Assembly (NCBI GenBank): GCA_017626055.1
Contig: JAGAJM010000006.1
Coordinates: forward strand, 124,001-188,000
DNA: 64,000 nucleotides
Reading direction: 5' to 3'
From: a bacterium
Lineage (GTDB): Bacteria > Cyanobacteriota > Vampirovibrionia > Gastranaerophilales > Gastranaerophilaceae
Shown here: one piece after another, positions 1-64,000 of the stretch
Numbering within the stretch: the stretch's first letter is position 1
Layout: every line of letters begins with the position of its first letter
Made by a program: the position numbers and the translations under genes
The notes under the pieces: generated by a model
The model's input: only the letters and a program-made list of their open reading frames with translations
Told to the model about the DNA's origin: nothing
Database searches by the model: none

Positions 1-1
1 T

Positions 2-1750
2 GAGGCGCAAGCTGAAATTCAACCAAAATTAGCTGAACAACGTAAGAAAGTTGCTCAACTTCAAGATGAAATGGTTGACATTGAAGTAGCTAGATATGGT
101 GATAGCAATAAATTTGCTAAGAAATTTGAAAAAGCTGCACACAAAAACTACGAACAGTATGAAGAAACACAAGAAGTTCAATATGCATTCTTAGATAAGA
201 AAGAGGCAGAAGCGTTTGAGGCAGAAAATCCAGATGCAAAAGGCAAAACTACTGTTGTAAGTAATGATGATATGGAAGCGTTAACTAAGTTGTACAACGA
301 AGGTAAAGCTAAAATTGCTGAAGCTGAAGCAACAGGTGATGAAGCTAAGATCGCAGAAGCTCAAGAACGTTACGGCGATTATGTAAATATCTTTGGTACA
401 AAAGAGGATGGTTCTGTTGATTGGACTAAGATTAACGTAAGAACTGTTCAAGATATTTTAGTTGATAAATCTGGTGGTGACCAAAACTTCAACTTAGATG
501 AAGTTGGTCCATTAGCAGAAGCATTGAATATGAAGAAAAGCGAAGTAAAACACTTAGCTAAGACATTTGGTTTCGGCAGAGAAAGTGCTATTCCATCTAA
601 GTTGAAAGCTGCAGGTATCGCAGCTGCTGGTGCAGCTTTAGGTAGCTTGTTTACAGGTTCATTGAAAGCAACAGATTCAGCTTATGCACAAGGTGAAACT
701 GTATTTGGTGAATTCCACGATATCGCTTCAAATGGTGAAGAATTCTTCCATTACTACGAAGCTAAGGGTGGCGAAGCTGCCGCTGAAGCTGTGGCAAAAG
801 TATCTCCTTGGGCACTTGCAGCCGCTCCAGTATTGGCTGGTGTTACAGCATTCTTATTAACTAAAGGTACAACTGAAGATTCGTTCAATGGTGCTAACGT
901 TGAAGCTGTCTTAAAAGATATTCAAGTAGCTGATAAAGAAGTACAACCAGTACTTAAACAAATTAGAGATATGGAACTTACTGGCGATAAGAAAACTGAT
1001 GATTTAATTAAAGCTGCAGTTATTAAAGCTTCTCTAGGTGAAGATACTAAGACTGCTAACTTAGAAGAATTGTCAAGAGTTTATATCGACTTGAAAGATA
1101 CTAAGAAAAAGATTGCTGAAATTGAAGGCGAACTTAAACCAGAAGAAACAACAGAAACAGTTCCAACTGGTCCAACAGGCCCAACAGGTCCAACTGAACC
1201 AACAGGCCCAACAGGTCCAACTGAACCAACAGGCCCAGCTCTTGACTTAGATGTTGTTCAAGACCCTGATGTTGAAGTTCGTACAGAGTTACCACGTTTG
1301 AAATATCGTGAAGGTACTTGGTACACATCTCACGCATATATTGCAGCTGATGGTTCAGAATTGACACCAGCAGAAAGAAAACAAGTAAAACGTTTATTAG
1401 AACAAGAAGCAAACAGAATTGCATTCGTTGACACTAATAACGACGGTAAAGCAAACTATCGTGATAAAAAAGTTTCATTACCAACTGAATTAGAATTACC
1501 AAATGGTAAAAAAGTTAAAGTTGCAGATGATGCGTACGATAGAATTATGAAATTACCTGCAACACAAGGTGACAAAGTCGTGAACCCAAAATATGGTGTA
1601 CACGTTGCTAAAATCAATGGTAAGTGGCACGTAATTGACCCAGCTCAAAATAACAAACGTGTTGCTGGACCATTTGATACAGAAGCTCAAGCTAGAGCAG
1701 AAGAAGCTAGACTTGAAGCTGAAGCAAAAAAACCAAAAGAAACTGAATAA
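2..1750 (+). CDS. partial coiled-coil protein with two hydrophobic segments, collagen-like linker and EF-hand-like loop
   Basis: The frame is open to the left edge, so the true start lies outside the window; about 582 codons are visible. The N-terminal third is Glu/Ala/Lys-rich and probably helical. Two hydrophobic stretches follow (encoded near 601-665 and 805-865). A Pro-Thr-Gly repeat linker comes next (1163-1237), then a C-terminal domain with a D-T-N-N-D-G-x-x-x-x-x-D loop resembling an EF-hand or dockerin calcium site. The C-terminus is a charged Ala/Glu helix. A strong terminator follows. I do not recognise the family; a large surface or envelope-associated protein is plausible, not shown. 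Confidence 0.8.
   Translation, partial: EAQAEIQPKLAEQRKKVAQLQDEMVDIEVARYGDSNKFAKKFEKAAHKNYEQYEETQEVQYAFLDKKEAEAFEAENPDAKGKTTVVSNDDMEALTKLYNEGKAKIAEAEATGDEAKIAEAQERYGDYVNIFGTKEDGSVDWTKINVRTVQDILVDKSGGDQNFNLDEVGPLAEALNMKKSEVKHLAKTFGFGRESAIPSKLKAAGIAAAGAALGSLFTGSLKATDSAYAQGETVFGEFHDIASNGEEFFHYYEAKGGEAAAEAVAKVSPWALAAAPVLAGVTAFLLTKGTTEDSFNGANVEAVLKDIQVADKEVQPVLKQIRDMELTGDKKTDDLIKAAVIKASLGEDTKTANLEELSRVYIDLKDTKKKIAEIEGELKPEETTETVPTGPTGPTGPTEPTGPTGPTEPTGPALDLDVVQDPDVEVRTELPRLKYREGTWYTSHAYIAADGSELTPAERKQVKRLLEQEANRIAFVDTNNDGKANYRDKKVSLPTELELPNGKKVKVADDAYDRIMKLPATQGDKVVNPKYGVHVAKINGKWHVIDPAQNNKRVAGPFDTEAQARAEEARLEAEAKKPKETE
1163..1237 (+). repeat. tandem collagen-like Pro-Thr-Gly coding repeat
   Basis: A roughly 27-base unit encoding P-T-G-P-T-G-P-T-E is repeated a little over two times within the first gene. 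It produces a proline-rich low-complexity linker between the membrane/coiled-coil part and the C-terminal domain. Such repeats can change copy number by slippage. Confidence 0.8.
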
Positions 1751-1772
1751 TTCTAATGGTTACATAAGTGAG

Positions 1773-1803
1773 CGGCGGACTTTTAAGTCCGCCGTTTCTT
1801 TTT
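1773..1803 (+). terminator. rho-independent terminator
   Basis: Arms CGGCGGAC (1773-1780) and GTCCGCCG (1787-1794) form a perfect 8-bp GC-rich stem with a six-base loop, followed by a T-rich run. It ends the first transcript. Confidence 0.9.
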
Positions 1804-1807
1804 GTTC

Positions 1808-1836
1808 TTGCAAGTGTTTAGAAAATTTGCTAAACT
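1808..1836 (+). promoter_or_regulatory. promoter for the TrmB-type regulator, predicted leaderless
   Basis: TTGCAA (1808-1813), a 17-base spacer and TAAACT (1831-1836) lie exactly six bases before the ATG at 1843. No Shine-Dalgarno sequence precedes that ATG. Transcription would begin at or next to the start codon. Confidence 0.55.
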
Positions 1837-1842
1837 CATCTT

Positions 1843-2646
1843 ATGGATAATTTGATTGAAAAACTTAAAGAACTTGGGTTTAATTCATACGAAGCAAAGG
1901 TTTATCTTGCGTTGCTGAAAAAATGTCCAGCAACTGGATATGAAATTTCTCAGCTTTCTGATGTCCCTCAATCTCGAGCTTATGATGCGTTAAAATCTTT
2001 GGAAGTTGAAGGTGTTGTTCACTCTTCAAACGATAAGCCCCAAAAATATACTCCAATTCCACCAAAAGAACTTACTCAACGTTTTAAGCGTCGAATGAAT
2101 TCTACAATCGATTATCTTGAGAAAAAACTTCCAAATGTTAAAGATTCTTATAATGAACCTATCCATAATATTTCTGGTTATGATAAAAATATTGAAAAGT
2201 TAAAAGAAGTCATTAATAATACAAAAAAATCTCTTTATTTAGAAATTTGGTCTGCTGATTTCAAGGCTTTAGAACAAGAATTAACGGCAGCATATGATAG
2301 AGGGGTTGAAATTAAAATTGTAGGTTATGATAATTTTCAACCAACAATGATAGGGTTAGTTTACAGGCATGAAGAAGCAAAAGAAATTGAAATGCAAGTA
2401 GGTAGTCGTTTGATTTATTTGCTTTCGGATTATGTAGAAGTTGTGTTCGGTAGAATTGAGACAACTGTTGTCTGGTCTAAAAATGTTGATATTGCGTATG
2501 TTTTGAAGGAATTAATTTCTCATGAAATGTATTTGTTGGATATTTCGCAAAGATTCCCAGAACAGTTGAAATATTTTTATGGACCAGATTTTGTACGTTT
2601 GAAAGAAAAAATTTCCGACAATAAATCAAGTTATAATTTAAAGTAA
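1843..2646 (+). CDS. TrmB-family transcriptional regulator
   Basis: The 267-residue product begins with a winged-helix domain (residues about 1-75: L-G-F-N-S-Y-E-A-K-V-Y-L-A-L-L, then D-V-P-Q-S-R-A-Y-D-A-L), the classic TrmB sugar-responsive HTH signature. A linker helix leads to a C-terminal phospholipase-D-like effector domain (about 105-250), as in bacterial and archaeal TrmB proteins. Family knowledge suggests DNA binding controlled by a small ligand, often a sugar; the ligand is unknown. The gene is monocistronic between a terminator and the tdk leader, with a predicted leaderless promoter. Confidence 0.85.
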   Translation: MDNLIEKLKELGFNSYEAKVYLALLKKCPATGYEISQLSDVPQSRAYDALKSLEVEGVVHSSNDKPQKYTPIPPKELTQRFKRRMNSTIDYLEKKLPNVKDSYNEPIHNISGYDKNIEKLKEVINNTKKSLYLEIWSADFKALEQELTAAYDRGVEIKIVGYDNFQPTMIGLVYRHEEAKEIEMQVGSRLIYLLSDYVEVVFGRIETTVVWSKNVDIAYVLKELISHEMYLLDISQRFPEQLKYFYGPDFVRLKEKISDNKSSYNLK

Positions 2647-2731
2647 TTTAAGTTTACATTTACAAATTTTTACTTTCAAATTTTGAATTTAAGATTTATA
2701 ATTAGTGTATATTGAACATGTATTTTGGGTG

Positions 2732-2763
2732 GGTAAATAACTAAGGGGTTAGTTGTATTTACC
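2732..2763 (+). promoter_or_regulatory. leader hairpin upstream of thymidine kinase
   Basis: GGTAAATA-ACTAA (2732-2744) pairs with TTAGT-TG-TATTTACC (2749-2763), leaving a two-base bulge and a GGGG loop. There is no T-run after it, so it is not a terminator. It sits about 30 bases before the chosen tdk start and could influence translation or mRNA stability. Confidence 0.45.
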
Positions 2764-2791
2764 TAGGAGATATTCTCAAAGAAAGGGAAAA

Positions 2792-3409
2792 ATGAGCGGG
2801 TATTGTTTTGAATTGATTACAGGTCCTATGAGTTGTGGCAAAACCGAAGAGTTGTTACGCCGTATCAGACGTTGTATTATTGCGAAAAAGAAAGTTAAAG
2901 TTATTTCACCAGAAGTTGATACAAGAGCTAAAGGTGATTATATTGAATCTAGAAATGGATTATGGCTTGATGCAATTAAGGTTAAACATTCCGTTCAAAT
3001 TCTTAGTGCGGTAAAAGATGCAGAAGTTGTTGCTATTGATGAACTACAATTCTTTGATTCTAATATTGCAAAAGTTATTACTCAATTGATGAATGAAGGC
3101 AAGAAAGTTATCGGTACTGGTTTAGAATTGGATTTTAAAGCGGAACCTTTTGGTTCAATGCCAGAGTTGATGTGCATTGCAACTAAGGTTGATAAATTAC
3201 ATGCGGTTTGTATGAAATGTGGTTGTGAGCATGCAACAAGAACTCAGCGTTTAATTGATGGTCAACCTGCGGATAAAAATTCACCACTGATTATGATTGG
3301 TGGAGATGAAACTTATGAAGCTAGATGTATCAAATGTTACGAGCTACCAGACGTAAATGCAAAGAAAAAATCTTTAGGATTTAAGCTTTTGCAGTTTAAT
3401 AAAGAATAA
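2792..3409 (+). CDS. tdk: thymidine kinase (TK1 type)
   Basis: The product phosphorylates thymidine to dTMP in pyrimidine salvage. The P-loop G-P-M-S-C-G-K-T lies at residues 11-18, followed by E-E-L-L-R-R; the family usually reads G-P-M-F-S-G-K-T. The V-V-A-I-D-E-L-Q-F-F segment carries the catalytic Glu. The lasso region has paired Cys (C-M-K-C and C-I-K-C) for a structural zinc. Length (205 aa) is normal. An in-frame TTG at 2753 would add 13 residues unlike the family; the ATG at 2792 has a purine-rich GAAAGGG before it and gives the expected N-terminus. A terminator follows. Confidence 0.93.
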   Translation: MSGYCFELITGPMSCGKTEELLRRIRRCIIAKKKVKVISPEVDTRAKGDYIESRNGLWLDAIKVKHSVQILSAVKDAEVVAIDELQFFDSNIAKVITQLMNEGKKVIGTGLELDFKAEPFGSMPELMCIATKVDKLHAVCMKCGCEHATRTQRLIDGQPADKNSPLIMIGGDETYEARCIKCYELPDVNAKKKSLGFKLLQFNKE

Positions 3410-3428
3410 ATCATACAATAGATAAATG

Positions 3429-3460
3429 AATGTGGGATTTAAAATTTCACATTTTTTTTT
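3429..3460 (+). terminator. rho-independent terminator of tdk
   Basis: AATGTGGGA (3429-3437) pairs, with two G-T wobbles, with TTTCACATT (3445-3453), followed directly by a T-run. Confidence 0.75.
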
Positions 3461-3563
3461 ATATGTGCTACTATAAACCTATAATAATCCTTTTTGAAAT
3501 GGAACTTTTTAGAGTTTGTTTCGTCTGATTATAAGAGGGGGATTATTGGAGGTATAAATAAGA

Positions 3564-4784
3564 ATGAGAAAATTGATGAAAAAAAGTATTATATTTTTAA
3601 GTATTTTTCTTTTTATGTTTGGATGGGTAATTCGTTCAAATGTGCATGCATCAACTCCTATTGAGTTATATGATAATGTTTGGCGTTTGATAAATTCAAA
3701 ATATGTTGATCAAACAAATAACGAACAAGATTGGAGAAAATGGCGTCATAAATATGATAATGTAATCAAAACTGACGAAGATGCTTATGTTGCGATTGAA
3801 ACAATGGTTGCAAGTTTGAATGACCCATATACAAAATTTTTAGACCCAAAAGAATTTAATGAGGAAACAACTTCAATTAAAGGTTCATTGAAAGGTATTG
3901 GTATTCAGATTGGTGTCCAAGATGGTAAATTAACTGTAATTGCACCAATTGAAGATACTCCAGCTGAAAAAGCAGGACTTATGGCAGGGGATGAAATTTT
4001 ATCAATTGATGGTAAAAGTACAAAAGGTATCACTGTTGATAAAGCTGCTGAACAAATTCGTGGTGAGGAAGGAACATCAGTTACTTTAGTTGTAAAACGT
4101 AAAGATCAAGAACCTAAATCTTATACAATTACTCGTGCTGAAATTGAGATTAAATCAATTTCTCAAAAAGTTCCAGAATCAGTAAAAATGCCAAAAGATA
4201 TAGTTTATATTAGATTAAGTTCATTTATTAGTAGAAATGCATCTAAAGAATTTTCTGATATATTGGCTAAAAATCCAGATACAAAAGCAGTAATTGTTGA
4301 CTTGCGTTCAAATCCAGGTGGTTTGTTGAGCAACGCTATTTATATTTCAGATATGTTCTTAAATGGTGGAGCTATTGTAAGTACAGTTGATAGAGATGGT
4401 TATAAAGAAACTCAAAAAGCATCTCGTGGTGTATTAACAACAAAACCTTTAGTAGTTTTGATTGACAAGGGTTCAGCCTCAGCAAGTGAAATTTTCTCAG
4501 GAGCTATTAAAGATAATAAAAGAGGGGTAATCGTTGGTACTCAGTCTTTTGGTAAGGGTTTAGTTCAAGAAATTAACAAACTTCCAAATAGTTCTGGTAT
4601 AAATATTACAATCCAAAAATATTTAACTCCAAATGGTACAGATATTCATAAAAAAGGTATAACTCCAGATATTGTAGTTGAATTGTCAGAAGATGATGTG
4701 AAAACCAAAAATGATGTTCAACTAAAGAAAGCAATAGAAGTAGCTCAACAATTATCAAACGGAACATATGTAGTTCAAAAATAA
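3564..4784 (+). CDS. ctpA: C-terminal processing peptidase CtpA (S41)
   Basis: This 406-residue serine protease has an N-terminal signal or anchor segment (residues 7-25), a PDZ domain (about 103-185, starting K-G-S-L-K-G-I-G-I-Q) and an S41 protease core. The catalytic set is inferred by spacing to B. subtilis CtpB: Ser306 in D-K-G-S-A-S-A-S-E, Lys331 in Q-S-F-G-K-G and Gln335. Family members trim the C-termini of envelope or photosynthetic proteins; the substrate here is unknown. GGAGG stands about 10 bases before the ATG. The gene is monocistronic and ends in a strong terminator. Confidence 0.95.
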   Translation: MRKLMKKSIIFLSIFLFMFGWVIRSNVHASTPIELYDNVWRLINSKYVDQTNNEQDWRKWRHKYDNVIKTDEDAYVAIETMVASLNDPYTKFLDPKEFNEETTSIKGSLKGIGIQIGVQDGKLTVIAPIEDTPAEKAGLMAGDEILSIDGKSTKGITVDKAAEQIRGEEGTSVTLVVKRKDQEPKSYTITRAEIEIKSISQKVPESVKMPKDIVYIRLSSFISRNASKEFSDILAKNPDTKAVIVDLRSNPGGLLSNAIYISDMFLNGGAIVSTVDRDGYKETQKASRGVLTTKPLVVLIDKGSASASEIFSGAIKDNKRGVIVGTQSFGKGLVQEINKLPNSSGINITIQKYLTPNGTDIHKKGITPDIVVELSEDDVKTKNDVQLKKAIEVAQQLSNGTYVVQK

Positions 4785-4803
4785 GGGTTGAAAATAATAA
4801 ACG

Positions 4804-4835
4804 AAAAGAGCTAGGGCTAATTACCTAGCTCTTTT
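4804..4835 (+). terminator. rho-independent terminator of ctpA
   Basis: AAAAGAGCTAGG (4804-4815) and CCTAGCTCTTTT (4824-4835) form a perfect 12-bp stem. The symmetric A/T flanks would let it act in both directions. Confidence 0.9.
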
Positions 4836-4853
4836 GCTGGACAAAATCCAAAC

Positions 4854-4961
4854 AGAAAACAAAATTATTTAGGATATCGAAATCCAGTATCTGGAGATAA
4901 CAGAATATTCTCTCAAGAAGATATTGGAAATTTTTTGTTTATTAATCTGAAAAAGGATTGA
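4854..4961 (+). pseudogene. fragment of the phage-type lipase gene (EDIG module)
   Basis: Bases 4854-4935 match 57065-57146 at 79 of 82 positions by eye. The frame is preserved: it reads R-K-Q-N-Y-L-G-Y-R-N-P-V-S-G-D-N then the I-F-S-Q-E-D-I-G-N-F start of the repeated module. Similarity stops abruptly after N-F and the frame ends at the TGA at 4959-4961. There is no plausible start. Two of the three mismatches are synonymous. This is a decayed or recombined piece of the gene found whole at 56273, about 52 kb away, left between the ctpA terminator and the next gene. Confidence 0.85.
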
Positions 4962-5082
4962 TTTTTCTCAATCGTTTATTCATATTAGAAAAGCATTTAT
5001 AAACTATTTAAAAGGTTGATGTAATTTTTATTAATATTTGAAATAATGTATTTGTTATCACCCTTATAGGAAGAAGAAGGCA

Positions 5083-5268
5083 ATGAATTTACACGAGCAA
5101 TGCTTACTCCGTTATTTAACTTATCCTGATGAGTTATCTTACACAACAGAAATCTTAAAATTGAATAATAAAATCTTGGAACAAAAGTTTATTGTTAAAA
5201 ATATTCTTGCCAATGTGTCTATGTTAAATTATACTGAAGGAGTAAATGAATTAACTGGTTGCTTGTAA
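5083..5268 (+). CDS. small hypothetical protein, 61 aa
   Basis: ATG at 5083 follows a purine-rich GGAAGAAGAAGG that can serve as ribosome binding site. The product (M-N-L-H-E-Q-C-L-L-R-Y-L ...) is mostly helical in composition, without signal or known motif. It lies 60 bases before the diguanylate cyclase gene and could be co-transcribed. Coding status rests on the ribosome binding site and frame only. Confidence 0.4.
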   Translation: MNLHEQCLLRYLTYPDELSYTTEILKLNNKILEQKFIVKNILANVSMLNYTEGVNELTGCL

Positions 5269-5328
5269 GTTTAAACGATATGACAAAAACTTAATCGTAC
5301 TTATGGGTAAAATCACAAGGGTTGGATT

Positions 5329-7050
5329 ATGTTGAAAAAGTTTTTATATACTTTATGGATTTCCGTATTCGCAGTGATATTGTTTTTTAGTGTGAAGAAC
5401 GGAAGTTTTGCTACGTTTATTAATTCTATGGAAAATAGAACTTTCGATATTCGTCAAAGTCTTATTGTGAATTCTGGTGTTCGTCAACATAACAAAGATA
5501 TTGTCATTGTTGCAATTGATGATGCTAGTTATGAATATATTTTGGATAACTATGGTGAATGGCCGTTAAGACGTGATATGTACGCTAAAATGGTTGATTA
5601 TATCGAAGCTCAAAATCCAAAAAGTATTGCATTTGATTTTATGTTCGTAAAATCAATGAAAAGTGATGTCGCAGCTGATAATGCTTTAATTAATACGTTT
5701 AAAAAATATGATAATGTGTTTACTGGTATGAATCTTGATAATCAACCAGAAGATTTGAGAATTCCACCGATTTTGCCAGATAAATTGTCTGTAAAATTGG
5801 ATAATCCACAAGATTTTAATGTTATGGAATATTCAAATTGCCGTGTTATTTTACAAGGAATTCTTGATGCAACTTCAAATATTGGTATGATAAATGTTGC
5901 TCGTTCAGAAGATGGTGTATTGCGTAAAATGCCAGTATTTTTGAAATATCAAGACAAGTTTTATCCACAGTTAGGATATATTGTTGGGGTTCATTATCTT
6001 GGACAAGAGCCTAAATTAGTTGTTGAAGATGATGGTTCTGGTGAGGGACTTATCTTAAATTGGTATGGACATGCTGGAACTTTCGAAAATATTCCGATGT
6101 ATAAATTATTAAAAGCTATTGATGGCAAAGATGCTTTTGATTATAACTTTGAAAATAAAGTTGTTTATTTCGGTGCAACTGCAGCAAGTTTGTTTGATAT
6201 CAAAACTGTGCCTGTTGATAAAGTTTTCCCTGGGGTTGAAGTTCAAGCAACTTATGTGAATAACGTAATTGATGGAAGTTTTATTATAAAAGCTCCATTG
6301 TGGGTGAATTTCGTGTTGGGCTTGCTTTTGAGTGTGTTAACAGTTCTTTTTGTGTCGAAAATTACGTCAATGCCTGTTGCTCTAGGTTTGTCTGCAACTG
6401 TTTATGGTTTATATGTAATAGTAGCTCATTATGTTATGGTTTATCGTAACTGGTGGGTTGGAATTGTAGTACCTTTAACAGTTGCTCTTGTGGCATTTAT
6501 TGGTGCGGTTATTGTTAAGTATTTAATTAAATCTAGAGATTTTGATTATCAGTATAAATTAGCTACAACTGATGGCTTGACAGAACTTTATAATCATAGA
6601 TACTTCCAAGAACAAATGCAAAATCAAGTATCACATTCTGCTCGTTATAATGTACCATTGTCATTGATTTTGGTAGATATTGATTACTTTAAAAAGTTCA
6701 ATGATACATTCGGGCATCAATCAGGTGATGCAGTGTTAAGACAAGTTGCATTTACATTAAAGAAAAATGTCAGAGCAACCGATATAGTATGTAGATACGG
6801 AGGAGAAGAAATGAGTATTATCCTCCCAAATACAAAATATGAGGAAGCAGTTGCGATTGCTAACAAATTATGTGCACTTGTGGCTTCAAAGGCTTGCAAG
6901 TTAAGTAATGGAAAAGAAAGCAATGTAACTATCAGTTTAGGCGTTGCATCTTTTGGAGAAGAAGATGGACAAGTGCCAGCCGCAATTATTGAATCGGCAG
7001 ACAAACGATTATACAATGCAAAAGAAAATGGCAGAAACAGAGTTAACTAA
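5329..7050 (+). CDS. CHASE2-domain diguanylate cyclase (GGDEF)
   Basis: The 573-residue membrane protein has one N-terminal transmembrane segment (about 4-24), an extracytoplasmic CHASE2 sensor (about 30-315, with D-I-V-I-V-A-I-D-D-A-S and W-P-L-R-R-D), three more membrane segments (about 323-400) and a GGDEF domain (about 405-573). The signature reads G-G-E-E-M (491-495), with Met in place of the usual Phe. An inhibitory RxxD site (R-A-T-D, five residues upstream) is intact. It should make cyclic di-GMP from GTP and be product-inhibited. The ATPase/TPR gene follows after six bases. The CHASE2 ligand is unknown. Confidence 0.93.
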   Translation: MLKKFLYTLWISVFAVILFFSVKNGSFATFINSMENRTFDIRQSLIVNSGVRQHNKDIVIVAIDDASYEYILDNYGEWPLRRDMYAKMVDYIEAQNPKSIAFDFMFVKSMKSDVAADNALINTFKKYDNVFTGMNLDNQPEDLRIPPILPDKLSVKLDNPQDFNVMEYSNCRVILQGILDATSNIGMINVARSEDGVLRKMPVFLKYQDKFYPQLGYIVGVHYLGQEPKLVVEDDGSGEGLILNWYGHAGTFENIPMYKLLKAIDGKDAFDYNFENKVVYFGATAASLFDIKTVPVDKVFPGVEVQATYVNNVIDGSFIIKAPLWVNFVLGLLLSVLTVLFVSKITSMPVALGLSATVYGLYVIVAHYVMVYRNWWVGIVVPLTVALVAFIGAVIVKYLIKSRDFDYQYKLATTDGLTELYNHRYFQEQMQNQVSHSARYNVPLSLILVDIDYFKKFNDTFGHQSGDAVLRQVAFTLKKNVRATDIVCRYGGEEMSIILPNTKYEEAVAIANKLCALVASKACKLSNGKESNVTISLGVASFGEEDGQVPAAIIESADKRLYNAKENGRNRVN

Positions 7051-7056
7051 AAATAT

Positions 7057-9474
7057 ATGAGTGAATTTATTGAAAAACCTATAAATATTAAAGAGTTACC
7101 AAAGGAGTTTCCAATGGATTCTTGTTTACTTGAAAACAACGAAAAACAAATTGGACAAATTTGCGATTTTTTAATGGGTGATAAAAATTTACTACAAGTT
7201 AATGGTTTTAAGGGTTGTGGCAAATCTGAAATTGTTAATTTTACATCAATGTTTTTAAGTCAAGATGTTGTTCATCTGCATTATACTTGTTTAGAAACAA
7301 CTATTCTTGATGATATGTTGTTGAATTTTTTTGATGCGTTTAGAGGTTATACTATGGTAGGTATGATTTCTCAACCAAAGATTAAGGTAGAGAATTTTAA
7401 CCAAAGGATAAACGCTTATTTTTCAACTATTACCAAGCCTATTCTGATAGTAATTGATTCGTTTGAATGTTTGGTGAAAGAAAATAAAACAGATATCGTA
7501 AATTTCTTAAAACATTTGTTAAAATTCCCAAATGTAAAAATTATATTGATTGGCAAGACTGTTGCCGCAGATGATTTTTCTGATTTTGAGTATGACAAAG
7601 TTACAATGTTAGCTTTTTCTCAGAAAGTTTTCGAAAAATACTTGAGAGATAATGGAATTAAAAATATTGGAGTTCTTTCAAATGAGTTGTATAAACTATC
7701 TAAAGGTTATTACAATTATTTGAAACTTGCAGTAAATATAATCAATTTAAGACAGTTGACTTTGGTTAGTTTTTTGGAATTATATTCGAAAAGCTATATG
7801 GGATTTCCAGAATTTATCGTCAGAGAAGCAATTTCTTTGGTTGATCCAGTGAGTGCGCATTTGTTTAGATTGCTTACAGTGATGCGTATTCCAATTCATG
7901 TGAATTTGTTAAAATCATTACATTTGTATGATGAGCAAAAAGTTATGTTTTTTGTTCAAAATTCGCTTTTGTCAGTTGCTGGTGAATGTTTGTACTTAAA
8001 AGATACGTTAAGAGTAGTTATGGAAAATCAAATTCCAGAGAATGTAATGATTAAATTACATACTGCTTGTATCGATTTATATAATACTCAATTACCATTA
8101 AAACCATTAGAACGTGATTTGATGCTTTCTCGTCAAACAATGAGAAATGAAATAGAATATCACTCAATGTTTATTCCTAAGAAACCAGTTCTAACACAAA
8201 CTATTCAACCACTTATGGCAAATCAAGCTGTAATTTTATCTCAACCAACTCAAGAAATTCCTCAAGAAACTCCAAAAGTTGAAGAGGTTTCTCAGGTTGA
8301 AGAAACAACAGAAGAAAAGATTAACAAAATCAGCTTTATTATTGAAGATGAATCGGTTTTAGATAACATTGCAGATTCAATTCGAGGTTTTATTGATGCA
8401 ACTGCTCAAGATTCTCAGCTTGAGAAAGACAGTGTCGGAATGAGTTTGCAACAAATTCTAAATGCAGCAAACAAAGAAGAACAAAGTTATAATTACAAAC
8501 GTGTTGTAATGCTTTATCAAAATGCATTAACAAAGACTGACGATGATGATTTTTACACGTTTTTACCTCATATTTATACAAAACTTGCAAAGGCTTATCA
8601 AAATCTTTCAGATTGGTATGAAGCATTGGAATATTACACACAAGCTCAAGATTTTTATTTTAATGCCTCAAATATGTTCAAATTTTACGAGATTAAGCTC
8701 GAAATTGCTAATATTTATTATTTGATGTACAAGCTTGATAATGCGAAGTTTATTTTATCAGAACTTGAAAAGGCTCAAGATTTGCCAAGCGAATTGGCAA
8801 TTGGCGTTTATTTAGCTTGTGCAAAATTAAGTGATGATGTGGAAGTTGAATATTCTTATTACAAAAAAGCAATTCCACTTGTCGAAATTTCAACGAATAA
8901 ATCGTTAGTTTCTGAATTATATTATAAGTTTGCAGTTGCAAGTGATGAAAAAGACGACCCAAGAACAGCTGCTGAATTTTACAAAAAATGTATTGATATA
9001 GATTCAAATCCTAAGCACAATACATATTTATCAATGGCTTTGTCTAATTTGGCGGAACTTTATGATGAGGCTGGTGCTACAAAACAAGCCGTTAAGTATT
9101 ACAATGAAAGTATAAAAATTGATACTTTAATGCGCAATTATAATGGTTTGTATAATTCGGCAATTCATTTGGCTGAAATTTATGCATCTGGAAATGATGA
9201 AAAATCTTTAGAGTATATGAATAAGGCGTTAGAATATGCAAAACTTTTAAAAGAGCCATTTTATATAGCTGGTGCTTCTTTAGAAATTGGAGATTTTTAC
9301 TATCTTCGCAAAGATTTTGAAAATGCCTATAAATATTTTATGGAAGCATTTAAAGTTGCAAAAACATCATTTACGCAAGATAATTTGAATAAAGTTTCAT
9401 CTAGGATTGAGGATTTGCAAAAAAGAATCAAAGAGGATGAGTTTTTGAAGTTACAGGAAAAGTATGGTAAATAA
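7057..9474 (+). CDS. P-loop ATPase with C-terminal TPR repeats
   Basis: The 805-residue cytoplasmic protein has Walker A G-F-K-G-C-G-K-S at residues 50-57 and a Walker B-like K-P-I-L-I-V-I-D-S-F-E near 130. The arrangement is that of an AAA or STAND-type NTPase with a winged-helix-like part after it (to about 345). A linker (about 365-455) is rich in Gln, Pro and Glu. From about 465 to the end there are tandem TPRs (A-K-A-Y-Q-N-L-S-D-W-Y-E-A-L-E-Y-Y and similar). It starts six bases after the diguanylate cyclase and overlaps rsmG by 11 bases, so the three are probably one operon. Specific role not recognised. Confidence 0.8.
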   Translation: MSEFIEKPINIKELPKEFPMDSCLLENNEKQIGQICDFLMGDKNLLQVNGFKGCGKSEIVNFTSMFLSQDVVHLHYTCLETTILDDMLLNFFDAFRGYTMVGMISQPKIKVENFNQRINAYFSTITKPILIVIDSFECLVKENKTDIVNFLKHLLKFPNVKIILIGKTVAADDFSDFEYDKVTMLAFSQKVFEKYLRDNGIKNIGVLSNELYKLSKGYYNYLKLAVNIINLRQLTLVSFLELYSKSYMGFPEFIVREAISLVDPVSAHLFRLLTVMRIPIHVNLLKSLHLYDEQKVMFFVQNSLLSVAGECLYLKDTLRVVMENQIPENVMIKLHTACIDLYNTQLPLKPLERDLMLSRQTMRNEIEYHSMFIPKKPVLTQTIQPLMANQAVILSQPTQEIPQETPKVEEVSQVEETTEEKINKISFIIEDESVLDNIADSIRGFIDATAQDSQLEKDSVGMSLQQILNAANKEEQSYNYKRVVMLYQNALTKTDDDDFYTFLPHIYTKLAKAYQNLSDWYEALEYYTQAQDFYFNASNMFKFYEIKLEIANIYYLMYKLDNAKFILSELEKAQDLPSELAIGVYLACAKLSDDVEVEYSYYKKAIPLVEISTNKSLVSELYYKFAVASDEKDDPRTAAEFYKKCIDIDSNPKHNTYLSMALSNLAELYDEAGATKQAVKYYNESIKIDTLMRNYNGLYNSAIHLAEIYASGNDEKSLEYMNKALEYAKLLKEPFYIAGASLEIGDFYYLRKDFENAYKYFMEAFKVAKTSFTQDNLNKVSSRIEDLQKRIKEDEFLKLQEKYGK

Positions 9475-10054
9475 AGAAAATTATATAAAATACATGGAAT
9501 TATTTTTGGAAGAAAATTCTAAAGTGAATTTGATTTCCAAAAACGATGAAAAATATTTATGGGAAAAGCATGTTTTTGATTCTTTAGGAATTGAAAAATT
9601 TTTTGATAAATATGGTTCGTGTAAATCTTTGCTAGATATTGGTACTGGTGGAGGTTTTCCAGCTTTGCCTATTGCGATAACATATCCAGAAATTCAAGTA
9701 ACGGCAGTTGATAGTATTGCGAAAAAAATCAGAGCGATTTCTTCAATTGCTGTAAAGTTGGGTTTAAGTAATATTTTCCCAACTTGTGCCAGAGTTGAAA
9801 CTTTGACTGGTGAATATGATGTAGTTACCTCTCGTGCGGTTTCGTCTTTGAAAAATATTTGTGAATATGCACTTCCAAAACTTAAAAAAGGTGGATATTT
9901 TGTTGCGTATAAATCAAGAAAAACTCCAGAAGAAATCGCAGAAGCTAAAAGTATTTTGAAAAAATACAAGGCTGAAATTGTTGAGATTTTGGAATATGAG
10001 TTACCGCTTGAAGAAAAATTAACCAGAAATTTAATCATTATAAAAAAAGGCTAA
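9464..10054 (+). CDS. rsmG: 16S rRNA (guanine527-N7)-methyltransferase RsmG
   Basis: The product methylates N7 of G527 in 16S rRNA using S-adenosylmethionine. Motif I is L-L-D-I-G-T-G-G-G-F-P-A (residues 56-67), followed by the family's D-S-I-A-K-K-I motif and T-S-R-A-V-S-S-L. Length (196 aa) is slightly short of the usual 205-240. The ATG lies inside the end of the ATPase gene, indicating translational coupling. The N-terminal N-L-I-S-K-N motif matches the family's N-L-T. Confidence 0.93.
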   Translation: MVNKENYIKYMELFLEENSKVNLISKNDEKYLWEKHVFDSLGIEKFFDKYGSCKSLLDIGTGGGFPALPIAITYPEIQVTAVDSIAKKIRAISSIAVKLGLSNIFPTCARVETLTGEYDVVTSRAVSSLKNICEYALPKLKKGGYFVAYKSRKTPEEIAEAKSILKKYKAEIVEILEYELPLEEKLTRNLIIIKKG

Positions 10055-10137
10055 AATCCCCTTAATAATTGTAATATTAGTCCCTATTTCATTGCATAAA
10101 AATATTGTTGTTTTAGAATTAAGAAAAAGGGGTATGT

Positions 10138-10554
10138 ATGACTATTATCAATGATGTTTTTACTGTTCACACTAAGGGAAATACAGATATAATTGATATT
10201 ACACCACAGATTAGAAATGTTGTGTACAATCATCAGTTGCAGAATGCAGTTATTTTTATTTATGCAAAAGGGAGTACAGTTTCTATTACTAACATTGAGT
10301 TTGAGCCAGGATTGTTGGTAGATTTGCCAGAAGCACTAGATAGAATAGCCCCAATTAATAAAGAATACCACCATGATGAAATGTGGCACGATGGTAATGG
10401 TTATGCGCACGTAAGAGCTTCAATTGTAGGGAATTCAACACATATTCCATTAATTGATGGGGTTTTACATATGGGTCAGTGGCAACAAGTTGTGCTAATT
10501 GACTTTGATAACAAAGCTCGAGCACGCCAAGTAAACGTACAAATCATGTACTAA
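10138..10554 (+). CDS. yjbQ: YjbQ/UPF0047 family protein
   Basis: The 138-residue product carries the family pattern: H-x-x-x-M-W-H-D-x-N-G-x-A-H-x-R-A, then G-N-S-T-H-I-P-L-I-D-G-V-L and G-Q-W-Q-Q-V-V-L-I-D-F-D. The conserved His residues form the active-site cluster of this fold. YjbQ proteins have a reported weak thiamin-phosphate synthase activity; the true role is unsettled. AAAAAGGGG gives a good ribosome binding site, and TAGAAT about 20 bases further up may be the -10. It faces the next gene tail to tail with nine bases between. Confidence 0.9.
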   Translation: MTIINDVFTVHTKGNTDIIDITPQIRNVVYNHQLQNAVIFIYAKGSTVSITNIEFEPGLLVDLPEALDRIAPINKEYHHDEMWHDGNGYAHVRASIVGNSTHIPLIDGVLHMGQWQQVVLIDFDNKARARQVNVQIMY

Positions 10555-10563
10555 TTTTATTCG

Positions 10564-12093
10564 CTATTCTTTTTCGTTAATAATTCCCCATTGAATAATA
10601 ATAGGGATTATAACTGATAAACATAGAGTTAATATAAGTGCAATAAATCCTGATACAAGAGCAAAAAATATTGTTGATGCTTCTTGATTGTTTGTTGTCA
10701 ATGGGATGAAAAAGATGTTTGCAACTATCATCATTATGTAACTAATTGCGAATAGGTCTTTGTATGCAGCTCTAACTAGAAATAATTTAGGATTATTTTC
10801 ATAACGTGGGATGATAATTAAAAGTGGTGTTATAGCGCAAACAAACGATAATAAGAGGTATAATAATAAATTACTACTATCTTTATTTGCAACTTGAAAA
10901 GCTGAGCTTATGCATCCTATTCCGTATAATCCAATTATTCCAGAAAATAATATTGATGCTAAAAGTGAAAGTGTAAATGCTATTCCTTTAGATTTTCTCT
11001 GTCCAATTATTTTATTTGCTTGATTGAATATTTCATTAGGAATAAAAAATAATAAAGATAAGATTAGTGGTGCAAGTACTAAGTTGTTTAAAATTACACC
11101 AATGAGTATGTTCCATTTATTTATTAGGATAAGCCATATTGCACAAATTATGCATAATGGTAGGTGAGTTGTTGCAATTATACTACCTATGGTTGTGCTA
11201 AATATTAACAGCTTTTGATAAAATTTGATTTTCTTCGTTTTGATAATTGTTTCAGAATTTGTTACTTTTTGAGTAGTAGGTTTGGTTTCAACAATATTGT
11301 TGGTGAAATCTTTGGTGTCGATATTTAACAAAATTCCGTTGTTATCATATTTGTAAGTCTTTTGTTTGTATAAATCGGGTTCTTCTTTTTTACTTGTGTA
11401 TTTATAGATATTTTCTTCAACTAATTCTCCATTGTTATTGTATTGGTATGAATATTTTTTGAACCTTTGTCCATCAATATATTCATAAACATTTTTAATA
11501 TTTAATATTTTTTGTCCTTCATCGTTGATTAACCAACCAAAAATATTGATAAGTTGTTTGTTTTCATCATAGATGTATTCATTCACCCCTTGTCTTTTTT
11601 TCTCTGGGTTGTTTGCGTGGGCTATATATTTAGTTGTTTCTTTAAGATTGGGAGTGTAAGTTACTGAATATTCTTCTTTGTTTACTAAAACTTTATTTTT
11701 ATTTTCGTCAAACGTGTGAGTAATACGTAATGAACGTATTACTTCTCCATTTTCTGGATTATAGTACTCTTCGTGTTCTTCTTGCAAAACTACAACATGG
11801 AAAAAGTGACGTTGTTTATATTTTATTTTTTTACCATCTTCGTTAAAATAATTAATTCCGATAAAATGTAACAAACCATCTTCATGGTACTCACGAATAA
11901 TTTCCCAACAAGTAATTTTATTCCCATTAGGACTAAGTTTGTATTTTGAACTTTTTATAATTCTATTTTGCTCATCGCGTTCGTATTCAAATCCGAATTC
12001 AACAGTGTTCAAGGTTTGGAGTTTATTACCACAAATTGAGCAAAAATTGCTTTCATCACTTGCTGTATTTTTACAATTAGAGCAGTATTTCAT
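10564..12093 (-). CDS. zinc-ribbon protein with extended beta-repeat region and C-terminal membrane domain
   Basis: The 509-residue product starts with a zinc ribbon (C-S-N-C ... C-S-I-C, residues 4-21). A middle region (about 30-270) has repeated Y-x-Y-D-E-N/N-N-N-G-x-L-like strands, resembling RHS/MORN-type antiparallel repeats. The last 220 residues hold about six transmembrane segments. I do not recognise a named family. A cytoplasmic sensor or scaffold domain tethered to the membrane fits the architecture. TATTAG lies seven bases before the start, so the mRNA may be nearly leaderless. Confidence 0.7.
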   Translation of the reverse strand: MKYCSNCKNTASDESNFCSICGNKLQTLNTVEFGFEYERDEQNRIIKSSKYKLSPNGNKITCWEIIREYHEDGLLHFIGINYFNEDGKKIKYKQRHFFHVVVLQEEHEEYYNPENGEVIRSLRITHTFDENKNKVLVNKEEYSVTYTPNLKETTKYIAHANNPEKKRQGVNEYIYDENKQLINIFGWLINDEGQKILNIKNVYEYIDGQRFKKYSYQYNNNGELVEENIYKYTSKKEEPDLYKQKTYKYDNNGILLNIDTKDFTNNIVETKPTTQKVTNSETIIKTKKIKFYQKLLIFSTTIGSIIATTHLPLCIICAIWLILINKWNILIGVILNNLVLAPLILSLLFFIPNEIFNQANKIIGQRKSKGIAFTLSLLASILFSGIIGLYGIGCISSAFQVANKDSSNLLLYLLLSFVCAITPLLIIIPRYENNPKLFLVRAAYKDLFAISYIMMIVANIFFIPLTTNNQEASTIFFALVSGFIALILTLCLSVIIPIIIQWGIINEKE

Positions 12094-12194
12094 ATAAAAC
12101 CTAATATTTTAATTAAATAATATACTATTATTTAAGCATATTTGTTTTAATTGGGTAATACTTTATTTAGTTGATATTATATTTACCCCTACGC

Positions 12195-13070
12195 CTAGCC
12201 TTGGAAATTGTTTGTAATCTCGTGGATATATTCAAGGATTTGTGCGAAATATTTTAAATTTGAATTGCCATTAATAACTAAGTCTGCATCTTTTCTGAAT
12301 GGTTTAACGTATTTTTCGCCAGCTTCTGCGATGTAGCTCCAGTGTTTTTCTGCGTTTTCTACACTTTGGTTTCTTTCTTCAACTGCACGGCTCATAAAAC
12401 GGCTTTTTCTTAAATCATTTTCTGTTTCAACGTAAATTTTGATATCAAATACGTCTTTAACATCATCATACATTGTTGCAATACCTTCAACAACAATGAT
12501 TTTTTGAGCTTTAACATCAAATGCTTTTGGTACAGAAACGCCTGTCCCGTTTGGCAAATACATTGGAGCTTTGATGTCTAAGCCATCTGATAAATCCTCT
12601 AAATCAGAACGTAAAATATCTAATTGGAAACTTGTTGGAGCATCAACGTCATAACCATTGTCAGTTAAGTTGTCAAAGCTACCATATTTATTAATCAATG
12701 CAGAAATATCGTTAAAATAATTGTCTGTACTTAATACTGTAACAGGCATTGAAAGTTGTTCAATAACATTTTTGATTTCGTGGCAAATAGTTGATTTACC
12801 AGAAGCTGATTCGCCTGTAACACCAATCAAAAGTCTTTTTGCTGGTTTGTTGATTAGGCGTCTTGAAAACTTGTCAATAAAATCAGGGTTTACTTGGTTG
12901 ATAATGGGGGTTTCTTGTTTTTTATCGTACAAGAAAATTTGTCTAAATTTTGTCTGTAAGTAGAACGCTAAGAGTTCTCTGCCTGACTTTGAGTTAAAAT
13001 CTGGTTTGTAGATTTTATCGTTAGAATTTAATTCTTTTCCGATTGTTAACTGCTGCATATTCTGTTCCAT
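12195..13070 (-). CDS. uridine kinase/phosphoribulokinase-like protein
   Basis: The 291-residue product has a P-loop G-E-S-A-S-G-K-S-T (86-94) and the uridine-kinase S-T-D-N-Y-F motif followed by D-A-P-T-S-F-Q-L-D, typical of the Udk/PRK family. The expected activity is ATP-dependent phosphorylation of uridine/cytidine or a related small molecule. About 80 residues precede the kinase core, which is longer than in E. coli Udk (213 aa); the function of that extension is unknown. It is divergent from atpD with 169 bases between. Confidence 0.8.
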   Translation of the reverse strand: MEQNMQQLTIGKELNSNDKIYKPDFNSKSGRELLAFYLQTKFRQIFLYDKKQETPIINQVNPDFIDKFSRRLINKPAKRLLIGVTGESASGKSTICHEIKNVIEQLSMPVTVLSTDNYFNDISALINKYGSFDNLTDNGYDVDAPTSFQLDILRSDLEDLSDGLDIKAPMYLPNGTGVSVPKAFDVKAQKIIVVEGIATMYDDVKDVFDIKIYVETENDLRKSRFMSRAVEERNQSVENAEKHWSYIAEAGEKYVKPFRKDADLVINGNSNLKYFAQILEYIHEITNNFQG

Positions 13071-13181
13071 ATTTTTAGAGTATGAACAATATAATACATG
13101 AGAAAAAAGTTTTTTGCTAGTGGTTTTGAGAATTATTAATTTTTTTAACTTTAAAGACTTATATAAATTAAATTCTTGTTG

Positions 13182-13187
13182 TATAAT
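13182..13187 (+). promoter_or_regulatory. -10 element for atpD-atpC
   Basis: A perfect TATAAT lies 52 bases before the atpD start. The -35 region is poorly defined. It separates atpDC from the divergent kinase gene. Confidence 0.5.
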
Positions 13188-13212
13188 GGTTGAGTAAGGG
13201 AAAAATTATTAA

Positions 13213-14652
<1,440 letters not shown>

Positions 14653-14655
14653 TTT

Positions 14656-15066
14656 ATGAAATTAAAAATTATCACACAAGAAAGAGTTGTTTTTGATCAA
14701 GATGTCGATGCTGTTTATTCAAAAGGGATAGACGGGGAGTTTGGTTTGTTAAAGGGTCACTTGCCGATGATGACTGCTTTGGATATTGGTGTAACTCGAG
14801 CTTATATTGGTGATGAGGTTAAAAAATTTACAACAATGGGCGGGATTTTGCAGTTTAAAGATGAGGAATGTTTAATTCTTACAACTTTGGCTGAACCTGG
14901 GGAAGAAATTGACGAAGCTCGTGCTCGCCAAGCGTTAGAACAAGCGAAATTAAGACTTAAAAACGCTCAAGCAAGAATGGATGCAAAACGTGCTGAAGCT
15001 GCGATTGCTCGTGCCGAAGCTCGTTTGAAAGCTCGTTTATCTGGTGAAAGTAACCTAAAAATGTGA
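14656..15066 (+). CDS. atpC: F1F0 ATP synthase subunit epsilon
   Basis: The 136-residue central-stalk subunit has the N-terminal beta-sandwich (G-x-D-G-E-F-G-L-L-K-G-H-L-P-M-M-T-A-L) and the C-terminal helical hairpin rich in Ala, Arg and Glu (residues about 88-130). It starts three bases after the atpD stop, so the two are co-translated. In the family the C-terminal helices can inhibit ATP hydrolysis. Confidence 0.97.
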   Translation: MKLKIITQERVVFDQDVDAVYSKGIDGEFGLLKGHLPMMTALDIGVTRAYIGDEVKKFTTMGGILQFKDEECLILTTLAEPGEEIDEARARQALEQAKLRLKNAQARMDAKRAEAAIARAEARLKARLSGESNLKM

Positions 15067-15078
15067 TAATTTTATCCA

Positions 15079-15087
15079 TGTTATAAT
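15079..15087 (+). promoter_or_regulatory. extended -10 promoter for metF, predicted leaderless
   Basis: TG-T-TATAAT (TG at 15079-15080, TATAAT at 15082-15087) stands exactly six bases before the ATG at 15094. There is no Shine-Dalgarno sequence and no room for a leader. Confidence 0.6.
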
Positions 15088-15093
15088 TAGTTT

Positions 15094-15954
15094 ATGGAAC
15101 TTAAGGAAATTTATCAAAAAGATTTGTGTGTTGGTTCGGGTTTGAGTTATCCGAGGATTTCCTTTGAAGTTTTTCCGCCTAAAGATGGTGATAGCTCCAA
15201 GCTATTTGAGGAATTGAGAGTTCTGAAAAGATTTAATCCAGCGTTAGTATCCTTAACTTATGGTGCTAATGGTGGAAATCGACAGTTTTCGTATGAACTT
15301 TTGCAGATGATTTTGGATTTGGAACTTAATGTAATGCCTCATTTTACTTGTGTTGGGGCGACTAAAGAAATTATTGAATTATATATTATGCAAATCGAAA
15401 ATCTTGGTATCGAAAATATACTGGCTTTGCGTGGTGATTTGAGCGATGATGTTTCGATAAATGATTTTAAATATGCTTCTGATTTGGTTGATTTTATTCA
15501 TCAGAAATCGACATTATCTATTGGGGTTGCTGGATATCCAGAGTGTCATATTGAGTGTGAAAATCTAGACAAAGATATTGATAATTTGAAGCGAAAAATA
15601 GATTTAGGTGCTAGTGCAATTTTTACTCAATTGTTTTTTGATAATGACAAGTTTTATTCTTATTGTGAAAAAGTGTGTAAAGCTGGGATTGAAGTCCCTA
15701 TTATCCCTGGGATTATGCCAATAAGGAGTCTTAAACAGATTGAAAAAATGATTTCTATGACTCACGTTGAACTTCCAAAAACTTTGCGTGAAAGATTAGA
15801 AAAATATCCAAATGATGTTAAAAAAGTGGGTGTTGATTTTGCGATAGACCAATGTCAACAATTAATTGATTCTGAGGTTTGCGGGTTGCATTTCTTTACC
15901 CTAAATCATTCAGATCAGGTTTCAGAAATTTTAGGTGGATTGAATATAAGATAG
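15094..15954 (+). CDS. metF: methylenetetrahydrofolate reductase
   Basis: The 286-residue FAD enzyme reduces 5,10-methylene-THF to 5-methyl-THF for methionine synthesis. The family start R-I-S-F-E-V-F-P-P-K-D-G, S-L-T-Y-G-A-N-G-G, the A-L-R-G-D segment, I-G-V-A-G-Y-P-E-C-H, F-T-Q-L-F-F-D and P-I-I-P-G-I-M-P-I all match. Length is normal. A leaderless promoter overlaps the atpC stop, so it may be transcribed apart from atpDC. deoC follows after nine bases. Confidence 0.96.
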   Translation: MELKEIYQKDLCVGSGLSYPRISFEVFPPKDGDSSKLFEELRVLKRFNPALVSLTYGANGGNRQFSYELLQMILDLELNVMPHFTCVGATKEIIELYIMQIENLGIENILALRGDLSDDVSINDFKYASDLVDFIHQKSTLSIGVAGYPECHIECENLDKDIDNLKRKIDLGASAIFTQLFFDNDKFYSYCEKVCKAGIEVPIIPGIMPIRSLKQIEKMISMTHVELPKTLRERLEKYPNDVKKVGVDFAIDQCQQLIDSEVCGLHFFTLNHSDQVSEILGGLNIR

Positions 15955-15963
15955 GAGAATTAT

Positions 15964-16614
15964 ATGGAAAATTTAAACAAATATGTTGAGCACACTTTAT
16001 TAAAACAAGACGCAACAAGAGCGGAGCTTATCAAATTGTTTGATGAAGCAAAACAATATAATTTTTTAGGGGTTTGCGTAAACCCTTGTTATGTACCTTT
16101 AGCTAAAGAAAATCTAAAAGATAGTGACGTTAAAATTGTTACTGTTATTGGTTTCCCTTTGGGTGCTAATACAACAGAAACAAAGATTTTTGAAACAATT
16201 AATGCTGTTCGAGATGGGGCGGATGAAATTGATATGGTAATTAACGTTACTAAATTGAAAGATAGAGAATTAGATTATATAGTTAATGAAATTTCTGGTA
16301 TTAAAGCTGCGTGTCAAGGTAAAGCCTTAAAAGTTATTATTGAAACAGATTTATTAACTAAAGAAGAAGTTAAATTAGCTAGTGAATTATGTGTAAAAGG
16401 CGGAGCTGATTTTGTAAAAACTTCAACTGGCTTTGTAAAAGGTGGAGTTGGCGCTAAAGTTGAAGATGTTGAAATTATGTACAACACGGTAAAAGATGCT
16501 GGGCTTCAAGTTAAAGCATCAGGCGGAGTTAGAGATAAAGATGCTGCTATTGCAATGATTAAGGCTGGAGCATCTCGTCTTGGTACAAGTAGTGGTGTTA
16601 AGATTGTTTCTTAA
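15964..16614 (+). CDS. deoC: deoxyribose-phosphate aldolase
   Basis: The 216-residue class I aldolase cleaves 2-deoxyribose-5-phosphate to glyceraldehyde-3-phosphate and acetaldehyde in deoxynucleoside catabolism. Visible motifs are H-T-L-L-K-Q-D-A-T, C-V-N-P-C-Y-V, V-I-G-F-P-L-G-A-N, D-E-I-D-M-V-I-N, the Schiff-base Lys in F-V-K-T-S-T-G-F and K-A-S-G-G-V-R. AGGAGA precedes the ATG. It lies nine bases after metF, so it probably shares that transcript. Confidence 0.97.
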   Translation: MENLNKYVEHTLLKQDATRAELIKLFDEAKQYNFLGVCVNPCYVPLAKENLKDSDVKIVTVIGFPLGANTTETKIFETINAVRDGADEIDMVINVTKLKDRELDYIVNEISGIKAACQGKALKVIIETDLLTKEEVKLASELCVKGGADFVKTSTGFVKGGVGAKVEDVEIMYNTVKDAGLQVKASGGVRDKDAAIAMIKAGASRLGTSSGVKIVS

Positions 16615-16634
16615 AAACTAATCATTATAAGTCA

Positions 16635-16643
16635 TGCTATAAT
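16635..16643 (+). promoter_or_regulatory. extended -10 promoter for flhB-sigma factor operon
   Basis: TG-C-TATAAT is a housekeeping-type extended -10 located 31 bases before the flhB ATG, which has its own GAAAGGG ribosome binding site. Confidence 0.55.
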
Positions 16644-16674
16644 GTAAGTGTAAAAATCAGAAAGGGTTAAATAA

Positions 16675-17751
16675 ATGGGTGATGAGGACAAGCAGTTTGA
16701 TGCCACCCCTCGGAAACTCGAGCAGGCAAGAAAAGAAGGACAGGTTGTTAAGTCAAAGGACTTTTCAACAGCTGTTTCGTTGCTAATTTTGTTTTCTGTG
16801 ATTTTTGGTTTAGCACCTTTTATTTGGAACCAGATTGTACAAGTTTTTACGCTTTTATATGAACAAATTCCAAATGCTCATGTTGAAAAAATTGGTTATA
16901 TGTATGTACTTTTAATTGCTGCTAAAGGTGCGGCATTGATTATTGGCCCTATTTTAGCAATAGCATGGTTTGTTGCAGTTATGGCCGATTTTATTCAAGT
17001 CGGGCCATTGATTGCAGTTGCTCCTCTTGTTCCAAAATTAGATAAACTTAACCCGACAAAGTATTTTAAAAATATTATCTCAATTAAAACGTTGTTTGAA
17101 CTTTTTAAAAACATCGTTAAAGTTATTATCTTAGGCTATATTGGTTGGATGGTTTATAAAGACCATATTGAAACTATTTTGATGCTTGCATCTGTTGACA
17201 ATAACTTTGCAGTAATGATTGAATTTGGGAAATTGATTACTGAATTTATTTTCAAGGCGTGTATTGCCTTTTTGGTTATTGCAGCGGCAGATTATGGGGT
17301 TACAAAGTGGAAATTCTTAAAAGACCAAAAGATGTCTTTTAAAGAGATAAAAGATGAATATAAAAACTCAGAAGGTGATCCAAATGTAAAAGCTCAACTT
17401 CGTCAACGACGTATGCAAATGCTTCAACAAGGGGCGATGGATGCGGTGCCAACTGCAGACTTTGTTGTAACTAACCCAACTCATGTGGCATGTGCTCTAA
17501 AATATGTTGCAGAAGAAATGGATTCTCCTATGCTTATTGCAAAAGGTACAGAGTTAATTGCGAAAAAAATCATAAGTATTGCAAAAGAACACAATGTTCC
17601 AGTTATTGAAAATCCACCAGTAGCAAGGGCTTTGTTTAAGATGGTTGATATTAATCAGTCAATTCCGCCAGAATTATATAAAGCAGTTGCAGAAATTTTG
17701 ATGTTCGTTTATAAAATGAAAAATCCACCAAACAAACGACCACGAAATTGA
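16675..17751 (+). CDS. flhB: flagellar export apparatus protein FlhB
   Basis: The 358-residue protein begins with the family's T-P-R-K-L-E-Q-A-R-K-E-G-Q-V-V-K-S-K-D and has four membrane segments (about 32-52, 76-100, 143-163, 188-206). The autocleavage site N-P-T-H is at 267-270, followed by V-A-C-A-L-K-Y. FlhB switches export specificity from rod/hook to filament substrates after self-cleavage. The SctU paralogue of type III secretion looks similar, but the adjacent FliA-like sigma gene and the sigma-28 promoter at 59442 favour a flagellar role. No other flagellar structural gene is nearby. Confidence 0.9.
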   Translation: MGDEDKQFDATPRKLEQARKEGQVVKSKDFSTAVSLLILFSVIFGLAPFIWNQIVQVFTLLYEQIPNAHVEKIGYMYVLLIAAKGAALIIGPILAIAWFVAVMADFIQVGPLIAVAPLVPKLDKLNPTKYFKNIISIKTLFELFKNIVKVIILGYIGWMVYKDHIETILMLASVDNNFAVMIEFGKLITEFIFKACIAFLVIAAADYGVTKWKFLKDQKMSFKEIKDEYKNSEGDPNVKAQLRQRRMQMLQQGAMDAVPTADFVVTNPTHVACALKYVAEEMDSPMLIAKGTELIAKKIISIAKEHNVPVIENPPVARALFKMVDINQSIPPELYKAVAEILMFVYKMKNPPNKRPRN

Positions 17752-17782
17752 TAAACTTGTAGTATTATAGATGTGTAAAATT

Positions 17783-18445
17783 ATGGCTAACGAAGATAAA
17801 AGAAATTTACAACATTATATAGACATCGTACAGAAGGTTGCGAGAGTAGAGCATAGACGTATTCCATCACACATGGTTGAATACGAAGAATTGCTGTCTA
17901 TCGGTATTATCGCAATTCAAGTCATGATTAAAAATAAAACTCCAGAACAATTGGAGAAATATAATTCTGCATATATTGCAACTGCGGTTCGTTGGGCAAT
18001 TCGTAATGAATTGAGAATAAGATATAAATGGTATTCTTTAAAACATAAATCGGAGGAAGAATACGATGAAGAGGAAGCAGTAGAAGGCATGGATATGAAA
18101 CAGGCTAAGGTTCGTGAAGCGATTTACGAAACTATCCTGTCCATTGATGGTTTAGCTGCAGCTGCTAGTGATAACGATTCTCCATTTGATTTCGTTAAAG
18201 ACCCTCACGCTATGCCTGATGAAAATGCAGAAATTTCAGAAATGGGTAAAATGATAAGAGCTGCAATTTCAAAACTTCCACCAAAAGAAAGAACTGTTGT
18301 GGAATATCGTTTTTATAGAAATATGCAGGTTAAAGATATCGCAACACAAATTGGTTTGTCACCTTCCCGTGTAACTCGTATTGTTCAGTCTTCTCTAAAT
18401 ACTGTTAGAGAATACCTAAACGCTCACGAACAATATGGTTATTAG
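17783..18445 (+). CDS. fliA: sigma-28/FliA-like RNA polymerase sigma factor
   Basis: Region 2 (Y-I-D-I-V-Q-K-V-A-R ... I-P-S-H-M-V-E-Y-E-E-L-L-S-I-G-I-I-A) and region 4 (L-P-P-K-E-R-T-V-V-E-Y-R-F ... V-K-D-I-A-T-Q-I-G-L-S-P-S-R-V-T-R-I) are clear. The region 4 pattern S-x-S-R-V-x-x-I is typical of FliA. I use the ATG at 17783 (M-A-N-E-D-K-R); the upstream ATG at 17771 sits only two bases after a possible TATTAT -10. The region 3 linker has an unusual acidic insertion (E-E-E-Y-D-E-E-E). It follows flhB by about 30 bases. Confidence 0.85.
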   Translation: MANEDKRNLQHYIDIVQKVARVEHRRIPSHMVEYEELLSIGIIAIQVMIKNKTPEQLEKYNSAYIATAVRWAIRNELRIRYKWYSLKHKSEEEYDEEEAVEGMDMKQAKVREAIYETILSIDGLAAAASDNDSPFDFVKDPHAMPDENAEISEMGKMIRAAISKLPPKERTVVEYRFYRNMQVKDIATQIGLSPSRVTRIVQSSLNTVREYLNAHEQYGY

Positions 18446-18516
18446 GTCCTCGGCCGTACGGGGCAATATGTCACTGCTGGTTGGTAACATTTGAGAAACT
18501 AACGTATTTTTTTTGG

Positions 18517-20193
18517 TTATACGATTTGGATACGTTTGTCGTCAGTAATATCAATTGGCTGATCTAGTTTTTTGATATAATCTGCGGCTAAGACGTTTTT
18601 ATCAACATTAAATTTTTGTAATACAAAGTTAGGGTTTTTGTTGCTTTCCAAGTATCCATCTCCGCCTGTTGCAAAGAAGTCATCTGCTGCTACTGTATAT
18701 TTTTTGTCAGTACGTGGATTGTTTATATCAATTTTGTGGACTTGGTTATTCTTATCAATAAATTCAAGTTCTAACAATTCACCTTGTTTTGTTCCAGTGT
18801 ATCTCATACCTGAAACAAGCAATAGACCTGGTTTATTTGATGCTCTAGAGAATGATGTTTTAAGACCATATTTAATTGCATCAACGATTTGTTTTTCGCT
18901 CAATTCTAAAATCATCATTTTGTTACCAAATGGTGAGATGTCTGTTAATAATCTTGTGTCAATTGGACCTTGAGAGAAGTAGCCTCTGATATTTGCAGCA
19001 TTCAATAATGCGATATCTGTTCCAAGTTGGGTTCTCATTGCATCCGTAATTAAATTACTGTGAGGGTTGTTCTCAATAAGTCTATTTTCTGGAGGTGCAA
19101 CTGCTGATCTTACTCTACCAACAACTTCTGGCTTACCTAAGATGTTTTCTACTGTATCTTTAATGAATAATGGTCTGTTGTAATCTCTGGTTTTGATAAT
19201 ATTATTTTGTGCTTTTTTAATTACACCATCTTGGTCAAATGAAACGTTTAAAATACCAAGATTTTCTCCGTCTTTACCTGCTTGAGTGATGATTACAGGT
19301 TCACCTGTTTTTGAATAAAATAAGTTTTCGCCTTCTGTGATACCTTTAATTAGGTTATGAGTATGTGCGCCAAAAATAATATCAATATCTTGTGAGTCTT
19401 TTGCTAATTGCTTATCTAATTGGTTCCCACCATGAGATAGAACAATAATGTGTTTTAGACCCTCTTCTTCTTTTAATCTTTTTGCTTCTGCTTGAACTCG
19501 TTTTATTGTTTCTTCTACATCATAAATTGTGAAATCTTTTAATGTATCATTTAGTTTTACACGTTCATGCATATCTGGTGGAGCAATACCAATAATACCA
19601 TATCTAACGCCATCTTTTTCTGTAATCATAGATTTATGGATTTTGTTAGCAAGTGGAGAATTTGGATCAATATCAACGTTTGCCGCTAACATTTTGTAAT
19701 TAGATTCGCTTAGGAATTTAGCAAATGTTTCAGGTTTTGTGATATCAAGTTCGTGGTTACCAAGGGCTGAAGCGATAAATCCGCTCCAGTTTAAGAATTG
19801 GCTTGCAACTGTATTAGGGATGATTTCTTCTCCTAAAATTATGTCACCTGATGATACTTTGAATTTTGAAACGCTATCACTTTCGCTGAAAAATTTTGAT
19901 GCCATGACATTTGCAGGAGTGCTATCAAATTCTTTGGAAATGTTATAAATTCTTTCCATATTTGTCATTTTGCCGTGTACATCATTTATGTAAAACCAGC
20001 TTGTATGTGTTAATTTAGGCGCATTTTCAGAAGGATTATAAACAGAAACTGTCTCTTGTGGATAAATAGTTGCCGTATAGTTTGGGGTTGTATTATTTTG
20101 TTGAGAGACATTAGCAGGCACTGTTTGTGGTTGAGAGGTAATCGTGCCTGAATTATTAATTGCAGATTGATTAATGTTTGGTACGTTTATCAT
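18517..20193 (-). CDS. 5'-nucleotidase/2',3'-cyclic phosphodiesterase-type metallophosphatase
   Basis: The 558-residue product has the calcineurin-like metal motifs N-D-V-H-G-K (70-75), S-G-D (115-117), G-N-H-E (145-148), V-L-S-H-G-G and G-A-H-T-H. The C-terminal 5'-nucleotidase domain (about 350-540) ends with A-A-D-D-F-F-A-T-G-G-D-G-Y. The first 60 residues are Asn, Gln, Ser and Thr-rich with no signal peptide, unlike most periplasmic relatives. It would dephosphorylate nucleotides or related esters; location is uncertain. GTTTACC/GGTAAACC purine-rich sequence precedes the ATG. Confidence 0.9.
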   Translation of the reverse strand: MINVPNINQSAINNSGTITSQPQTVPANVSQQNNTTPNYTATIYPQETVSVYNPSENAPKLTHTSWFYINDVHGKMTNMERIYNISKEFDSTPANVMASKFFSESDSVSKFKVSSGDIILGEEIIPNTVASQFLNWSGFIASALGNHELDITKPETFAKFLSESNYKMLAANVDIDPNSPLANKIHKSMITEKDGVRYGIIGIAPPDMHERVKLNDTLKDFTIYDVEETIKRVQAEAKRLKEEEGLKHIIVLSHGGNQLDKQLAKDSQDIDIIFGAHTHNLIKGITEGENLFYSKTGEPVIITQAGKDGENLGILNVSFDQDGVIKKAQNNIIKTRDYNRPLFIKDTVENILGKPEVVGRVRSAVAPPENRLIENNPHSNLITDAMRTQLGTDIALLNAANIRGYFSQGPIDTRLLTDISPFGNKMMILELSEKQIVDAIKYGLKTSFSRASNKPGLLLVSGMRYTGTKQGELLELEFIDKNNQVHKIDINNPRTDKKYTVAADDFFATGGDGYLESNKNPNFVLQKFNVDKNVLAADYIKKLDQPIDITDDKRIQIV

Positions 20194-20289
20194 TGGTTTA
20201 CCTTTTTACACTTCATTAGTATAAAATCTCCTCAAGATAAAAGTTGCTTAAAATAACGGAATTATTAACAAAATGTAATAAATTTATTA

Positions 20290-21666
20290 TTACGCAGCAG
20301 AACGCATTTGTTTATACATCTCAATTCCTTCAACCCAATTTGGAACAATGTCTAAATCTGGTTGAACAATGTGTTGAGGAAGAGCTGCGTGGTGAATTTT
20401 TGGTAACAAATAATCTTCTGAATATTCGATTGCACGAGGAACACCATCATCTGTATCATTACAAATGAATGTCACTTTACCTTTGCTATCTGTTTTGTAA
20501 TCAACAATTGTTATTTCATGACCATTTACAATGATGTTGTTGCTATCAGTTTGAGTATAACCGATAATTACAGTTTCACCTTCGTTTAGTGCTTCTAATA
20601 AATGACGTTTCATTGTGCCTAGGTCTGTTTCATATCCAATTAGACGAGCGTTTTCATCTACTGTTTGGTATGTTACTGATAAGATATTTTTGTTAAATAC
20701 AACTGATTCTGTAAATGTCTTCTCAAATTCAATTAAACCTTTATCGTTTTGATTGAATTTACCTGTTCGCTTGTCAGTAATTGTGTTGTATGATTGTTGA
20801 GAACCAACTTGCATAAATGTTGATTGCATTAAAACATCAAGTGGAGTTCTTTCATAAGAATCTTTATGGGTTGTTTGAATTTGAGCTCTTAAAATTGCAT
20901 TTTTATCTGGTGCAAATTTTAAAGTTGCTTTATGGAAATTGCCGTCCCAAGGTGTTTCAAAAGCGTTTAACAACCAAACCGCATTAAGTGCTTCGTCTGT
21001 TAAGTTTTTCATGTCTAGTTGTTTAGTTACAGACATTTTTGGAGAACTTAATTCTTGTGCAAATCTTGCAAATTCTGCTGGTAGTTGTTTTGCTAATTTG
21101 AATTCTGTACTAGCTGCAACGCAAGTCCCAGAATGCTTAACATCAATATCTCTTGTTGCTTGTTGTATTTCAATTAAGTTTGTCTTACCTTCGGTATTAG
21201 CTTTTATAACCGCATCTCTGTATTCAGCTGGGATGTCCCCAAACTGTTGAGTAATTAAGTAAGGATATGCGATTGTTGCTAGTGTGTCTCGAAGCATTGT
21301 GGTTGCATTTAATCCTTCAGCTCTCGGTTCTGTAATCATTTTGTGTAAGCTATCTAGGACTGTACTTCTATCATCAGATTCTGCGTTTAGTAGTACGCCT
21401 GTTTTTAATAAATTCTCAGCAATTTTTCTTCCGTTTTTATCCAATTGTGATAAAACTGCTGCATATTTAGCTTTTTCTTCTTTGCTTGACAGAGTTGTTC
21501 TGATAGAAATATTATTATTTGTTTGTGGAGTTTTTGCACTAGAAGAAGCAGTGAAAGATGGTTGTGTAACTGTTTGATTTACATTCTGAGTGTTCACAGT
21601 GTTCTTTACGCTGCAAATTGTGTTATAATTATATTGTTGGATACGAGAATTTACGTTTTCTACCAT
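20290..21666 (-). CDS. unknown protein with possible Cys-His peptidase-like core
   Basis: The 458-residue product has an Asn/Thr/Gln-rich N-terminus with P-S-F-T-A at residues 36-40, a motif shared with other proteins in this window. Cys182 lies in H-S-G-T-C-V-A-A-S at a helix start. His383 lies in N-G-H-E-I-T-I-V-D-Y and Asn403/Asp404 in I-C-N-D-T-D. The order Cys, His, Asn/Asp with these contexts recalls papain-like or C39-like cysteine peptidases. That is inference from motif layout only. No signal peptide is seen. It ends 97 bases before the phosphatase gene on the same strand. Confidence 0.65.
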   Translation of the reverse strand: MVENVNSRIQQYNYNTICSVKNTVNTQNVNQTVTQPSFTASSSAKTPQTNNNISIRTTLSSKEEKAKYAAVLSQLDKNGRKIAENLLKTGVLLNAESDDRSTVLDSLHKMITEPRAEGLNATTMLRDTLATIAYPYLITQQFGDIPAEYRDAVIKANTEGKTNLIEIQQATRDIDVKHSGTCVAASTEFKLAKQLPAEFARFAQELSSPKMSVTKQLDMKNLTDEALNAVWLLNAFETPWDGNFHKATLKFAPDKNAILRAQIQTTHKDSYERTPLDVLMQSTFMQVGSQQSYNTITDKRTGKFNQNDKGLIEFEKTFTESVVFNKNILSVTYQTVDENARLIGYETDLGTMKRHLLEALNEGETVIIGYTQTDSNNIIVNGHEITIVDYKTDSKGKVTFICNDTDDGVPRAIEYSEDYLLPKIHHAALPQHIVQPDLDIVPNWVEGIEMYKQMRSAA

Positions 21667-21744
21667 GATAACTCCACATCTATAATAAAAACTGAAAATA
21701 TAAAAAATTGCTAAATGTGTAAATAAATATTAAAGAAGGTATCA

Positions 21745-22743
21745 TTGAAAAGCTCAAAAGTCAAACCATTAACAAAAGATCAACTTATAATTTCAATTGA
21801 CAGATTAACTAGGTTTAAAAATACGGAAGTTAAATACTTGAGAGTCTTTTTTGATATTTTAACTAATAATTTGATAATCCCAAAATTTAAAAAATCAGAT
21901 TTAGAGTCTATGGATTATAGCGAATTAAAGACTTGGGCTGAGTATATAATTAATTATTCTTTAGAGCAATTGGGTTGTAAGCTAGATAAGGACTATTCAC
22001 TTAATCAGAAACTTTTTGATTATGAAAAAGCTGTTTTTAAATGTGATGCTAATGTCCAAAAACTTTTGAAAAACAAAATTAATTATAAAGCATTTTTATC
22101 ATTTATTAGTGAGGCTTCTCCAAAAAATTTGAAGTGGTTGAAAGCTATGTCTATGGTTGAAGATATTGATGTAATTAGACAACAACAGTCTTTACGTTTT
22201 CCTATAAGAATGGTTGTTATAGCTGAAGGTGCAACCGAAGAAACTTTGCTCCCAGAATTTGCTAAACGTTGTGGTTATGACTTTGATAAAGAAGGGGTGT
22301 ATGTACTATCGGCGGGTGGTAAAAACCAAGTTGTTAAACTGTTTTATCAACTTGTGGAGACTCTTAAACTTCCAATATTTGTGCTTTTAGATAAAGATGC
22401 GAAAGATAATTTAGAAGAAATTAAACCGAAACTTCGCACGTATGATAAAATACATTTGCTTGCATGTGGTGAGTTTGAGGATTTACTGCCTTTAGATTTG
22501 GTTAAAAGGACTTTAGAATATGAGTTGAGTAATATCTCAATCTTAGAAAAAGAAATGTTTGAATCCGATGAACCTCGTGTCAAAATCCTTGAAGAAGTTT
22601 TTAAAACTCGAGGCATGCACGAATTTAAAAAAGTTGAATTTGCTCAGATGATTAAAAATAATATAAAATCAGAAGAGGATATATCGGCTGAAATTGTTGA
22701 AATAATTGACGAAATTCGCTCTGTGCCAATTTTTAATACATAA
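21745..22743 (+). CDS. TOPRIM-domain protein related to OLD-family nucleases, no ATPase domain
   Basis: The 332-residue product has a helical N-terminal half (1-150) and a TOPRIM domain: M-V-V-I-A-E-G-A-T-E-E (Glu161) and F-V-L-L-D-K-D-A (Asp216, Asp218). These are the metal-binding residues of OLD-type TOPRIM folds. OLD proteins normally carry an N-terminal ABC ATPase, absent here. The start is a TTG preceded by AAGAAGG; no better in-frame ATG is near. It could be a standalone nuclease or nucleic-acid processing enzyme; function not established. Confidence 0.75.
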   Translation: MKSSKVKPLTKDQLIISIDRLTRFKNTEVKYLRVFFDILTNNLIIPKFKKSDLESMDYSELKTWAEYIINYSLEQLGCKLDKDYSLNQKLFDYEKAVFKCDANVQKLLKNKINYKAFLSFISEASPKNLKWLKAMSMVEDIDVIRQQQSLRFPIRMVVIAEGATEETLLPEFAKRCGYDFDKEGVYVLSAGGKNQVVKLFYQLVETLKLPIFVLLDKDAKDNLEEIKPKLRTYDKIHLLACGEFEDLLPLDLVKRTLEYELSNISILEKEMFESDEPRVKILEEVFKTRGMHEFKKVEFAQMIKNNIKSEEDISAEIVEIIDEIRSVPIFNT

Positions 22744-22820
22744 TTAAAAATTTTTAAATCAAATAGTTGACATTTAATTTTGTTCAAGTTAGAATAAGTT
22801 TCGTAAGCCGATTGGCACTA

Positions 22821-22896
22821 GCCCCCATCGTCTAGAGGCCTAGGACAACACCCTTTCACGGTGTAGACAGCGATTCGAATTCGCTTGGGGGTACCA
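22821..22896 (+). tRNA. tRNA-Glu (anticodon TTC)
   Basis: The cloverleaf is complete: acceptor GCCCCCA with TGGGGGT, D-arm with GGCC, anticodon loop C-T-T-T-C-A-C carrying TTC, T-loop TTCGAAT, discriminator A and encoded CCA. A terminator follows 12 bases later. Confidence 0.97.
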
Positions 22897-22908
22897 TTTA
22901 AAACAACA

Positions 22909-22931
22909 GGAACCGCAAAGGTTCCTTTTTT
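22909..22931 (+). terminator. terminator of tRNA-Glu
   Basis: GGAACC (22909-22914), loop GCAAA, GGTTCC (22920-22925), then a run of six T. Confidence 0.88.
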
Positions 22932-22950
22932 AATGCAAATTTTACCTAAT

Positions 22951-22984
22951 AAAAAAGCACCTATTGTTAGGTGCCTTTTTTATT
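22951..22984 (-). terminator. bidirectional terminator
   Basis: AAAAAAGCACCTA pairs with TAGGTGCCTTTTTT (one bulged C) around a TTGT loop. It lies just past the stop of the minus-strand gene ending at 22986 and can also back up the tRNA terminator. Confidence 0.85.
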
Positions 22985-22985
22985 A

Positions 22986-23918
22986 TTACCATTTGTTTAA
23001 TAATGTTTTTGCTTTTGGTATTAAACTCTCTTTGGTTCTTACTTTGTAATATTTTCTGGTTTGTGGGTTTATTATACAATAACCTTTATTACATTTTTTG
23101 TACAACCAAGTGTCAATACATACTTCATTTTTGCAATTTGCATCAAGTTCTAGGCTTCTAATACTTGATGAACCATCTGCCAAACGTTTGATGTCTGGGT
23201 ATAACACAAATCGACTTCCTAATTGTCCTTTGTTTTTTTCGAATCTGTTTTCAATATATTTTCTATTGTTAGCCGATAATTTATTATCTGGGCGTAACCA
23301 GTAAATTATATTCTTATTAGAAGTGATAAAGTTTGCGTGGTTATCAGTTATGTCTGTTTGCTCAAAATATTCTTCAGGAATTGTTAATTCTAGAGAACTT
23401 ATCAATTGGTGGTTTTGGATAGAAAAATCAGTTTCTTCTGGGCGTTGAATATATTCAACGATGAATGGTGCAAATACTACTGCAACGAAAAATGCAAGTG
23501 CACCCCAAACTTTAACCCATTGCTGTTGTGCCTTATGGAAATCAGTTTCATCTTTGTATTCAACTTCTTCCCATGCCCATTGGTTTCCGTTAATACCTGC
23601 CCATAAACTCATTACAACGCAAACGACAATACCATATGGGATTAACATTAAGGCTGGGATTGTTAAAAGTGCCCATTTTTTATATCTTATACCCCAAATC
23701 CAGTTGCACAAACATGCACCCCAGTTGAAGTTTTTTGTGATGCTATATGGAGCCTGCTCACCCATACCTGAATTGTTTTCACGTTTATCTATTCGAACTC
23801 GTTTTTGTTCTTTTTGTTCGACAATAATTTTGTCTTGTTTTCCAGGCATATCTACAAGAAATGTTTCTTCTCGTTTATTGTCCTGGTGTCCAAAATAATT
23901 ATTTTCTGAATCAGTCAT
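22986..23918 (-). CDS. membrane protein with two transmembrane segments (DUF2628-like core)
   Basis: The 310-residue product has a charged N-terminal tail (1-60), then F-N-W-G-A-C-L-C-N-W-I-W-G-I-R-Y-K-K-W and two hydrophobic spans (about 82-105 and 140-158). The aromatic stretch plus G-N-Q-W-A-W-E is typical of DUF2628-type proteins. The C-terminal 150 residues are predicted exported, with four Cys and no known domain. Purine-rich AAGAGAGAGA precedes the ATG. Function unknown. Confidence 0.75.
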   Translation of the reverse strand: MTDSENNYFGHQDNKREETFLVDMPGKQDKIIVEQKEQKRVRIDKRENNSGMGEQAPYSITKNFNWGACLCNWIWGIRYKKWALLTIPALMLIPYGIVVCVVMSLWAGINGNQWAWEEVEYKDETDFHKAQQQWVKVWGALAFFVAVVFAPFIVEYIQRPEETDFSIQNHQLISSLELTIPEEYFEQTDITDNHANFITSNKNIIYWLRPDNKLSANNRKYIENRFEKNKGQLGSRFVLYPDIKRLADGSSSIRSLELDANCKNEVCIDTWLYKKCNKGYCIINPQTRKYYKVRTKESLIPKAKTLLNKW

Positions 23919-24076
23919 TTTTTATCTCTCTCTTCTTTTCTATTATAGTATATTTTTTAAAATATTGCACATTTTGTTACATTATGTTTTCAAAGTTCTT
24001 GCATTTTTATTTATATTGTGTTATTTTTACACTTGTAACTATAAATGAGGTAATAATTTATGTTTATAATCCGACG

Positions 24077-24176
24077 CAATAAACGTTTTTCGAAAGGCTT
24101 GTTTTAAAAACAGGACGTTTAGCGTGTTGGAAAAAGTTTTAAAACAGAGCCTAAAAAAATAAAAGGCTCTGTTTTT
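24077..24176 (+). ncRNA. candidate structured small RNA
   Basis: A perfect TATAAT (24065-24070) predicts a start near 24077. The RNA would contain AAACGT (24081-24086) paired with ACGTTT (24115-24120), enclosing CTTGTTT/AAACAGG. It ends in a clear terminator, AAAACAGAGCC (24141-24151) with GGCTCTGTTTT (24165-24175). No open frame of note is inside. An alternative promoter (TTGTGT 24016, TATAAA 24040) would start the RNA about 25 bases earlier. Confidence 0.45.
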
Positions 24177-24178
24177 AT
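24141..24178 (+). terminator. rho-independent terminator
   Basis: An 11-bp perfect stem closes a 13-base A-rich loop and is followed by T-run. No protein gene on this strand ends here, so it implies an upstream non-coding transcript. Confidence 0.85.
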
Positions 24179-24400
24179 TTGTAACAAATGTAAATAAATA
24201 ATTGTTAAATAAGCAATTAATTTTAGTTAGTAGGTTTATAAGGAACGTGAAGGTTAATATTATGAAAAATCAAAATAATTCTCGAAAGCGCTCAACTGTT
24301 AAAGCGAATGCCCCAATCGTGAAATTGATGAATTTAATCTGGGGCTTGTAATACACAAGTTGAGGCGGAGTTTTGCGCTCCGTAGAAGGAATAAGGAAAA
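24177..24400 (+). other. intergenic region with one possible micro-gene and a small hairpin
   Basis: Apart from the 29-codon frame at 24262 it holds a short hairpin, CGGAG (24366-24370) with CTCCG (24378-24382), just before the ribosome binding site AAGGAATAAGG of the next gene. No repeats or att-like sites were noticed. Confidence 0.5.
24262..24351 (+). CDS. possible 29-residue basic leader peptide
   Basis: ATG at 24262 follows GAAGG at suitable spacing and opens a 29-codon frame (M-K-N-Q-N-N-S-R-K-R-S-T-V-K ... ending W-G-L). The product is basic with a hydrophobic end. It lies 49 bases before the next gene and may be a small protein or an upstream leader; only the ribosome binding site supports it. 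Confidence 0.3.
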   Translation: MKNQNNSRKRSTVKANAPIVKLMNLIWGL

Positions 24401-25765
24401 ATGATACAACAAGTAACTGTAAGTACAGCAAGTAAAATATATTCAGTATTAGGTAATAATAGTTCACTAGTCCCTTTAGCAATGAAAGATATTGCTAATA
24501 GTTGCGGTTTAACAGCAGCTTCTTATATGGCAGGGGATTCACACGAAGGAAAAGATAGATTTATTGACGAATTTGGAACACAAGCAATTTGGCTTTTCGG
24601 TATTCCAGTTTATAAAAAGGCTTTAGATCTTGCAATGTTCAAACCAATGGGGTTTGATCCAAAAGTTGACGCAAGAATTCTTAAAAAACAAGATATTTTA
24701 AAAGCTGCTCAAGAGTTTGCAGCTAACGATGAAATTCTAAAAGGATTGACAAAAGTTGCGGCAAATCAGTCAAAATATAAATATATGACTATTGCGAAAT
24801 TCGCAGCATCAACACTTTTGACTTGTGCTTCATATTTTGGTTTGACAAAATTTAGACATAAATACACTGAAAATCAAATTAAAAAAGAGTATTTTGAAAA
24901 ACAACAACAAAAAGGTAAAGATGTTTCGTTTATGGATGGCGCAAACTCAGGTGCAAACATCCCGTTCTCATCTGCTTTTGCTGATGTTCATAGAAAGAAT
25001 AATAAAAATGTAACTTTCACAGGAGGAGTGCAAGACTTTATATTCGACCCAGTTAAAAACCTAATGCTTGTTGATGCAACAATTACAGGCGAAAGACTTT
25101 CTCATTCAAGAAACCCACAAGATTTCTTTGGTTATGTAATCAAAGAAGGTAGTTTCTGGGCATTTATGTATTTAGCTGGTCCAATGATTTCCAAGGCATT
25201 AGAAAAAAGAGCCGATGCAAAAGGAACATCAATTGATTTAGATGCTAGAGTTATAGAATCTCCAATGTTGAAAAATGCTATTGCAGATGGTTCTATTAAA
25301 TCTCACCTTGAGGCGTTTAAAGCCGCAGATGTATCTGATGTTAATATTTACAAATATGCTGTAAATCCAAAAACTAACAACTTACTTGTTGAATTTGCAA
25401 AAATGTCAGATATTATTGAAGTTGTTGATAAAAAAGCTAAAGTTCAAATCGCTGATACAAGAAGATATATCGATTTAGGTGATTTGAGAGGTGTTGCTTC
25501 TAAAGTAGAAAAACTTCTTACTCAATTTGAAGGTTCTGGTGAATCAATTGATGTGTTTATGGATGTCATAAGAAAGGCGAAAAGAAGTGCAATCAGAACA
25601 AATATTGGTTCATGTATTGGAGCTTTAGGTGTTCTTGCTCCAGCAATTATGCTCATTTCAAGAAAATTAAGCCCAGATTCTGAATATCAAGTGAAAAAAG
25701 ATGTAGAGGCAAAGTTGGCAAAAGAACAAAGACTTGATACAAAAGGTTTAAGAGTAAATGCTTAA
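24401..25765 (+). CDS. lineage-type membrane-associated protein with internal V-T-F-T-G-G motif
   Basis: The 454-residue product has hydrophobic stretches near 32-47, 130-145 (T-L-L-T-C-A-S-Y-F-G-L), 245-262 (F-W-A-F-M-Y-L-A-G-P-M-I) and 410-428. A linker (about 170-205) ends in N-V-T-F-T-G-G, resembling the F-T-G motif of other proteins here. The rest is helical and charged. No enzyme motif is visible. AAGGAATAAGG precedes the ATG. I do not recognise the family; a membrane-remodelling or integral protein is possible. Confidence 0.7.
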   Translation: MIQQVTVSTASKIYSVLGNNSSLVPLAMKDIANSCGLTAASYMAGDSHEGKDRFIDEFGTQAIWLFGIPVYKKALDLAMFKPMGFDPKVDARILKKQDILKAAQEFAANDEILKGLTKVAANQSKYKYMTIAKFAASTLLTCASYFGLTKFRHKYTENQIKKEYFEKQQQKGKDVSFMDGANSGANIPFSSAFADVHRKNNKNVTFTGGVQDFIFDPVKNLMLVDATITGERLSHSRNPQDFFGYVIKEGSFWAFMYLAGPMISKALEKRADAKGTSIDLDARVIESPMLKNAIADGSIKSHLEAFKAADVSDVNIYKYAVNPKTNNLLVEFAKMSDIIEVVDKKAKVQIADTRRYIDLGDLRGVASKVEKLLTQFEGSGESIDVFMDVIRKAKRSAIRTNIGSCIGALGVLAPAIMLISRKLSPDSEYQVKKDVEAKLAKEQRLDTKGLRVNA

Positions 25766-25769
25766 ATAC

Positions 25770-25798
25770 TTGACAAATTTATAAAAATCAGATAAAAT
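25770..25798 (+). promoter_or_regulatory. sigma-A promoter for perR-rubredoxin
   Basis: A consensus TTGACA (25770-25775), 17-base spacer and TAAAAT (25793-25798). It is among the best housekeeping promoters in the window. Confidence 0.8.
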
Positions 25799-25812
25799 GA
25801 TAATAGTTATCA
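25798..25812 (+). promoter_or_regulatory. Fur/PerR-type operator
   Basis: The perfect inverted repeat TGATAA-TAG-TTATCA begins at the last base of the -10 and covers the transcription start. Its sequence resembles Fur boxes (GATAAT-type half-sites). Bound regulator would block its own promoter. Confidence 0.7.
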
Positions 25813-25828
25813 CTTTAGGAAGGATTTT

Positions 25829-26215
25829 ATGAATTATTCAAAACAAAGAGAAAAAATTTTAGATGTTTTATCTAATAATGCTGTTCATCCAACGGCTGAA
25901 ACTTTGTTGGAATTACTAAAGTCTGAAAATGCTAATATTGGTTTTACGACCTTGTATCGTAACTTAAATAAATTAGCACAAGCGGGTATAATCAAAAAAA
26001 TTGATGGGTTAGAGTCATCAGCTCATTTTGATCATAATACTTTTGAGCATTATCATTTTATTTGTGAAGAATGTGGAAAAGTTTTTGATATCCCAGCTAA
26101 TGTAGCTCCAGATTTGGTAAAAAATACCCAGTCGGCTACTGGCTTTGATATTGCTGGACACGATATTGTGTTCCATGGTATATGTATAGAATGTAAACAA
26201 AAGAAAGGACAATAA
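25829..26215 (+). CDS. perR: Fur-family transcriptional repressor, PerR-like
   Basis: The 128-residue product has the winged helix (residues 1-70; H-P-T-A-E-T-L, G-F-T-T-L-Y-R-N-L-N), the metal-binding H-F-D-H and H-Y-H-F-I-C-E-E-C-G segments, and a second C-I-E-C pair near the end for structural zinc. PerR rather than Fur is suggested by the co-transcribed rubredoxin gene, an oxidative-stress partner in anaerobes. The operator at 25798 predicts autoregulation. AGGAAGG is the ribosome binding site. Confidence 0.88.
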   Translation: MNYSKQREKILDVLSNNAVHPTAETLLELLKSENANIGFTTLYRNLNKLAQAGIIKKIDGLESSAHFDHNTFEHYHFICEECGKVFDIPANVAPDLVKNTQSATGFDIAGHDIVFHGICIECKQKKGQ

Positions 26216-26218
26216 ATT

Positions 26219-26356
26219 ATGGAAAAATGGATTTGTGAAGTTTGTGGATATGAATATGATCCAGCAGAAAATGATGGTGTAGCATTTGAAAATCTTCCAG
26301 AAGATTATGTATGCCCATTGTGTGGTGTTGGTAAAGATCAATTCAGACAAGCATAA
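26219..26356 (+). CDS. rubredoxin, 45 aa
   Basis: The short frame encodes [15 protein letters not shown] and later [12 protein letters not shown]: the two C-x-x-C-G knuckles that hold a single iron atom. Length is a little below the usual 52-54 residues. It is a one-electron carrier, in anaerobes often for rubrerythrin or superoxide reductase. It begins three bases after the perR stop, in the same operon, and a terminator follows 17 bases later. Confidence 0.95.
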
Positions 26357-26372
26357 CAAGGATGACAAATAT

Positions 26373-26406
26373 AAAAGACCGGTAACAATTTCGTTATCGG
26401 TCTTTT
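26373..26406 (+). terminator. terminator of the perR-rubredoxin operon
   Basis: AAAAGACCGGTAAC (26373-26386) pairs with GTTATCGGTCTTTT (26393-26406) with one G-T wobble. It ends only seven bases before the next gene's -10. Confidence 0.88.
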
Positions 26407-26412
26407 GTGTAT

Positions 26413-26418
26413 TATAAT
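26413..26418 (+). promoter_or_regulatory. -10 element, predicted leaderless gene
   Basis: A perfect TATAAT lies exactly six bases before the ATG at 26425. It directly follows the preceding terminator. Confidence 0.6.
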
Positions 26419-26424
26419 ATCCTT

Positions 26425-27231
26425 ATGGAAAAGGAATTGATTGCGTATTTTGAAAATTTGGGATTAGATGTTCATACATCTACTAAGGCTCGTGGGCATC
26501 AGGGCTTTTTCTTACGTAAGCGTATTGATATTTCTAAAAACATTTCAAAAGATAGGGTAGTTCCAACATTGGTGCATGAATTTGCTCATTATGTTCATTC
26601 TGTTATTGAACCTCGGATGGAAAAAACAGGTGGAACTTTGGAGTTTATTTTTAATGATGAATATGTTGAAATATATGAAAAAGAATTGTTGAAAGTTACG
26701 GATTTTGTGGATAAAAACTCTCGTTGTGAAAAATTAGAGCATCATAAGAAACTTATTAAATCAAAAATTATAGAATATGAAAATATAATCAAGGCTCGTT
26801 ATCCAAAATTTATGCGCTCTAAAAAATTTAAAGAGTTTGATAAATATATTAAAGGTTCTAAGGCAAAATATTTATTAAAACATGATAGAGTGAAATTGAT
26901 TTCTGGGATTTTATTTAGAAAGATTGAAGTTTATACTATTGATAATATTGAAAAAGATTTTGCTGAGATGCCAAAAGAATTTGCGGCATATATTCGTTTG
27001 AAGTCTTGTCAGAAACGTCAATCAAGGGTATCTGCTCGTATAAATAAATTAAAAAAATATTATGCAAAACCAACAGAATTGTTTGCTAGATTTATTGAGG
27101 GGCTATACTTAGACCCTAATAGAGTCAGAAGCGTAGCCCCTCACTGTTATAAAAGATTTTATGAACTTCTTGAAGATGATTATTATCCTCATCTTGGAAG
27201 AATTTTTGAGATATTACAGACCTGTAAGTAA
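26425..27231 (+). CDS. putative HExxH zinc metallopeptidase
   Basis: The 268-residue product has T-L-V-H-E-F-A-H-Y-V-H, with His51, Glu52 and His55 as a zinc-peptidase HExxH site. A later E-L-F-A-R-F-I-E-G-L segment may supply the third ligand. The middle (80-200) is Lys-rich and helical. Similar HEFAH motifs occur in ImmA/IrrE and ArdC-like peptidase domains, but the rest is not recognised. The ATG at 26425 is chosen over the GTG at 26407 because the GTG lies before the -10. Its last 18 bases overlap the convergent gene. Confidence 0.75.
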   Translation: MEKELIAYFENLGLDVHTSTKARGHQGFFLRKRIDISKNISKDRVVPTLVHEFAHYVHSVIEPRMEKTGGTLEFIFNDEYVEIYEKELLKVTDFVDKNSRCEKLEHHKKLIKSKIIEYENIIKARYPKFMRSKKFKEFDKYIKGSKAKYLLKHDRVKLISGILFRKIEVYTIDNIEKDFAEMPKEFAAYIRLKSCQKRQSRVSARINKLKKYYAKPTELFARFIEGLYLDPNRVRSVAPHCYKRFYELLEDDYYPHLGRIFEILQTCK

Positions 27232-27732
27232 TCCAAAAAGTTTTCTTACGTATGAATACTTAGTTTGGTCGATTTCTGAATATCGTCTTTCTTGTTCTGC
27301 TAATTCACAACCAACTTGTTTGTAAACGTGGCGAAGAATATCCGCATCTCTTTCTGTATTAGAGTCGTATTCTTCTCTGATTTTTACAAGCTCTGCGTTA
27401 TCTAGGAATTTTCCTCCACAATTATAGCAATCATCCATTTGGATTTCTTGTTTAATGCTTGAATGATTTTTAACCATTATTCCGCCACAGTTTGGGCAGT
27501 GTCTTGTTTGAGTTTCGTCAACTTTAACAAATGTTTTACCTTCAAGTTTTTCTAAGATTTTTGAAATGTCTTCGTTTTGTTCGTCAAATTCTTTAAACTC
27601 TCTGTTGTCAAAATAAATACCACCACAACCTTCAGTACAAATATCAAGATTTATTCCTTCTGATGGTATGAAAACCTTTTCCATAAGTTTGCCACAAGCT
27701 GGGCATGTTAGTGTTTTTTGTGTGTCAGCCAT
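27214..27732 (-). CDS. TFIIB-type zinc-ribbon protein
   Basis: The 172-residue product has two zinc ribbons: C-P-A-C-G ... C-T-E-G-C-G-G-I-Y-F-D (near 10-45) and C-P-N-C-G ... C-Y-N-C-G-G-K-F-L-D (near 78-112). This paired pattern is that of the bacterial zf-TFIIB family of unknown function. The C-terminus is basic and helical. AAAGG precedes the ATG. It is convergent with and overlaps the metallopeptidase gene by 18 bases. Confidence 0.85.
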   Translation of the reverse strand: MADTQKTLTCPACGKLMEKVFIPSEGINLDICTEGCGGIYFDNREFKEFDEQNEDISKILEKLEGKTFVKVDETQTRHCPNCGGIMVKNHSSIKQEIQMDDCYNCGGKFLDNAELVKIREEYDSNTERDADILRHVYKQVGCELAEQERRYSEIDQTKYSYVRKLFGLLTGL

Positions 27733-27882
27733 TCGTTTTGCCTTTCTTTATTTGTTCATATCTTTAATTTAGCATTTATTGTGTTTTTTTCATCGTACAA
27801 GTACATTATTTTAGCTGAAAATATTATAAAAACCTTTGTGTTATTTAAAAAAATAGTGTACAATATAGTAAAGGGTAAAAAT

Positions 27883-29622
27883 ATGGCAAAGAGTGTTTTA
27901 AAAATAGAAGAGGCAGAAAATATAATTCGTGAAGTTCTTAGTGCTATTGATGAGAAAGATTATTCAAAAGCGAGAACTGAAGTAACTAGAGCTTATGAGG
28001 CTTTTAAAGGAAATTCTTTTAATGAAGGGATTTCATTGTGTTTGAGCCTGATTTCGTTTTTAGATTATTCTGAAGATAAAAATGCTTATGAGAGTGCTAC
28101 AAAGTTGTTACACGATGCAAATTTTATGGCACAAAGAGCAAACAGTGATACTGCAATTCTAATAAATGAATTAGTATTAGGGAATTTGAATTTTTCTGAG
28201 GGTAATCGCGAAGTTGCGCTAATTCATTATAATAATGCTTTGAAGCTTTCAGTTATTGAAGATAAGTATTTGCTTGCTGACACTATAAATACTCGTATTC
28301 GTCAGTTGCAAAATAATATGGATTATTCTTTGCCTACAAAAAGTGACCCTCTTGTTTCGTTGGTGAAAATTAGTCGTTCAATTACTGCATTGACAGATAT
28401 TGACGAGCTTTTAAGAGTAATTGCAGAAGAAACAAAAAACGCAATCCAAGCTGATAGATGTACTGTTTTCTTGTGGGATAAAGATTCAGATGAATTGTGG
28501 TCGAAAGTTGCATTAGGGTTGGATTCAAGTAAAGAAATCAGATTCCCTGCTGATAAAGGTTTGGCAGGTTATGTTGTTAAAACAGGAGAATCTTTAAATA
28601 TTGTTGATGCTTATAATGATTCAAGGTTTAACCCAGAAGTTGACTTAAAGACTGGTTATAGAACAAAAACTATTTTGTGTATGCCGATTACTAATAATAA
28701 TCGAGAAATTATTGGTGCGTTCCAAGTTTTGAATAAAATTGATGGTGTATTTACCAAAAATGACGAAGATTTATTAGTTGCAATTGGAGGTAGCGCTAGT
28801 ATTGCCCTAGAAAATGCACAATTATTTGATAAGCAGTTGCAAATGTATCATGAACAAAAATTGTTATTCGATAGTTTTATAGATACGTTGGCGATTGCAG
28901 TTGATGCTCGTGACAAGATTACCGCAGGTCATTCAACTCGTGTTCGCTTGTATTCGACACTATTAGCACAAGAGATTGATATGGCTCCAAAAGATGTTGC
29001 ATTATTAGAAAAAGCAGCTATTTTACATGATATTGGTAAGATTGGTATTAGAGATTCTGTTTTACAAAAGGACGGAAAACTTACTGATGAGGAGTATAAA
29101 CATATTCAAGAGCACGTTAGAATTACGCATAATATCTTGAATAGAATTTATATGTCCCAAGATTTTAGAATTATTACTGAAATGGCGTGTTCACACCATG
29201 AAAAATGGGATGGTTCTGGTTATTACAGACACTTAAAAGGTGAAGAAATTACTTTAGGTGGTAGAATTTTGGCGGTTGCTGACGTGTTTGATGCGATTAC
29301 TTCAAGACGTCATTATCGTGACAAAATGCCGATTGTAAATGTTATCAATATTTTGATTAAGGATTCTGGTTCACACTTTGATAAATCACTTGTTGATACA
29401 TTCTTGAATATTTCATTGAATAAGATTATTAGAGGTTTCTTATCAGAATCCAATGGCAAAATGAAACCTGAAGATGAAAATGTTTTAAGTCAGTATGATT
29501 TGTTAGATATTCATAGAATCGGCACAAAAGAAGAAAGAACAGTGGATGAACAACGAATTTTTGACTTGTTTAACGTATATTACACTGGAAAATTTGAAGA
29601 AGAAGGGGGAGCTCAAGAATAA
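27883..29622 (+). CDS. GAF-HD-GYP cyclic di-GMP phosphodiesterase-like protein
   Basis: I start at the ATG 27883 (M-A-K-S-V-L-K), which has AAAGGG before it and TACAAT upstream. The 579-residue product has an N-terminal helical repeat region (1-150), a GAF domain (about 175-320) and an HD-GYP domain (about 335-520). Metal motifs A-G-H-S-T-R-V, L-H-D-I-G-K-I-G-I and H-H-E-K-W-D-G-S-G-Y are present; the GYP tripeptide reads G-Y-Y. It probably degrades cyclic di-GMP, opposing the cyclase at 5329. The next start codon overlaps its stop by one base. Confidence 0.92.
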   Translation: MAKSVLKIEEAENIIREVLSAIDEKDYSKARTEVTRAYEAFKGNSFNEGISLCLSLISFLDYSEDKNAYESATKLLHDANFMAQRANSDTAILINELVLGNLNFSEGNREVALIHYNNALKLSVIEDKYLLADTINTRIRQLQNNMDYSLPTKSDPLVSLVKISRSITALTDIDELLRVIAEETKNAIQADRCTVFLWDKDSDELWSKVALGLDSSKEIRFPADKGLAGYVVKTGESLNIVDAYNDSRFNPEVDLKTGYRTKTILCMPITNNNREIIGAFQVLNKIDGVFTKNDEDLLVAIGGSASIALENAQLFDKQLQMYHEQKLLFDSFIDTLAIAVDARDKITAGHSTRVRLYSTLLAQEIDMAPKDVALLEKAAILHDIGKIGIRDSVLQKDGKLTDEEYKHIQEHVRITHNILNRIYMSQDFRIITEMACSHHEKWDGSGYYRHLKGEEITLGGRILAVADVFDAITSRRHYRDKMPIVNVINILIKDSGSHFDKSLVDTFLNISLNKIIRGFLSESNGKMKPEDENVLSQYDLLDIHRIGTKEERTVDEQRIFDLFNVYYTGKFEEEGGAQE

Positions 29623-31178
29623 TGAATTCAAAGATTATCCTCACATCTTTAATCTTGACAAGTTTTACTGTGAATTCCGCAGTAGCATTTGATTTGGGTA
29701 ACCTTAAACCTGTAAATCCGCTTGATAATAATCCGACTACATACCAAGAAGTTGTAAACCAACCATCATATGAATTAAAAGAGTTAAAACGTGGCACATT
29801 AACCCGTAACGCAATTAAAAATCAATACACAATTGCGATGAATAAGTTTATGCAAGCAAATGTTCGTTCTTCTTATCGTGATTTTAAGATGCTTATTGAT
29901 AACGTTGTGCCAAATGACTATATTTATATGCGTTTAACTCAAGAGATGGCAGCAATTGGATTTTTCTCGCTTGCAGAATTATCTATTTCAAAAATTCAAG
30001 ATAGTCAATTATCATCACTGATAGAAGAAGATGTTAAAAATTACTACTTCCCGAATTTTACATTGACCCACAAAGATCAAATGTATTTGGCAGAAATGTT
30101 TTCTAATATTATTTATAACGACCAAAGTCGTGAGGCTACAAGTGAGTTGATTAAACAGACATCTTTATTGTCAGATTCAGATTATGCGAATTACCTTGTT
30201 GCGTTTGGTAGTATGAAAAGTGGAGATATAAAACAAGCTATCAATTCAATTGATGCAGCGATTTCTAAAAATCCAAAAAATATAAATTATAAGAGATTGA
30301 AGGCTGAAATCTATTCACTTTCTGAAAAACCTCAAGTTGCAACAAAATATCTGAATAATTTGAATTCTGAAAATATCAATACTGTAATCTTTGATAAACA
30401 ACTACATTCATCTGGTCAGTATATTCTTTATAAGGCTGCGAAAAATGATTATTGGAAAAAATATCATTTAGCTTATTACTATTATGATGAAGGTGAATTG
30501 AACAAAGCTATTAGGGTGCTTCAAACATCGATTTCTACAAAGAAAAATATAAATAAAGAAGTTTATGCTCTTACAGCTAAAGTTTATTATGATATGAAAG
30601 AATTTGAAAAAGCTCAAGACTATGCTCTAAAAGCTATTGATATTGACGCAACTCATCCAGAGGCATTGATTGTTCTTGGGGATATCGCTCAAAGAAATGC
30701 TGATTTAAAACTTGCAGAAAGTTATTATAAAAAAGCCGTTTCTAAAGATTCCACACATAATGCCCAAATTCGTTTGGCTCAAGTGTATGAAAAAACTGAC
30801 AATGTAAAAAAAGCAAAAGAACTTTATTCAAAAGTGTTGAAAGTAAGTTCAAAAGCATACGAAGCATATTATCAAATGGCTTTGTTAGAAAAAGATAGAG
30901 AACTTGCATACCTAAAGAAAACAATTGCAATTAATCCTAATTTTAAAGATGGTTGGATTGATTTGGCTCGTTTGGAAATAGATAAGGAATCTTACGATCA
31001 AGCCTTAACTTATCTTGGGGTTGCTAAATATATTGATGATAGTGATTACAGATATTATTATTATTTAGGTTTGGTTTTAAAAAATAAAGGTTTAATAGCT
31101 GAAGCTGATAAAAATTTTGAAAAAAGTTTGAACTTAAATCCTAATTACGACTTAGCAAAAGAGGAATTGAAGATATGA
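29622..31178 (+). CDS. exported TPR-repeat protein
   Basis: A signal peptide (M-N-S-K-I-I-L-T-S-L-I-L-T-S-F then A-V-A-F) leads a 518-residue protein dominated by TPRs from about residue 190 on (A-K-V-Y-Y-D-M-K-E-F-E-K-A-Q-D-Y-A, L-G-L-V-L-K-N-K-G). It should act as an assembly scaffold in the periplasm or at the outer membrane. The ATG overlaps the HD-GYP stop (TAATG) and its own stop overlaps the next start (ATGA), so three proteins are translationally coupled. Confidence 0.85.
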   Translation: MNSKIILTSLILTSFTVNSAVAFDLGNLKPVNPLDNNPTTYQEVVNQPSYELKELKRGTLTRNAIKNQYTIAMNKFMQANVRSSYRDFKMLIDNVVPNDYIYMRLTQEMAAIGFFSLAELSISKIQDSQLSSLIEEDVKNYYFPNFTLTHKDQMYLAEMFSNIIYNDQSREATSELIKQTSLLSDSDYANYLVAFGSMKSGDIKQAINSIDAAISKNPKNINYKRLKAEIYSLSEKPQVATKYLNNLNSENINTVIFDKQLHSSGQYILYKAAKNDYWKKYHLAYYYYDEGELNKAIRVLQTSISTKKNINKEVYALTAKVYYDMKEFEKAQDYALKAIDIDATHPEALIVLGDIAQRNADLKLAESYYKKAVSKDSTHNAQIRLAQVYEKTDNVKKAKELYSKVLKVSSKAYEAYYQMALLEKDRELAYLKKTIAINPNFKDGWIDLARLEIDKESYDQALTYLGVAKYIDDSDYRYYYYLGLVLKNKGLIAEADKNFEKSLNLNPNYDLAKEELKI

Positions 31179-31822
31179 AGAAAAATATTTTAATTGTTGA
31201 AGATCACGAATTAACAAGATTTGGATTAAAGACAACATTTGAAGATGTAGATTTTGTTGATGTTATATATGAAGCAGCTTCGGCTGAAGATGCTTTGGAA
31301 ATTTTTAAGAATAATCCAGTCGATATTGTGATTATGGATTTAGGTTTACCTAATATGAATGGTATTGATGCAACTCAAGCTATTCATGAAATGAATAAGG
31401 AAACTAAAATTATTATTTTAACATCTCACAATGATGAAAGAGAAGTTTTGAATAGTTTAAAAGCTGGAGCAAATGCTTATTGTTCAAAGGAAATAAATTT
31501 ACAACGTTTGGTTCAAGTTGTTCAATCTGTTGCTGATGGTGCTGCTTGGTTTGACCCAAGTATTGCGCATATCGTACTTCAAGCATCTGCAAAATCGGAA
31601 GTTGGCGAGCCTGCGGTAAATTACAAAGATTATGATTTAACTGCACGTGAAGCTCAAATTTTGAAATTGATGACTGAAGGTTTTAGCAATATGGAAATCG
31701 CTCAACATCTTGTGATTAGTGTAAATACAACTAAAGCTCATGTTGCTAGTATTTTACAAAAATTAGAAGTTGATGATAGATTGCAGGCAGCGTTAAAAGC
31801 TCTAAAATATAAAATTGTGTAA
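31175..31822 (+). CDS. NarL/LuxR-family response regulator
   Basis: The 215-residue product has a normal receiver domain (E-D-H-E, phospho-Asp in V-I-M-D-L-G-L-P, Lys in Y-C-S-K-E) and a C-terminal LuxR-type HTH (L-T-A-R-E-A-Q-I-L-K-L-M-T-E-G, T-T-K-A-H-V-A-S-I-L-Q-K-L). It should bind DNA when phosphorylated. It overlaps the TPR gene by four bases. No kinase gene is adjacent. Confidence 0.95.
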   Translation: MKKNILIVEDHELTRFGLKTTFEDVDFVDVIYEAASAEDALEIFKNNPVDIVIMDLGLPNMNGIDATQAIHEMNKETKIIILTSHNDEREVLNSLKAGANAYCSKEINLQRLVQVVQSVADGAAWFDPSIAHIVLQASAKSEVGEPAVNYKDYDLTAREAQILKLMTEGFSNMEIAQHLVISVNTTKAHVASILQKLEVDDRLQAALKALKYKIV

Positions 31823-31840
31823 TAACATAAAGGGTTCATT

Positions 31841-32467
31841 ATGCCTAAATTAACTAAAATATTATTAGTTGATGAAAATCCATCTTATCTAGTGGATGTT
31901 TTGCCAGTTTGTGGGTATGACGTCAGTACAGTAACCGATGGAGAGCAAGCGTTAAAGGTCTTAAATTCTAGTAAAATTTTTGATTTAGTCTTACTTGAAG
32001 TTACCTTGCCAAAAATTAGCGGATTTGAAGTTTTAAAAAGAATTCGCTCAGAAGTTCCAAATAAAGATATTCCCGTAGTTTTGGTTTCAGAAATTAGTGA
32101 TGAACAAAAAATTATTGCAGGACTTAATTTAGGGGCAGATGATTATGTCGTAAAACCATATGTTTTACCAATTTTAATTGCAAGAATGGAAGCTGTCTTT
32201 AGACGTTCAAAACGCTCTGAAGATAAGGGTTCTAATAAAAATGTAACAATAGGTCAAAATAATCAAAAATTATCCTTGACTAAGAGGGAAAAAGATGTTT
32301 TATTATTAGTTACAAAGGGTGAGAGCAACAAGTCTATCGCTGATAAACTTGTGCTAAGTGAAATTACTGTAAAAAGTCATTTGAACAGTATTTTTAAGAA
32401 ATTACATGTTACCAACCGCACCCAAGCCGTATTGCGTGCAATACAATTGAATTTAGTAGGAAAATAA
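31841..32467 (+). CDS. LuxR-type response regulator with Glu at the phosphorylation site
   Basis: The 208-residue product has a receiver domain (1-115) and a LuxR HTH (L-T-K-R-E-K-D-V-L-L-L-V-T-K-G-E-S-N-K-S-I-A). At the phosphoacceptor position the sequence is L-V-L-L-E-V-T-L-P, giving Glu53 (codon GAA) rather than Asp. The other receiver residues are kept (Asp11, Lys105 in V-V-K-P). Asp to Glu often mimics phosphorylation, so this regulator may be constitutively active or controlled another way. It follows the normal regulator by 18 bases. Confidence 0.92.
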   Translation: MPKLTKILLVDENPSYLVDVLPVCGYDVSTVTDGEQALKVLNSSKIFDLVLLEVTLPKISGFEVLKRIRSEVPNKDIPVVLVSEISDEQKIIAGLNLGADDYVVKPYVLPILIARMEAVFRRSKRSEDKGSNKNVTIGQNNQKLSLTKREKDVLLLVTKGESNKSIADKLVLSEITVKSHLNSIFKKLHVTNRTQAVLRAIQLNLVGK

Positions 32468-32488
32468 ATAGATTTTAAGGAGATATGA

Positions 32489-33019
32489 ATGTTAGATTAT
32501 ACTAAAGAAGAATTATTATCTTTGATTGAAAATACCCCAGAACGCTTTAATGAGTGGAAAAAAGATAGAGATGATGTTGACCTAAGTGAAGTTGATTTTT
32601 CAAATATGGTTATTAAAGAAGTTGATTTTTCTGATGTAGATTTGAATTCAAGTTCATTCTCTGATTGTAATTTATCATTGGTAAGTTTTTATGGTGCAGA
32701 TTTAACTGCGGTAGATTTTACTAGAGCAGTTGTTACTGAATGTGATTTTTCAGAAAGTATTTTAACTGGTGCAGATTGCTCATATGCTGAAATGACTTAT
32801 TGTAATTTTACAGATTGTGATATGGCTGGAACTGTTTTATCTGAAACAAATTTAACAAGTTCTGATTTAACTGCTGCTGAAAATCTAAACTCAGCTCGTT
32901 ATGATAATGATACAATTTGGCCAGATGATGATATGCTTCCAGAAGGCTTTGACATGGCTTGTAGTGATGATTTATCTTCTTTAAAAGATGATGAAGATTC
33001 TATGGTTGAAGATTACTAG
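32489..33019 (+). CDS. pentapeptide-repeat protein
   Basis: Residues about 28-135 show A/S/V-D-F/L-x-x repeats (V-D-F-S-D, V-D-L-N-S, A-D-L-T-A, S-D-L-T-A), which form a right-handed quadrilateral beta-helix. The protein is strongly acidic with a poly-acidic end. Some family members mimic DNA and bind gyrase; no evidence for that here beyond the negative charge. AAGGAGAT precedes the ATG. It is inside the regulator operon. Confidence 0.9.
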   Translation: MLDYTKEELLSLIENTPERFNEWKKDRDDVDLSEVDFSNMVIKEVDFSDVDLNSSSFSDCNLSLVSFYGADLTAVDFTRAVVTECDFSESILTGADCSYAEMTYCNFTDCDMAGTVLSETNLTSSDLTAAENLNSARYDNDTIWPDDDMLPEGFDMACSDDLSSLKDDEDSMVEDY

Positions 33020-33029
33020 GGGGTATATG

Positions 33030-33779
33030 ATGATTAAAGTTGCAGTTTGTGGTGCTTATGGCAAAATGGGACAAGAAGTTTGTGCTGCTGTCGAAGCTGA
33101 TGAAATGACTTCTCTTGTTGCAAAAATTGATATCCAAGGAGATGCTTATCGCTCAATTGAAGAAGCTAAAAATGCTTGTGATATTGATGTTCTAGTTGAT
33201 TTTACCCAGCCAAAATCTATTTATGAAAATGCAAAATTTTGTATAAAAAATGGTATTAAAATCGTTATTGGGACAACTGGTTTGTCGGAAGATGAGATTG
33301 CAGAATTGAAAAAACTTTCAGCTGAAAATAATACTGGTTGTTTGATTGCTCCAAACTTCTCAACAGGTGCGGTTTTGATGATGATGTTTTCTCAAATGGC
33401 TGCAAAATATTTTGATAATGCAGAAATTATTGAGCTTCACCATAACCAAAAGAAAGATGCTCCGTCAGGTACTGCAATTAAAACCGCATTGATGATGTCT
33501 GAAGCAAAAGAAACGTTTAAAAAAGGTAATTGCCCTGAAACTGAAACTATTGAAGGTTCTCGTGGTGGGACTTCTTATTCAGATATTCAAATTCATTCTG
33601 TTCGTATGCCAGGGTATATCGCTTCTCAAGAGGTTATTTTTGGTTCTTCTGGTCAGATTTTTAAAATTAGACACGATTCAATGGATCGAAAATGTTATAT
33701 GGGCGGAGTGTTAATGGCAGTTAAACACGTAAACGAAAAGAATGATTTTGTTTATGGTTTAGAAAATATAATGCAATAA
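33030..33779 (+). CDS. dapB: 4-hydroxy-tetrahydrodipicolinate reductase
   Basis: The product reduces HTPA to tetrahydrodipicolinate in lysine and meso-diaminopimelate synthesis. The dinucleotide-binding G-A-Y-G-K-M-G is at residues 7-13, then I-G-T-T-G-L-S and E-L-H-H-N-Q-K-K-D-A-P-S-G-T-A (catalytic His and Lys). Length 249 is normal. The GGGGG at 33019-33023 is six bases from the ATG at 33030 and three from the one at 33027, so I prefer 33030. Upstream in-frame starts overlap the pentapeptide gene and lack homology. Confidence 0.95.
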   Translation: MIKVAVCGAYGKMGQEVCAAVEADEMTSLVAKIDIQGDAYRSIEEAKNACDIDVLVDFTQPKSIYENAKFCIKNGIKIVIGTTGLSEDEIAELKKLSAENNTGCLIAPNFSTGAVLMMMFSQMAAKYFDNAEIIELHHNQKKDAPSGTAIKTALMMSEAKETFKKGNCPETETIEGSRGGTSYSDIQIHSVRMPGYIASQEVIFGSSGQIFKIRHDSMDRKCYMGGVLMAVKHVNEKNDFVYGLENIMQ

Positions 33780-33780
33780 A

Positions 33781-33800
33781 AAGGGCGAAAGCCCTTTTTT
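33781..33800 (+). terminator. terminator of the dapB operon
   Basis: AAGGGC-GAAA-GCCCTT with a GNRA-type tetraloop and following T-run. Confidence 0.9.
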
Positions 33801-33805
33801 AGTCC

Positions 33806-33935
33806 AAAAAAAAGCCCCGCAGGTTGCGGGGAAAAATCTGTCTAGGAATTAGGAATAGGATAATGTTCTCTCTTTTTTATTTACTTAAACGGAATTTGAA
33901 ATCTCTCTTTTAATATCTCTCGTGTTTATTTAATG
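33806..33935 (-). ncRNA. candidate minus-strand small RNA
   Basis: On the minus strand, TTGTAT (33965-33970) and TATATA (33942-33947) are spaced 17 bases. A CCCCGC/GCGGGG hairpin (33815-33831) is followed, in minus-strand reading, by a U-run (33813 down to 33806). No protein gene on that strand ends here. The roughly 130-base RNA would carry several GAGAGA purine blocks. Not confirmed by any coding or homology evidence. Confidence 0.35.
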
Positions 33936-34082
33936 TTTACATATATATAAAGTATATACTTTTTATACAATTTCAGAGTTTATAAATTCTGTTACAATTC
34001 GTAATATTTACTAATAATGTAGCAAGAAATAATATTTATATGAATTATAGTTGTGTGTATTAAATTTAAAGGAGTTTTCTTG

Positions 34083-34607
34083 ATGGAAGTTAGAAACAAT
34101 TGTTCACCAGCGTTTACAGGTATTGTATTAAAGTCTGATTTGAATAGAGTTCAACGCAATATTAGTCATTGCATTTCTGATATGTTAGATTACACTGATG
34201 AATATGTGAAACTTAGAGATAATGTTGATGTGTATTTTCTACCTGGGAAATCTGAAAAATCTGTAATTGTTAAATTTATGGATTCCTTCAGCGATATGTT
34301 TTTCAAAAAAGGTGATGATCATGTGCAAACATCAATCGAGGTTAGTAGAAATTACTCTAAAGCGGTAGATAATATTCGTGGTAAATTAAAAGGTATTGAA
34401 GAAGGTAAGTTTGAACTTCCAGCATATGATGAAACTAAATTTCTAGCTCACGATACAGATTTAGCAAAACTTGATCCTGATGCTTATGCAGATTTGGTAG
34501 AAGATGTAGAAGCAGTTGCACCTAAAATTGGTAAAGAAGCTGCTGAATCTTTAGCGGTGGATTCATATCAACGATATAAAAAAGTAAATCCACGTACTGA
34601 AGTTTAG
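34083..34607 (+). CDS. lineage-type hypothetical protein with P-A-F-T-G motif
   Basis: The 174-residue product starts M-E-V-R-N-N-C-S-P-A-F-T-G-I-V-L-K. The start at 34083 is preceded by AAAGGAG. The body is helical and charged without membrane segments or known motifs. The early P-A-F-T-G is shared with other proteins of this window and is the only recognisable feature. A strong terminator follows. Confidence 0.7.
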   Translation: MEVRNNCSPAFTGIVLKSDLNRVQRNISHCISDMLDYTDEYVKLRDNVDVYFLPGKSEKSVIVKFMDSFSDMFFKKGDDHVQTSIEVSRNYSKAVDNIRGKLKGIEEGKFELPAYDETKFLAHDTDLAKLDPDAYADLVEDVEAVAPKIGKEAAESLAVDSYQRYKKVNPRTEV

Positions 34608-34617
34608 TTAATAAAAT

Positions 34618-34652
34618 AAAAAAAGAGGAACCCATTTGGTTCCTCTTTTTTT
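34618..34652 (+). terminator. bidirectional terminator between convergent genes
   Basis: AAAAGAGGAACC (34621-34632) and GGTTCCTCTTTT (34638-34649) form a 12-bp stem with A and T runs on both sides. It serves this gene and fabZ on the other strand. Confidence 0.92.
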
Positions 34653-34665
34653 ATTGTGCAAAAAT

Positions 34666-35112
34666 TTATTTGATTGCAAAAGTCATATCAGCTTCAACAC
34701 AAACTTTTCCGTCAACTGTACCAACGCCGTGAGCTTTGCATACAGGACCTTTTAATTTTGTTAATTCAACTGACATTTCAAATCTATCACCAGGTCTTAC
34801 GATGTTTTTGAATCTAGCGTTTTCAACACCTGCGTATAGCGCTAATTTACCTTCAAATTGAGGTAATGTTAACAAAATTGGAGCTGCACATTGAGCCATA
34901 GCTTCAAGTTGTAATACCCCAGGCATAATTGGGTTATTTGGGAAGTGTCCTTGGAAAAATTCTTCGTTCATTGTTAGGTTTTTATAGCCTTTTGAATATT
35001 CACCAGGTACACATTCTGTGATTTTGTCAACTAATAAGAAAGGGTATCTGTGAGGTAACATTTCCATAATTTGCATTATGTCAAAACTTAGAATATTTTT
35101 TTCTTCTGACAT
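34666..35112 (-). CDS. fabZ: 3-hydroxyacyl-[acyl-carrier-protein] dehydratase FabZ
   Basis: The 148-residue hot-dog enzyme dehydrates 3-hydroxyacyl-ACP in fatty acid elongation. Motifs: L-P-H-R-Y-P-F-L-L-V-D (catalytic His), G-H-F-P-N-N-P-I-M-P-G-V-L-Q-L-E-A-M-A-Q (catalytic Glu). Last gene of the rfaE2-lpxD-lpxC-fabZ series on the minus strand, ten bases after lpxC, linking lipid A and phospholipid supply. Confidence 0.97.
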   Translation of the reverse strand: MSEEKNILSFDIMQIMEMLPHRYPFLLVDKITECVPGEYSKGYKNLTMNEEFFQGHFPNNPIMPGVLQLEAMAQCAAPILLTLPQFEGKLALYAGVENARFKNIVRPGDRFEMSVELTKLKGPVCKAHGVGTVDGKVCVEADMTFAIK

Positions 35113-35122
35113 TTTTCTCTCC

Positions 35123-35941
35123 TTATATTTCTATCAATTTATCTTTTAACATTTTTGCTACTTTAACATGAACCGCGTGTCCTGCTTCTTTTGCTAAGAT
35201 TTGGCATCTTAGGTTTAGAGGGTTCACGCCTGTTAAGTATAAGTCGCCGATTAAATCAAGCATTTTGTGTTTTATTTGTTCGTGTTCTGAACGTAATTCT
35301 GTTGTATAACCGCCGTCATCTGTTAAACCAACAGTGTTTTCTTGAGTTACGCCTTGAGCAAAGCCTAGCATTTGATATTTTTTCAAATCTTTGTAAAAAC
35401 CAAATGTTCTTGCTTCGATAATTTCATATTTATTTTTAGGGTTGAAATTAACAAAGCGTCTTGTCAAATCTGGGTGGTCGTAATTAACCGCATATGACAT
35501 GAATAAATTGTCACTTGGTAAAATTACAAGGCTTGTTTTTCCGTTTATGTAATAAACTGGTTCAGATACTGTGTAAAATTGGTCTTTTGCAAAGAAAGGT
35601 TTGTCTGTTCCAGCTTCCTTGATTGCCTCAACCCATTGCAATGCACTACCATCTAAGATAGGTACTTCTTCTTCTGTCATACAAATATCAACAGAATCTA
35701 TATGACAAAAAGCCAAAGCTGCTGATAAATGTTCTGTAAGCATAGCACGAGCTTTTTTTGTACCTAGGACAACACAATGATCAGTTGATACCACATTATC
35801 AACATCTGCAGTGAAGGAATCTTTATCCTTTACGAAGTATCTTATTTGTCCAGAATTTGATGGGAATAAAGTAACTTCGCAAGGTTTATTTTTCATTAAG
35901 CCGTTTCCGACAAGTTTAACTTCTTTCTTTAGCGTTACCAT
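35123..35941 (-). CDS. lpxC: UDP-3-O-acyl-N-acetylglucosamine deacetylase
   Basis: LpxC catalyses the committed step of lipid A synthesis. Zinc-site motifs are seen: L-S-A-A-L-A-F-C-H-I-D (first His), E-H-E-Q-I-K-H-K-M-L-D-L-I-G-D-L (H-K-x-L-D), and A-G-H-A-V-H near the end. Length 272 is normal. Six bases separate it from lpxD. Its presence argues for an outer membrane with lipopolysaccharide. Confidence 0.96.
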   Translation of the reverse strand: MVTLKKEVKLVGNGLMKNKPCEVTLFPSNSGQIRYFVKDKDSFTADVDNVVSTDHCVVLGTKKARAMLTEHLSAALAFCHIDSVDICMTEEEVPILDGSALQWVEAIKEAGTDKPFFAKDQFYTVSEPVYYINGKTSLVILPSDNLFMSYAVNYDHPDLTRRFVNFNPKNKYEIIEARTFGFYKDLKKYQMLGFAQGVTQENTVGLTDDGGYTTELRSEHEQIKHKMLDLIGDLYLTGVNPLNLRCQILAKEAGHAVHVKVAKMLKDKLIEI

Positions 35942-35947
35942 TTGTTA

Positions 35948-37042
35948 TTAGTCCTCTTGATGTGCTTCTTCGAAAGATTTTAGCATTGGTTCAAATTTTC
36001 TGAACTTAGCAAAGATTTCCTGAGCATCTTTCATTGTTTTTAGTTGTTTGATGAAATCTTTTCTTGGAACTGCTGGAATACCAACAATGATTGATTTAGC
36101 TGGGAATGATTTTGTTACACCAGCTTTTGCGGTAATGATTGTATCAGAACCAATTTCGATGTGATCAGCTAAACCAGCTTGACCTGCGATTACTACTCTG
36201 TCACCGATTACGCAACTTCCTGCAATACCTACTTGAGAAACGATTAAACAACCTTTTCCGATACGGCAGTTATGACCAATCATAACTAAGTCATCGATTT
36301 TTGTATTGTCGCCAATAACAGTGTTTTCAATAGTACCTCTGTCAATAGCTGTATTAGCACCGATTTCAACGTTATTGCCAATTATAACTGAACCTATTGA
36401 TGGAATTTTGAAAATAACTTGTTCAACGTCCCCTTCTTTAATTTCACCATCTTGTCTAGCTTGTTCGATGTTGTTAGGGTTTTCAGTTACAAAGCTGAAA
36501 CCATCCGCACCTAAAGATACGCCATGTTGAAGAATTACATCGTTACCGATTTGAACTCTGTCACCAACGTTTACTCCTGGGTGGAAGAAACAGTTATTAC
36601 CGATTTTTACGTTACTTCCGATATAAGAATTTGCTAGAATTTTTGTATTATCACCGATTATAGCATTTGGAGAAACTACAACATTTGGTCCGATACATAC
36701 GTTTTGACCTAATTTTGCAGTTGGGTCAACAGTTGCCGTTGGGTGAATATCTTTATTTACAACAGGTGGAACGTAGAATAAGTTTAATAATTTCATCATT
36801 GCAAGTCTAGGTCTTTCAACTTCAATTGTAGTGAAACCATCGATTTGAACTCCTAATGGAACTAAAGCTGCTTTAGCTTTTGAGTTTGTAAGATTTGCGA
36901 TTTCTTCTTCGCCTAAAGCTAATGCTAATGTGTTTTCATCACTTAGTAATGGTGGAGCAATTTGTGTAATAGCAGGACTTTCAGCCTTTGTTAGCATACC
37001 GCCTACAATTTGTGTGATTTCTTCTACTGTAAATGATCTCAT
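35948..37042 (-). CDS. lpxD: UDP-3-O-(3-hydroxyacyl)glucosamine N-acyltransferase
   Basis: The 364-residue trimeric acyltransferase has an N-terminal uridine-binding domain and a left-handed beta-helix built from I-G-x-N-V-x-I hexapeptides (about 100-300), ending in a C-terminal helix. Key H-x-x-x-x-x and D-R-G-T-I-E-N-T segments match LpxD. It adds the N-linked hydroxyacyl chain after LpxC. AAGGAGAAGG is its ribosome binding site. Confidence 0.95.
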
Positions 37043-37065
37043 TCTACCTTCTCCTTATATTTAAT

Positions 37066-37536
37066 TTAATTTTCTTTCATTTTAGCAATTGTTGAAGTTG
37101 TTGATTTTCCTTCAACAAAAGTTATAAACTCAACTCTTGTATTATTTTTTTTCATTATATCTGCTTCTGGCAAAGTTTCCATTGTGTAATCTGCACCTTT
37201 TGTATAAACATCTGGTTTGATTTCATCTAGAAGTAATGCTGGACTATCTTCGTCAAACATTACAACATAATCTACGCAAGATAATGCACATAAAATCTCT
37301 GCTCTATCGTCTTGGTTATTTATTGGACGAGTTGGGCCTTTTATTGAGCGAACAGATTTGTCAGAATTTAGTAAAACAATACTGTAATCAGCGAAAGATT
37401 TTGTTTTTTGCAAATATCTAACGTGTCCAACGTGCAAGATATCAAAACAACCATTAGTTGTTACCACTGTTTTACCACTTTTGTGCAGTTTTTCGACAAA
37501 GTCTGCTACGTTTTCTCTTCTAAGAACTTGTCCCAT
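37066..37536 (-). CDS. rfaE2: D-glycero-beta-D-manno-heptose 1-phosphate adenylyltransferase-like protein
   Basis: The 156-residue cytidylyltransferase-fold protein has T-T-N-G-C-F-D-I-L-H-V-G-H-V-R-Y-L, S-V-R-S-I-K-G-P-T-R-P-I and Y-T-K-G-A-D-Y, which match the C-terminal half of HldE. It activates heptose-1-phosphate for LPS core or cell-surface glycans. As a standalone protein it needs a separate kinase partner, not in the window. First gene of the lipid A series. Confidence 0.92.
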   Translation of the reverse strand: MGQVLRRENVADFVEKLHKSGKTVVTTNGCFDILHVGHVRYLQKTKSFADYSIVLLNSDKSVRSIKGPTRPINNQDDRAEILCALSCVDYVVMFDEDSPALLLDEIKPDVYTKGADYTMETLPEADIMKKNNTRVEFITFVEGKSTTSTIAKMKEN

Positions 37537-37609
37537 AAAATATACCCTCTAATACCCTAATTATATAATAAACACTACTAATTTAACCCATTTATTAACA
37601 AAAAGTAAT

Positions 37610-37642
37610 AAAAATCCCCCTAATATTTAGGAGGATTTTTAT
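37610..37642 (-). terminator. terminator of the small minus-strand genes
   Basis: AAAAATCC-CCCTAA and TTAGGAGGATTTTT form an imperfect long stem with T-runs on both strands, immediately past the stop of the gene at 37642. Confidence 0.85.
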
Positions 37643-37860
37643 TAAATGTTATTTCTTAAATTTTCAATTACTCTAGTTTTTGGATTGACAAAGCCTCTTA
37701 AAAATTTTGGGAGCTTCAATCTTACAGGTTTTTCGTTTTCGTAATTAGAGCAAAGTCTTTCTGTCATAAGTCTATGAGCTCTTTCTTGAGTTGGGTTGTT
37801 GATTGTGATTTTTCTAGCACCACGTATAACTGGGGTAATTGTTAATTTTTTAATGTCCAC
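37642..37860 (-). CDS. small basic hypothetical protein, 72 aa
   Basis: A GTG start at 37860 with AGAGGA upstream opens a 72-codon frame (M-D-I-K-K-L-T-I-T-P-V-I-R-G-A-R-K). The product is basic, with no signal or known motif. It follows the 103-residue gene by 21 bases on the same strand and ends at a strong terminator, both consistent with a real gene. Confidence 0.6.
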   Translation of the reverse strand: MDIKKLTITPVIRGARKITINNPTQERAHRLMTERLCSNYENEKPVRLKLPKFLRGFVNPKTRVIENLRNNI

Positions 37861-37881
37861 GTGTTTCCTCTTTCAAATTTT

Positions 37882-38193
37882 CTATTTTCTATTTACAAAT
37901 ATAACGTTTGTTTTGCGGTGGATAGGGCTCCAAGGTGCAAATTCTTTGTACTTTTCGCTATCAAGCATAGTTTGCATTTGTCTTACATAAACATCTGCAG
38001 GAGGTTGTTTTTCCAAAGTAACCACCTCAAGTTGCCCGCCAATTCTAGGGGTAAGTCTTTGTATGATTTCTTTTGTGGAGTTTTCACGTTTAACTTCACG
38101 AGTTAATTTATGCTTAGAACTCCACCATTCAGGGTTTTGAAATTTTTTACCACCAACAGTTAATGTAGTTAATGCTTCTGATAATTTAGGCAT
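37882..38193 (-). CDS. hypothetical basic protein, 103 aa
   Basis: ATG at 38193 follows AAAGGAATAGC. The product begins M-P-K-L-S-E-A-L-T-T-L-T-V and contains W-W-S-S-K-H-K-L and T-P-R-I-G-G-Q-L-E-V-V. It is soluble and basic; no family recognised. It is probably co-transcribed with the 72-residue gene after it. Confidence 0.65.
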   Translation of the reverse strand: MPKLSEALTTLTVGGKKFQNPEWWSSKHKLTREVKRENSTKEIIQRLTPRIGGQLEVVTLEKQPPADVYVRQMQTMLDSEKYKEFAPWSPIHRKTNVIFVNRK

Positions 38194-38252
38194 AGCTATT
38201 CCTTTGTTTTCTTTATGTTCATTTAAAATGGAAACAAAATATTTTTTGCTAT

Positions 38253-39275
38253 TTAATAAAGTTCCATTTCAATAACTTTTTTACAAATTCTTACAGTGTT
38301 CAATGCAGCACCAATTCTGATGTTATCAGCTACACACCACAAAGAAATGCCGTTATCAAATGCTAGGTTCTTTCTAATTCTGCCTACAAATACTGGGTCA
38401 ACACCTGAAGCATCACGTGTTGTTGGGTATTCAAAATTATCAGGGTTATCGATAACTGTCAGTCCGAAAGAATCTTTTAGGATTTCACGAACTTCTTCTG
38501 GGGTAACTGATTTTTCAAATTCAATATCAACCGCTTCGGAGTGTCCATTATAAACAGGAACTCTTGCAGCTGTACATGAAATTGGTAAGTTTTCTGGCAA
38601 GTGAAGAATTTTTTTAGTTTCTTTTACAACTTTCATTTCTTCTTTTGTGTAACCATTTTCACAGAATACGTCAATTTGTGGAATTACGTTAAATGAAATT
38701 GGTTTTTTAAATGCTTCGTTTGTAAAATCTTCACCAGCTAAAGTTGCTTTTGTGTTTTCTGTTAGTTCGTTAATTGCTTTTAAACCTGCGCCAGATACTG
38801 CTTGGTATGTTGAAACAATAAGTTTTTTGATACCAAATTTTTCGTGAAGTGGTTTTAAAACTAGCATCAATTGTGAAGTTGAGCAGTTAGGGTTAGCAAT
38901 GATGCCTTTGTGTTTTCTAAGGTCTTCATCGTTAACGTAAGCAATTACTAGAGGTACATCTTCATCCATTCTGAAAGCTGATGAATTATCAATTAAAACT
39001 CCGCCACGTTTTACGATTTCTGGCGCAAATTTTTGTGATGTTGAACCACCAGCAGATGCTAGTACAATATTTACACCATCAAAACTTTCAGGTGTTGCTT
39101 CTTCAACAGTGTATTCTTTGCCTTGGAATTGAATCTTCGTGCCAGCTGATTTTGCACTTGATAAAAACTTGATTGAACCAAAATCTACTTTTAATTCATC
39201 AACGATTTTTGTAATTTCTCTTCCAACTACGCCTGTTGCACCTAAAATTGCAATGTTTGCTTTTTGTTTTGACAT
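38253..39275 (-). CDS. asd: aspartate-semialdehyde dehydrogenase
   Basis: The 340-residue enzyme makes aspartate semialdehyde for lysine, methionine and threonine. The NADP-binding G-A-T-G-V-V-G-R (12-19), the catalytic Cys131 in A-N-P-N-C-S-T-S-Q, Y-Q-A-V-S-G-A-G and N-G-H-S-E-A-V are present. Same lysine pathway as dapB at 33030, but not in the same operon. AGAGGA precedes the ATG. Confidence 0.97.
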   Translation of the reverse strand: MSKQKANIAILGATGVVGREITKIVDELKVDFGSIKFLSSAKSAGTKIQFQGKEYTVEEATPESFDGVNIVLASAGGSTSQKFAPEIVKRGGVLIDNSSAFRMDEDVPLVIAYVNDEDLRKHKGIIANPNCSTSQLMLVLKPLHEKFGIKKLIVSTYQAVSGAGLKAINELTENTKATLAGEDFTNEAFKKPISFNVIPQIDVFCENGYTKEEMKVVKETKKILHLPENLPISCTAARVPVYNGHSEAVDIEFEKSVTPEEVREILKDSFGLTVIDNPDNFEYPTTRDASGVDPVFVGRIRKNLAFDNGISLWCVADNIRIGAALNTVRICKKVIEMELY

Positions 39276-39379
39276 AATAAATATCCTCTTCTAGTGTACG
39301 GATTTTATCATACTACAAGTGCAACATTGAGGCTATAAAATAAGTGTAATTTTTACAACAGTTTACAAAGGAAAGGTCT

Positions 39380-40783
39380 TTAGCCTAAGTATTTTTGCAA
39401 AGATTCTCTGTTAAATACTTCAACACTATTTTGAGAGTGGATAAATACCATGCTTGAAATGATTGATTTTAGTGTATCAAAATCTGAGAATGACATTTTA
39501 TTTCTCAAATCTTCCATATTATTTGCTAAAAATTCCATAATAATAGTTTTGTCATTATAAACCAGGCTTGAGAAATAATCAAAAGATTCTTTTGATTTTA
39601 TACCTTCAAGATAGATAATATCTGGATTTTGGAATTCAATAAATCGTGTTGCTTTATCCATGTTGAATCCAACATTTTCATTAAATTCACACTGATTAAC
39701 CCCTTTAAGTTCGTATTTTGAAATACTTTCAAGGGTCATAATATTTTTAGCTTTTGATTTTGCAGCCTCAAGTAAAAGTGAATAGATTACGTGAGTTTTA
39801 CCGCTTAAAGATGATCCGCAAACCAATATAATACCAGGTTTTTCTAGTGAAAGTTTGATTTCAGATAATTCTGTTTTGTTTGAAATAATCTCATCCAACG
39901 CTTTTGGTGGTTTGTAGATTTTTAAGAAAATTCTTTCACCCATAATGGTGGGGAATGTTGAAACACTTGCAATTACAATAATATTATCAACTTTAAAACA
40001 TAATTTCCCAAGTTGAGGAACTTCTGAAACTGATGGATCAAGTTCTGATAATGTTTTTAATTTTGCAGCGAATAAAGTAACAAGGGCTGTTGGGATTACC
40101 CCTTTGTTTGTTAATTCACCATGTTTTTTAAAGTTTACTCCCAAACCTTCTTCTTCGCCTTGGAAAGTAACTTCGTGAATTCCTTCTAAAATTGCTTGTT
40201 TTAAGATTGCACGAATAATTTTTTGGATGTGATTATCGCTTAGGTCTTCTGTGTGGAGTTCGTCTTGCCAATCATAGCCTGAGTTTGAGTCTGTTGAAAT
40301 GTTGCCAACAGTTACATCAATTTTGTATGATTCATCAATTTTTTTAAGAATACTTTCTTCAGAAGATAGAACAGGGTCAATTTCACATTCGGCACTTTCC
40401 ATAATTTTGTCGATGGCGAACAAATCTCTTGGGTCTGCCATTGCAACAGTAAGTGTATTTTCAATTTTGAAAAGTGGAATAATTTTGTATCTTCTAGCAT
40501 CAGAATAGCTGATGTATTTTAAACATTTTGGGTCAAGTTGATAGTCGTTCAAGTCAACAAAAGGGGTGTGAAGTTTTGATTCTAAGAATTTTATCAACTG
40601 TTCTTCAGTTAAAAATCCAGAATTGATTAGAGCTTGTCCGATGTTGATGTTTTGAGCATTTGCAATTTCTTCAGCTTGCTCGACAACTTCGTATTGTACA
40701 AGACCTTCTCTTACTAAGTCATATTTTAAAGTTTCAAGTGTTTTGTTTGTAATGATATTCATCTTATTTGGAAAAATCCTCAT
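39380..40783 (-). CDS. divergent GspE/PilB-like secretion ATPase
   Basis: The 467-residue product has the GspE N-terminal domain (about 25-155; L-V-Q-Y-E-V-V-E-Q-A, G-Q-A-L-I-N-S-G-F-L-T-E) and a RecA-like ATPase domain with P-loop G-S-S-L-S-G-K-T (323-330). The region expected to hold the Walker B and His boxes reads P-D-I-I-Y-L-E-G-I-K-S instead of the usual G-E-I-R-D, and the tetracysteine is missing. It may be catalytically weak or a regulatory paralogue of a type IV pilus or type II secretion ATPase. A response regulator gene precedes it. Confidence 0.8.
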   Translation of the reverse strand: MRIFPNKMNIITNKTLETLKYDLVREGLVQYEVVEQAEEIANAQNINIGQALINSGFLTEEQLIKFLESKLHTPFVDLNDYQLDPKCLKYISYSDARRYKIIPLFKIENTLTVAMADPRDLFAIDKIMESAECEIDPVLSSEESILKKIDESYKIDVTVGNISTDSNSGYDWQDELHTEDLSDNHIQKIIRAILKQAILEGIHEVTFQGEEEGLGVNFKKHGELTNKGVIPTALVTLFAAKLKTLSELDPSVSEVPQLGKLCFKVDNIIVIASVSTFPTIMGERIFLKIYKPPKALDEIISNKTELSEIKLSLEKPGIILVCGSSLSGKTHVIYSLLLEAAKSKAKNIMTLESISKYELKGVNQCEFNENVGFNMDKATRFIEFQNPDIIYLEGIKSKESFDYFSSLVYNDKTIIMEFLANNMEDLRNKMSFSDFDTLKSIISSMVFIHSQNSVEVFNRESLQKYLG

Positions 40784-40788
40784 CTTAC

Positions 40789-40805
40789 CCTCTCCATAAG
40801 AGAGG
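40789..40805 (-). promoter_or_regulatory. hairpin sequestering the ribosome binding site of the GspE-like gene
   Basis: In minus-strand reading, CCTCTC-TTATG-GAGAGG is a perfect 6-bp stem. Its 3' arm is the GAGAGGG Shine-Dalgarno sequence of the gene starting at 40783. Folding would hide the ribosome binding site between the two co-transcribed genes. Confidence 0.55.
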
Positions 40806-40816
40806 ACATTTTATTA

Positions 40817-41179
40817 TTATCCTAGGTATTTTTGAACAGTTTTTACTACTTCATCAAGGTCAAATGGTTTTGTGATGTATTCATCAGCACCAGTTTCTTC
40901 TCCGATAAGTTTGTCTTCTTCTTGTGAACGAGCTGTAATCATTAGAATTGGAATGTTTTTATATTTAGCATCGAATTTCAATAATCTGCTAATTTTAAAT
41001 CCATTAATTCTTGGCATCATAACGTCTAAAATAATTAAATCAGGCACAATTTCTCGTGCAAGTTTTAGTCCATCTTCGCCATTGTATGCGCAATAGCAAG
41101 AATAGTCACAATTCTCAAGTACAAACTTAAGACTTTCTACAATGTCTTGTTCATCATCTACAATAAGAATTTTTTTCAT
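40817..41179 (-). CDS. single-domain response regulator
   Basis: The 120-residue receiver-only protein has V-D-D-E-Q-D, phospho-Asp in L-I-I-L-D-V-M-M-P, T/S in M-I-T-A-R and Lys in Y-I-T-K-P-F-D. It has no output domain, as in PilG/PilH or CheY. Its position before a GspE-like gene suggests control of a pilus or secretion machine. GGGGAAAG precedes the ATG. Confidence 0.95.
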   Translation of the reverse strand: MKKILIVDDEQDIVESLKFVLENCDYSCYCAYNGEDGLKLAREIVPDLIILDVMMPRINGFKISRLLKFDAKYKNIPILMITARSQEEDKLIGEETGADEYITKPFDLDEVVKTVQKYLG

Positions 41180-41268
41180 ACTTTCCCCTAATCCTTCTGT
41201 ATTTTACAGTATAACATATATTTGCAAACAGTGTAAAAGATGTTACAATTCTTTTAACAGGAGAGATT

Positions 41269-41964
41269 ATGTTAGAAAGAACAATTGCTTTAAAAAGAAA
41301 TCCGTTTTTTGTTTTTACTTTAAGATTTTTACCAATTATATTCTGGGGTGGGATGTTTTCTATCTGGACGTATTATGCATTTAGTTCAGATATTTCAAAA
41401 TGGAGTTGTTTTTTCTTTTTTGTTATAGCAATTTGTTTTGGTATAAATGATTTAAGAAATAATAATAAAAGTATAAGATTTTCTGAAACGGGTATTTCAA
41501 TTTTAAGAAACAAAGGGAAAGAATTAATAGTTGAAAAATTTTATCCAGCGGTGGAATTTGTAAGGATTGATTGTAATGAAACATTTAAAAATGTATATCT
41601 GACTTTGAATACAAGGAAATCTTTTAAACGTTATGAGTTGCTTAAATACAATTCTGCGCATATGTTGGGTGCGGATAAGTTTTTTATGGTTAAGGCTGAA
41701 ATGTGCAGATATTTCCCAAGTTTTGCACATGAATGTATTGATGATGAGGTTAAAGCATATCTTGAAACTGGTAATTTAAGTGAGTTTATAAAAAATAAGG
41801 TTGAAATAGCTAGGTGTCAAGCCGCAGTATTATTTGTTGCAGAGTTAGTATTTACTGCAATTCCGCTAGGTTTGTGTTTGCTTGCTTTTTCTTGGGTAAT
41901 TGTAAAATTTGTCTATCACTTTTTGCTAATTATTGTTTGGGTTTTAGACAAACTTAAACTTTAA
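41269..41964 (+). CDS. membrane protein of unknown function, 231 aa
   Basis: Two transmembrane segments lie near residues 22-60, a soluble PH-like middle part follows (about 70-165; S-I-R-F-S-E-T-G-I-S-I-L, typical of bacterial PH-domain membrane proteins), and one or two spans near 190-228 end it. The middle match is by feel, not proven. ACAGGAGAG is a good ribosome binding site. It overlaps the dxr end by 11 bases, tail to tail. Confidence 0.7.
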   Translation: MLERTIALKRNPFFVFTLRFLPIIFWGGMFSIWTYYAFSSDISKWSCFFFFVIAICFGINDLRNNNKSIRFSETGISILRNKGKELIVEKFYPAVEFVRIDCNETFKNVYLTLNTRKSFKRYELLKYNSAHMLGADKFFMVKAEMCRYFPSFAHECIDDEVKAYLETGNLSEFIKNKVEIARCQAAVLFVAELVFTAIPLGLCLLAFSWVIVKFVYHFLLIIVWVLDKLKL

Positions 41965-43099
41965 TTAATTCTTTTGCTTTTATTCTAATCTCATTGTCGA
42001 TTTCAAAAATTTCATCAATTGATGGAGTTTTAATAACATTGTGTTTTGACATCATTTTTTCTGTAATTGTGTAGATATCAAATAGTTTTATTTTGCCATC
42101 AAGGAAAGCAAAGACAGCTTCTTCGTTTGCGGCATTAAGACATACTGTCGCACTTCCCCCAGTTTGCCCTGCTTGATAAGCAAGTTTTAGTGTTGGGAAT
42201 TTTTGATAATCTGGTTCTTCAAAATCTAATCTCGCAATTTCTGAAAAACTAAAGCTTTTTGATTTAATGCCCTCATATCGTTCTGGGTATGTAATAGCAT
42301 ATTGGATTGGAATATGCATGCTAGGAAGTCCAATTTGGGCTATAACGCTACCATCAACGTATTCTATTGCTGAGTGGATAATGCTTTGTGGATGAATAAC
42401 AACATCGATTTTATCGTATGGCATATTGAATAAGTGATGTGCTTCAATAATTTCTAAACCTTTATTCATCAATGTTGCAGAATCGACTGTGATTTTTCTT
42501 CCCATATTCCAGCGAGGGTGAGCTAAAGCTTCTGTAACTGTGCCATTTTTCATATCGTTAATTGATTTTCTTAAGAATGGTCCCCCGCTTGCAGTAACAA
42601 TTAGCTTTTCAACTTGTGAAATATCTTTTATACATTGATGAATTGCGCAGTGTTCACTATCTACTGGAATAATGTTTACACCAGCTTCTTTTGCTTTTGT
42701 CATAACAATATCACCAGCCATGACAAGAGTTTCTTTATTTGCAAGTGCTATATCAATGCCGTTTTCGATTGCTTTAAGTGTTGGTTTTAAGCCTATCTTT
42801 CCTGAAACGGCAACAAGGATAATATCGTTTTCTTTGTTTGAACAAATTTCGTTAAGTCCGTCAGAGCCTTGTAAGATTTTAGCACTATGATTACCTTTTA
42901 AAAGTTCAGGTGTACAAGTTGCACAAATATATTTTGGTTGGAATTTTTCGGCTTGTTGTCTTAAGAGTTCTGCATTATTTCCACCAGTAAGTGCAATTAT
43001 TTCAAATTTATCTTGAAGTTTTTCTATAACTTCAAGGGCTTGTGTTCCAATAGATCCAGTTGAACCTAGTATGCTAATTTTTCTTTTTTGAATACTCAT
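41954..43099 (-). CDS. dxr: 1-deoxy-D-xylulose 5-phosphate reductoisomerase
   Basis: The 381-residue enzyme makes 2-C-methyl-D-erythritol 4-phosphate in the MEP isoprenoid pathway. The NADPH site G-S-T-G-S-I-G-T-Q (12-20), A-N-K-E-T-L-V, V-D-S-E-H-C-A-I and S-G-G-P-F-L match. Length is normal. It starts 12 bases after the histidine kinase but has its own six-base-spaced TATAAT, so it may be independently transcribed and leaderless. Confidence 0.96.
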   Translation of the reverse strand: MSIQKRKISILGSTGSIGTQALEVIEKLQDKFEIIALTGGNNAELLRQQAEKFQPKYICATCTPELLKGNHSAKILQGSDGLNEICSNKENDIILVAVSGKIGLKPTLKAIENGIDIALANKETLVMAGDIVMTKAKEAGVNIIPVDSEHCAIHQCIKDISQVEKLIVTASGGPFLRKSINDMKNGTVTEALAHPRWNMGRKITVDSATLMNKGLEIIEAHHLFNMPYDKIDVVIHPQSIIHSAIEYVDGSVIAQIGLPSMHIPIQYAITYPERYEGIKSKSFSFSEIARLDFEEPDYQKFPTLKLAYQAGQTGGSATVCLNAANEEAVFAFLDGKIKLFDIYTITEKMMSKHNVIKTPSIDEIFEIDNEIRIKAKELIKV

Positions 43100-43105
43100 A
43101 GTTTT

Positions 43106-43111
43106 ATTATA
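43106..43111 (-). promoter_or_regulatory. -10 element of dxr, predicted leaderless
   Basis: TATAAT on the minus strand with six bases to the ATG at 43099. It lies right against the end of the upstream kinase gene. No convincing -35. Confidence 0.5.
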
Positions 43112-44830
43112 TTACAAAAGTTCTTTTTGGATGGTTTTACCTTCGATGGTTTCAGTTGTAACTGGAAGTGCAAAATGGAAACTTGAACCTTTGTTTTCTT
43201 CACTATCACACCAAATAGTACCTTTGTGGGCTTTGATTAGTTGTTTTGCAATTGGTAAGCCTAAGCCTGTGCCTCCAACTTTTCTTGATAGAGAGTTTTC
43301 GATTTGAGTAAATTTATCAAATGCTTTTAGGATATCGGATTCTTTAATGCCTATACCTTCATCAACAACACTAACTACGATATAATTACCATCTAGACTC
43401 TTTAATTCGTTTTCAAAGTGTGGGTTTTTGTAAATTTCATTAGAATTTTTAAGTTCTGATTTAATTGTGATATTTTTGCCTTTAGGAGTGAATTTGATTG
43501 CGTTAGAAACTAAGTTTGTTAAGACTTGTCCCAGGCGTTGAGAGTCTGCGTAAATATCTGGCAAGTTATCTTCTTCTTGAGTGTTGAAAATAATTTCGTG
43601 TTCTTTTGCTACGCAGTCGAAATTCGCTCTAACGTTTTCAATAACTGAATGGATGTTCATTATCTTGTAATTGAAATCCATTTTGCCAGCTTCAATTTTA
43701 TTGATATCAAGAATGTCGTTGATAATATTTGTAAGGTTTTCCACGTTACGTTTTGCCATATCAACAAATTTCATTGCGTTTTCTTCTAATTGTCCACATC
43801 TGCCACTTGCTAATATGCTTAGCGCATTTTTAATTGGTGTAAGTGGGGTTCTAAGTTCATGAGATACAATTGAGATGAATTCAGATTTTACTCGTTCAAG
43901 TTTTTCTAATTCTTCATTTTTGTGGATGATTTCCTTGTATAATCCTGCACTTTTTAAAGGTAATGAAACCTGTTGAACAATTGTTTGAAAATAGGTTGCA
44001 TCATCTGTTGTGAATGAGTTTTCTTTAAAAATCTCAATACAGCCAAAGAAATTGTCGCCTAAATCAATTGGCGCAAACATATTATCAAATTGGAAAATTG
44101 TAAATGTGAATTTGTTGTTTGGGTTTTTAATATTCTTGATGATTTTTAAGTTTTTATCGTCAATTTCAAATGGGGCTTGTTCGTTTTCAAATAGTGATTT
44201 GTAATTTAAAATAGCCCTTAATTTTAATGCGCTCATAATCTCATCTGAAATGTCATAAAGTGAATTGATAAGTAATACTGGTTCTTGTTCAAAACCAAAA
44301 GAAATTGTACAAGTTAAGTCAAAGCTTAAAGACTTATCAAGCCCTTCAATCATATAATTTAGCAATTCTTTTGTATCTAAAGTGCCTGCAAATTGTGAGC
44401 TTGTATTATAAAGTACATTTAGGCGATATAAACTGTCTGCTAAATCTTTATTTTTCCCAGATAAAATATCTAACTTTTCTTTAGTTTTTAAGTGTGAATT
44501 TATTGTTGAAACAATTAATTCATCTGATGAGTTTTTTAAAACGAATCCGCTGACAAGTTTAGAAACTTCTTCATCAATGCTTTCGCCAGAATATAACAAA
44601 AGGATTTGTGCGTTTTCTTGTTTTGTTTTTATCCTTTTAATAGTTAATAAAAGGTTTAAATTCTCTGAATAATCATCAATTAAAATAACATCAATTGGTG
44701 AAATTTCAATTAAATCAAATATCGCAGTAGGGGTACAACAAGCATTAAAATTGTACTCGTTAGTGTCTAACAATTTTTTATACTTGTTAAAAATATCATC
44801 GTTTTCGCTAATTAGTAATATATTCCCCAT
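43112..44830 (-). CDS. receiver-GAF histidine kinase
   Basis: The 572-residue soluble kinase has an N-terminal receiver-like domain (1-115; Asp52 in V-I-L-I-D-D), a coiled linker, a GAF-like domain (about 140-295), HisKA with H-E-L-R-T-P (His324) and HATPase_c with N-L-V-S-N-A-I-K-F, D-E-G-I-G-I and G-T-G-L-G-L-P. No membrane segment is seen, so it senses an internal signal. No cognate regulator is adjacent; dxr follows. Confidence 0.92.
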   Translation of the reverse strand: MGNILLISENDDIFNKYKKLLDTNEYNFNACCTPTAIFDLIEISPIDVILIDDYSENLNLLLTIKRIKTKQENAQILLLYSGESIDEEVSKLVSGFVLKNSSDELIVSTINSHLKTKEKLDILSGKNKDLADSLYRLNVLYNTSSQFAGTLDTKELLNYMIEGLDKSLSFDLTCTISFGFEQEPVLLINSLYDISDEIMSALKLRAILNYKSLFENEQAPFEIDDKNLKIIKNIKNPNNKFTFTIFQFDNMFAPIDLGDNFFGCIEIFKENSFTTDDATYFQTIVQQVSLPLKSAGLYKEIIHKNEELEKLERVKSEFISIVSHELRTPLTPIKNALSILASGRCGQLEENAMKFVDMAKRNVENLTNIINDILDINKIEAGKMDFNYKIMNIHSVIENVRANFDCVAKEHEIIFNTQEEDNLPDIYADSQRLGQVLTNLVSNAIKFTPKGKNITIKSELKNSNEIYKNPHFENELKSLDGNYIVVSVVDEGIGIKESDILKAFDKFTQIENSLSRKVGGTGLGLPIAKQLIKAHKGTIWCDSEENKGSSFHFALPVTTETIEGKTIQKELL

Positions 44831-44836
44831 ATCATT

Positions 44837-44864
44837 ATTCTAATTCGACCAAAAAATATGGCAA
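44837..44864 (-). promoter_or_regulatory. promoter of the histidine kinase, predicted leaderless
   Basis: On the minus strand TTGCCA (44859-44864), 16 bases, TAGAAT (44837-44842), six bases, ATG at 44830. Confidence 0.6.
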
Positions 44865-44984
44865 CTTTTTAAAATAATGTATAAATTATCGTATTTTTAG
44901 CAAAAATATGTGTGTAAATTTTTGTAAATGAAGGAAGTTTTAAAATTGTCAAAACTTTTGTGTTGCAACCCTTTTCAGAGTTGT

Positions 44985-45027
44985 AAAGTCCGTAATTTTA
45001 CTTACGTAAAAATACGGACTTTTTTTA
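44985..45027 (+). terminator. orphan terminator upstream of the phage-like element
   Basis: AAAGTCCGTAATTTTAC pairs with GTAAAAATACGGACTTT around a TTAC loop, followed by a T-run. No plus-strand gene lies just before it, so it either ends an unseen transcript or insulates the element. Confidence 0.8.
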
Positions 45028-45029
45028 TT

Positions 45030-45418
45030 AAAAAAATCCCTTATACTGAAAATGTAATCGCTCAAGGGTAATGAAAATTTAACTCTAGATTACAAGACAT
45101 AGGAAAAAGTGTTTGTGGGATATGTTTTCTATTATAGTGAGCCAAAAAGTCTTACTGTAATGGCTTAGTTGCTTTGCAAAAATGTATCTAACAAGTGGAA
45201 TTTCTGTAAATAGCAAGTAACGTTAAAAATATTATTTCTTAGGACTATTTTAGTTACTGATAACTCTCAACCTATTAAACATCGAGGGAATTTTGGATTT
45301 CTCCCTACCTCCTAACTTAAAAAAATTCTCTCGATTTTTCTTAAAAACGGAGATATTATTAACTTTTGCTATATAAACTTGGGGTAACATATGTTTAAGT
45401 GACAAACAGAGGTGAAAA
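45030..45418 (+). other. non-coding leader region of the phage-like element
   Basis: About 390 bases with no convincing gene. It holds an inverted repeat (45281-45335) and a TATATAAAC-type -10 candidate near 45371. No direct repeat shared with the right side of the element was noticed. Confidence 0.5.
45281..45335 (+). promoter_or_regulatory. hairpin with anti-Shine-Dalgarno-like loop
   Basis: ATCGAGGGAATTTT (45281-45294) and AAAATTCTCTCGAT (45322-45335) pair at 13 of 14 positions (one G-T). The 27-base loop contains CCTACCTCCT, complementary to ribosome binding sequences such as the GAGGT before the ATG at 45419. Confidence 0.5.
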
Positions 45419-45622
45419 ATGAAATTATCCCCAACAAAACTCAAAGTTTTAACTCTAGTTGCTAAAGGTTTTACTGACAAAGAAATTTCCCAACAATTAC
45501 AAATGTCAACTCGAACGATTCAAACCCATCTTAATTCAATCGTATTGGCATTAAATGCCAAAAATAGAACACACGCAGTTGCATTGTATAAACACTACCA
45601 TCCTAAGTGGGACATATTTTAA
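45419..45622 (+). CDS. LuxR-type HTH regulator, 67 aa
   Basis: The product is a bare LuxR/GerE helix-turn-helix (L-T-L-V-A-K-G-F-T-D-K-E-I-S-Q-Q-L ... T-I-Q-T-H-L-N-S-I) without a sensor domain. GAGGTG precedes the ATG. As the first gene of the element it may activate the late genes; that is inference from position. Its end is 11 bases before the amidase start. Confidence 0.85.
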   Translation: MKLSPTKLKVLTLVAKGFTDKEISQQLQMSTRTIQTHLNSIVLALNAKNRTHAVALYKHYHPKWDIF

Positions 45623-45633
45623 GGAGAAATTTT

Positions 45634-46131
45634 ATGGTAAAGCGAATAATCTTGCACTGGAGCGCAGGAAGATATTATCCAAGTGAGTTTGAAAAAAGAT
45701 ATTACCATTTCCTTATTGATGTAGAGGGAAATGTATATTCAGGGTTATTCAAACCTGAAGATAATGATAACTGTTTGGATGGAAAGTATGCTGCGCACAC
45801 TGGCGGGGGAAATACTGGTTCTATTGGGGTTTGTTTGTGCGGAATGTTTGGATTTCAATCTTCATCAAATTGTGGAATGTTTCCGATATCAAAAATCCAA
45901 TTCGAAGCGTGTATGAAATTTGTAGCTGAACTTTGTGAAAAATATAAGTTGGAAGTTTCTAATCTTTCAGTATTGACACACTATGAGTTTGGAAGAATGA
46001 ACCCAAAAACATCTAGTGCAGGGAAAATAGATATCACTTATTTGCCCCCATATTCTTGGGTTGCAAAGGATGATATTGGCAATTTTATTCGTTCTAAAGT
46101 TCGTTGGTATAGAGAAAATTTAAGGGGTTAA
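45634..46131 (+). CDS. N-acetylmuramoyl-L-alanine amidase (endolysin)
   Basis: The 165-residue amidase_2/PGRP-type domain has the zinc His in I-I-L-H-W-S-A-G, A-A-H-T-G-G-G-N-T-G-S-I-G-V and L-T-H-Y-E-F-G-R. It cuts the bond between muramic acid and L-Ala to release particles. The ATG at 45634 has AAGGAGAAA at ideal spacing; the upstream in-frame start at 45607 lies inside the preceding gene. No signal peptide, so it needs the holin encoded at 48644. Confidence 0.92.
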   Translation: MVKRIILHWSAGRYYPSEFEKRYYHFLIDVEGNVYSGLFKPEDNDNCLDGKYAAHTGGGNTGSIGVCLCGMFGFQSSSNCGMFPISKIQFEACMKFVAELCEKYKLEVSNLSVLTHYEFGRMNPKTSSAGKIDITYLPPYSWVAKDDIGNFIRSKVRWYRENLRG

Positions 46132-46135
46132 CATT

Positions 46136-47659
46136 ATGGATATTAATTATTTTGATTTATCTGGAGGCATTAATCAAGCATCAACAAAAGCTGAACTTGG
46201 TTTAAATCCGAAAAGAATTTTTTGGTCTGATTCTGTAAATATTGAACTTTATAACAATAAAGGTATTACAAGACAGAATGGTAATAGTTTATTGTTAGAG
46301 CTTCCAACACCAGAAAAGATTGTCGGAATGTGTGAAATGGAGTCTGACGATTATTTTAAATTGGTTATAGTTACAGAAAGTGGAAAAATTTATATTTATA
46401 GTCAACAAGAAAATTCTTTGGTTTTACTTGAAAAAACTTTGACTGGGCAAAACCCGATTTTTGCACAATTTCTTAAAGGAATAATTATTGCAACTGAATC
46501 TGATGCAATGTTTTACATAAAGGATAATGATAGTTACGAAGTTGTTGATTGTAATCTTAAAGATTTAAGTGGTAATATTTGCTATCCTGATTGTGTAACT
46601 ATATATAAAGGTCGGGTTTGGTGTAGTAAGGATTCCACAATTTATTATTCTGCTCTTGGGATGTATGATGATTTTGAGCAAGAAGAAGATGCTGGTTATA
46701 TCAATGATTTCCACACTGATACATCAGACATTATTACAATGAACACTTATAAGGATTATCTGGCTATTTATAAGCGAGATAAAGTATATCTTTTGTCTGG
46801 TTCTAATCCTTCAGATTTTGCTATTACTTTATTTGCAGATAAAGGTTCTTGTGCTGCAAAAGCTATTGTTAACGTTGATAACAAACAGTACTTTTTAAGT
46901 AATGGTATTTATGCTTTAGAGCAAGTTGGGGAATTAAATCAAATCCGTTTGGGCTCTCAAATTTCTCAAAATATAAGAGAAGAGTTTAAACGATTTGACG
47001 AATCTCGTATGGATGAAACTTTTGTAGTTCATTATAAAAATAAACATCAAATGTGGTATTTCTTTCCGTATTTAGATAGTGAATATTTTCATACAATTTG
47101 GATAAACGATTACTTAAATAAGGCTTGGTATAAAAGGGTTGTCCCTCAAAATGTCGTTAGTGCTTGTGTTTTTAACACATATATTTTAACTGCGGATACT
47201 GAGGGGAAAGTTTTTCGTGAAGATTATGGTGGAACTTTCAATGGGGAAGTTATCCAGTTTATGTGGAAGTCACCTTTTCTTGCATTAGGAAATGTCTTAC
47301 ATCGTAAACTTATTGATGAGTTCTACTTTATTCTAGATGATATCAATGATAATAAATTCAAATTTTCTTTATATAAAGACTACGATAGTGAATATAAAGA
47401 TGATGTGGAACTTATTTTTTCAAAGCATTTTAGCCATTTTATGTGGGCAGGAGAGAATACCCCAGATAATGATGCTACTTATTGCTGGCATGATGGAGAA
47501 TCCGAAATCCCAGTATGGCCAATTAACTCAAATCCAAAAGAAAAAGCAGAAATTTGTGATAGCAATTATTCCATTCAATTGTGTATTGAAGGGGATGATT
47601 TAACCTGTAATTGCGCAATTATAGGTTTGCAATTTAGAGAAATTTATAACGATGATTAG
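46136..47659 (+). CDS. phage structural protein, beta-rich (stabilisation or tail-hub type)
   Basis: The 507-residue product starts D-L-S-G-G-I-N-Q-A-S-T-K-A-E-L-G-L and goes on with repeated beta-blades (I-V-G-M-C-E-M ... I-Y-I-Y-S-Q-Q). The opening pattern S-G-G-I-N plus blade repeats resembles podovirus head-tail stabilisation proteins. It starts four bases after the amidase. Exact assignment is uncertain. Confidence 0.75.
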   Translation: MDINYFDLSGGINQASTKAELGLNPKRIFWSDSVNIELYNNKGITRQNGNSLLLELPTPEKIVGMCEMESDDYFKLVIVTESGKIYIYSQQENSLVLLEKTLTGQNPIFAQFLKGIIIATESDAMFYIKDNDSYEVVDCNLKDLSGNICYPDCVTIYKGRVWCSKDSTIYYSALGMYDDFEQEEDAGYINDFHTDTSDIITMNTYKDYLAIYKRDKVYLLSGSNPSDFAITLFADKGSCAAKAIVNVDNKQYFLSNGIYALEQVGELNQIRLGSQISQNIREEFKRFDESRMDETFVVHYKNKHQMWYFFPYLDSEYFHTIWINDYLNKAWYKRVVPQNVVSACVFNTYILTADTEGKVFREDYGGTFNGEVIQFMWKSPFLALGNVLHRKLIDEFYFILDDINDNKFKFSLYKDYDSEYKDDVELIFSKHFSHFMWAGENTPDNDATYCWHDGESEIPVWPINSNPKEKAEICDSNYSIQLCIEGDDLTCNCAIIGLQFREIYNDD

Positions 47660-47725
47660 GAATTTAACAAATCACCACTCATAGACTTTGTGTAATTAGT
47701 TATGAAAAACGAAAGGGAAAAGAAA

Positions 47726-48577
47726 ATGTCAGAATTACAATCAAGCTATTCAGCTTTTATTCCTCAAATTTGGAGCCAAAAATTAAGTCAAATGTTAGAC
47801 AAAAATTGTGTAATGCTTCAATGTGTAAACAGAAATTGGGAAGGTGAAATTAAAAATCAAGGTGATACAGTAAAAATTATCACTCCTGCTGATGTTACAG
47901 TTTCAACTTTAACTTCTGAAAATATCGAATATTCAGCACTTACCCCAACTTCTCAAGATTTAGTTATTGATCAAAAGAAATTCTTTGCATTTAAAATTGA
48001 TGATGTTGCTCAAGTTCAATCTAATAGTGATATTATGGAAGCTCATTTAGGTAATGCTAAAAAAGCAATTGAAGAAGTTCAAGATGCATATTTATTATCG
48101 CTTCACACTGATGTAACAGAAGAAAATACAGTTGGTACAGAAGAAGCTCCTATTACTTTAGATAAAACAACAATTTATGAACAATTTGTGAAATTATCTT
48201 TAGCGTTAAAAAATTCTGATGCAGTTCATTCAGGTGTAAAACCTTGGGTCGTTATTAATCCGAACGTTGAAGCATACTTATTACAAAGTCCAGAATTTAT
48301 CTCTGCATATAACGTAGCTGATGAAACTTTAAGAGAAGGTTCAATCGGTAGAATTGCTGGTATGGATGTATTAGTAAGTACAAATTTAACAGAAGTTGAT
48401 GGCAAATATTATGTTTTAGCTGGTACAAATGATGCAATCACTTTTGCTTCTCAATTAGCAAAAATTGAAAGTTTAAGAGACAAAGATAGCTTCTCAGATT
48501 TAGTTAGAGGATTGTATTTGTATGGCGCTAAAACTGTACAACCAAAAGCATTAGCAAAAATGATTGTCGCTGTGTAG
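47726..48577 (+). CDS. major capsid protein (P22/N4-like coat)
   Basis: The 283-residue product (M-S-E-L-Q-S-S-Y-S-A-F-I-P-Q-I-W-S-Q-K-L) has the coat-type features F-I-P-Q-I-W-S at the start, N-R-N-W-E-G-E-I-K-N-Q-G-D-T-V-K-I in the first third and an I-A-G-M-D-V-L-V-S-T-N-L segment near the end, typical of HK97-fold coats. The ATG at 47726 has AAAGGG eight bases before it; an in-frame ATG at 47702 would add eight residues. A hairpin follows the gene. Confidence 0.85.
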   Translation: MSELQSSYSAFIPQIWSQKLSQMLDKNCVMLQCVNRNWEGEIKNQGDTVKIITPADVTVSTLTSENIEYSALTPTSQDLVIDQKKFFAFKIDDVAQVQSNSDIMEAHLGNAKKAIEEVQDAYLLSLHTDVTEENTVGTEEAPITLDKTTIYEQFVKLSLALKNSDAVHSGVKPWVVINPNVEAYLLQSPEFISAYNVADETLREGSIGRIAGMDVLVSTNLTEVDGKYYVLAGTNDAITFASQLAKIESLRDKDSFSDLVRGLYLYGAKTVQPKALAKMIVAV

Positions 48578-48587
48578 TTGGTTAAAT

Positions 48588-48620
48588 GTACTCCTCGTGG
48601 AGTTTTGTTGCGAGGGGTAC
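48588..48620 (+). terminator. attenuator-like hairpin after the capsid gene
   Basis: GTACTCCTCG (48588-48597) pairs with CGAGGGGTAC (48611-48620), ten pairs with one G-T. Only a short T stretch follows, so termination may be partial, which would keep capsid mRNA in excess over downstream genes. Confidence 0.6.
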
Positions 48621-48643
48621 ATTTTAAAAAAGGAGTTAGTGTA

Positions 48644-48892
48644 ATGTTTTCAAACGTAAAAAATAAAATTAAAGAATTGGCAAAAAAAGCTGTAATCGTA
48701 GCAGAAGCCGAGCTAGGATCTGGAAAAGGTCAAGAAAAAAAGAAATTAGCAATTCAATATATTGTTAACAAGCTCCCATTTGTTCCTCTCGTTAAAACAA
48801 TTATTTCGGTTCTTCTTTCAAGTTTTATTGATGATGTAGTAGAAATTTCTGTTGATTATATGAATTCTTTGCCAAGTATAGAAGGAGAATAA
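48644..48892 (+). CDS. phage holin, LLH-like
   Basis: I start at the ATG 48644, which follows AAAGGAG. The 82-residue product reads E-L-G-S-G-K-G-Q-E-K-K-K-L-A-I-Q-Y-I-V-N-K-L-P then a hydrophobic stretch V-K-T-I-I-S-V-L-L-S-S-F-I and V-V-E-I-S-V-D-Y-M-N. The G-S-G-K-G-x-E-K-K pattern followed by a helix and terminal amphipathic segment is that of the LLH/superfamily 6 holins. It would open the inner membrane for the amidase. Confidence 0.75.
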   Translation: MFSNVKNKIKELAKKAVIVAEAELGSGKGQEKKKLAIQYIVNKLPFVPLVKTIISVLLSSFIDDVVEISVDYMNSLPSIEGE

Positions 48893-48896
48893 TCTT

Positions 48897-49571
48897 ATGC
48901 AAAATCAAATAGGCGGAATGTTTCCGCAGTTTCAAAATAGTGTTTCATCGCCTGCCGTAAGTCCACAGGCAAATCCTAATTTGGGGTATAAAGATATTTA
49001 TTATCAATTAGAACAATCAATAGGTGCAGATGTTCAAAATGTTAATAATCTTATGTCCCAAGGCATAATATCACAACAACAAGGACAATATCTGTTGGCG
49101 CAATTGACTGCAAAGGCTCAATCTATAAATGCGTATAAAAATGCGCAAAGTAAAAATCAGATGCCAGTTCAACCTGTTCCAACTCCTGTTATGCAACCTC
49201 AAAATCCTATGGATTTGTTTAATCAAGAACGCCCAGGATTTTTTGATGCAGAAGGTAGAGGGGATGTTTTGAATTATATCAAAGGGTTAGATATGGACAA
49301 AGATGAAATCCTCAAAATTGCTCAACTTGTTGAAGGTCTGGAAAACTCAGCAGTTGATAAATATTTGAAAAAATCCGAATACGAGAAATCATTGAATGAC
49401 GAGAACTTACGTGCAAAGAGCAGGTTGACATCTTATGCTCAAAATGCTTCTTCTGACAACAAAATGACAAAGGTATTTACTCGTGAGGATATCGGCAGAA
49501 TGAGTGGTGAGGAATTTGCTAAAAATGAAAAATTGATTATGGAACAAGTTAAGCAAGGTCTAATCAAATAG
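48897..49571 (+). CDS. phage-type protein with C-terminal EDIG module
   Basis: The 224-residue product is Gln/Asn/Pro-rich (1-110) with a helical middle, and ends with V-F-T-R-E-D-I-G-R-M-S-G-E-E-F-A-K-N-E-K at residues 193-212, then V-K-Q-G-L-I-K. The same module occurs twice in the lipase-like gene at 56273. Position right after capsid and holin suggests a scaffold, decoration or minor virion protein. It has no other known domain. It starts four bases after the holin stop. Confidence 0.75.
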   Translation: MQNQIGGMFPQFQNSVSSPAVSPQANPNLGYKDIYYQLEQSIGADVQNVNNLMSQGIISQQQGQYLLAQLTAKAQSINAYKNAQSKNQMPVQPVPTPVMQPQNPMDLFNQERPGFFDAEGRGDVLNYIKGLDMDKDEILKIAQLVEGLENSAVDKYLKKSEYEKSLNDENLRAKSRLTSYAQNASSDNKMTKVFTREDIGRMSGEEFAKNEKLIMEQVKQGLIK

Positions 49572-49590
49572 TTTTTACAAGTTCGTAGTT

Positions 49591-49632
49591 AAAGGCTCGA
49601 ACGGGAATTCTGACTTTTCGTTCGGGCTTTTT
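49591..49632 (+). terminator. terminator after the EDIG protein gene
   Basis: AAAGGCTCGAACG pairs with CGTTCGGGCTTTT with wobbles; a T-run follows. It splits the late region into two possible transcripts. Confidence 0.7.
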
Positions 49633-49644
49633 AAAAAAGGAGAA

Positions 49645-50286
49645 ATGATGAATTATTTAAAACTAATAAATAAATGTTTGCTTGAGTTGAATTACAAACA
49701 AGTAAATGTATTTTCTGAACTTATTAAAAACGACCACAAACGAATTATTAATATTATGAATACTCTTAATCGAGAGCTTTGTGCCATCGAAGGTTGGAAT
49801 TTTTTATTAAGAAGAACTTCTATTATTCTACCTAAAGGTACAACAGAAATTGATAATGAAGTTGATGGACGAATTTTGTATCTGTTTGTAGATGGAAAAC
49901 GATATGATTATTGTGATGATGTGGAATTTTTTATGGAAGGAAATCCTAAAAATTATACGTATAGTGCATTTGCAAATAGATTGTTATTCCCAAAATTTGA
50001 TAATGATAAAGTTTTGGATGTTATTTATTTTACAAAAAATTGCGTTAAAGATTCTGCAGGTATGGAAAAAGAAGATTTTGAATATGAAACTGATGAATCA
50101 CTTATTCCAATGCCTTTTGTAGAACAATTGCTGGTGTATGGGACATGTTTGAGATTAAAAGCAAATCCTCAATATTTTAAGTTTCCATACTGGATAAGCA
50201 TGTACAAAGAAGCTTTGGCAAATTTAAAATCTAAGACAGCGGCATCAGCCTTAAATGCGCCAGTAGTGAAGATGTTTAGGAATTAA
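49645..50286 (+). CDS. head-tail adaptor or tail tubular protein-like
   Basis: The 213-residue product begins M-M-N-Y-L-K-L-I-N-K-C-L-L-E-L-N-Y and ends with V-E-Q-L-L-V-Y-G-T-C-L-R-L ... W-I-S-M-Y-K-E-A-L-A-N-L. This layout (helical N-terminus, beta middle, YKEAL-like C-terminal helix) is seen in T7 gp11/P22 gp4-type adaptors. AAAGGAGAAA precedes the ATG. The exact role is inferred. Confidence 0.65.
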   Translation: MMNYLKLINKCLLELNYKQVNVFSELIKNDHKRIINIMNTLNRELCAIEGWNFLLRRTSIILPKGTTEIDNEVDGRILYLFVDGKRYDYCDDVEFFMEGNPKNYTYSAFANRLLFPKFDNDKVLDVIYFTKNCVKDSAGMEKEDFEYETDESLIPMPFVEQLLVYGTCLRLKANPQYFKFPYWISMYKEALANLKSKTAASALNAPVVKMFRN

Positions 50287-50414
50287 GGGCAAAAAAAACA
50301 GGAAGTCCTTTTCATTCCCCCCTGTTAAGATTTACACTAGCCGAAATATAAATAGCATGTTCATTATACAAGTTATTTGGGAAAAATACAAATTATGATA
50401 AGAAATGTAAAGAG

Positions 50415-50849
50415 ATGAAACAATTAACACAACAACAAAAAAGGTTTGTAATCGAATATATTAAGACTCTTGATGGTGAATTCGCAGCCAAAAAATCCGG
50501 TTACAAATGCAAAGATTTGAAAAGTTTTGCCTCGTCATTATTGGCGAAAGATTACATTATCCATGAAATTAAGACTCAATTAAAATTACAGATAGAATCT
50601 TTGAGTGTTCAAAAGGGTTATGTTATCCAAAAACTTTTACAAATAGCCGAATTTTCGCTTCAAGAAGAAGATATTCTGGATAAGGATGGAAATCTTACTG
50701 GAAAGAAAAAATTAAGAGATCCTTCTGCTGGATTAAAGGCTTTAGAGGGATTGTGTAAGTATCTTGGTTTTTCTTCAGCGCAAGGTGATGACGAATATCA
50801 CGAGGCAAAAATTATTACTATTGCAAATCTAGATGATGAAAAAATTTAA
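50415..50849 (+). CDS. terminase small subunit
   Basis: The 144-residue product opens with the terminase small-subunit pattern L-T-Q-Q-Q-K-R-F-V-I-E-Y-I-K-T-L-D-G-E-F-A-A-K-K-S-G-Y, the HTH that recognises the packaging site. It is separated from terL by three genes, which is unusual. An imperfect hairpin lies before it in the 128-base gap. Confidence 0.85.
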   Translation: MKQLTQQQKRFVIEYIKTLDGEFAAKKSGYKCKDLKSFASSLLAKDYIIHEIKTQLKLQIESLSVQKGYVIQKLLQIAEFSLQEEDILDKDGNLTGKKKLRDPSAGLKALEGLCKYLGFSSAQGDDEYHEAKIITIANLDDEKI

Positions 50850-50868
50850 TTTATGAAAGGTCTATTCT

Positions 50869-51216
50869 ATGAAAAAGAATAATGATATTGAACAAATTTT
50901 ATTGAATGATTCAGCTTTTGAACAGGCTGTAAAAACAAAGATTGAGCATGATTTTAAAAAAGAATTAGAGAAAAAATCTAATGAAATTGTTTACATAACA
51001 AACATTAAAGACGTGCCAAAAGGTAAATTATTTACCAAATATTCTACATTTGAGGTAATAAATAAGAATAGCAAAACAAAATCCTACATAAATGGAGTGC
51101 AAGCTGAAGGTTATTTAGGTTCAAATGTTACTGACCGAATAAAGCTTCTGGCTGGTGAATCAGATTCATTTGTGTCAGGAAATAGTTATGTGAAGTTTAT
51201 CAAAGTAAAAGTTTAG
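50869..51216 (+). CDS. hypothetical phage protein, 115 aa
   Basis: GAAAGG precedes the ATG. The product is highly Lys/Glu-rich in its first half (D-F-K-K-E-L-E-K-K-S) and has a beta-rich second half (K-G-K-L-F-T-K-Y-S-T-F-E-V-I). No family recognised. It lies between the terminase small subunit and a GNAT-like gene, with two bases to the latter. Confidence 0.7.
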   Translation: MKKNNDIEQILLNDSAFEQAVKTKIEHDFKKELEKKSNEIVYITNIKDVPKGKLFTKYSTFEVINKNSKTKSYINGVQAEGYLGSNVTDRIKLLAGESDSFVSGNSYVKFIKVKV

Positions 51217-51217
51217 T

Positions 51218-51748
51218 ATGTGTAAATTTAAACGATTGGTTTTTGACAGTGGTACTATAAGCTCTTCGACTTTGCACTATATCCCTTTAATTGAAAAATG
51301 TTGGCATAAATATTCTAAATTTATTCAAGATGACTTTTCTTTGTTGACTGATAAAAACTCCTTACTAAAATTCATATGCAATCCTTTCTTTTGGGTCATC
51401 TTGGATTATGAGGAAAACTTTATGGGGTTTGTGTTTCTGGATAATTTTGTAGGTAATCAAAATAAATTATTCAGCGCAGAGATTACAACGTGTTTTGATA
51501 AAAAGGCTTGGGGGATTTTTCCTCGGTATAGTGCAAAATTTTTTTTGAAGATGTGCTTTGATTACTATGGCTTATACAAAATTAAGGCACAAATCTATCC
51601 TGATAATTTTAGGGTTCGAAAATTTTTAAAAGATTGTGGATTTGTTTATGAATCGACACTAAAAAATGAAACGCAAAGAAATGGTAAGTCTCAGGATATA
51701 GATGTATATGCCTTATACAGAAGTTATTATTACAAAGATTCGAGGTAA
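51218..51748 (+). CDS. GNAT-like acetyltransferase
   Basis: The 176-residue product has a GNAT-like core: W-V-I-L-D-Y-E-E-N-F-M-G-F-V-F-L-D (beta4), a K-A-W-G-I-F-P-R-Y segment and Y-G-L-Y-K-I-K-A-Q-I-Y-P-D-N-F-R-V-R-K-F-L, where N-x-R-V-R-K-F is the classic GNAT motif B. It starts two bases after the previous gene. Phage GNAT proteins modify host or virion proteins, but the target is unknown. Confidence 0.75.
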   Translation: MCKFKRLVFDSGTISSSTLHYIPLIEKCWHKYSKFIQDDFSLLTDKNSLLKFICNPFFWVILDYEENFMGFVFLDNFVGNQNKLFSAEITTCFDKKAWGIFPRYSAKFFLKMCFDYYGLYKIKAQIYPDNFRVRKFLKDCGFVYESTLKNETQRNGKSQDIDVYALYRSYYYKDSR

Positions 51749-51750
51749 TT

Positions 51751-53403
51751 ATGATTAATACAAAAATTGAAACAAATATTTTGGATAGTGTTGAAGAACA
51801 ATTTTTGTTAGGAAACATTATCAAAAAATATGACTATTATGAAGATACAAGAAGTTCACAATTATCTGATAATAGGCTTGTTAAATATGCAATTTATGAT
51901 GCTGATATTCCAAAGGTCAATGCTTGGGATTGTCATATTCAGTTGCCAGATATTTATGAATTGGCGCAAACTTTGAAATCGCATTTAATCCAAAATCTAT
52001 ATTCTCATCCAGATGGGATGTTTGATGTTGAAGGGAAAGATTTTGATACGCAGAAGTTTGCAAACAGACAAAAAGCGATGCTAGTTTCGACTTTTGAATC
52101 TATGAAGATTGAAGACGAGATGGAAAAGATTATTGATTCAGTTGTTGAAACAGGTGAAGTTACGTTGTTTGTCGGCTGGGAAACAAAAACCAGAAAAACA
52201 AGACGGGCAATTTCTCTAAAAGAACAGTTGGAATCTGGAATTGAAGCACCATTTGTTGTTGAAGATAAAGTTGTTTATGACAATGCAAAGGTTAAGTTTA
52301 TCAATTATGAGGATTTTGTATTTGATAGATCAGAAGCTGATAATTGGGATTCTTGTGCAAAGATTTACAAGACTTATCAGACTATTGATGAGATTAAGTC
52401 AAATAAGTCAAATAATTTGTTGAATTTGGAAAAACTGGAAATGTTAAAAGGGGTGGTGGCAAAAGATTCAAAGAAAAACAAAATGACAACCTATGAAACT
52501 AAGGTGGAGCTTTTAGAATATTGGGGTGATATTGAACTTCCAAATGGTGAGGTTTTGAAAAATAAATTAATAGTTGTTGCTGGTCGTAGTATTCTTATTA
52601 GGTTTGATGATAATCCTTTTATTATAAATCCGTTTATTCACGCAAATATTATTGAATGTCCAACAACAGGTAGAGGTATTTCGCCATTACGTGTTGCGTT
52701 GATTCTGAATAATATTTCGTCAACCATTTTGAATAAGCAACTAGATGCACTTTCTTTAATGATGAATCCACCATATCTTGCACCAAAAGGGTGTTTTAAA
52801 GGAGAGCAAGATGTTCGTCCTGGAAAAATTGTCGAATATGATGCATCGCTAATGACTTCACCACCAACTCCAATTTCTTTTGATAAGGCGATGCAAGGTT
52901 GGGAATTTTTAAATTATTTTAAATCTACAATCGAAAGTGCAACAGGTATTTTTAAAAATATGGCAGGAAATATCCAAACAGTAGAAAGAACTGCAACAGA
53001 ATTAAATTATTCTGCTGGTGGTCAAGAAGCTCGTTTGAATATGATTTTAGAATCTATAAACCGCAAAGTAATTATTCCAATGGTTGAAAAAACTGCTGAA
53101 ATTATTTCTAATTTTAAACTCGGTAAAGAATCAGTTTTAGCAAATGACAGAGGTAAAATTTATTTGGTTGAAATTGATGATAAAATTAGAAATGCTGATT
53201 ATATCTATCATTACGGAGATAGAAAAGCTACATTTGAACGAAAAGTTAGAATGAAAGAGTTGTTCGAGGTTGTTAAATCCTTCTTACAAATTGAAACTGT
53301 AAAAGATCGAATTGATTGGTTAGAATGTTTTAAATTCGCAATGGAACAATATGGGATTGAAAACTCTAACAACTTCTTGAAAGAGGAAAACATTCAAGAA
53401 TAA
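51751..53403 (+). CDS. portal protein (podovirus type)
   Basis: The 550-residue product has a helical clip/stem pattern (D-I-Y-E-L-A-Q-T-L-K-S-H-L, T-G-R-G-I-S-P-L-R-V-A-L, a G-Q-E-A-R-L-N stretch) typical of connector proteins. It directly precedes terL and is the right length for a podovirus portal. It starts two bases after the GNAT gene. Assignment from length, position and residue pattern rather than a single diagnostic motif. Confidence 0.78.
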   Translation: MINTKIETNILDSVEEQFLLGNIIKKYDYYEDTRSSQLSDNRLVKYAIYDADIPKVNAWDCHIQLPDIYELAQTLKSHLIQNLYSHPDGMFDVEGKDFDTQKFANRQKAMLVSTFESMKIEDEMEKIIDSVVETGEVTLFVGWETKTRKTRRAISLKEQLESGIEAPFVVEDKVVYDNAKVKFINYEDFVFDRSEADNWDSCAKIYKTYQTIDEIKSNKSNNLLNLEKLEMLKGVVAKDSKKNKMTTYETKVELLEYWGDIELPNGEVLKNKLIVVAGRSILIRFDDNPFIINPFIHANIIECPTTGRGISPLRVALILNNISSTILNKQLDALSLMMNPPYLAPKGCFKGEQDVRPGKIVEYDASLMTSPPTPISFDKAMQGWEFLNYFKSTIESATGIFKNMAGNIQTVERTATELNYSAGGQEARLNMILESINRKVIIPMVEKTAEIISNFKLGKESVLANDRGKIYLVEIDDKIRNADYIYHYGDRKATFERKVRMKELFEVVKSFLQIETVKDRIDWLECFKFAMEQYGIENSNNFLKEENIQE

Positions 53404-53428
53404 AACTAAGAAATATTGAGGTGTCTAT

Positions 53429-54718
53429 ATGAAATATACATTATTAGACGCACAGAGAAATTTTCTTGAAATTCCACATGATTATTCCTTGGACGTCGCA
53501 GTTTACCAAGGCGGCTATGGCTCTGGCAAGACTTTTGCTGGAGCCTTGCTGGGTATTTTGCTTGCGTTAAAATTTCCAGGGATTACAGGGCTTGTGGGTG
53601 CTCAAACTTATACTCTTGTGCGTGATACAACTTTGAAAACTTATTTTGAACATTTGGATAATATTGGCTTTGTGGATAAAGTTGACTACAAGTGGGTTAG
53701 TGCAGAACAAAAAATTGTATTTAAAAATGGGTCAGAAATTCTTTTTAGGCATTTTGATGAACCTAATAAGCTAAAATCTTTAAATTTGGGTTTTGTTGAA
53801 ATAGAGGAAATGTCTGATGTTCCGTATGATACTTTTAAGATGTTGCTTGCACGTATGAGGCAAAGAAAAAAGGCTGGGTGGCAAAATTTCACTTATCGAA
53901 TTTTTGGACATACTAATCCAGAGGTACAAAAAGGTTGGATTTATAAAACTTTTTATGATAATCCTCCGCCAAATTATCGCTTGATTTGTGCTCCAACTAC
54001 TCAGAATAAATATCTTCCTGAGGGTTTTTGTGATGAACTTAAAAAACTATATGACCAAAGTTATTATGAGATTTTTGTTTTGGGTAAGGCTGGAGATTAT
54101 AGTACAAATCTTGTGGTAAAAGATTTTACTGATGAAAATGTTAGAGAAATTAAATATCAACAGGATTTGGATGTACATATTAGTTGTGATTTTAACGTTG
54201 ATCCAATGGCGTGGGTTTTAGCTCATAAAACTGATGATAAAGTTTTTTATTTTGATGAATTGGTTTTGGAAAATACTACAACATCAAAGACTTGTGAAGA
54301 ATTTTATAATCGTTATCCTGAGCATAAAGGCAAGATTATTATAAATGGTGATGCGTCGGGTGATAACAGAAGTTGTACCAGCGAATACACAAATTATGTC
54401 ATTATAAAGCGAAAGTTGGAATCTTATGGTTATGAAGTAGATGTTAAAATCAAAGGCTTTAACCCTCCAATAAAAAATAGGGTTGCAGCGTTTAATGCAA
54501 AGGTTCGAAATGCCGATGGAGAAATTGGTTTGTATGTTTCGCCGAAGTGTGAAAAACTTTTGTATAACATTTATAACTTACGCTATATTGAAGGGACTTC
54601 TAAGATAGATGTTCCGACTTATACTCAGATAAAGCAGACTAAAGAATTGAAATTTTTATCACATCCATTTGATGCTGCATCATATTTGGTGGATTTTTAT
54701 TGGCCGATTGTACTTTAG
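53429..54718 (+). CDS. terminase large subunit
   Basis: The 429-residue packaging ATPase-nuclease has Walker A Q-G-G-Y-G-S-G-K-T (27-35), Walker B-like L-G-F-V-E-I-E-E-M and a coupling segment F-G-H-T-N-P. The C-terminal nuclease has Asp residues in I-S-C-D-F-N-V-D and I-I-N-G-D-A-S-G-D. The usual order terS-terL-portal is inverted. The next ATG follows directly. Confidence 0.93.
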   Translation: MKYTLLDAQRNFLEIPHDYSLDVAVYQGGYGSGKTFAGALLGILLALKFPGITGLVGAQTYTLVRDTTLKTYFEHLDNIGFVDKVDYKWVSAEQKIVFKNGSEILFRHFDEPNKLKSLNLGFVEIEEMSDVPYDTFKMLLARMRQRKKAGWQNFTYRIFGHTNPEVQKGWIYKTFYDNPPPNYRLICAPTTQNKYLPEGFCDELKKLYDQSYYEIFVLGKAGDYSTNLVVKDFTDENVREIKYQQDLDVHISCDFNVDPMAWVLAHKTDDKVFYFDELVLENTTTSKTCEEFYNRYPEHKGKIIINGDASGDNRSCTSEYTNYVIIKRKLESYGYEVDVKIKGFNPPIKNRVAAFNAKVRNADGEIGLYVSPKCEKLLYNIYNLRYIEGTSKIDVPTYTQIKQTKELKFLSHPFDAASYLVDFYWPIVL

Positions 54719-54733
54719 ATGAAAGGGGAAAAT

Positions 54734-54961
54734 ATGGAAAGTATTATTTATTATGCACCTGTAATAGTGGTGGTGTTAATGTTTTTAATTCACGAAAGAA
54801 TTGTTGTAACACCTGAACAGTTAGAGAAAAAACATAGAGAAATTATAAAAGAGGTCGAAAGTCGATTTGCAACAATTGATAGTTGCGAAGACTTAAAAGG
54901 TCAGATAACTGATATGAAAGACAAGATAGACAAAATCTATGATTGTCTAATTTTGAAGTGA
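54734..54961 (+). CDS. small membrane protein with coiled coil, 75 aa
   Basis: The ATG at 54734 follows AAAGGGG. The product has one N-terminal transmembrane helix (Y-Y-A-P-V-I-V-V-V-L-M-F-L-I) and a long charged helix ending K-G-Q-I-T-D-M-K-D-K-I-D-K-I. Similar small phage proteins with a membrane helix plus coiled coil are common near lysis or packaging genes; function unknown. Confidence 0.7.
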   Translation: MESIIYYAPVIVVVLMFLIHERIVVTPEQLEKKHREIIKEVESRFATIDSCEDLKGQITDMKDKIDKIYDCLILK

Positions 54962-54969
54962 TGTTTGAA

Positions 54970-55003
54970 TACAAAAGGAGAAAATTATGAAACCGAAATA
55001 AAT
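54970..55003 (+). repeat. ribosome-binding-site micro-ORF repeat, copy 1
   Basis: A good Shine-Dalgarno (AAAGGAG) is followed by ATG-AAA-CCG-AAA-TAA, a four-codon frame at 54987-55001. Nearly the same block recurs at 55847. It looks like a truncated gene start left where a minus-strand cassette joins. Confidence 0.65.
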
Positions 55004-55014
55004 AACCATAATGT

Positions 55015-55377
55015 TTAATTATTTATTAGAACTATTAAAAATAGGATATATGCAAGAATATTTAGGCAACCTATTAAAAAGCCAAAGTAGAATAGTGGCA
55101 AATGAATATATTTTATAAACTTATTTTTAAAATGGATTTTTGATATTTTTTTAGGATTTGTTTTTCTGATATACGTTTCTATGAAAAAAGTGCTTGCAGT
55201 TAGTAGTAATGCGTAGATTATAACTGAATATAATTCTATCGTGTTTTCAAGTGTTAAATATAGGGTTGGGTATTGTGTAATAATTCGATTTTGTATTAAG
55301 CAATACAGAAAAAGAAATATAAAAAAATAAGAAATTATTGAAAATAGATTTAGTGAAATATATTTGTAAATTTTCAT
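55015..55377 (-). CDS. minus-strand membrane protein A, 120 aa
   Basis: About four hydrophobic segments are seen (Y-F-F-I-F-L-F-L-Y-C-L, I-I-Y-A-L-L-L-T-A, L-P-L-F-Y-F-G-F-L-I, I-L-F-L-I-V-L-I) with a polar T-N-P-K-K-I-S-K-I-H middle. On the minus strand TATTAA lies six bases before the ATG at 55377, the pattern of other genes here. Resembles the next two in size and layout. Function unknown; a superinfection or membrane-modifying role is speculation. Confidence 0.55.
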   Translation of the reverse strand: MKIYKYISLNLFSIISYFFIFLFLYCLIQNRIITQYPTLYLTLENTIELYSVIIYALLLTASTFFIETYIRKTNPKKISKIHFKNKFIKYIHLPLFYFGFLIGCLNILAYILFLIVLINN

Positions 55378-55422
55378 ACGACATTAATAACATGAGGACA
55401 CTAAAAATAAAAATGCAAATTA

Positions 55423-55767
55423 TTATTTTATAAATATCGAACTGATAATTACAAGTAATATTGGTAAACTACCTAAAGTGAATAGTATGTAAAATATGAT
55501 TGATAAAATTTTGTTCAATTTATTTGGCATATTTATTCTGAATGGAAATTTTAGATTTGGAAATAGTTTTTCAATAATGGCATGAAGTAATATCTCAATA
55601 ATTAAAGCTCCGCAGCAATATATGTATAACACAAGTGAGCCAGTGGAAATCATTGAGTATTTTTCATTCCTGATTATAGGAGGCATAGGTTCATGTGTAA
55701 TATACGTTGGAGCTGGTTCTATAAATATATTAGCAGCAATCACGGTGACGATAGCTGTAATACCCAA
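55423..55767 (-). CDS. minus-strand membrane protein B, 114 aa
   Basis: The frame begins at a TTG (55767) with a TTATAT-like -10 six bases before it; no ATG is available. The frame reads open further upstream (about 20 codons, K-F-L-D-L-R-K-Y-F-F), so the true start is uncertain. Layout parallels protein A: hydrophobic, polar P-A-P-T-Y-I-T loop, hydrophobic, basic linker, hydrophobic end. Possible plus-strand membrane frame on the opposite strand (55622-55867) is less likely. Confidence 0.4.
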   Translation of the reverse strand: MGITAIVTVIAANIFIEPAPTYITHEPMPPIIRNEKYSMISTGSLVLYIYCCGALIIEILLHAIIEKLFPNLKFPFRINMPNKLNKILSIIFYILFTLGSLPILLVIISSIFIK

Positions 55768-55846
55768 AAAGATATATAAATATGCGAAAAAATATTTTCT
55801 TAAATCTAAAAATTTTATAAATAAATGTTATTACAAACTAATAAAA

Positions 55847-55880
55847 TACGAAAGGGGAAAATTATGAAATCGAAATAAAT
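55847..55880 (+). repeat. ribosome-binding-site micro-ORF repeat, copy 2
   Basis: Matches copy 1 closely: AAAGGGG then ATG-AAA-TCG-AAA-TAA (frame 55864-55878). It stands directly at the 3' end of membrane protein C. Confidence 0.65.
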
Positions 55881-56236
55881 TAATTGGGTTTAACAAGATA
55901 CAATATCAAACTTAAATATAGAAGTATTGTGATAATAGGAAATGATACTAAAGAAAATTTTTGCAATTTTGTAAGTGTTTTGTTTAAAAGAATTTTCATA
56001 GTTGCGATTGCGGATATTGGGGTAATTATTACATACAGTTGAAAAATAAGAAGAATTATTATCGCTAAAAATAAATAAGTAACAATATTTAAAAGTATTT
56101 GAGATTCTGCAACCGAACCATATAAATATACAAAAAAGAATGAAAGTAATACAAATAATATGAAATTTATGATTGTCGCAAAACACTGAAAATAAAAATA
56201 TAAATTTAATAAAATTCGTAAGAATAAATTGTTCAT
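55880..56236 (-). CDS. minus-strand membrane protein C, 118 aa
   Basis: I start at the ATG 56236 because TATAAT sits exactly six bases before it on the minus strand. The product has about four hydrophobic spans (F-A-T-I-I-N-F-I-L-F-V-L-L, I-V-T-Y-L-F-L-A-I, S-F-P-I-I-T-I-L-L). A longer frame to 56314 adds residues that overlap the next gene's start. Same size class as A and B. Confidence 0.55.
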   Translation of the reverse strand: MNNLFLRILLNLYFYFQCFATIINFILFVLLSFFFVYLYGSVAESQILLNIVTYLFLAIIILLIFQLYVIITPISAIATMKILLNKTLTKLQKFSLVSFPIITILLYLSLILYLVKPN

Positions 56237-56242
56237 AAAGAA

Positions 56243-56248
56243 ATTATA
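56243..56248 (-). promoter_or_regulatory. -10 element for membrane protein C, predicted leaderless
   Basis: Perfect TATAAT on the minus strand, six bases before the ATG at 56236. It lies divergently in front of the lipase-like gene. Confidence 0.55.
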
Positions 56249-56272
56249 CAAAATTATAAGGAGAAATACAAT

Positions 56273-57307
56273 ATGACAAATATGAATAAATATAAAGAAA
56301 TTCTGGATTTTCATTATGGAGTGCAGAAAAATTTAGAGATAAAAGGTTGGATACCTTTAGATGACTATAATAATCTGTTAAATAAATCAGCTTTAGATGC
56401 TAGAGTTTACAAAAAAGACGATAGAATCGTGATTGCGTTTGCAGGTTCTACATCGCCAAACGATTATAAGAATGATGCAGATATATTGATTGGTAAAATC
56501 CCATCTCAATATTTTGTTGCAGAGAATTTATATAATGCTATTAAGAAAAATTATCCATCAGCCAAAATTGAATCTACGGGTTATTCTCTCGGTGGTACAT
56601 TATCTAACTTATTAGCACATAGATTTGGTATAGAATCAAATGCTCTAGCTCCGATTGGTAGTAAAAATATTGTAAATAAGCATAGGGATTATTTCACTTA
56701 TGATGATGGGAATATAACTACATTCGGTAGGAAGGGGGATATGTTTTTTAATGCAAATATAAATTCCCAATCTGGTAAGATTTATATAATGGATGATATT
56801 CCAAGTGATATGGCTAAATTTCCTGCAAAAGTCGATAATCATTATTTACATAATTATAATCCATATGACTTATATAATGCAAAACCTTGGAATAAACAAG
56901 GTCAACCGACTGGTTTTGCAGCACCTATGCTTCAATCTCAAATTCAACAACCTAAGATTTTCACACCAGAAGATATTGGCCAAATGACACCAGAAGAATT
57001 TTCAAAGAATGAAAAAACAATCAATGAGCAACTTCAACAAGGCTTGATAGCTCCAACAACCCAGAGAAAACAAAATTATTCAGGATATCGAAATCCAGTA
57101 TCTGGAGATAATAGAATATTCTCTCAAGAAGACATTGGAAATTTTTCTGGGGAAGAATTTACCAAGCACGAAAAAGAAATTCGAGGACAATGGGGAAGTA
57201 TAGGAATTCCTACAAATAATGAGCTCCAAACTTCAGGTGCAATTTACATCGCACCATATATAAGAAGTGATGGGGTGCAAGTGAAAGGTCATTATCGTTC
57301 AAGATAA
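56273..57307 (+). CDS. lipase-like alpha/beta-hydrolase with two EDIG modules
   Basis: The 344-residue product has an alpha/beta-hydrolase part (1-200) with I-A-F-A-G-S-T and the nucleophile elbow G-Y-S-L-G-G (Ser105), a likely Asp near 145-156 or 200, and His190 or His193. A linker leads to two copies of the EDIG module (229-259 and 282-311) and a C-terminal Y-I-R-S-D-G-V-Q-V-K-G-H-Y-R-S motif common in phage proteins. AAGGAG precedes the ATG. It would hydrolyse lipid or ester bonds; possible virion cargo. A terminator follows. Confidence 0.8.
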   Translation: MTNMNKYKEILDFHYGVQKNLEIKGWIPLDDYNNLLNKSALDARVYKKDDRIVIAFAGSTSPNDYKNDADILIGKIPSQYFVAENLYNAIKKNYPSAKIESTGYSLGGTLSNLLAHRFGIESNALAPIGSKNIVNKHRDYFTYDDGNITTFGRKGDMFFNANINSQSGKIYIMDDIPSDMAKFPAKVDNHYLHNYNPYDLYNAKPWNKQGQPTGFAAPMLQSQIQQPKIFTPEDIGQMTPEEFSKNEKTINEQLQQGLIAPTTQRKQNYSGYRNPVSGDNRIFSQEDIGNFSGEEFTKHEKEIRGQWGSIGIPTNNELQTSGAIYIAPYIRSDGVQVKGHYRSR

Positions 57308-57312
57308 TAATT

Positions 57313-57341
57313 TAAAGGGTAGATGAATTTCTACCCTTTTT
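57313..57341 (+). terminator. terminator at the right end of the phage-like element
   Basis: AAAGGGTAGA pairs with TCTACCCTTT, followed by T-run. Confidence 0.9.
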
Positions 57342-57406
57342 CTTTACTTGCTTTTTTTTTATCTAGGTAATATAATTACTCTTGTAATATAGAGGAAAAT
57401 AACAGG

Positions 57407-58753
57407 ATGAGTGAGTCGAGTCTGGGAATAATAATTTCTAATTGGTTAATAGTTTTTGTACTATTACTTGTAAACGGATTTTTTGTAGCAGCAGAGTTTG
57501 CTATTGTTAAGGCTAGAAGAACTAAGATTGAACAACTTACCAAAGATGGTAATGTTGATGCTAAGTTGGCTTTGCGAGCATTAGAAGATATGAATTATTT
57601 TATCGCAGCAGTTCAACTTGGTATTACTATTGCAAGTATCGGTATCGGTTGGTTTGGTTCTCCTACTGTTGAAAAAATGTTAGCTCCAGTATTGGCTAAT
57701 TTGCCTGCTGGCTATGGTCATTTGGCTCATATAATTACTGCGGTAGTTGCTTTCTTTACAGTAACTTTATTGCACGTAGTTGTTGGGGAACAAGTTCCAA
57801 AATGTGTTGCCCTACAATATCCTGAAAAAATTTCACTATATGTTGCAAAACCTATGGATTTATTTATGACAATTGCAAGACCTTTTGTTTGGTTATTGAA
57901 TGTGTCTTGTAATATCATATTGAAAATATTCAAAGTTCCTACAAGCTCAGCTAGAGTAGTTCACACTTTAGAAGATTTGGACTTGATGGTTGATGCTAGT
58001 TTTGACGAAGGTGTACTTAACGAAACTGAAAAAGATATGATTCATAACGTTTTTCAATTCTCTGATTTAACTGCTAGAGAAGTTATGATTCCTAGAACAG
58101 ATATGATTTGTGTTCCAAATGATATGTCTTTTGAAGATTTGAACAAGTTGGCTGCTGAAAATCAATATACACGTTATCCTGTTTATGATGGTGATATTGA
58201 CCATATTACAGGTTTAGTTCACGTTAAAGACTTATATTCTTTAGCTTTGAAAGATGAAGTTCGTACAGTTCAAGATCTTCAACGCAATATTATGCTTGTT
58301 CCAGAAACAATGACAATGGATAATTTGGTTAGAGAATTCAAGAAAAACAAAGGACAAATGGCTATTGTTGTAGATGAGTTTGGAGGAACATCTGGTATCA
58401 TCACTTTAGAAGATGTTATGGAAGAAATTTTTGGGGATGTTCAAGATGAATTCGATGAAGAAGCTGAATTTGATATTAAAGAAATTAAACCAAATCATTA
58501 TTTAGCTAATGGTATGATGCGTCTTGACGAATTGGCTAACTTCTTTGATGTTCCAGATGAAAAATTGGAAGATGATGATGTTGATACAATTGCTGGTTTA
58601 GTAGTTAAAGAACTTGGTCGTTTAGCACAATTAGATGACGTAGTTAAGTATCACGAATTTACTTTCACTGTTAAAGAAATTGATGGTGCAAGAATTACAA
58701 AACTTCTTATTGTACGTGAAGAGTCTCAAGTTGAAGAAGTTGTTGCTGAGTAA
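57407..58753 (+). CDS. CorC/HlyC-family CNNM-type transporter-like protein
   Basis: The 448-residue product has a DUF21 membrane domain (1-190; about four spans, F-F-V-A-A-E-F-A-I-V-K-A-R), two CBS domains (about 215-340; M-I-P-R-T-D-M, V-D-E-F-G-G-T-S-G-I-I-T-L) and a C-terminal CorC_HlyC domain. Relatives (MpfA, CorC, CNNM) handle magnesium or cobalt efflux; the hemolysin name is historical. It lies right of the element with its own promoter. Confidence 0.93.
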   Translation: MSESSLGIIISNWLIVFVLLLVNGFFVAAEFAIVKARRTKIEQLTKDGNVDAKLALRALEDMNYFIAAVQLGITIASIGIGWFGSPTVEKMLAPVLANLPAGYGHLAHIITAVVAFFTVTLLHVVVGEQVPKCVALQYPEKISLYVAKPMDLFMTIARPFVWLLNVSCNIILKIFKVPTSSARVVHTLEDLDLMVDASFDEGVLNETEKDMIHNVFQFSDLTAREVMIPRTDMICVPNDMSFEDLNKLAAENQYTRYPVYDGDIDHITGLVHVKDLYSLALKDEVRTVQDLQRNIMLVPETMTMDNLVREFKKNKGQMAIVVDEFGGTSGIITLEDVMEEIFGDVQDEFDEEAEFDIKEIKPNHYLANGMMRLDELANFFDVPDEKLEDDDVDTIAGLVVKELGRLAQLDDVVKYHEFTFTVKEIDGARITKLLIVREESQVEEVVAE

Positions 58754-58796
58754 ATTTTTCATATAATTGTTGGGTTTACTTTTTGGGTAAATTCAT

Positions 58797-58802
58797 TATT
58801 AT
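58797..58802 (+). promoter_or_regulatory. -10 element, predicted leaderless
   Basis: TATTAT six bases before the ATG at 58809; TTTACT 16 bases upstream may be a weak -35. Confidence 0.5.
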
Positions 58803-58808
58803 ATTTAT

Positions 58809-59402
58809 ATGAAGAGATTTTTATTTGCTTTAATTATGATTGTTTCAATGGCTTTTACACCAAGTGTCTTTGCTGATGATGTTGATTTGCCTGCAAGTGG
58901 TGATTTGTGGGATAACTGGGGAACAAGTCAAGATTTCTATGGACAAGACAAAAAAGGTGTTTCTGATGAGGAATTTGACAAGGCTATTGAACAAGTCAAA
59001 GATAAGCAAAGTCGTGGTTTGTTTGGTCGTAAGAAAAGAAATAAGAATATTCCAAAAGGTGAAGAATTTAGCCAAAGTAATGAGTCTGAAATTTTAGACG
59101 TTCAAGTTGATAAAGATGCTTTACCTGTTGTAAGTTTACCAGTTGAATTGGTTGTGGGTGATGGGGTTTTACCTGTTGGACATTACCAAATTCAAGGAGA
59201 AAGAAAAGAAGATAAAGTCTATTTAAAATTCTACCAAGCTCATAATTTGTTTGCTGAGTTTCCAGCAGTTGAAACCCAAGATGATTTTGGAGAAGAGGAA
59301 ATCCTTTTTGCCAGATGGTTTCCAGAGGGTGAAAACAAAATAAAAATTATTTATGGTTCATTAGATTTTAATGCTTATACATTCGTACAAATAAAAGAAT
59401 AA
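58809..59402 (+). CDS. exported hypothetical protein, 197 aa
   Basis: A signal peptide (M-K-R-F-L-F-A-L-I-M-I-V-S-M-A-F then S-V-F-A-D-D) is clear. A charged linker (G-R-K-K-R-N-K-N-I-P) leads to a beta-rich C-terminal domain (L-P-V-G-H-Y-Q-I-Q-G ... V-Y-L-K-F-Y-Q-A). No family recognised. It probably sits in the periplasm. It lies upstream of the sigma-28 promoter. Confidence 0.75.
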   Translation: MKRFLFALIMIVSMAFTPSVFADDVDLPASGDLWDNWGTSQDFYGQDKKGVSDEEFDKAIEQVKDKQSRGLFGRKKRNKNIPKGEEFSQSNESEILDVQVDKDALPVVSLPVELVVGDGVLPVGHYQIQGERKEDKVYLKFYQAHNLFAEFPAVETQDDFGEEEILFARWFPEGENKIKIIYGSLDFNAYTFVQIKE

Positions 59403-59407
59403 TTATA

Positions 59408-59424
59408 TGTAACGAAATGTTACA
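59408..59424 (+). promoter_or_regulatory. operator-like inverted repeat
   Basis: TGTAAC-GAAAT-GTTACA is a perfect 6-bp inverted repeat located 17 bases before the sigma-28 promoter. It may be a protein-binding site or the end of the upstream mRNA. Confidence 0.4.
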
Positions 59425-59441
59425 AACATGAGTAAAAATTC

Positions 59442-59468
59442 TAAAGTTTAGCGTAAATATGCCGTAAT
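59442..59468 (+). promoter_or_regulatory. sigma-28 (FliA) promoter
   Basis: TAAAGTTT (59442-59449), 11 bases, GCCGTAAT (59461-59468). The known consensus is TAAAGTTT-N11-GCCGATAA; the -35 and spacing are perfect and the -10 differs at few bases. It drives the 717-residue gene at 59516. Confidence 0.85.
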
Positions 59469-59515
59469 CATGATTAAGCGAAAAATGACCACATGTCGAA
59501 AGGATTACGAAAACA

Positions 59516-61669
59516 ATGGGATTGGCAGCTTCACAAGCTAGATTTTTATGTATAACAGCAAGAAAGGCTGATTGTGAATACAAAACAACAGCTCTTGCTC
59601 AAGAGAAGCTCGATATCACTAAACAGTTGGGTGATATTTCGACTCAGTATGCTCAAGCAATGAATGCTACTAAATTGATTTGGTCAAATGAAGCAGTTGC
59701 AAGTGATTATGGTTTATCATATAGCTTAATGATGATGCCTACTGCGGCAAATGATTATAACCCTTATATGATTACATCTCCATCAGGTGCAATTGTATTG
59801 AATAGTGAATATGCTGCTGCTGCAAAAGCTGCAGGTATTTCAAAAGCTGGTGGTATTGGTTCTCAAGAATCAAGGGATAAATTCATCGCAGCTTTAGCTC
59901 ATGGTGGTTTGATTACAAATGAAACTGCCAAAGCTATTACTAAATATGATTTTGAAGTTATAGGTGTTGATGCATCTGGTAAATTAGAGTTCAATGAAGT
60001 TTCTGAAGCAAGTTCTAATCCAGTTGATTGGAATCCAGCAGCAGGTATGGGGGCTGCTCCGTTAGATAAAGCTGGAGTTCAACCTATAACTTTATCTGAA
60101 ATGTGTTTGACTGATAATATTGGTAAAGATACTATTGACTGGGGTAAAATGTTTACATCAGCTGGTCAAATTACCAAAAAAGAAGCTGAGAAAAAGATTG
60201 AAAATTTAAATGGATTATTATCTGATCTTGGTTCTAACAAAATAACTAGAGATATTGTTGAATATTTACAACAAAAATACAATAACTATCAATTGAATCC
60301 TCAAAATGAAAAAGGTGAATCTGTTGATAAATCTACAACTGAATATGCTGCAGAATGTGCAAGATTAAAAGATTTAATTTTCTGTGCAGAAAATGTAACA
60401 TCAGTTGATGCTAATGGCAATATTTTATCAGCAGGAGTAGCTTATGTAGATTCTACTGGTAATAATGTTAAGGCTGATAAGGTATTTGATGATGTTGAAA
60501 CACTTATAACTAATGAACTTGAATATTACAAATCAATAAAAGATGACCCTACAAAAGCAAAAGTTGTAGATATTTCAACATTTGTTTATACAGATAGCAA
60601 TGGTGATGGTCAGCCAGATAATGTTGATGCTAAATTCAACACTTATAGCAACTCTCTAGCTCCGTTGTTATGGGGTATTGACTATGCGGTTGTAGAAAAT
60701 GGTGTAATCAATCACTATGCTGATGAAATTTCTAATTTGACTTTAGCTGATGTTCTTACTGGGGATATTGTTTTAATGTCAACTGAAAACAGTGTATTTG
60801 GTAAAACCAAAACTAAAGAACAATTCAGAGATGAAGTTTTAAAATTGTTTAGTTCTATGGTTGCAACTTTAGGTTATTCAAAAACTGAAGATTTGTATGG
60901 TACAGGTTTATATGTTGATGAGGCATCTAAAAATGCCCTTGCATTTGCGTATGATATGATCGAGAGAACATATCTAAATACAAAAGATATTCAAGATGTT
61001 GGTTCTAAATATAATTCAACATCAATGGTTGATAATAGCGCATATCAAAACGCTATAAATTCAAACAGAATTGGTTCTGATGAAACGAATTCATATTGGG
61101 CAGTAAGTTTATCAAATATGATGTCTGCTTTCTTGACATATTATGAAAATGCTTTATCAGGTGTAACTTCACCATATGCAGTTGGTGTAACTATTGATAC
61201 TTCAGATTATGTTACTGATAACTTAGATTACTACTATATGGCAAAAGTTGGTGATGATGCAAACTCTGGAGCAGTGGCAAGAGCAGCAGATTTCTATGAT
61301 CAAGTTTACAACAATATTTTAGAACACGGCTGGAGAGAAGATGCAGCAATTGATGATTCTGAATATTTAGAATCAGCATTAAAAGATGGTCGTTATTCTA
61401 TGACTTCATTAAATCAAGATGGTTACCACTATCAAACTAGATATAATGAGACAGGTTATATGGTTGAAGTTTCAGATACCGATGCAATTGCAAGAGCAGA
61501 AGCAGAATTTACGGCAATGAAAGCTCAATTGACTTATAAAGAAGATACAATTGATATGAAAACTAAGAAATTAGATGCTGAAATTTCAGCTTTATCAACA
61601 GAATATGATACAGTTAAAAACCTAATTTCAAAAAGTATCGAAAAAACATTTGCTATGTTCCAAAACTAA
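59516..61669 (+). CDS. large flagellar-late-type or surface protein with terminal coiled coils
   Basis: The 717-residue product starts M-G-L-A-A-S-Q-A-R-F-L-C-I-T-A-R-K-A-D-C, a start I associate (from memory, unverified) with hypothetical proteins of this lineage. Helical heptads flank a large central region, as in flagellin and hook-associated proteins. A D-S-N-G-D-G-Q-P-D-N-V-D loop resembles a calcium-binding EF-hand/thrombospondin site. No signal peptide, compatible with flagellar export. AAAGGA precedes the ATG. The sigma-28 promoter supports a late flagellar or motility-linked role. Confidence 0.75.
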   Translation: MGLAASQARFLCITARKADCEYKTTALAQEKLDITKQLGDISTQYAQAMNATKLIWSNEAVASDYGLSYSLMMMPTAANDYNPYMITSPSGAIVLNSEYAAAAKAAGISKAGGIGSQESRDKFIAALAHGGLITNETAKAITKYDFEVIGVDASGKLEFNEVSEASSNPVDWNPAAGMGAAPLDKAGVQPITLSEMCLTDNIGKDTIDWGKMFTSAGQITKKEAEKKIENLNGLLSDLGSNKITRDIVEYLQQKYNNYQLNPQNEKGESVDKSTTEYAAECARLKDLIFCAENVTSVDANGNILSAGVAYVDSTGNNVKADKVFDDVETLITNELEYYKSIKDDPTKAKVVDISTFVYTDSNGDGQPDNVDAKFNTYSNSLAPLLWGIDYAVVENGVINHYADEISNLTLADVLTGDIVLMSTENSVFGKTKTKEQFRDEVLKLFSSMVATLGYSKTEDLYGTGLYVDEASKNALAFAYDMIERTYLNTKDIQDVGSKYNSTSMVDNSAYQNAINSNRIGSDETNSYWAVSLSNMMSAFLTYYENALSGVTSPYAVGVTIDTSDYVTDNLDYYYMAKVGDDANSGAVARAADFYDQVYNNILEHGWREDAAIDDSEYLESALKDGRYSMTSLNQDGYHYQTRYNETGYMVEVSDTDAIARAEAEFTAMKAQLTYKEDTIDMKTKKLDAEISALSTEYDTVKNLISKSIEKTFAMFQN

Positions 61670-61713
61670 GTAAATGAAAACTAAATTTGATGATCCTTAA
61701 ACAAGGTTATCCG

Positions 61714-61748
61714 AAGGTCGGAAGGGTGTGTGCTCTACTGACCTTTTG
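61714..61748 (+). terminator. weak terminator after the 717-residue gene
   Basis: AAGGTC (61714-61719) pairs with GACCTT (61740-61745) across a 20-base loop, followed by a short T stretch. It overlaps the rarA stop. Confidence 0.4.
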
Positions 61749-62973
61749 TGTATTTTCGGTTAATCAATTCATCAGGTAAAAACTGTTGTTCAATTTCTGG
61801 TGCTTCGTGAGAATAAACGTATCCAATACCAAAACCATATTTTGAAGCATCTTTATAGTGGGCATCTCTTAGGTGCATTGGTGGAGGAAAATCTTTCCCG
61901 CTTGTAATATCAGAAATTGCGGCATCAATTGCACAAACTGTTTCATTAGATTTTGGAGCCCGTGCAACATAAATAACAGCTTGTGCAAGTGGGATTCTGC
62001 CTTCTGGTAATCCTAAAAGTTCAACTGCTTTGTATGCGTTTAACGCAACGTTTAGGGCATTAGGATCTGCATTTCCAACATCTTCTGCAGCACAAGTTAT
62101 TAGGCGTCTTGCGATAAATTTTGGGTCTTCACCCGCAACAATCATTTTTGCAAGATAATAAATTGCAGCGTCAGGATCACTTCCCCTTAAACTTTTTTGA
62201 AATGCTGAAGCGCAATCATAGTGTTCTTGTCTAGAGTATCTAGTATTCCTTTGTTGGCAAATTTCTTCGATTGTTTTTACTGTTAAAAGTCTTTTGTTGT
62301 CTTTTAAATCACTGGCAAAATATGCGTTTTCGGTGATATTTAGAGCGTATCGTGCATCTCCTCTTGCAAGGTTGATAATGAAATCTAAAACGCCACTTTC
62401 ACATTCCATTGGCATATAATTTGTCGCAAGATATGAAAAGCCTTTTTTTATTATTGATGCCATACTCTCATCATCAATAGAATTTAGTCTGATAACTTGT
62501 AATCTTGATAAAAGAGCAGGGACAACTTGGAATGATGGATTTTCAGTTGTTGAGCCTATCAAAAATAATGTCCCATTTTCAAGATGTGGTAGTAATGCAT
62601 CTTGTTGAGTTTTTGAATATCTATGTATTTCATCAATGAATAAAATTGTTTTTTGACCTGCTCTTAAGTTTTCTTTTGCTTTATCAACAGCTTCTTTGAT
62701 ATCTTTTACGCCAGAAGTTACTGCTGAAATTTCGATAAATGCAGCATTAGTTTTAGTTGCAATAAGTCTTGCAAGTGTTGTTTTTCCACATCCTGGGGTT
62801 CCCCACAAAATTAATGAGAATAATCTATTAGTTTTTAATAAATTCAATAATGGGCTATGAGGCGAAATAACATTACTTTGCCCTAGAAAATCTTCTAAGG
62901 TTTGTGGTCGAAGAGTTTCTGCCAAAGGTATTTGTTTGTTTTGTTTTTCTAGTTCCGTAAATAGATTATTCAT
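61735..62973 (-). CDS. rarA: replication-associated recombination protein A (RarA/MgsA)
   Basis: The 412-residue AAA+ ATPase has R-P-Q-T-L-E-D-F-L-G-Q (box II), Walker A W-G-T-P-G-C-G-K-T-T, Walker B I-L-F-I-D-E-I-H-R-Y, sensor 1 G-S-T-T-E-N-P and the C-terminal D-P-D-A-A-I-Y-Y-L-A-K-M-I-V-A-G-E-D. It acts at stalled replication forks. Full length. The promoter region is shared with the divergent solute-binding protein gene. Confidence 0.95.
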   Translation of the reverse strand: MNNLFTELEKQNKQIPLAETLRPQTLEDFLGQSNVISPHSPLLNLLKTNRLFSLILWGTPGCGKTTLARLIATKTNAAFIEISAVTSGVKDIKEAVDKAKENLRAGQKTILFIDEIHRYSKTQQDALLPHLENGTLFLIGSTTENPSFQVVPALLSRLQVIRLNSIDDESMASIIKKGFSYLATNYMPMECESGVLDFIINLARGDARYALNITENAYFASDLKDNKRLLTVKTIEEICQQRNTRYSRQEHYDCASAFQKSLRGSDPDAAIYYLAKMIVAGEDPKFIARRLITCAAEDVGNADPNALNVALNAYKAVELLGLPEGRIPLAQAVIYVARAPKSNETVCAIDAAISDITSGKDFPPPMHLRDAHYKDASKYGFGIGYVYSHEAPEIEQQFLPDELINRKYTKGQ

Positions 62974-62979
62974 AGTATA

Positions 62980-63007
62980 ATTATATCAAGTTGAAGTGTA
63001 AAATCAA
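62980..63007 (-). promoter_or_regulatory. promoter of rarA, predicted leaderless
   Basis: On the minus strand TTGATT (63002-63007), 16 bases, TATAAT (62980-62985), six bases, ATG at 62973. Confidence 0.6.
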
Positions 63008-63018
63008 ATGGGGGTATT

Positions 63019-64000
63019 TTGAATAAATTATTTTCGATAATTATCTTAACAACTTTCATTTTTTTAACAAGTATTTTGTTTATTTTTAAAAAGCCAACAA
63101 TAAAAGACAATGAGGTTGTTTTCTGGACATTACAGATGTCTGATTTTGCTCCTTATATAAATGGTGTAATTGATGAATTTGAGGCTCAAAACCCTAATGT
63201 GAAAATTAAATGGGTGGATGTTCCTTTTTCAGAGGGTGAAAAACGAACTTTGGCTTCGGTATTGAGTGATAATCCTCCAGATTTGGTTAATCTAAATCCA
63301 GATTTTTCTGCAACTTTGGCACACAAAGGAGCTTTATTTGAAATTTCACAAGACAAGTTGGAACAATTTAATCCTTCAATTTTAGGTTCTTTGAAATATA
63401 ATGAAAAAATTTATTCAATTCCTTGGTATGCAACAAGTGCGGTAACTATTTATAACAAAGAATTATTTAATAAAGCAGGTGTAAATGTTCCAAAAACATA
63501 TTCTCAATTGGTTGATTTTGCACCAATTGTCAAAAGAAATTCTGGAGCATTTATTATTCTTCCGAATATTACTGAAAATGATACTATGTTGAAAATTTTG
63601 AATAAGTATGGAGTAGCAACATCAACTTTATTGAGTTCAGAAAAATCTGTTGAAGTCTTTGGGATGTTTAAATATTTATATTCAAATAATTTAATTCCAA
63701 AAGAAACTGTAACAATGACATTACAAGAATCGTTAGAAAAATATATGTCTGGTAATATTGCGTTAATTGGTGCAGGAGCAAATTTTTTAAATATGATTAG
63801 AGAAAATGCTCCATCAACTTACGCTAAAACCGATGTTGCACCTCAAATAGTTGGGGATTTAGGTCAAAATGATTTTTCGTTGATGAACTTTGTTATTCCT
63901 TTGCGAGCAAAGCATAAAGAGGAAGCTTTAGCGTTTGCATTATTTTTAACTAATGAAAAAAATCAATTAGAGTTGGCCAAATTAACAAATGTTCTTGCAG
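63019..64000 (+). CDS. partial ABC-transporter sugar-binding protein
   Basis: The frame starts at a TTG (63019) with GGGGG just before it and runs off the right edge (327 codons seen). An N-terminal hydrophobic segment (I-I-I-L-T-T-F-I-F-L-T-S-I-L-F-I-F) has no lipobox Cys. Then come V-V-F-W-T-L-Q, a P-D-L-V-N-L-N-P segment and P-W-Y-A-T-S-A-V-T-I-Y-N-K-E-L-F, typical of UgpB/MalE-type carbohydrate-binding proteins. Likely the first gene of a sugar ABC importer continuing outside the window. Confidence 0.85.
   Translation, partial: MNKLFSIIILTTFIFLTSILFIFKKPTIKDNEVVFWTLQMSDFAPYINGVIDEFEAQNPNVKIKWVDVPFSEGEKRTLASVLSDNPPDLVNLNPDFSATLAHKGALFEISQDKLEQFNPSILGSLKYNEKIYSIPWYATSAVTIYNKELFNKAGVNVPKTYSQLVDFAPIVKRNSGAFIILPNITENDTMLKILNKYGVATSTLLSSEKSVEVFGMFKYLYSNNLIPKETVTMTLQESLEKYMSGNIALIGAGANFLNMIRENAPSTYAKTDVAPQIVGDLGQNDFSLMNFVIPLRAKHKEEALAFALFLTNEKNQLELAKLTNVLA

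What the first reader, a model, noticed from the sequence alone, without database searches (positions are those of the whole stretch)
48897..57307. A repeated ~30-residue EDIG module shared by phage-element proteins
Three copies in two genes follow one pattern: I/V-F-T/S-x-E-D-I-G-x-M/F ... E-E-F-x-K-x-E-K-x-I. One copy ends the capsid-proximal 224-residue protein, two end the lipase-like protein. A fourth, broken copy lies at 4854. A shared terminal module on otherwise unrelated proteins looks like a targeting or packaging tag (for virion loading or binding to a common partner).
Basis: seen in the sequence. Interest (0 to 1): 0.75.

Follow-up and report, generated by a model that had tools for sequence, protein, structure and literature searches.

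The report
Phage scaffold tag on bacterial toxins
A 33-residue module that ends the capsid-scaffolding protein of a phage-derived gene cluster, kept for a long time in the chromosomes of gut Melainabacteria, is also attached to many toxin-like enzymes with neighbouring protective genes, which suggests these bacteria load antibacterial toxins into phage-like particles.

Summary
One module (consensus NRIFTREDIGKMSGEEFAKNEKAIMEQLKNGGI) ends the 224-aa protein and occurs twice near the end of the lipase-like protein. A profile built only from other genomes' scaffold modules finds the lipase copies at E = 8e-16 and 2e-11. The 'fourth copy' is an 82-bp non-coding remnant.

The 224-aa protein is most likely the head scaffolding protein: beside the capsid gene, predicted all-helical, module at its extreme C-terminus. 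Distant relatives match a scaffolding PHROG or sit between portal and P22-like coat in phage HMO-2011.

In Gastranaerophilales genomes the module also tags about 100 toxin-like proteins (class-3 lipase, PBECR1 nuclease, GH108 muramidase, DUF6973, others). Several types sit beside likely immunity genes: multi-pass membrane proteins for lipases, an LprI lysozyme inhibitor for muramidases.

The carrier cluster has no integrase, is under purifying selection, and sits at a fixed chromosomal site: a domesticated, GTA-like podoviral element.

Best reading: a phage-linked polymorphic-toxin repertoire using a scaffold-type tag for particle loading. Loading is inferred, not shown. A sister genus pairs tagged effectors with a different phage cluster whose scaffold lacks the module, and most effector genes lie away from the cluster.

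The parts
45419..45619 (+). 67-aa LuxR/GerE-type HTH gene, conserved just upstream of the cluster; possible regulator
   Evidence: Pfam GerE E=3.1e-14; flank family 0, left side of 38 loci
45607..46128 (+). N-acetylmuramoyl-L-alanine amidase (AMI)
   Evidence: Pfam Amidase_2 E=2.3e-12
46136..47656 (+). 507-aa virion structural / tail protein (VIR507)
   Evidence: phrog_3287 virion structural protein E=8e-19
47702..48574 (+). major capsid protein (N4-gp56 / phrog_267 type)
   Evidence: phrog_267 major head protein E=3.1e-51; TIGR04387 E=8e-9, below cut-off
48578..48889 (+). holin-like protein
   Evidence: phrog_6918 holin E=7.5e-7
48897..49568 (+). 224-aa head scaffolding protein (predicted), module at extreme C-terminus
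   Evidence: beside MCP in related loci; relative L077 matches phrog_206 head scaffolding E=6.5e-10; AF2 all-helical; HMO-2011 relative lies between portal and coat
49467..49565 (+). EDIG module, scaffold type, residues 191-223
   Evidence: AF2 pLDDT about 82-90, short helices 196-200, 204-209, 211-219
49645..50283 (+). tail/adaptor protein (ADP)
   Evidence: phrog_6013 tail protein E=4.5e-5
50415..50846 (+). terminase small subunit
   Evidence: Pfam Terminase_2 E=1.1e-14
51751..53400 (+). portal protein, SU10-like
   Evidence: Pfam SU10_portal E=2.2e-16
53429..54715 (+). terminase large subunit
   Evidence: Pfam Terminase_3 E=3.5e-21; 169 of 288 family genomes
55015..56314 (-). three small membrane proteins (120, 114, 144 aa; 3, 3 and 5 predicted TM) divergent from the lipase gene: candidate immunity array
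   Evidence: the same arrangement in 12 of 15 lipase cargo genes against 1% baseline
56273..57304 (+). 344-aa class-3-lipase-like effector with two EDIG modules and tail
   Evidence: Pfam Lipase_3 E=0.003, below cut-off; homologue L311 2.6e-5, above cut-off; NF047388 SA1320_fam 6.3e-11, below cut-off; aligned GxSLGG serine, Asp and His
56954..57049 (+). EDIG module 1 of the lipase effector (residues 228-259)
57110..57208 (+). EDIG module 2 of the lipase effector (residues 280-312)
57209..57304 (+). tail with YxRSDGxxVKGHYRS motif
   Evidence: tail motif in 86 of 109 cargo, 0 of 109 scaffold-type proteins
4854..4935 (+). 82-bp remnant of the effector cassette, non-coding
   Evidence: 96% DNA identity to window lipase gene nt 793-874

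Best explanation
The module is the C-terminal, probably coat-binding, domain of a phage head scaffolding protein, reused as a portable tag on antibacterial effectors. The scaffold belongs to a domesticated, GTA-like podoviral cluster in Gastranaerophilales chromosomes. Effectors (lipase, PBECR1 nuclease, GH108 muramidase, DUF6973 and others) carry one or two modules plus a short tail, sit beside immunity genes, and would be drawn into the assembling procapsid as the scaffold is, then released into other cells by the particle. Supported by computation: module homology, scaffold position and prediction, effector-immunity pairing, cassette shuffling, fixed locus and purifying selection. Inferred: binding to coat, loading, delivery, killing.
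For: Scaffold: MCP-adjacent, module at the very C-terminus; phrog_206 scaffolding match of a relative; HMO-2011 gp48 between portal and P22-like coat; AF2 all-helical with a compact C-terminal module; P22 scaffold also binds coat through a C-terminal 36-residue helix-turn-helix, and enzymes fused to P22 scaffold are encapsulated by engineers. Effectors: PBECR1, GH108, SAA, DUF6973, Lipase_3. Immunity: 12/15 lipases have a divergent membrane protein with 3 or more TM upstream (1% baseline, p=7e-22), 24/25 cluster-C0 proteins have one downstream (p=3e-40), 3/3 GH108 have an LprI lysozyme inhibitor upstream. Shuffling: three own-genome genes share about 350 nt of 3' end at 90-100% identity, then fall to chance where the first module begins. 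Carrier: fixed flanks within genera, dN/dS 0.02-0.27, co-divergence with a flanking host gene (r 0.61-0.68 for TerL, portal, scaffold). Linkage: effectors co-occur with the TerL across 288 genomes (Fisher p 2e-8 to 2e-23) and are 5-fold enriched within 15 kb of it. No T6SS VipB in 26 genomes of the genus.
Against: In genus g6 (15 genomes; similar cluster in g19) effectors with the module occur without this TerL, and in the loci read they sit inside a siphovirus-like cluster whose scaffold-like protein has no detectable module. Effector modules are no closer to their own scaffold's module than to congeners' (0.587 against 0.575). Most effector genes are far from the cluster. Effectors carry a tail motif that scaffolds lack, which may be the real trafficking signal. 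The Fisher test does not correct for phylogeny. MCP co-divergence is weak (r 0.32, p 0.07). No solved structure matches the module.
Confidence: 0.5

Rival explanations
1. The tagged proteins are polymorphic toxins, but the module plus YTRSDGT / WVTINGNH tail is a signal for another route (a secretion system, or simple release on lysis); the likeness to the scaffold C-terminus reflects old recombination and is not used for loading.
For: Tail motif in 86/109 effectors and 0/109 scaffolds; effectors occur without an EDIG scaffold in g6/g19/g2; most effector genes are orphan.
Against: Genome co-occurrence and enrichment near the cluster; in g6/g19 the effectors sit inside another phage head/tail cluster; no VipB in the genus, though other secretion systems were not searched.
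Confidence: 0.27
2. The effectors are ordinary internal head proteins or morons of an active small podovirus (host takeover, superinfection exclusion, lysis); the cluster is a common prophage, not domesticated.
For: IMG/VR holds the cluster as viral contigs; holin and amidase are present; the module occurs in lytic phages such as HMO-2011 relatives.
Against: No integrase, repressor or replication gene seen in 45.4-57.3 kb; same chromosomal site within genera, co-divergence with host flank and purifying selection; LprI and membrane immunity-like partners point to targets outside the cytoplasm.
Confidence: 0.15
3. The module is a generic short helical protein-protein interaction motif with no role in virion loading.
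For: Only 33 residues; no solved homologue.
Against: Confined to scaffold-position proteins and toxin-like proteins; outside the family f1 it appeared in only 2 of 386 phylum genomes, mostly again as scaffold-position C-termini or tagged DUF6973-like proteins.
Confidence: 0.08

Closest known systems
MuF polymorphic toxins of temperate phages (Jamet et al. 2017, PMC5576092)
   Same: Shared phage head-associated module joined to varied toxin domains, proposed to ride with the virion; effector-immunity logic
   Different: MuF is a head-morphogenesis domain of prophage packaging modules; here the module is a scaffold C-terminus, can be at either end of the effector, and lies mostly in orphan genes. 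One module-bearing MuF-like protein was seen (L166)
Phage P22 scaffolding protein C-terminal helix-turn-helix and engineered cargo-scaffold fusions (review PMC9962691)
   Same: C-terminal domain of about 36 residues on a helical scaffold; fusing cargo to the scaffold loads the cargo in procapsids
   Different: No sequence match shown here; natural toxin cargo instead of engineered enzymes
FpGTA I of Faecalibacterium (PMC12946183)
   Same: About 10 kb podovirus-like cluster with TerS, TerL, portal, scaffold and MCP in a gut commensal
   Different: Different phylum; cargo effectors not mentioned in the section read; particle production tested there, not here
Bxa prophage-encoded polymorphic toxin family of Bacteroides (PMC11699363)
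   Same: Prophage-linked toxins with a shared domain joined to varied toxins, and cognate immunity
   Different: Different shared domain (N-terminal), phylum and toxin domains
T4 capsid targeting sequence on internal proteins (own knowledge)
   Same: Short peptide tag that sends proteins into the prohead
   Different: About 10 residues, N-terminal, cleaved; homology not tested here

Membership tests
Phage head scaffolding protein (class A, 224 aa) | gene adjacent to major capsid gene | tested here: met
   about 0.8-1.4 kb from MCP start in related loci; between portal and coat in HMO-2011
Phage head scaffolding protein (class A, 224 aa) | sequence match to known scaffold family | tested here: inconclusive
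   window protein: none; relative L077: phrog_206 E=6.5e-10; L081: phrog_8865 E=0.0067
Phage head scaffolding protein (class A, 224 aa) | all-helical, elongated, with C-terminal coat-binding helices | tested here: inconclusive
   AF2 all-helical, mean pLDDT 69, pTM 0.28; module about 82-90
Phage head scaffolding protein (class A, 224 aa) | needed for procapsid assembly, absent from mature head | not testable with these tools
   experiment
Polymorphic toxin system | shared module joined to diverse toxin domains | tested here: met
   lipase, PBECR1, GH108, DUF6973, SAA, C0 clusters
Polymorphic toxin system | cognate immunity gene next to toxin | tested here: met
   for lipase, C0 and GH108 types; not seen for PBECR1
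Polymorphic toxin system | recombination of cassettes within genomes | tested here: met
   sharp identity junction in three own-genome genes; remnant at 4854-4935
Polymorphic toxin system | toxicity to other cells | not testable with these tools
   experiment
MuF toxin family | MuF domain (PF04233) | tested here: not met
   absent from window proteins; weak match only in L166
Gene transfer agent | phage structural cluster fixed in the chromosome, vertically inherited, under purifying selection, no integrase | tested here: met
   co-divergence tested in 8 loci of one genus
Gene transfer agent | particles package random host DNA | not testable with these tools
   experiment

The most novel reading that the evidence does not exclude
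A domesticated, GTA-like phage particle in gut Melainabacteria serves as a weapon: antibacterial effectors fused to the particle's own scaffold coat-binding domain are packed into the head during assembly and delivered to rival cells, with immunity genes protecting kin. It would be a natural counterpart of engineered P22 scaffold-fusion loading.
Probability: 0.4. Interest if true: 0.92.

Novelty: new variant of a known kind. Interest (0 to 1): 0.78.

Why it matters
If true, it shows a new way to arm a phage-derived particle: a detachable scaffold tag lets one fixed capsid cluster carry a changing set of toxins encoded anywhere in the chromosome. It would give Gastranaerophilales, which are poorly studied and in which the T6SS marker VipB was not found in this genus, a candidate antagonism system; a testable role for a GTA-like element beyond gene transfer; and a ready-made short tag for loading proteins into capsids.

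Tried and rejected
Simple prophage with integrase: none found and the site is fixed. Copy at 4854 as a gene: rejected, an 82-bp remnant. Closest own scaffold as partner (co-evolution of modules): no signal. Homology of the module to a solved structure: none credible. Anti-phage defence families: no PADLOC match. T6SS route: VipB absent from 26 genomes. Close relatives of the window's scaffold or of L077 in named phage records: none significant; only the L082-type scaffold found HMO-2011-type phages. Profile A3 was too diverse for contig scans. The second structure prediction and both fold searches were not accepted.
Full report
1. The observation. The module is present as described. It ends the 224-aa protein (residues 191-223, one residue follows) and occurs twice near the end of the 344-aa lipase-like protein (228-259 and 280-312), where a 32-residue tail follows. 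To avoid circularity, profiles were built from other loci only: the scaffold-type profile finds the two lipase copies at 8.2e-16 and 2.2e-11, and the cargo-type profile finds the scaffold copy at 1.2e-17, among 163 window ORFs. The copy near 4854 is an 82-bp DNA remnant, 96% identical to the lipase cassette. Five more copies lie elsewhere in the same genome.

2. The surroundings. Window 45.4-55.0 kb holds a compact podovirus-like cluster: amidase, 507-aa virion protein, capsid, holin, 224-aa protein, adaptor, small terminase, two small genes, portal, large terminase, one small gene. No integrase, repressor or replication gene was seen among these ORFs. A 67-aa LuxR/GerE gene precedes it and is found upstream in most related loci. 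Gene order and flanks are constant within genera, and some left-flank genes are shared between genera. Structural genes have dN/dS of 0.02-0.27, and TerL, portal and scaffold distances follow those of a flanking host gene (r 0.61-0.68, permutation p 0.003-0.006; MCP r 0.32, p 0.07; 8 loci). The cluster thus looks like a domesticated, GTA-like element. It is alike in size and content to FpGTA I, shown to make DNA-containing particles in Faecalibacterium (PMC12946183). GTA activity itself is untested here.

3. The 224-aa protein. In related loci it lies beside the capsid gene with the module at the extreme C-terminus. The window protein itself matches no scaffold family. A distant relative (L077) matches phrog_206, head scaffolding protein, E = 6.5e-10. 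Relatives of another (L082) are found in HMO-2011-type phages, where the gene lies between portal and a P22-like coat. AlphaFold2 predicts an all-helical protein; the module is three short helices at pLDDT about 82-90, though the overall model is modest (mean 69, pTM 0.28). P22 scaffold binds coat through its C-terminal helix-turn-helix, residues 268-303 (PMC9962691). A scaffold identity is therefore likely, and a coat-binding role for the module is an inference by analogy.

4. The other carriers. In the fetched loci 109 ORFs are not scaffolds (some loci repeat). They fall into two forms: one to three modules near the C-terminus plus a tail, or one module near the N-terminus followed by the tail and a variable region. 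Recognised domains are PBECR1 nuclease, GH108 muramidase, SAA, DUF6973 and Lipase_3. The tail carries R-x-DG-T-x-V or W-V-T-x-NGNH in 86 of 109; none of 109 scaffold-type proteins has it. In the own genome three genes with different N-terminal parts share about 350 nt of 3' end at 90-100% identity, then drop to chance at the first module (two of them share a little more): cassette shuffling as in polymorphic toxins.

5. Immunity. Of 15 lipase-type genes, 12 have a divergent small membrane protein with at least three predicted TM segments immediately upstream (baseline 1.0%, p = 7e-22). Of 25 cluster-C0 genes with a downstream neighbour, 24 have a same-strand membrane protein there (baseline 2.0%, p = 3e-40). 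The three GH108 muramidases each have an LprI lysozyme inhibitor upstream, all above Pfam's cut-off. The window's lipase has three such membrane proteins on the opposite strand (55015-56314). This argues that the tagged proteins are antibacterial effectors. PBECR1 genes showed no such partner. TM counts come from a simple hydropathy rule, and the p-values treat related loci as independent.

6. Link to the particle. Across 288 family genomes TerL (169) and tagged effectors (128) co-occur (Fisher p 2e-8 to 2e-23 by cut-off, uncorrected for phylogeny). Effectors are enriched within 15 kb of TerL (11 of 138 against 2.2 expected, p = 1.4e-5), but most are orphan. The exceptions are informative. In genus g6 (15 effector-bearing genomes) this TerL is missing, and in the loci read in g6 and g19 the effectors sit inside a siphovirus-like head/tail cluster instead, whose scaffold-like protein has no detectable module. 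So phage linkage holds there, but the simple scaffold-copy model does not explain those effectors; the tail may contribute. One g2 locus has a tagged gene among chromosomal genes with no phage cluster. Effector modules are no more like their own scaffold than like congeners'.

7. Range. Of 386 genomes drawn from the phylum, 106 have the module, 104 in the window's family; the other two (another family of the order and one of the class) again mostly show C-terminal modules on scaffold-like proteins or tagged DUF6973-like proteins. The 80 best matches in the GTDB contig scan are mostly titled Gastranaerophilales, Melainabacteria or unnamed gut bacteria.

8. Verdict. Well supported: module homology, scaffold-position protein, toxin-like effectors with immunity partners, domesticated cluster. 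Inferred: coat binding, loading and delivery. The closest known systems are MuF toxins (PMC5576092) and Bxa-type prophage toxins (PMC11699363); this differs in using a scaffold-type tag and a fixed, GTA-like carrier. Best explanation confidence 0.5; effector-immunity part alone about 0.85, scaffold identity about 0.8.

Noticed in passing
window 45419-54961: The cluster is a compact, integrase-free podovirus-like element at a fixed chromosomal site; a GTA candidate in Gastranaerophilales, similar in size and content to FpGTA I.
   Followed up: partly
L068-L075, L267-L296: IMG/VR holds contigs of this chromosomal element as viral genomes; they may be host fragments rather than free viruses.
   Followed up: no
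L184:9289-10080 (also L133, L161): Serum amyloid A domain (PF00277, E=1.5e-18) in a module-tagged bacterial protein.
   Followed up: no
L166:4025-4408: Module-bearing protein with a MuF-like C-terminal domain (PF04233 just below cut-off), joining the two phage-toxin themes.
   Followed up: no
L309-L315: Siphovirus-like head/tail cluster in genera g6/g19 with tagged effectors between structural genes and tandem membrane-protein genes upstream of the lipase.
   Followed up: partly
L145, L179, L325: Tandem arrays of two to four tagged effector genes, as if cassettes had been stacked by recombination.
   Followed up: partly
window 59516-61669 and L034:1803-3563: Large MGLAASQARFL... proteins, at least two copies in this genome; a member lies downstream of the cluster in loci of five genera.
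   Followed up: no
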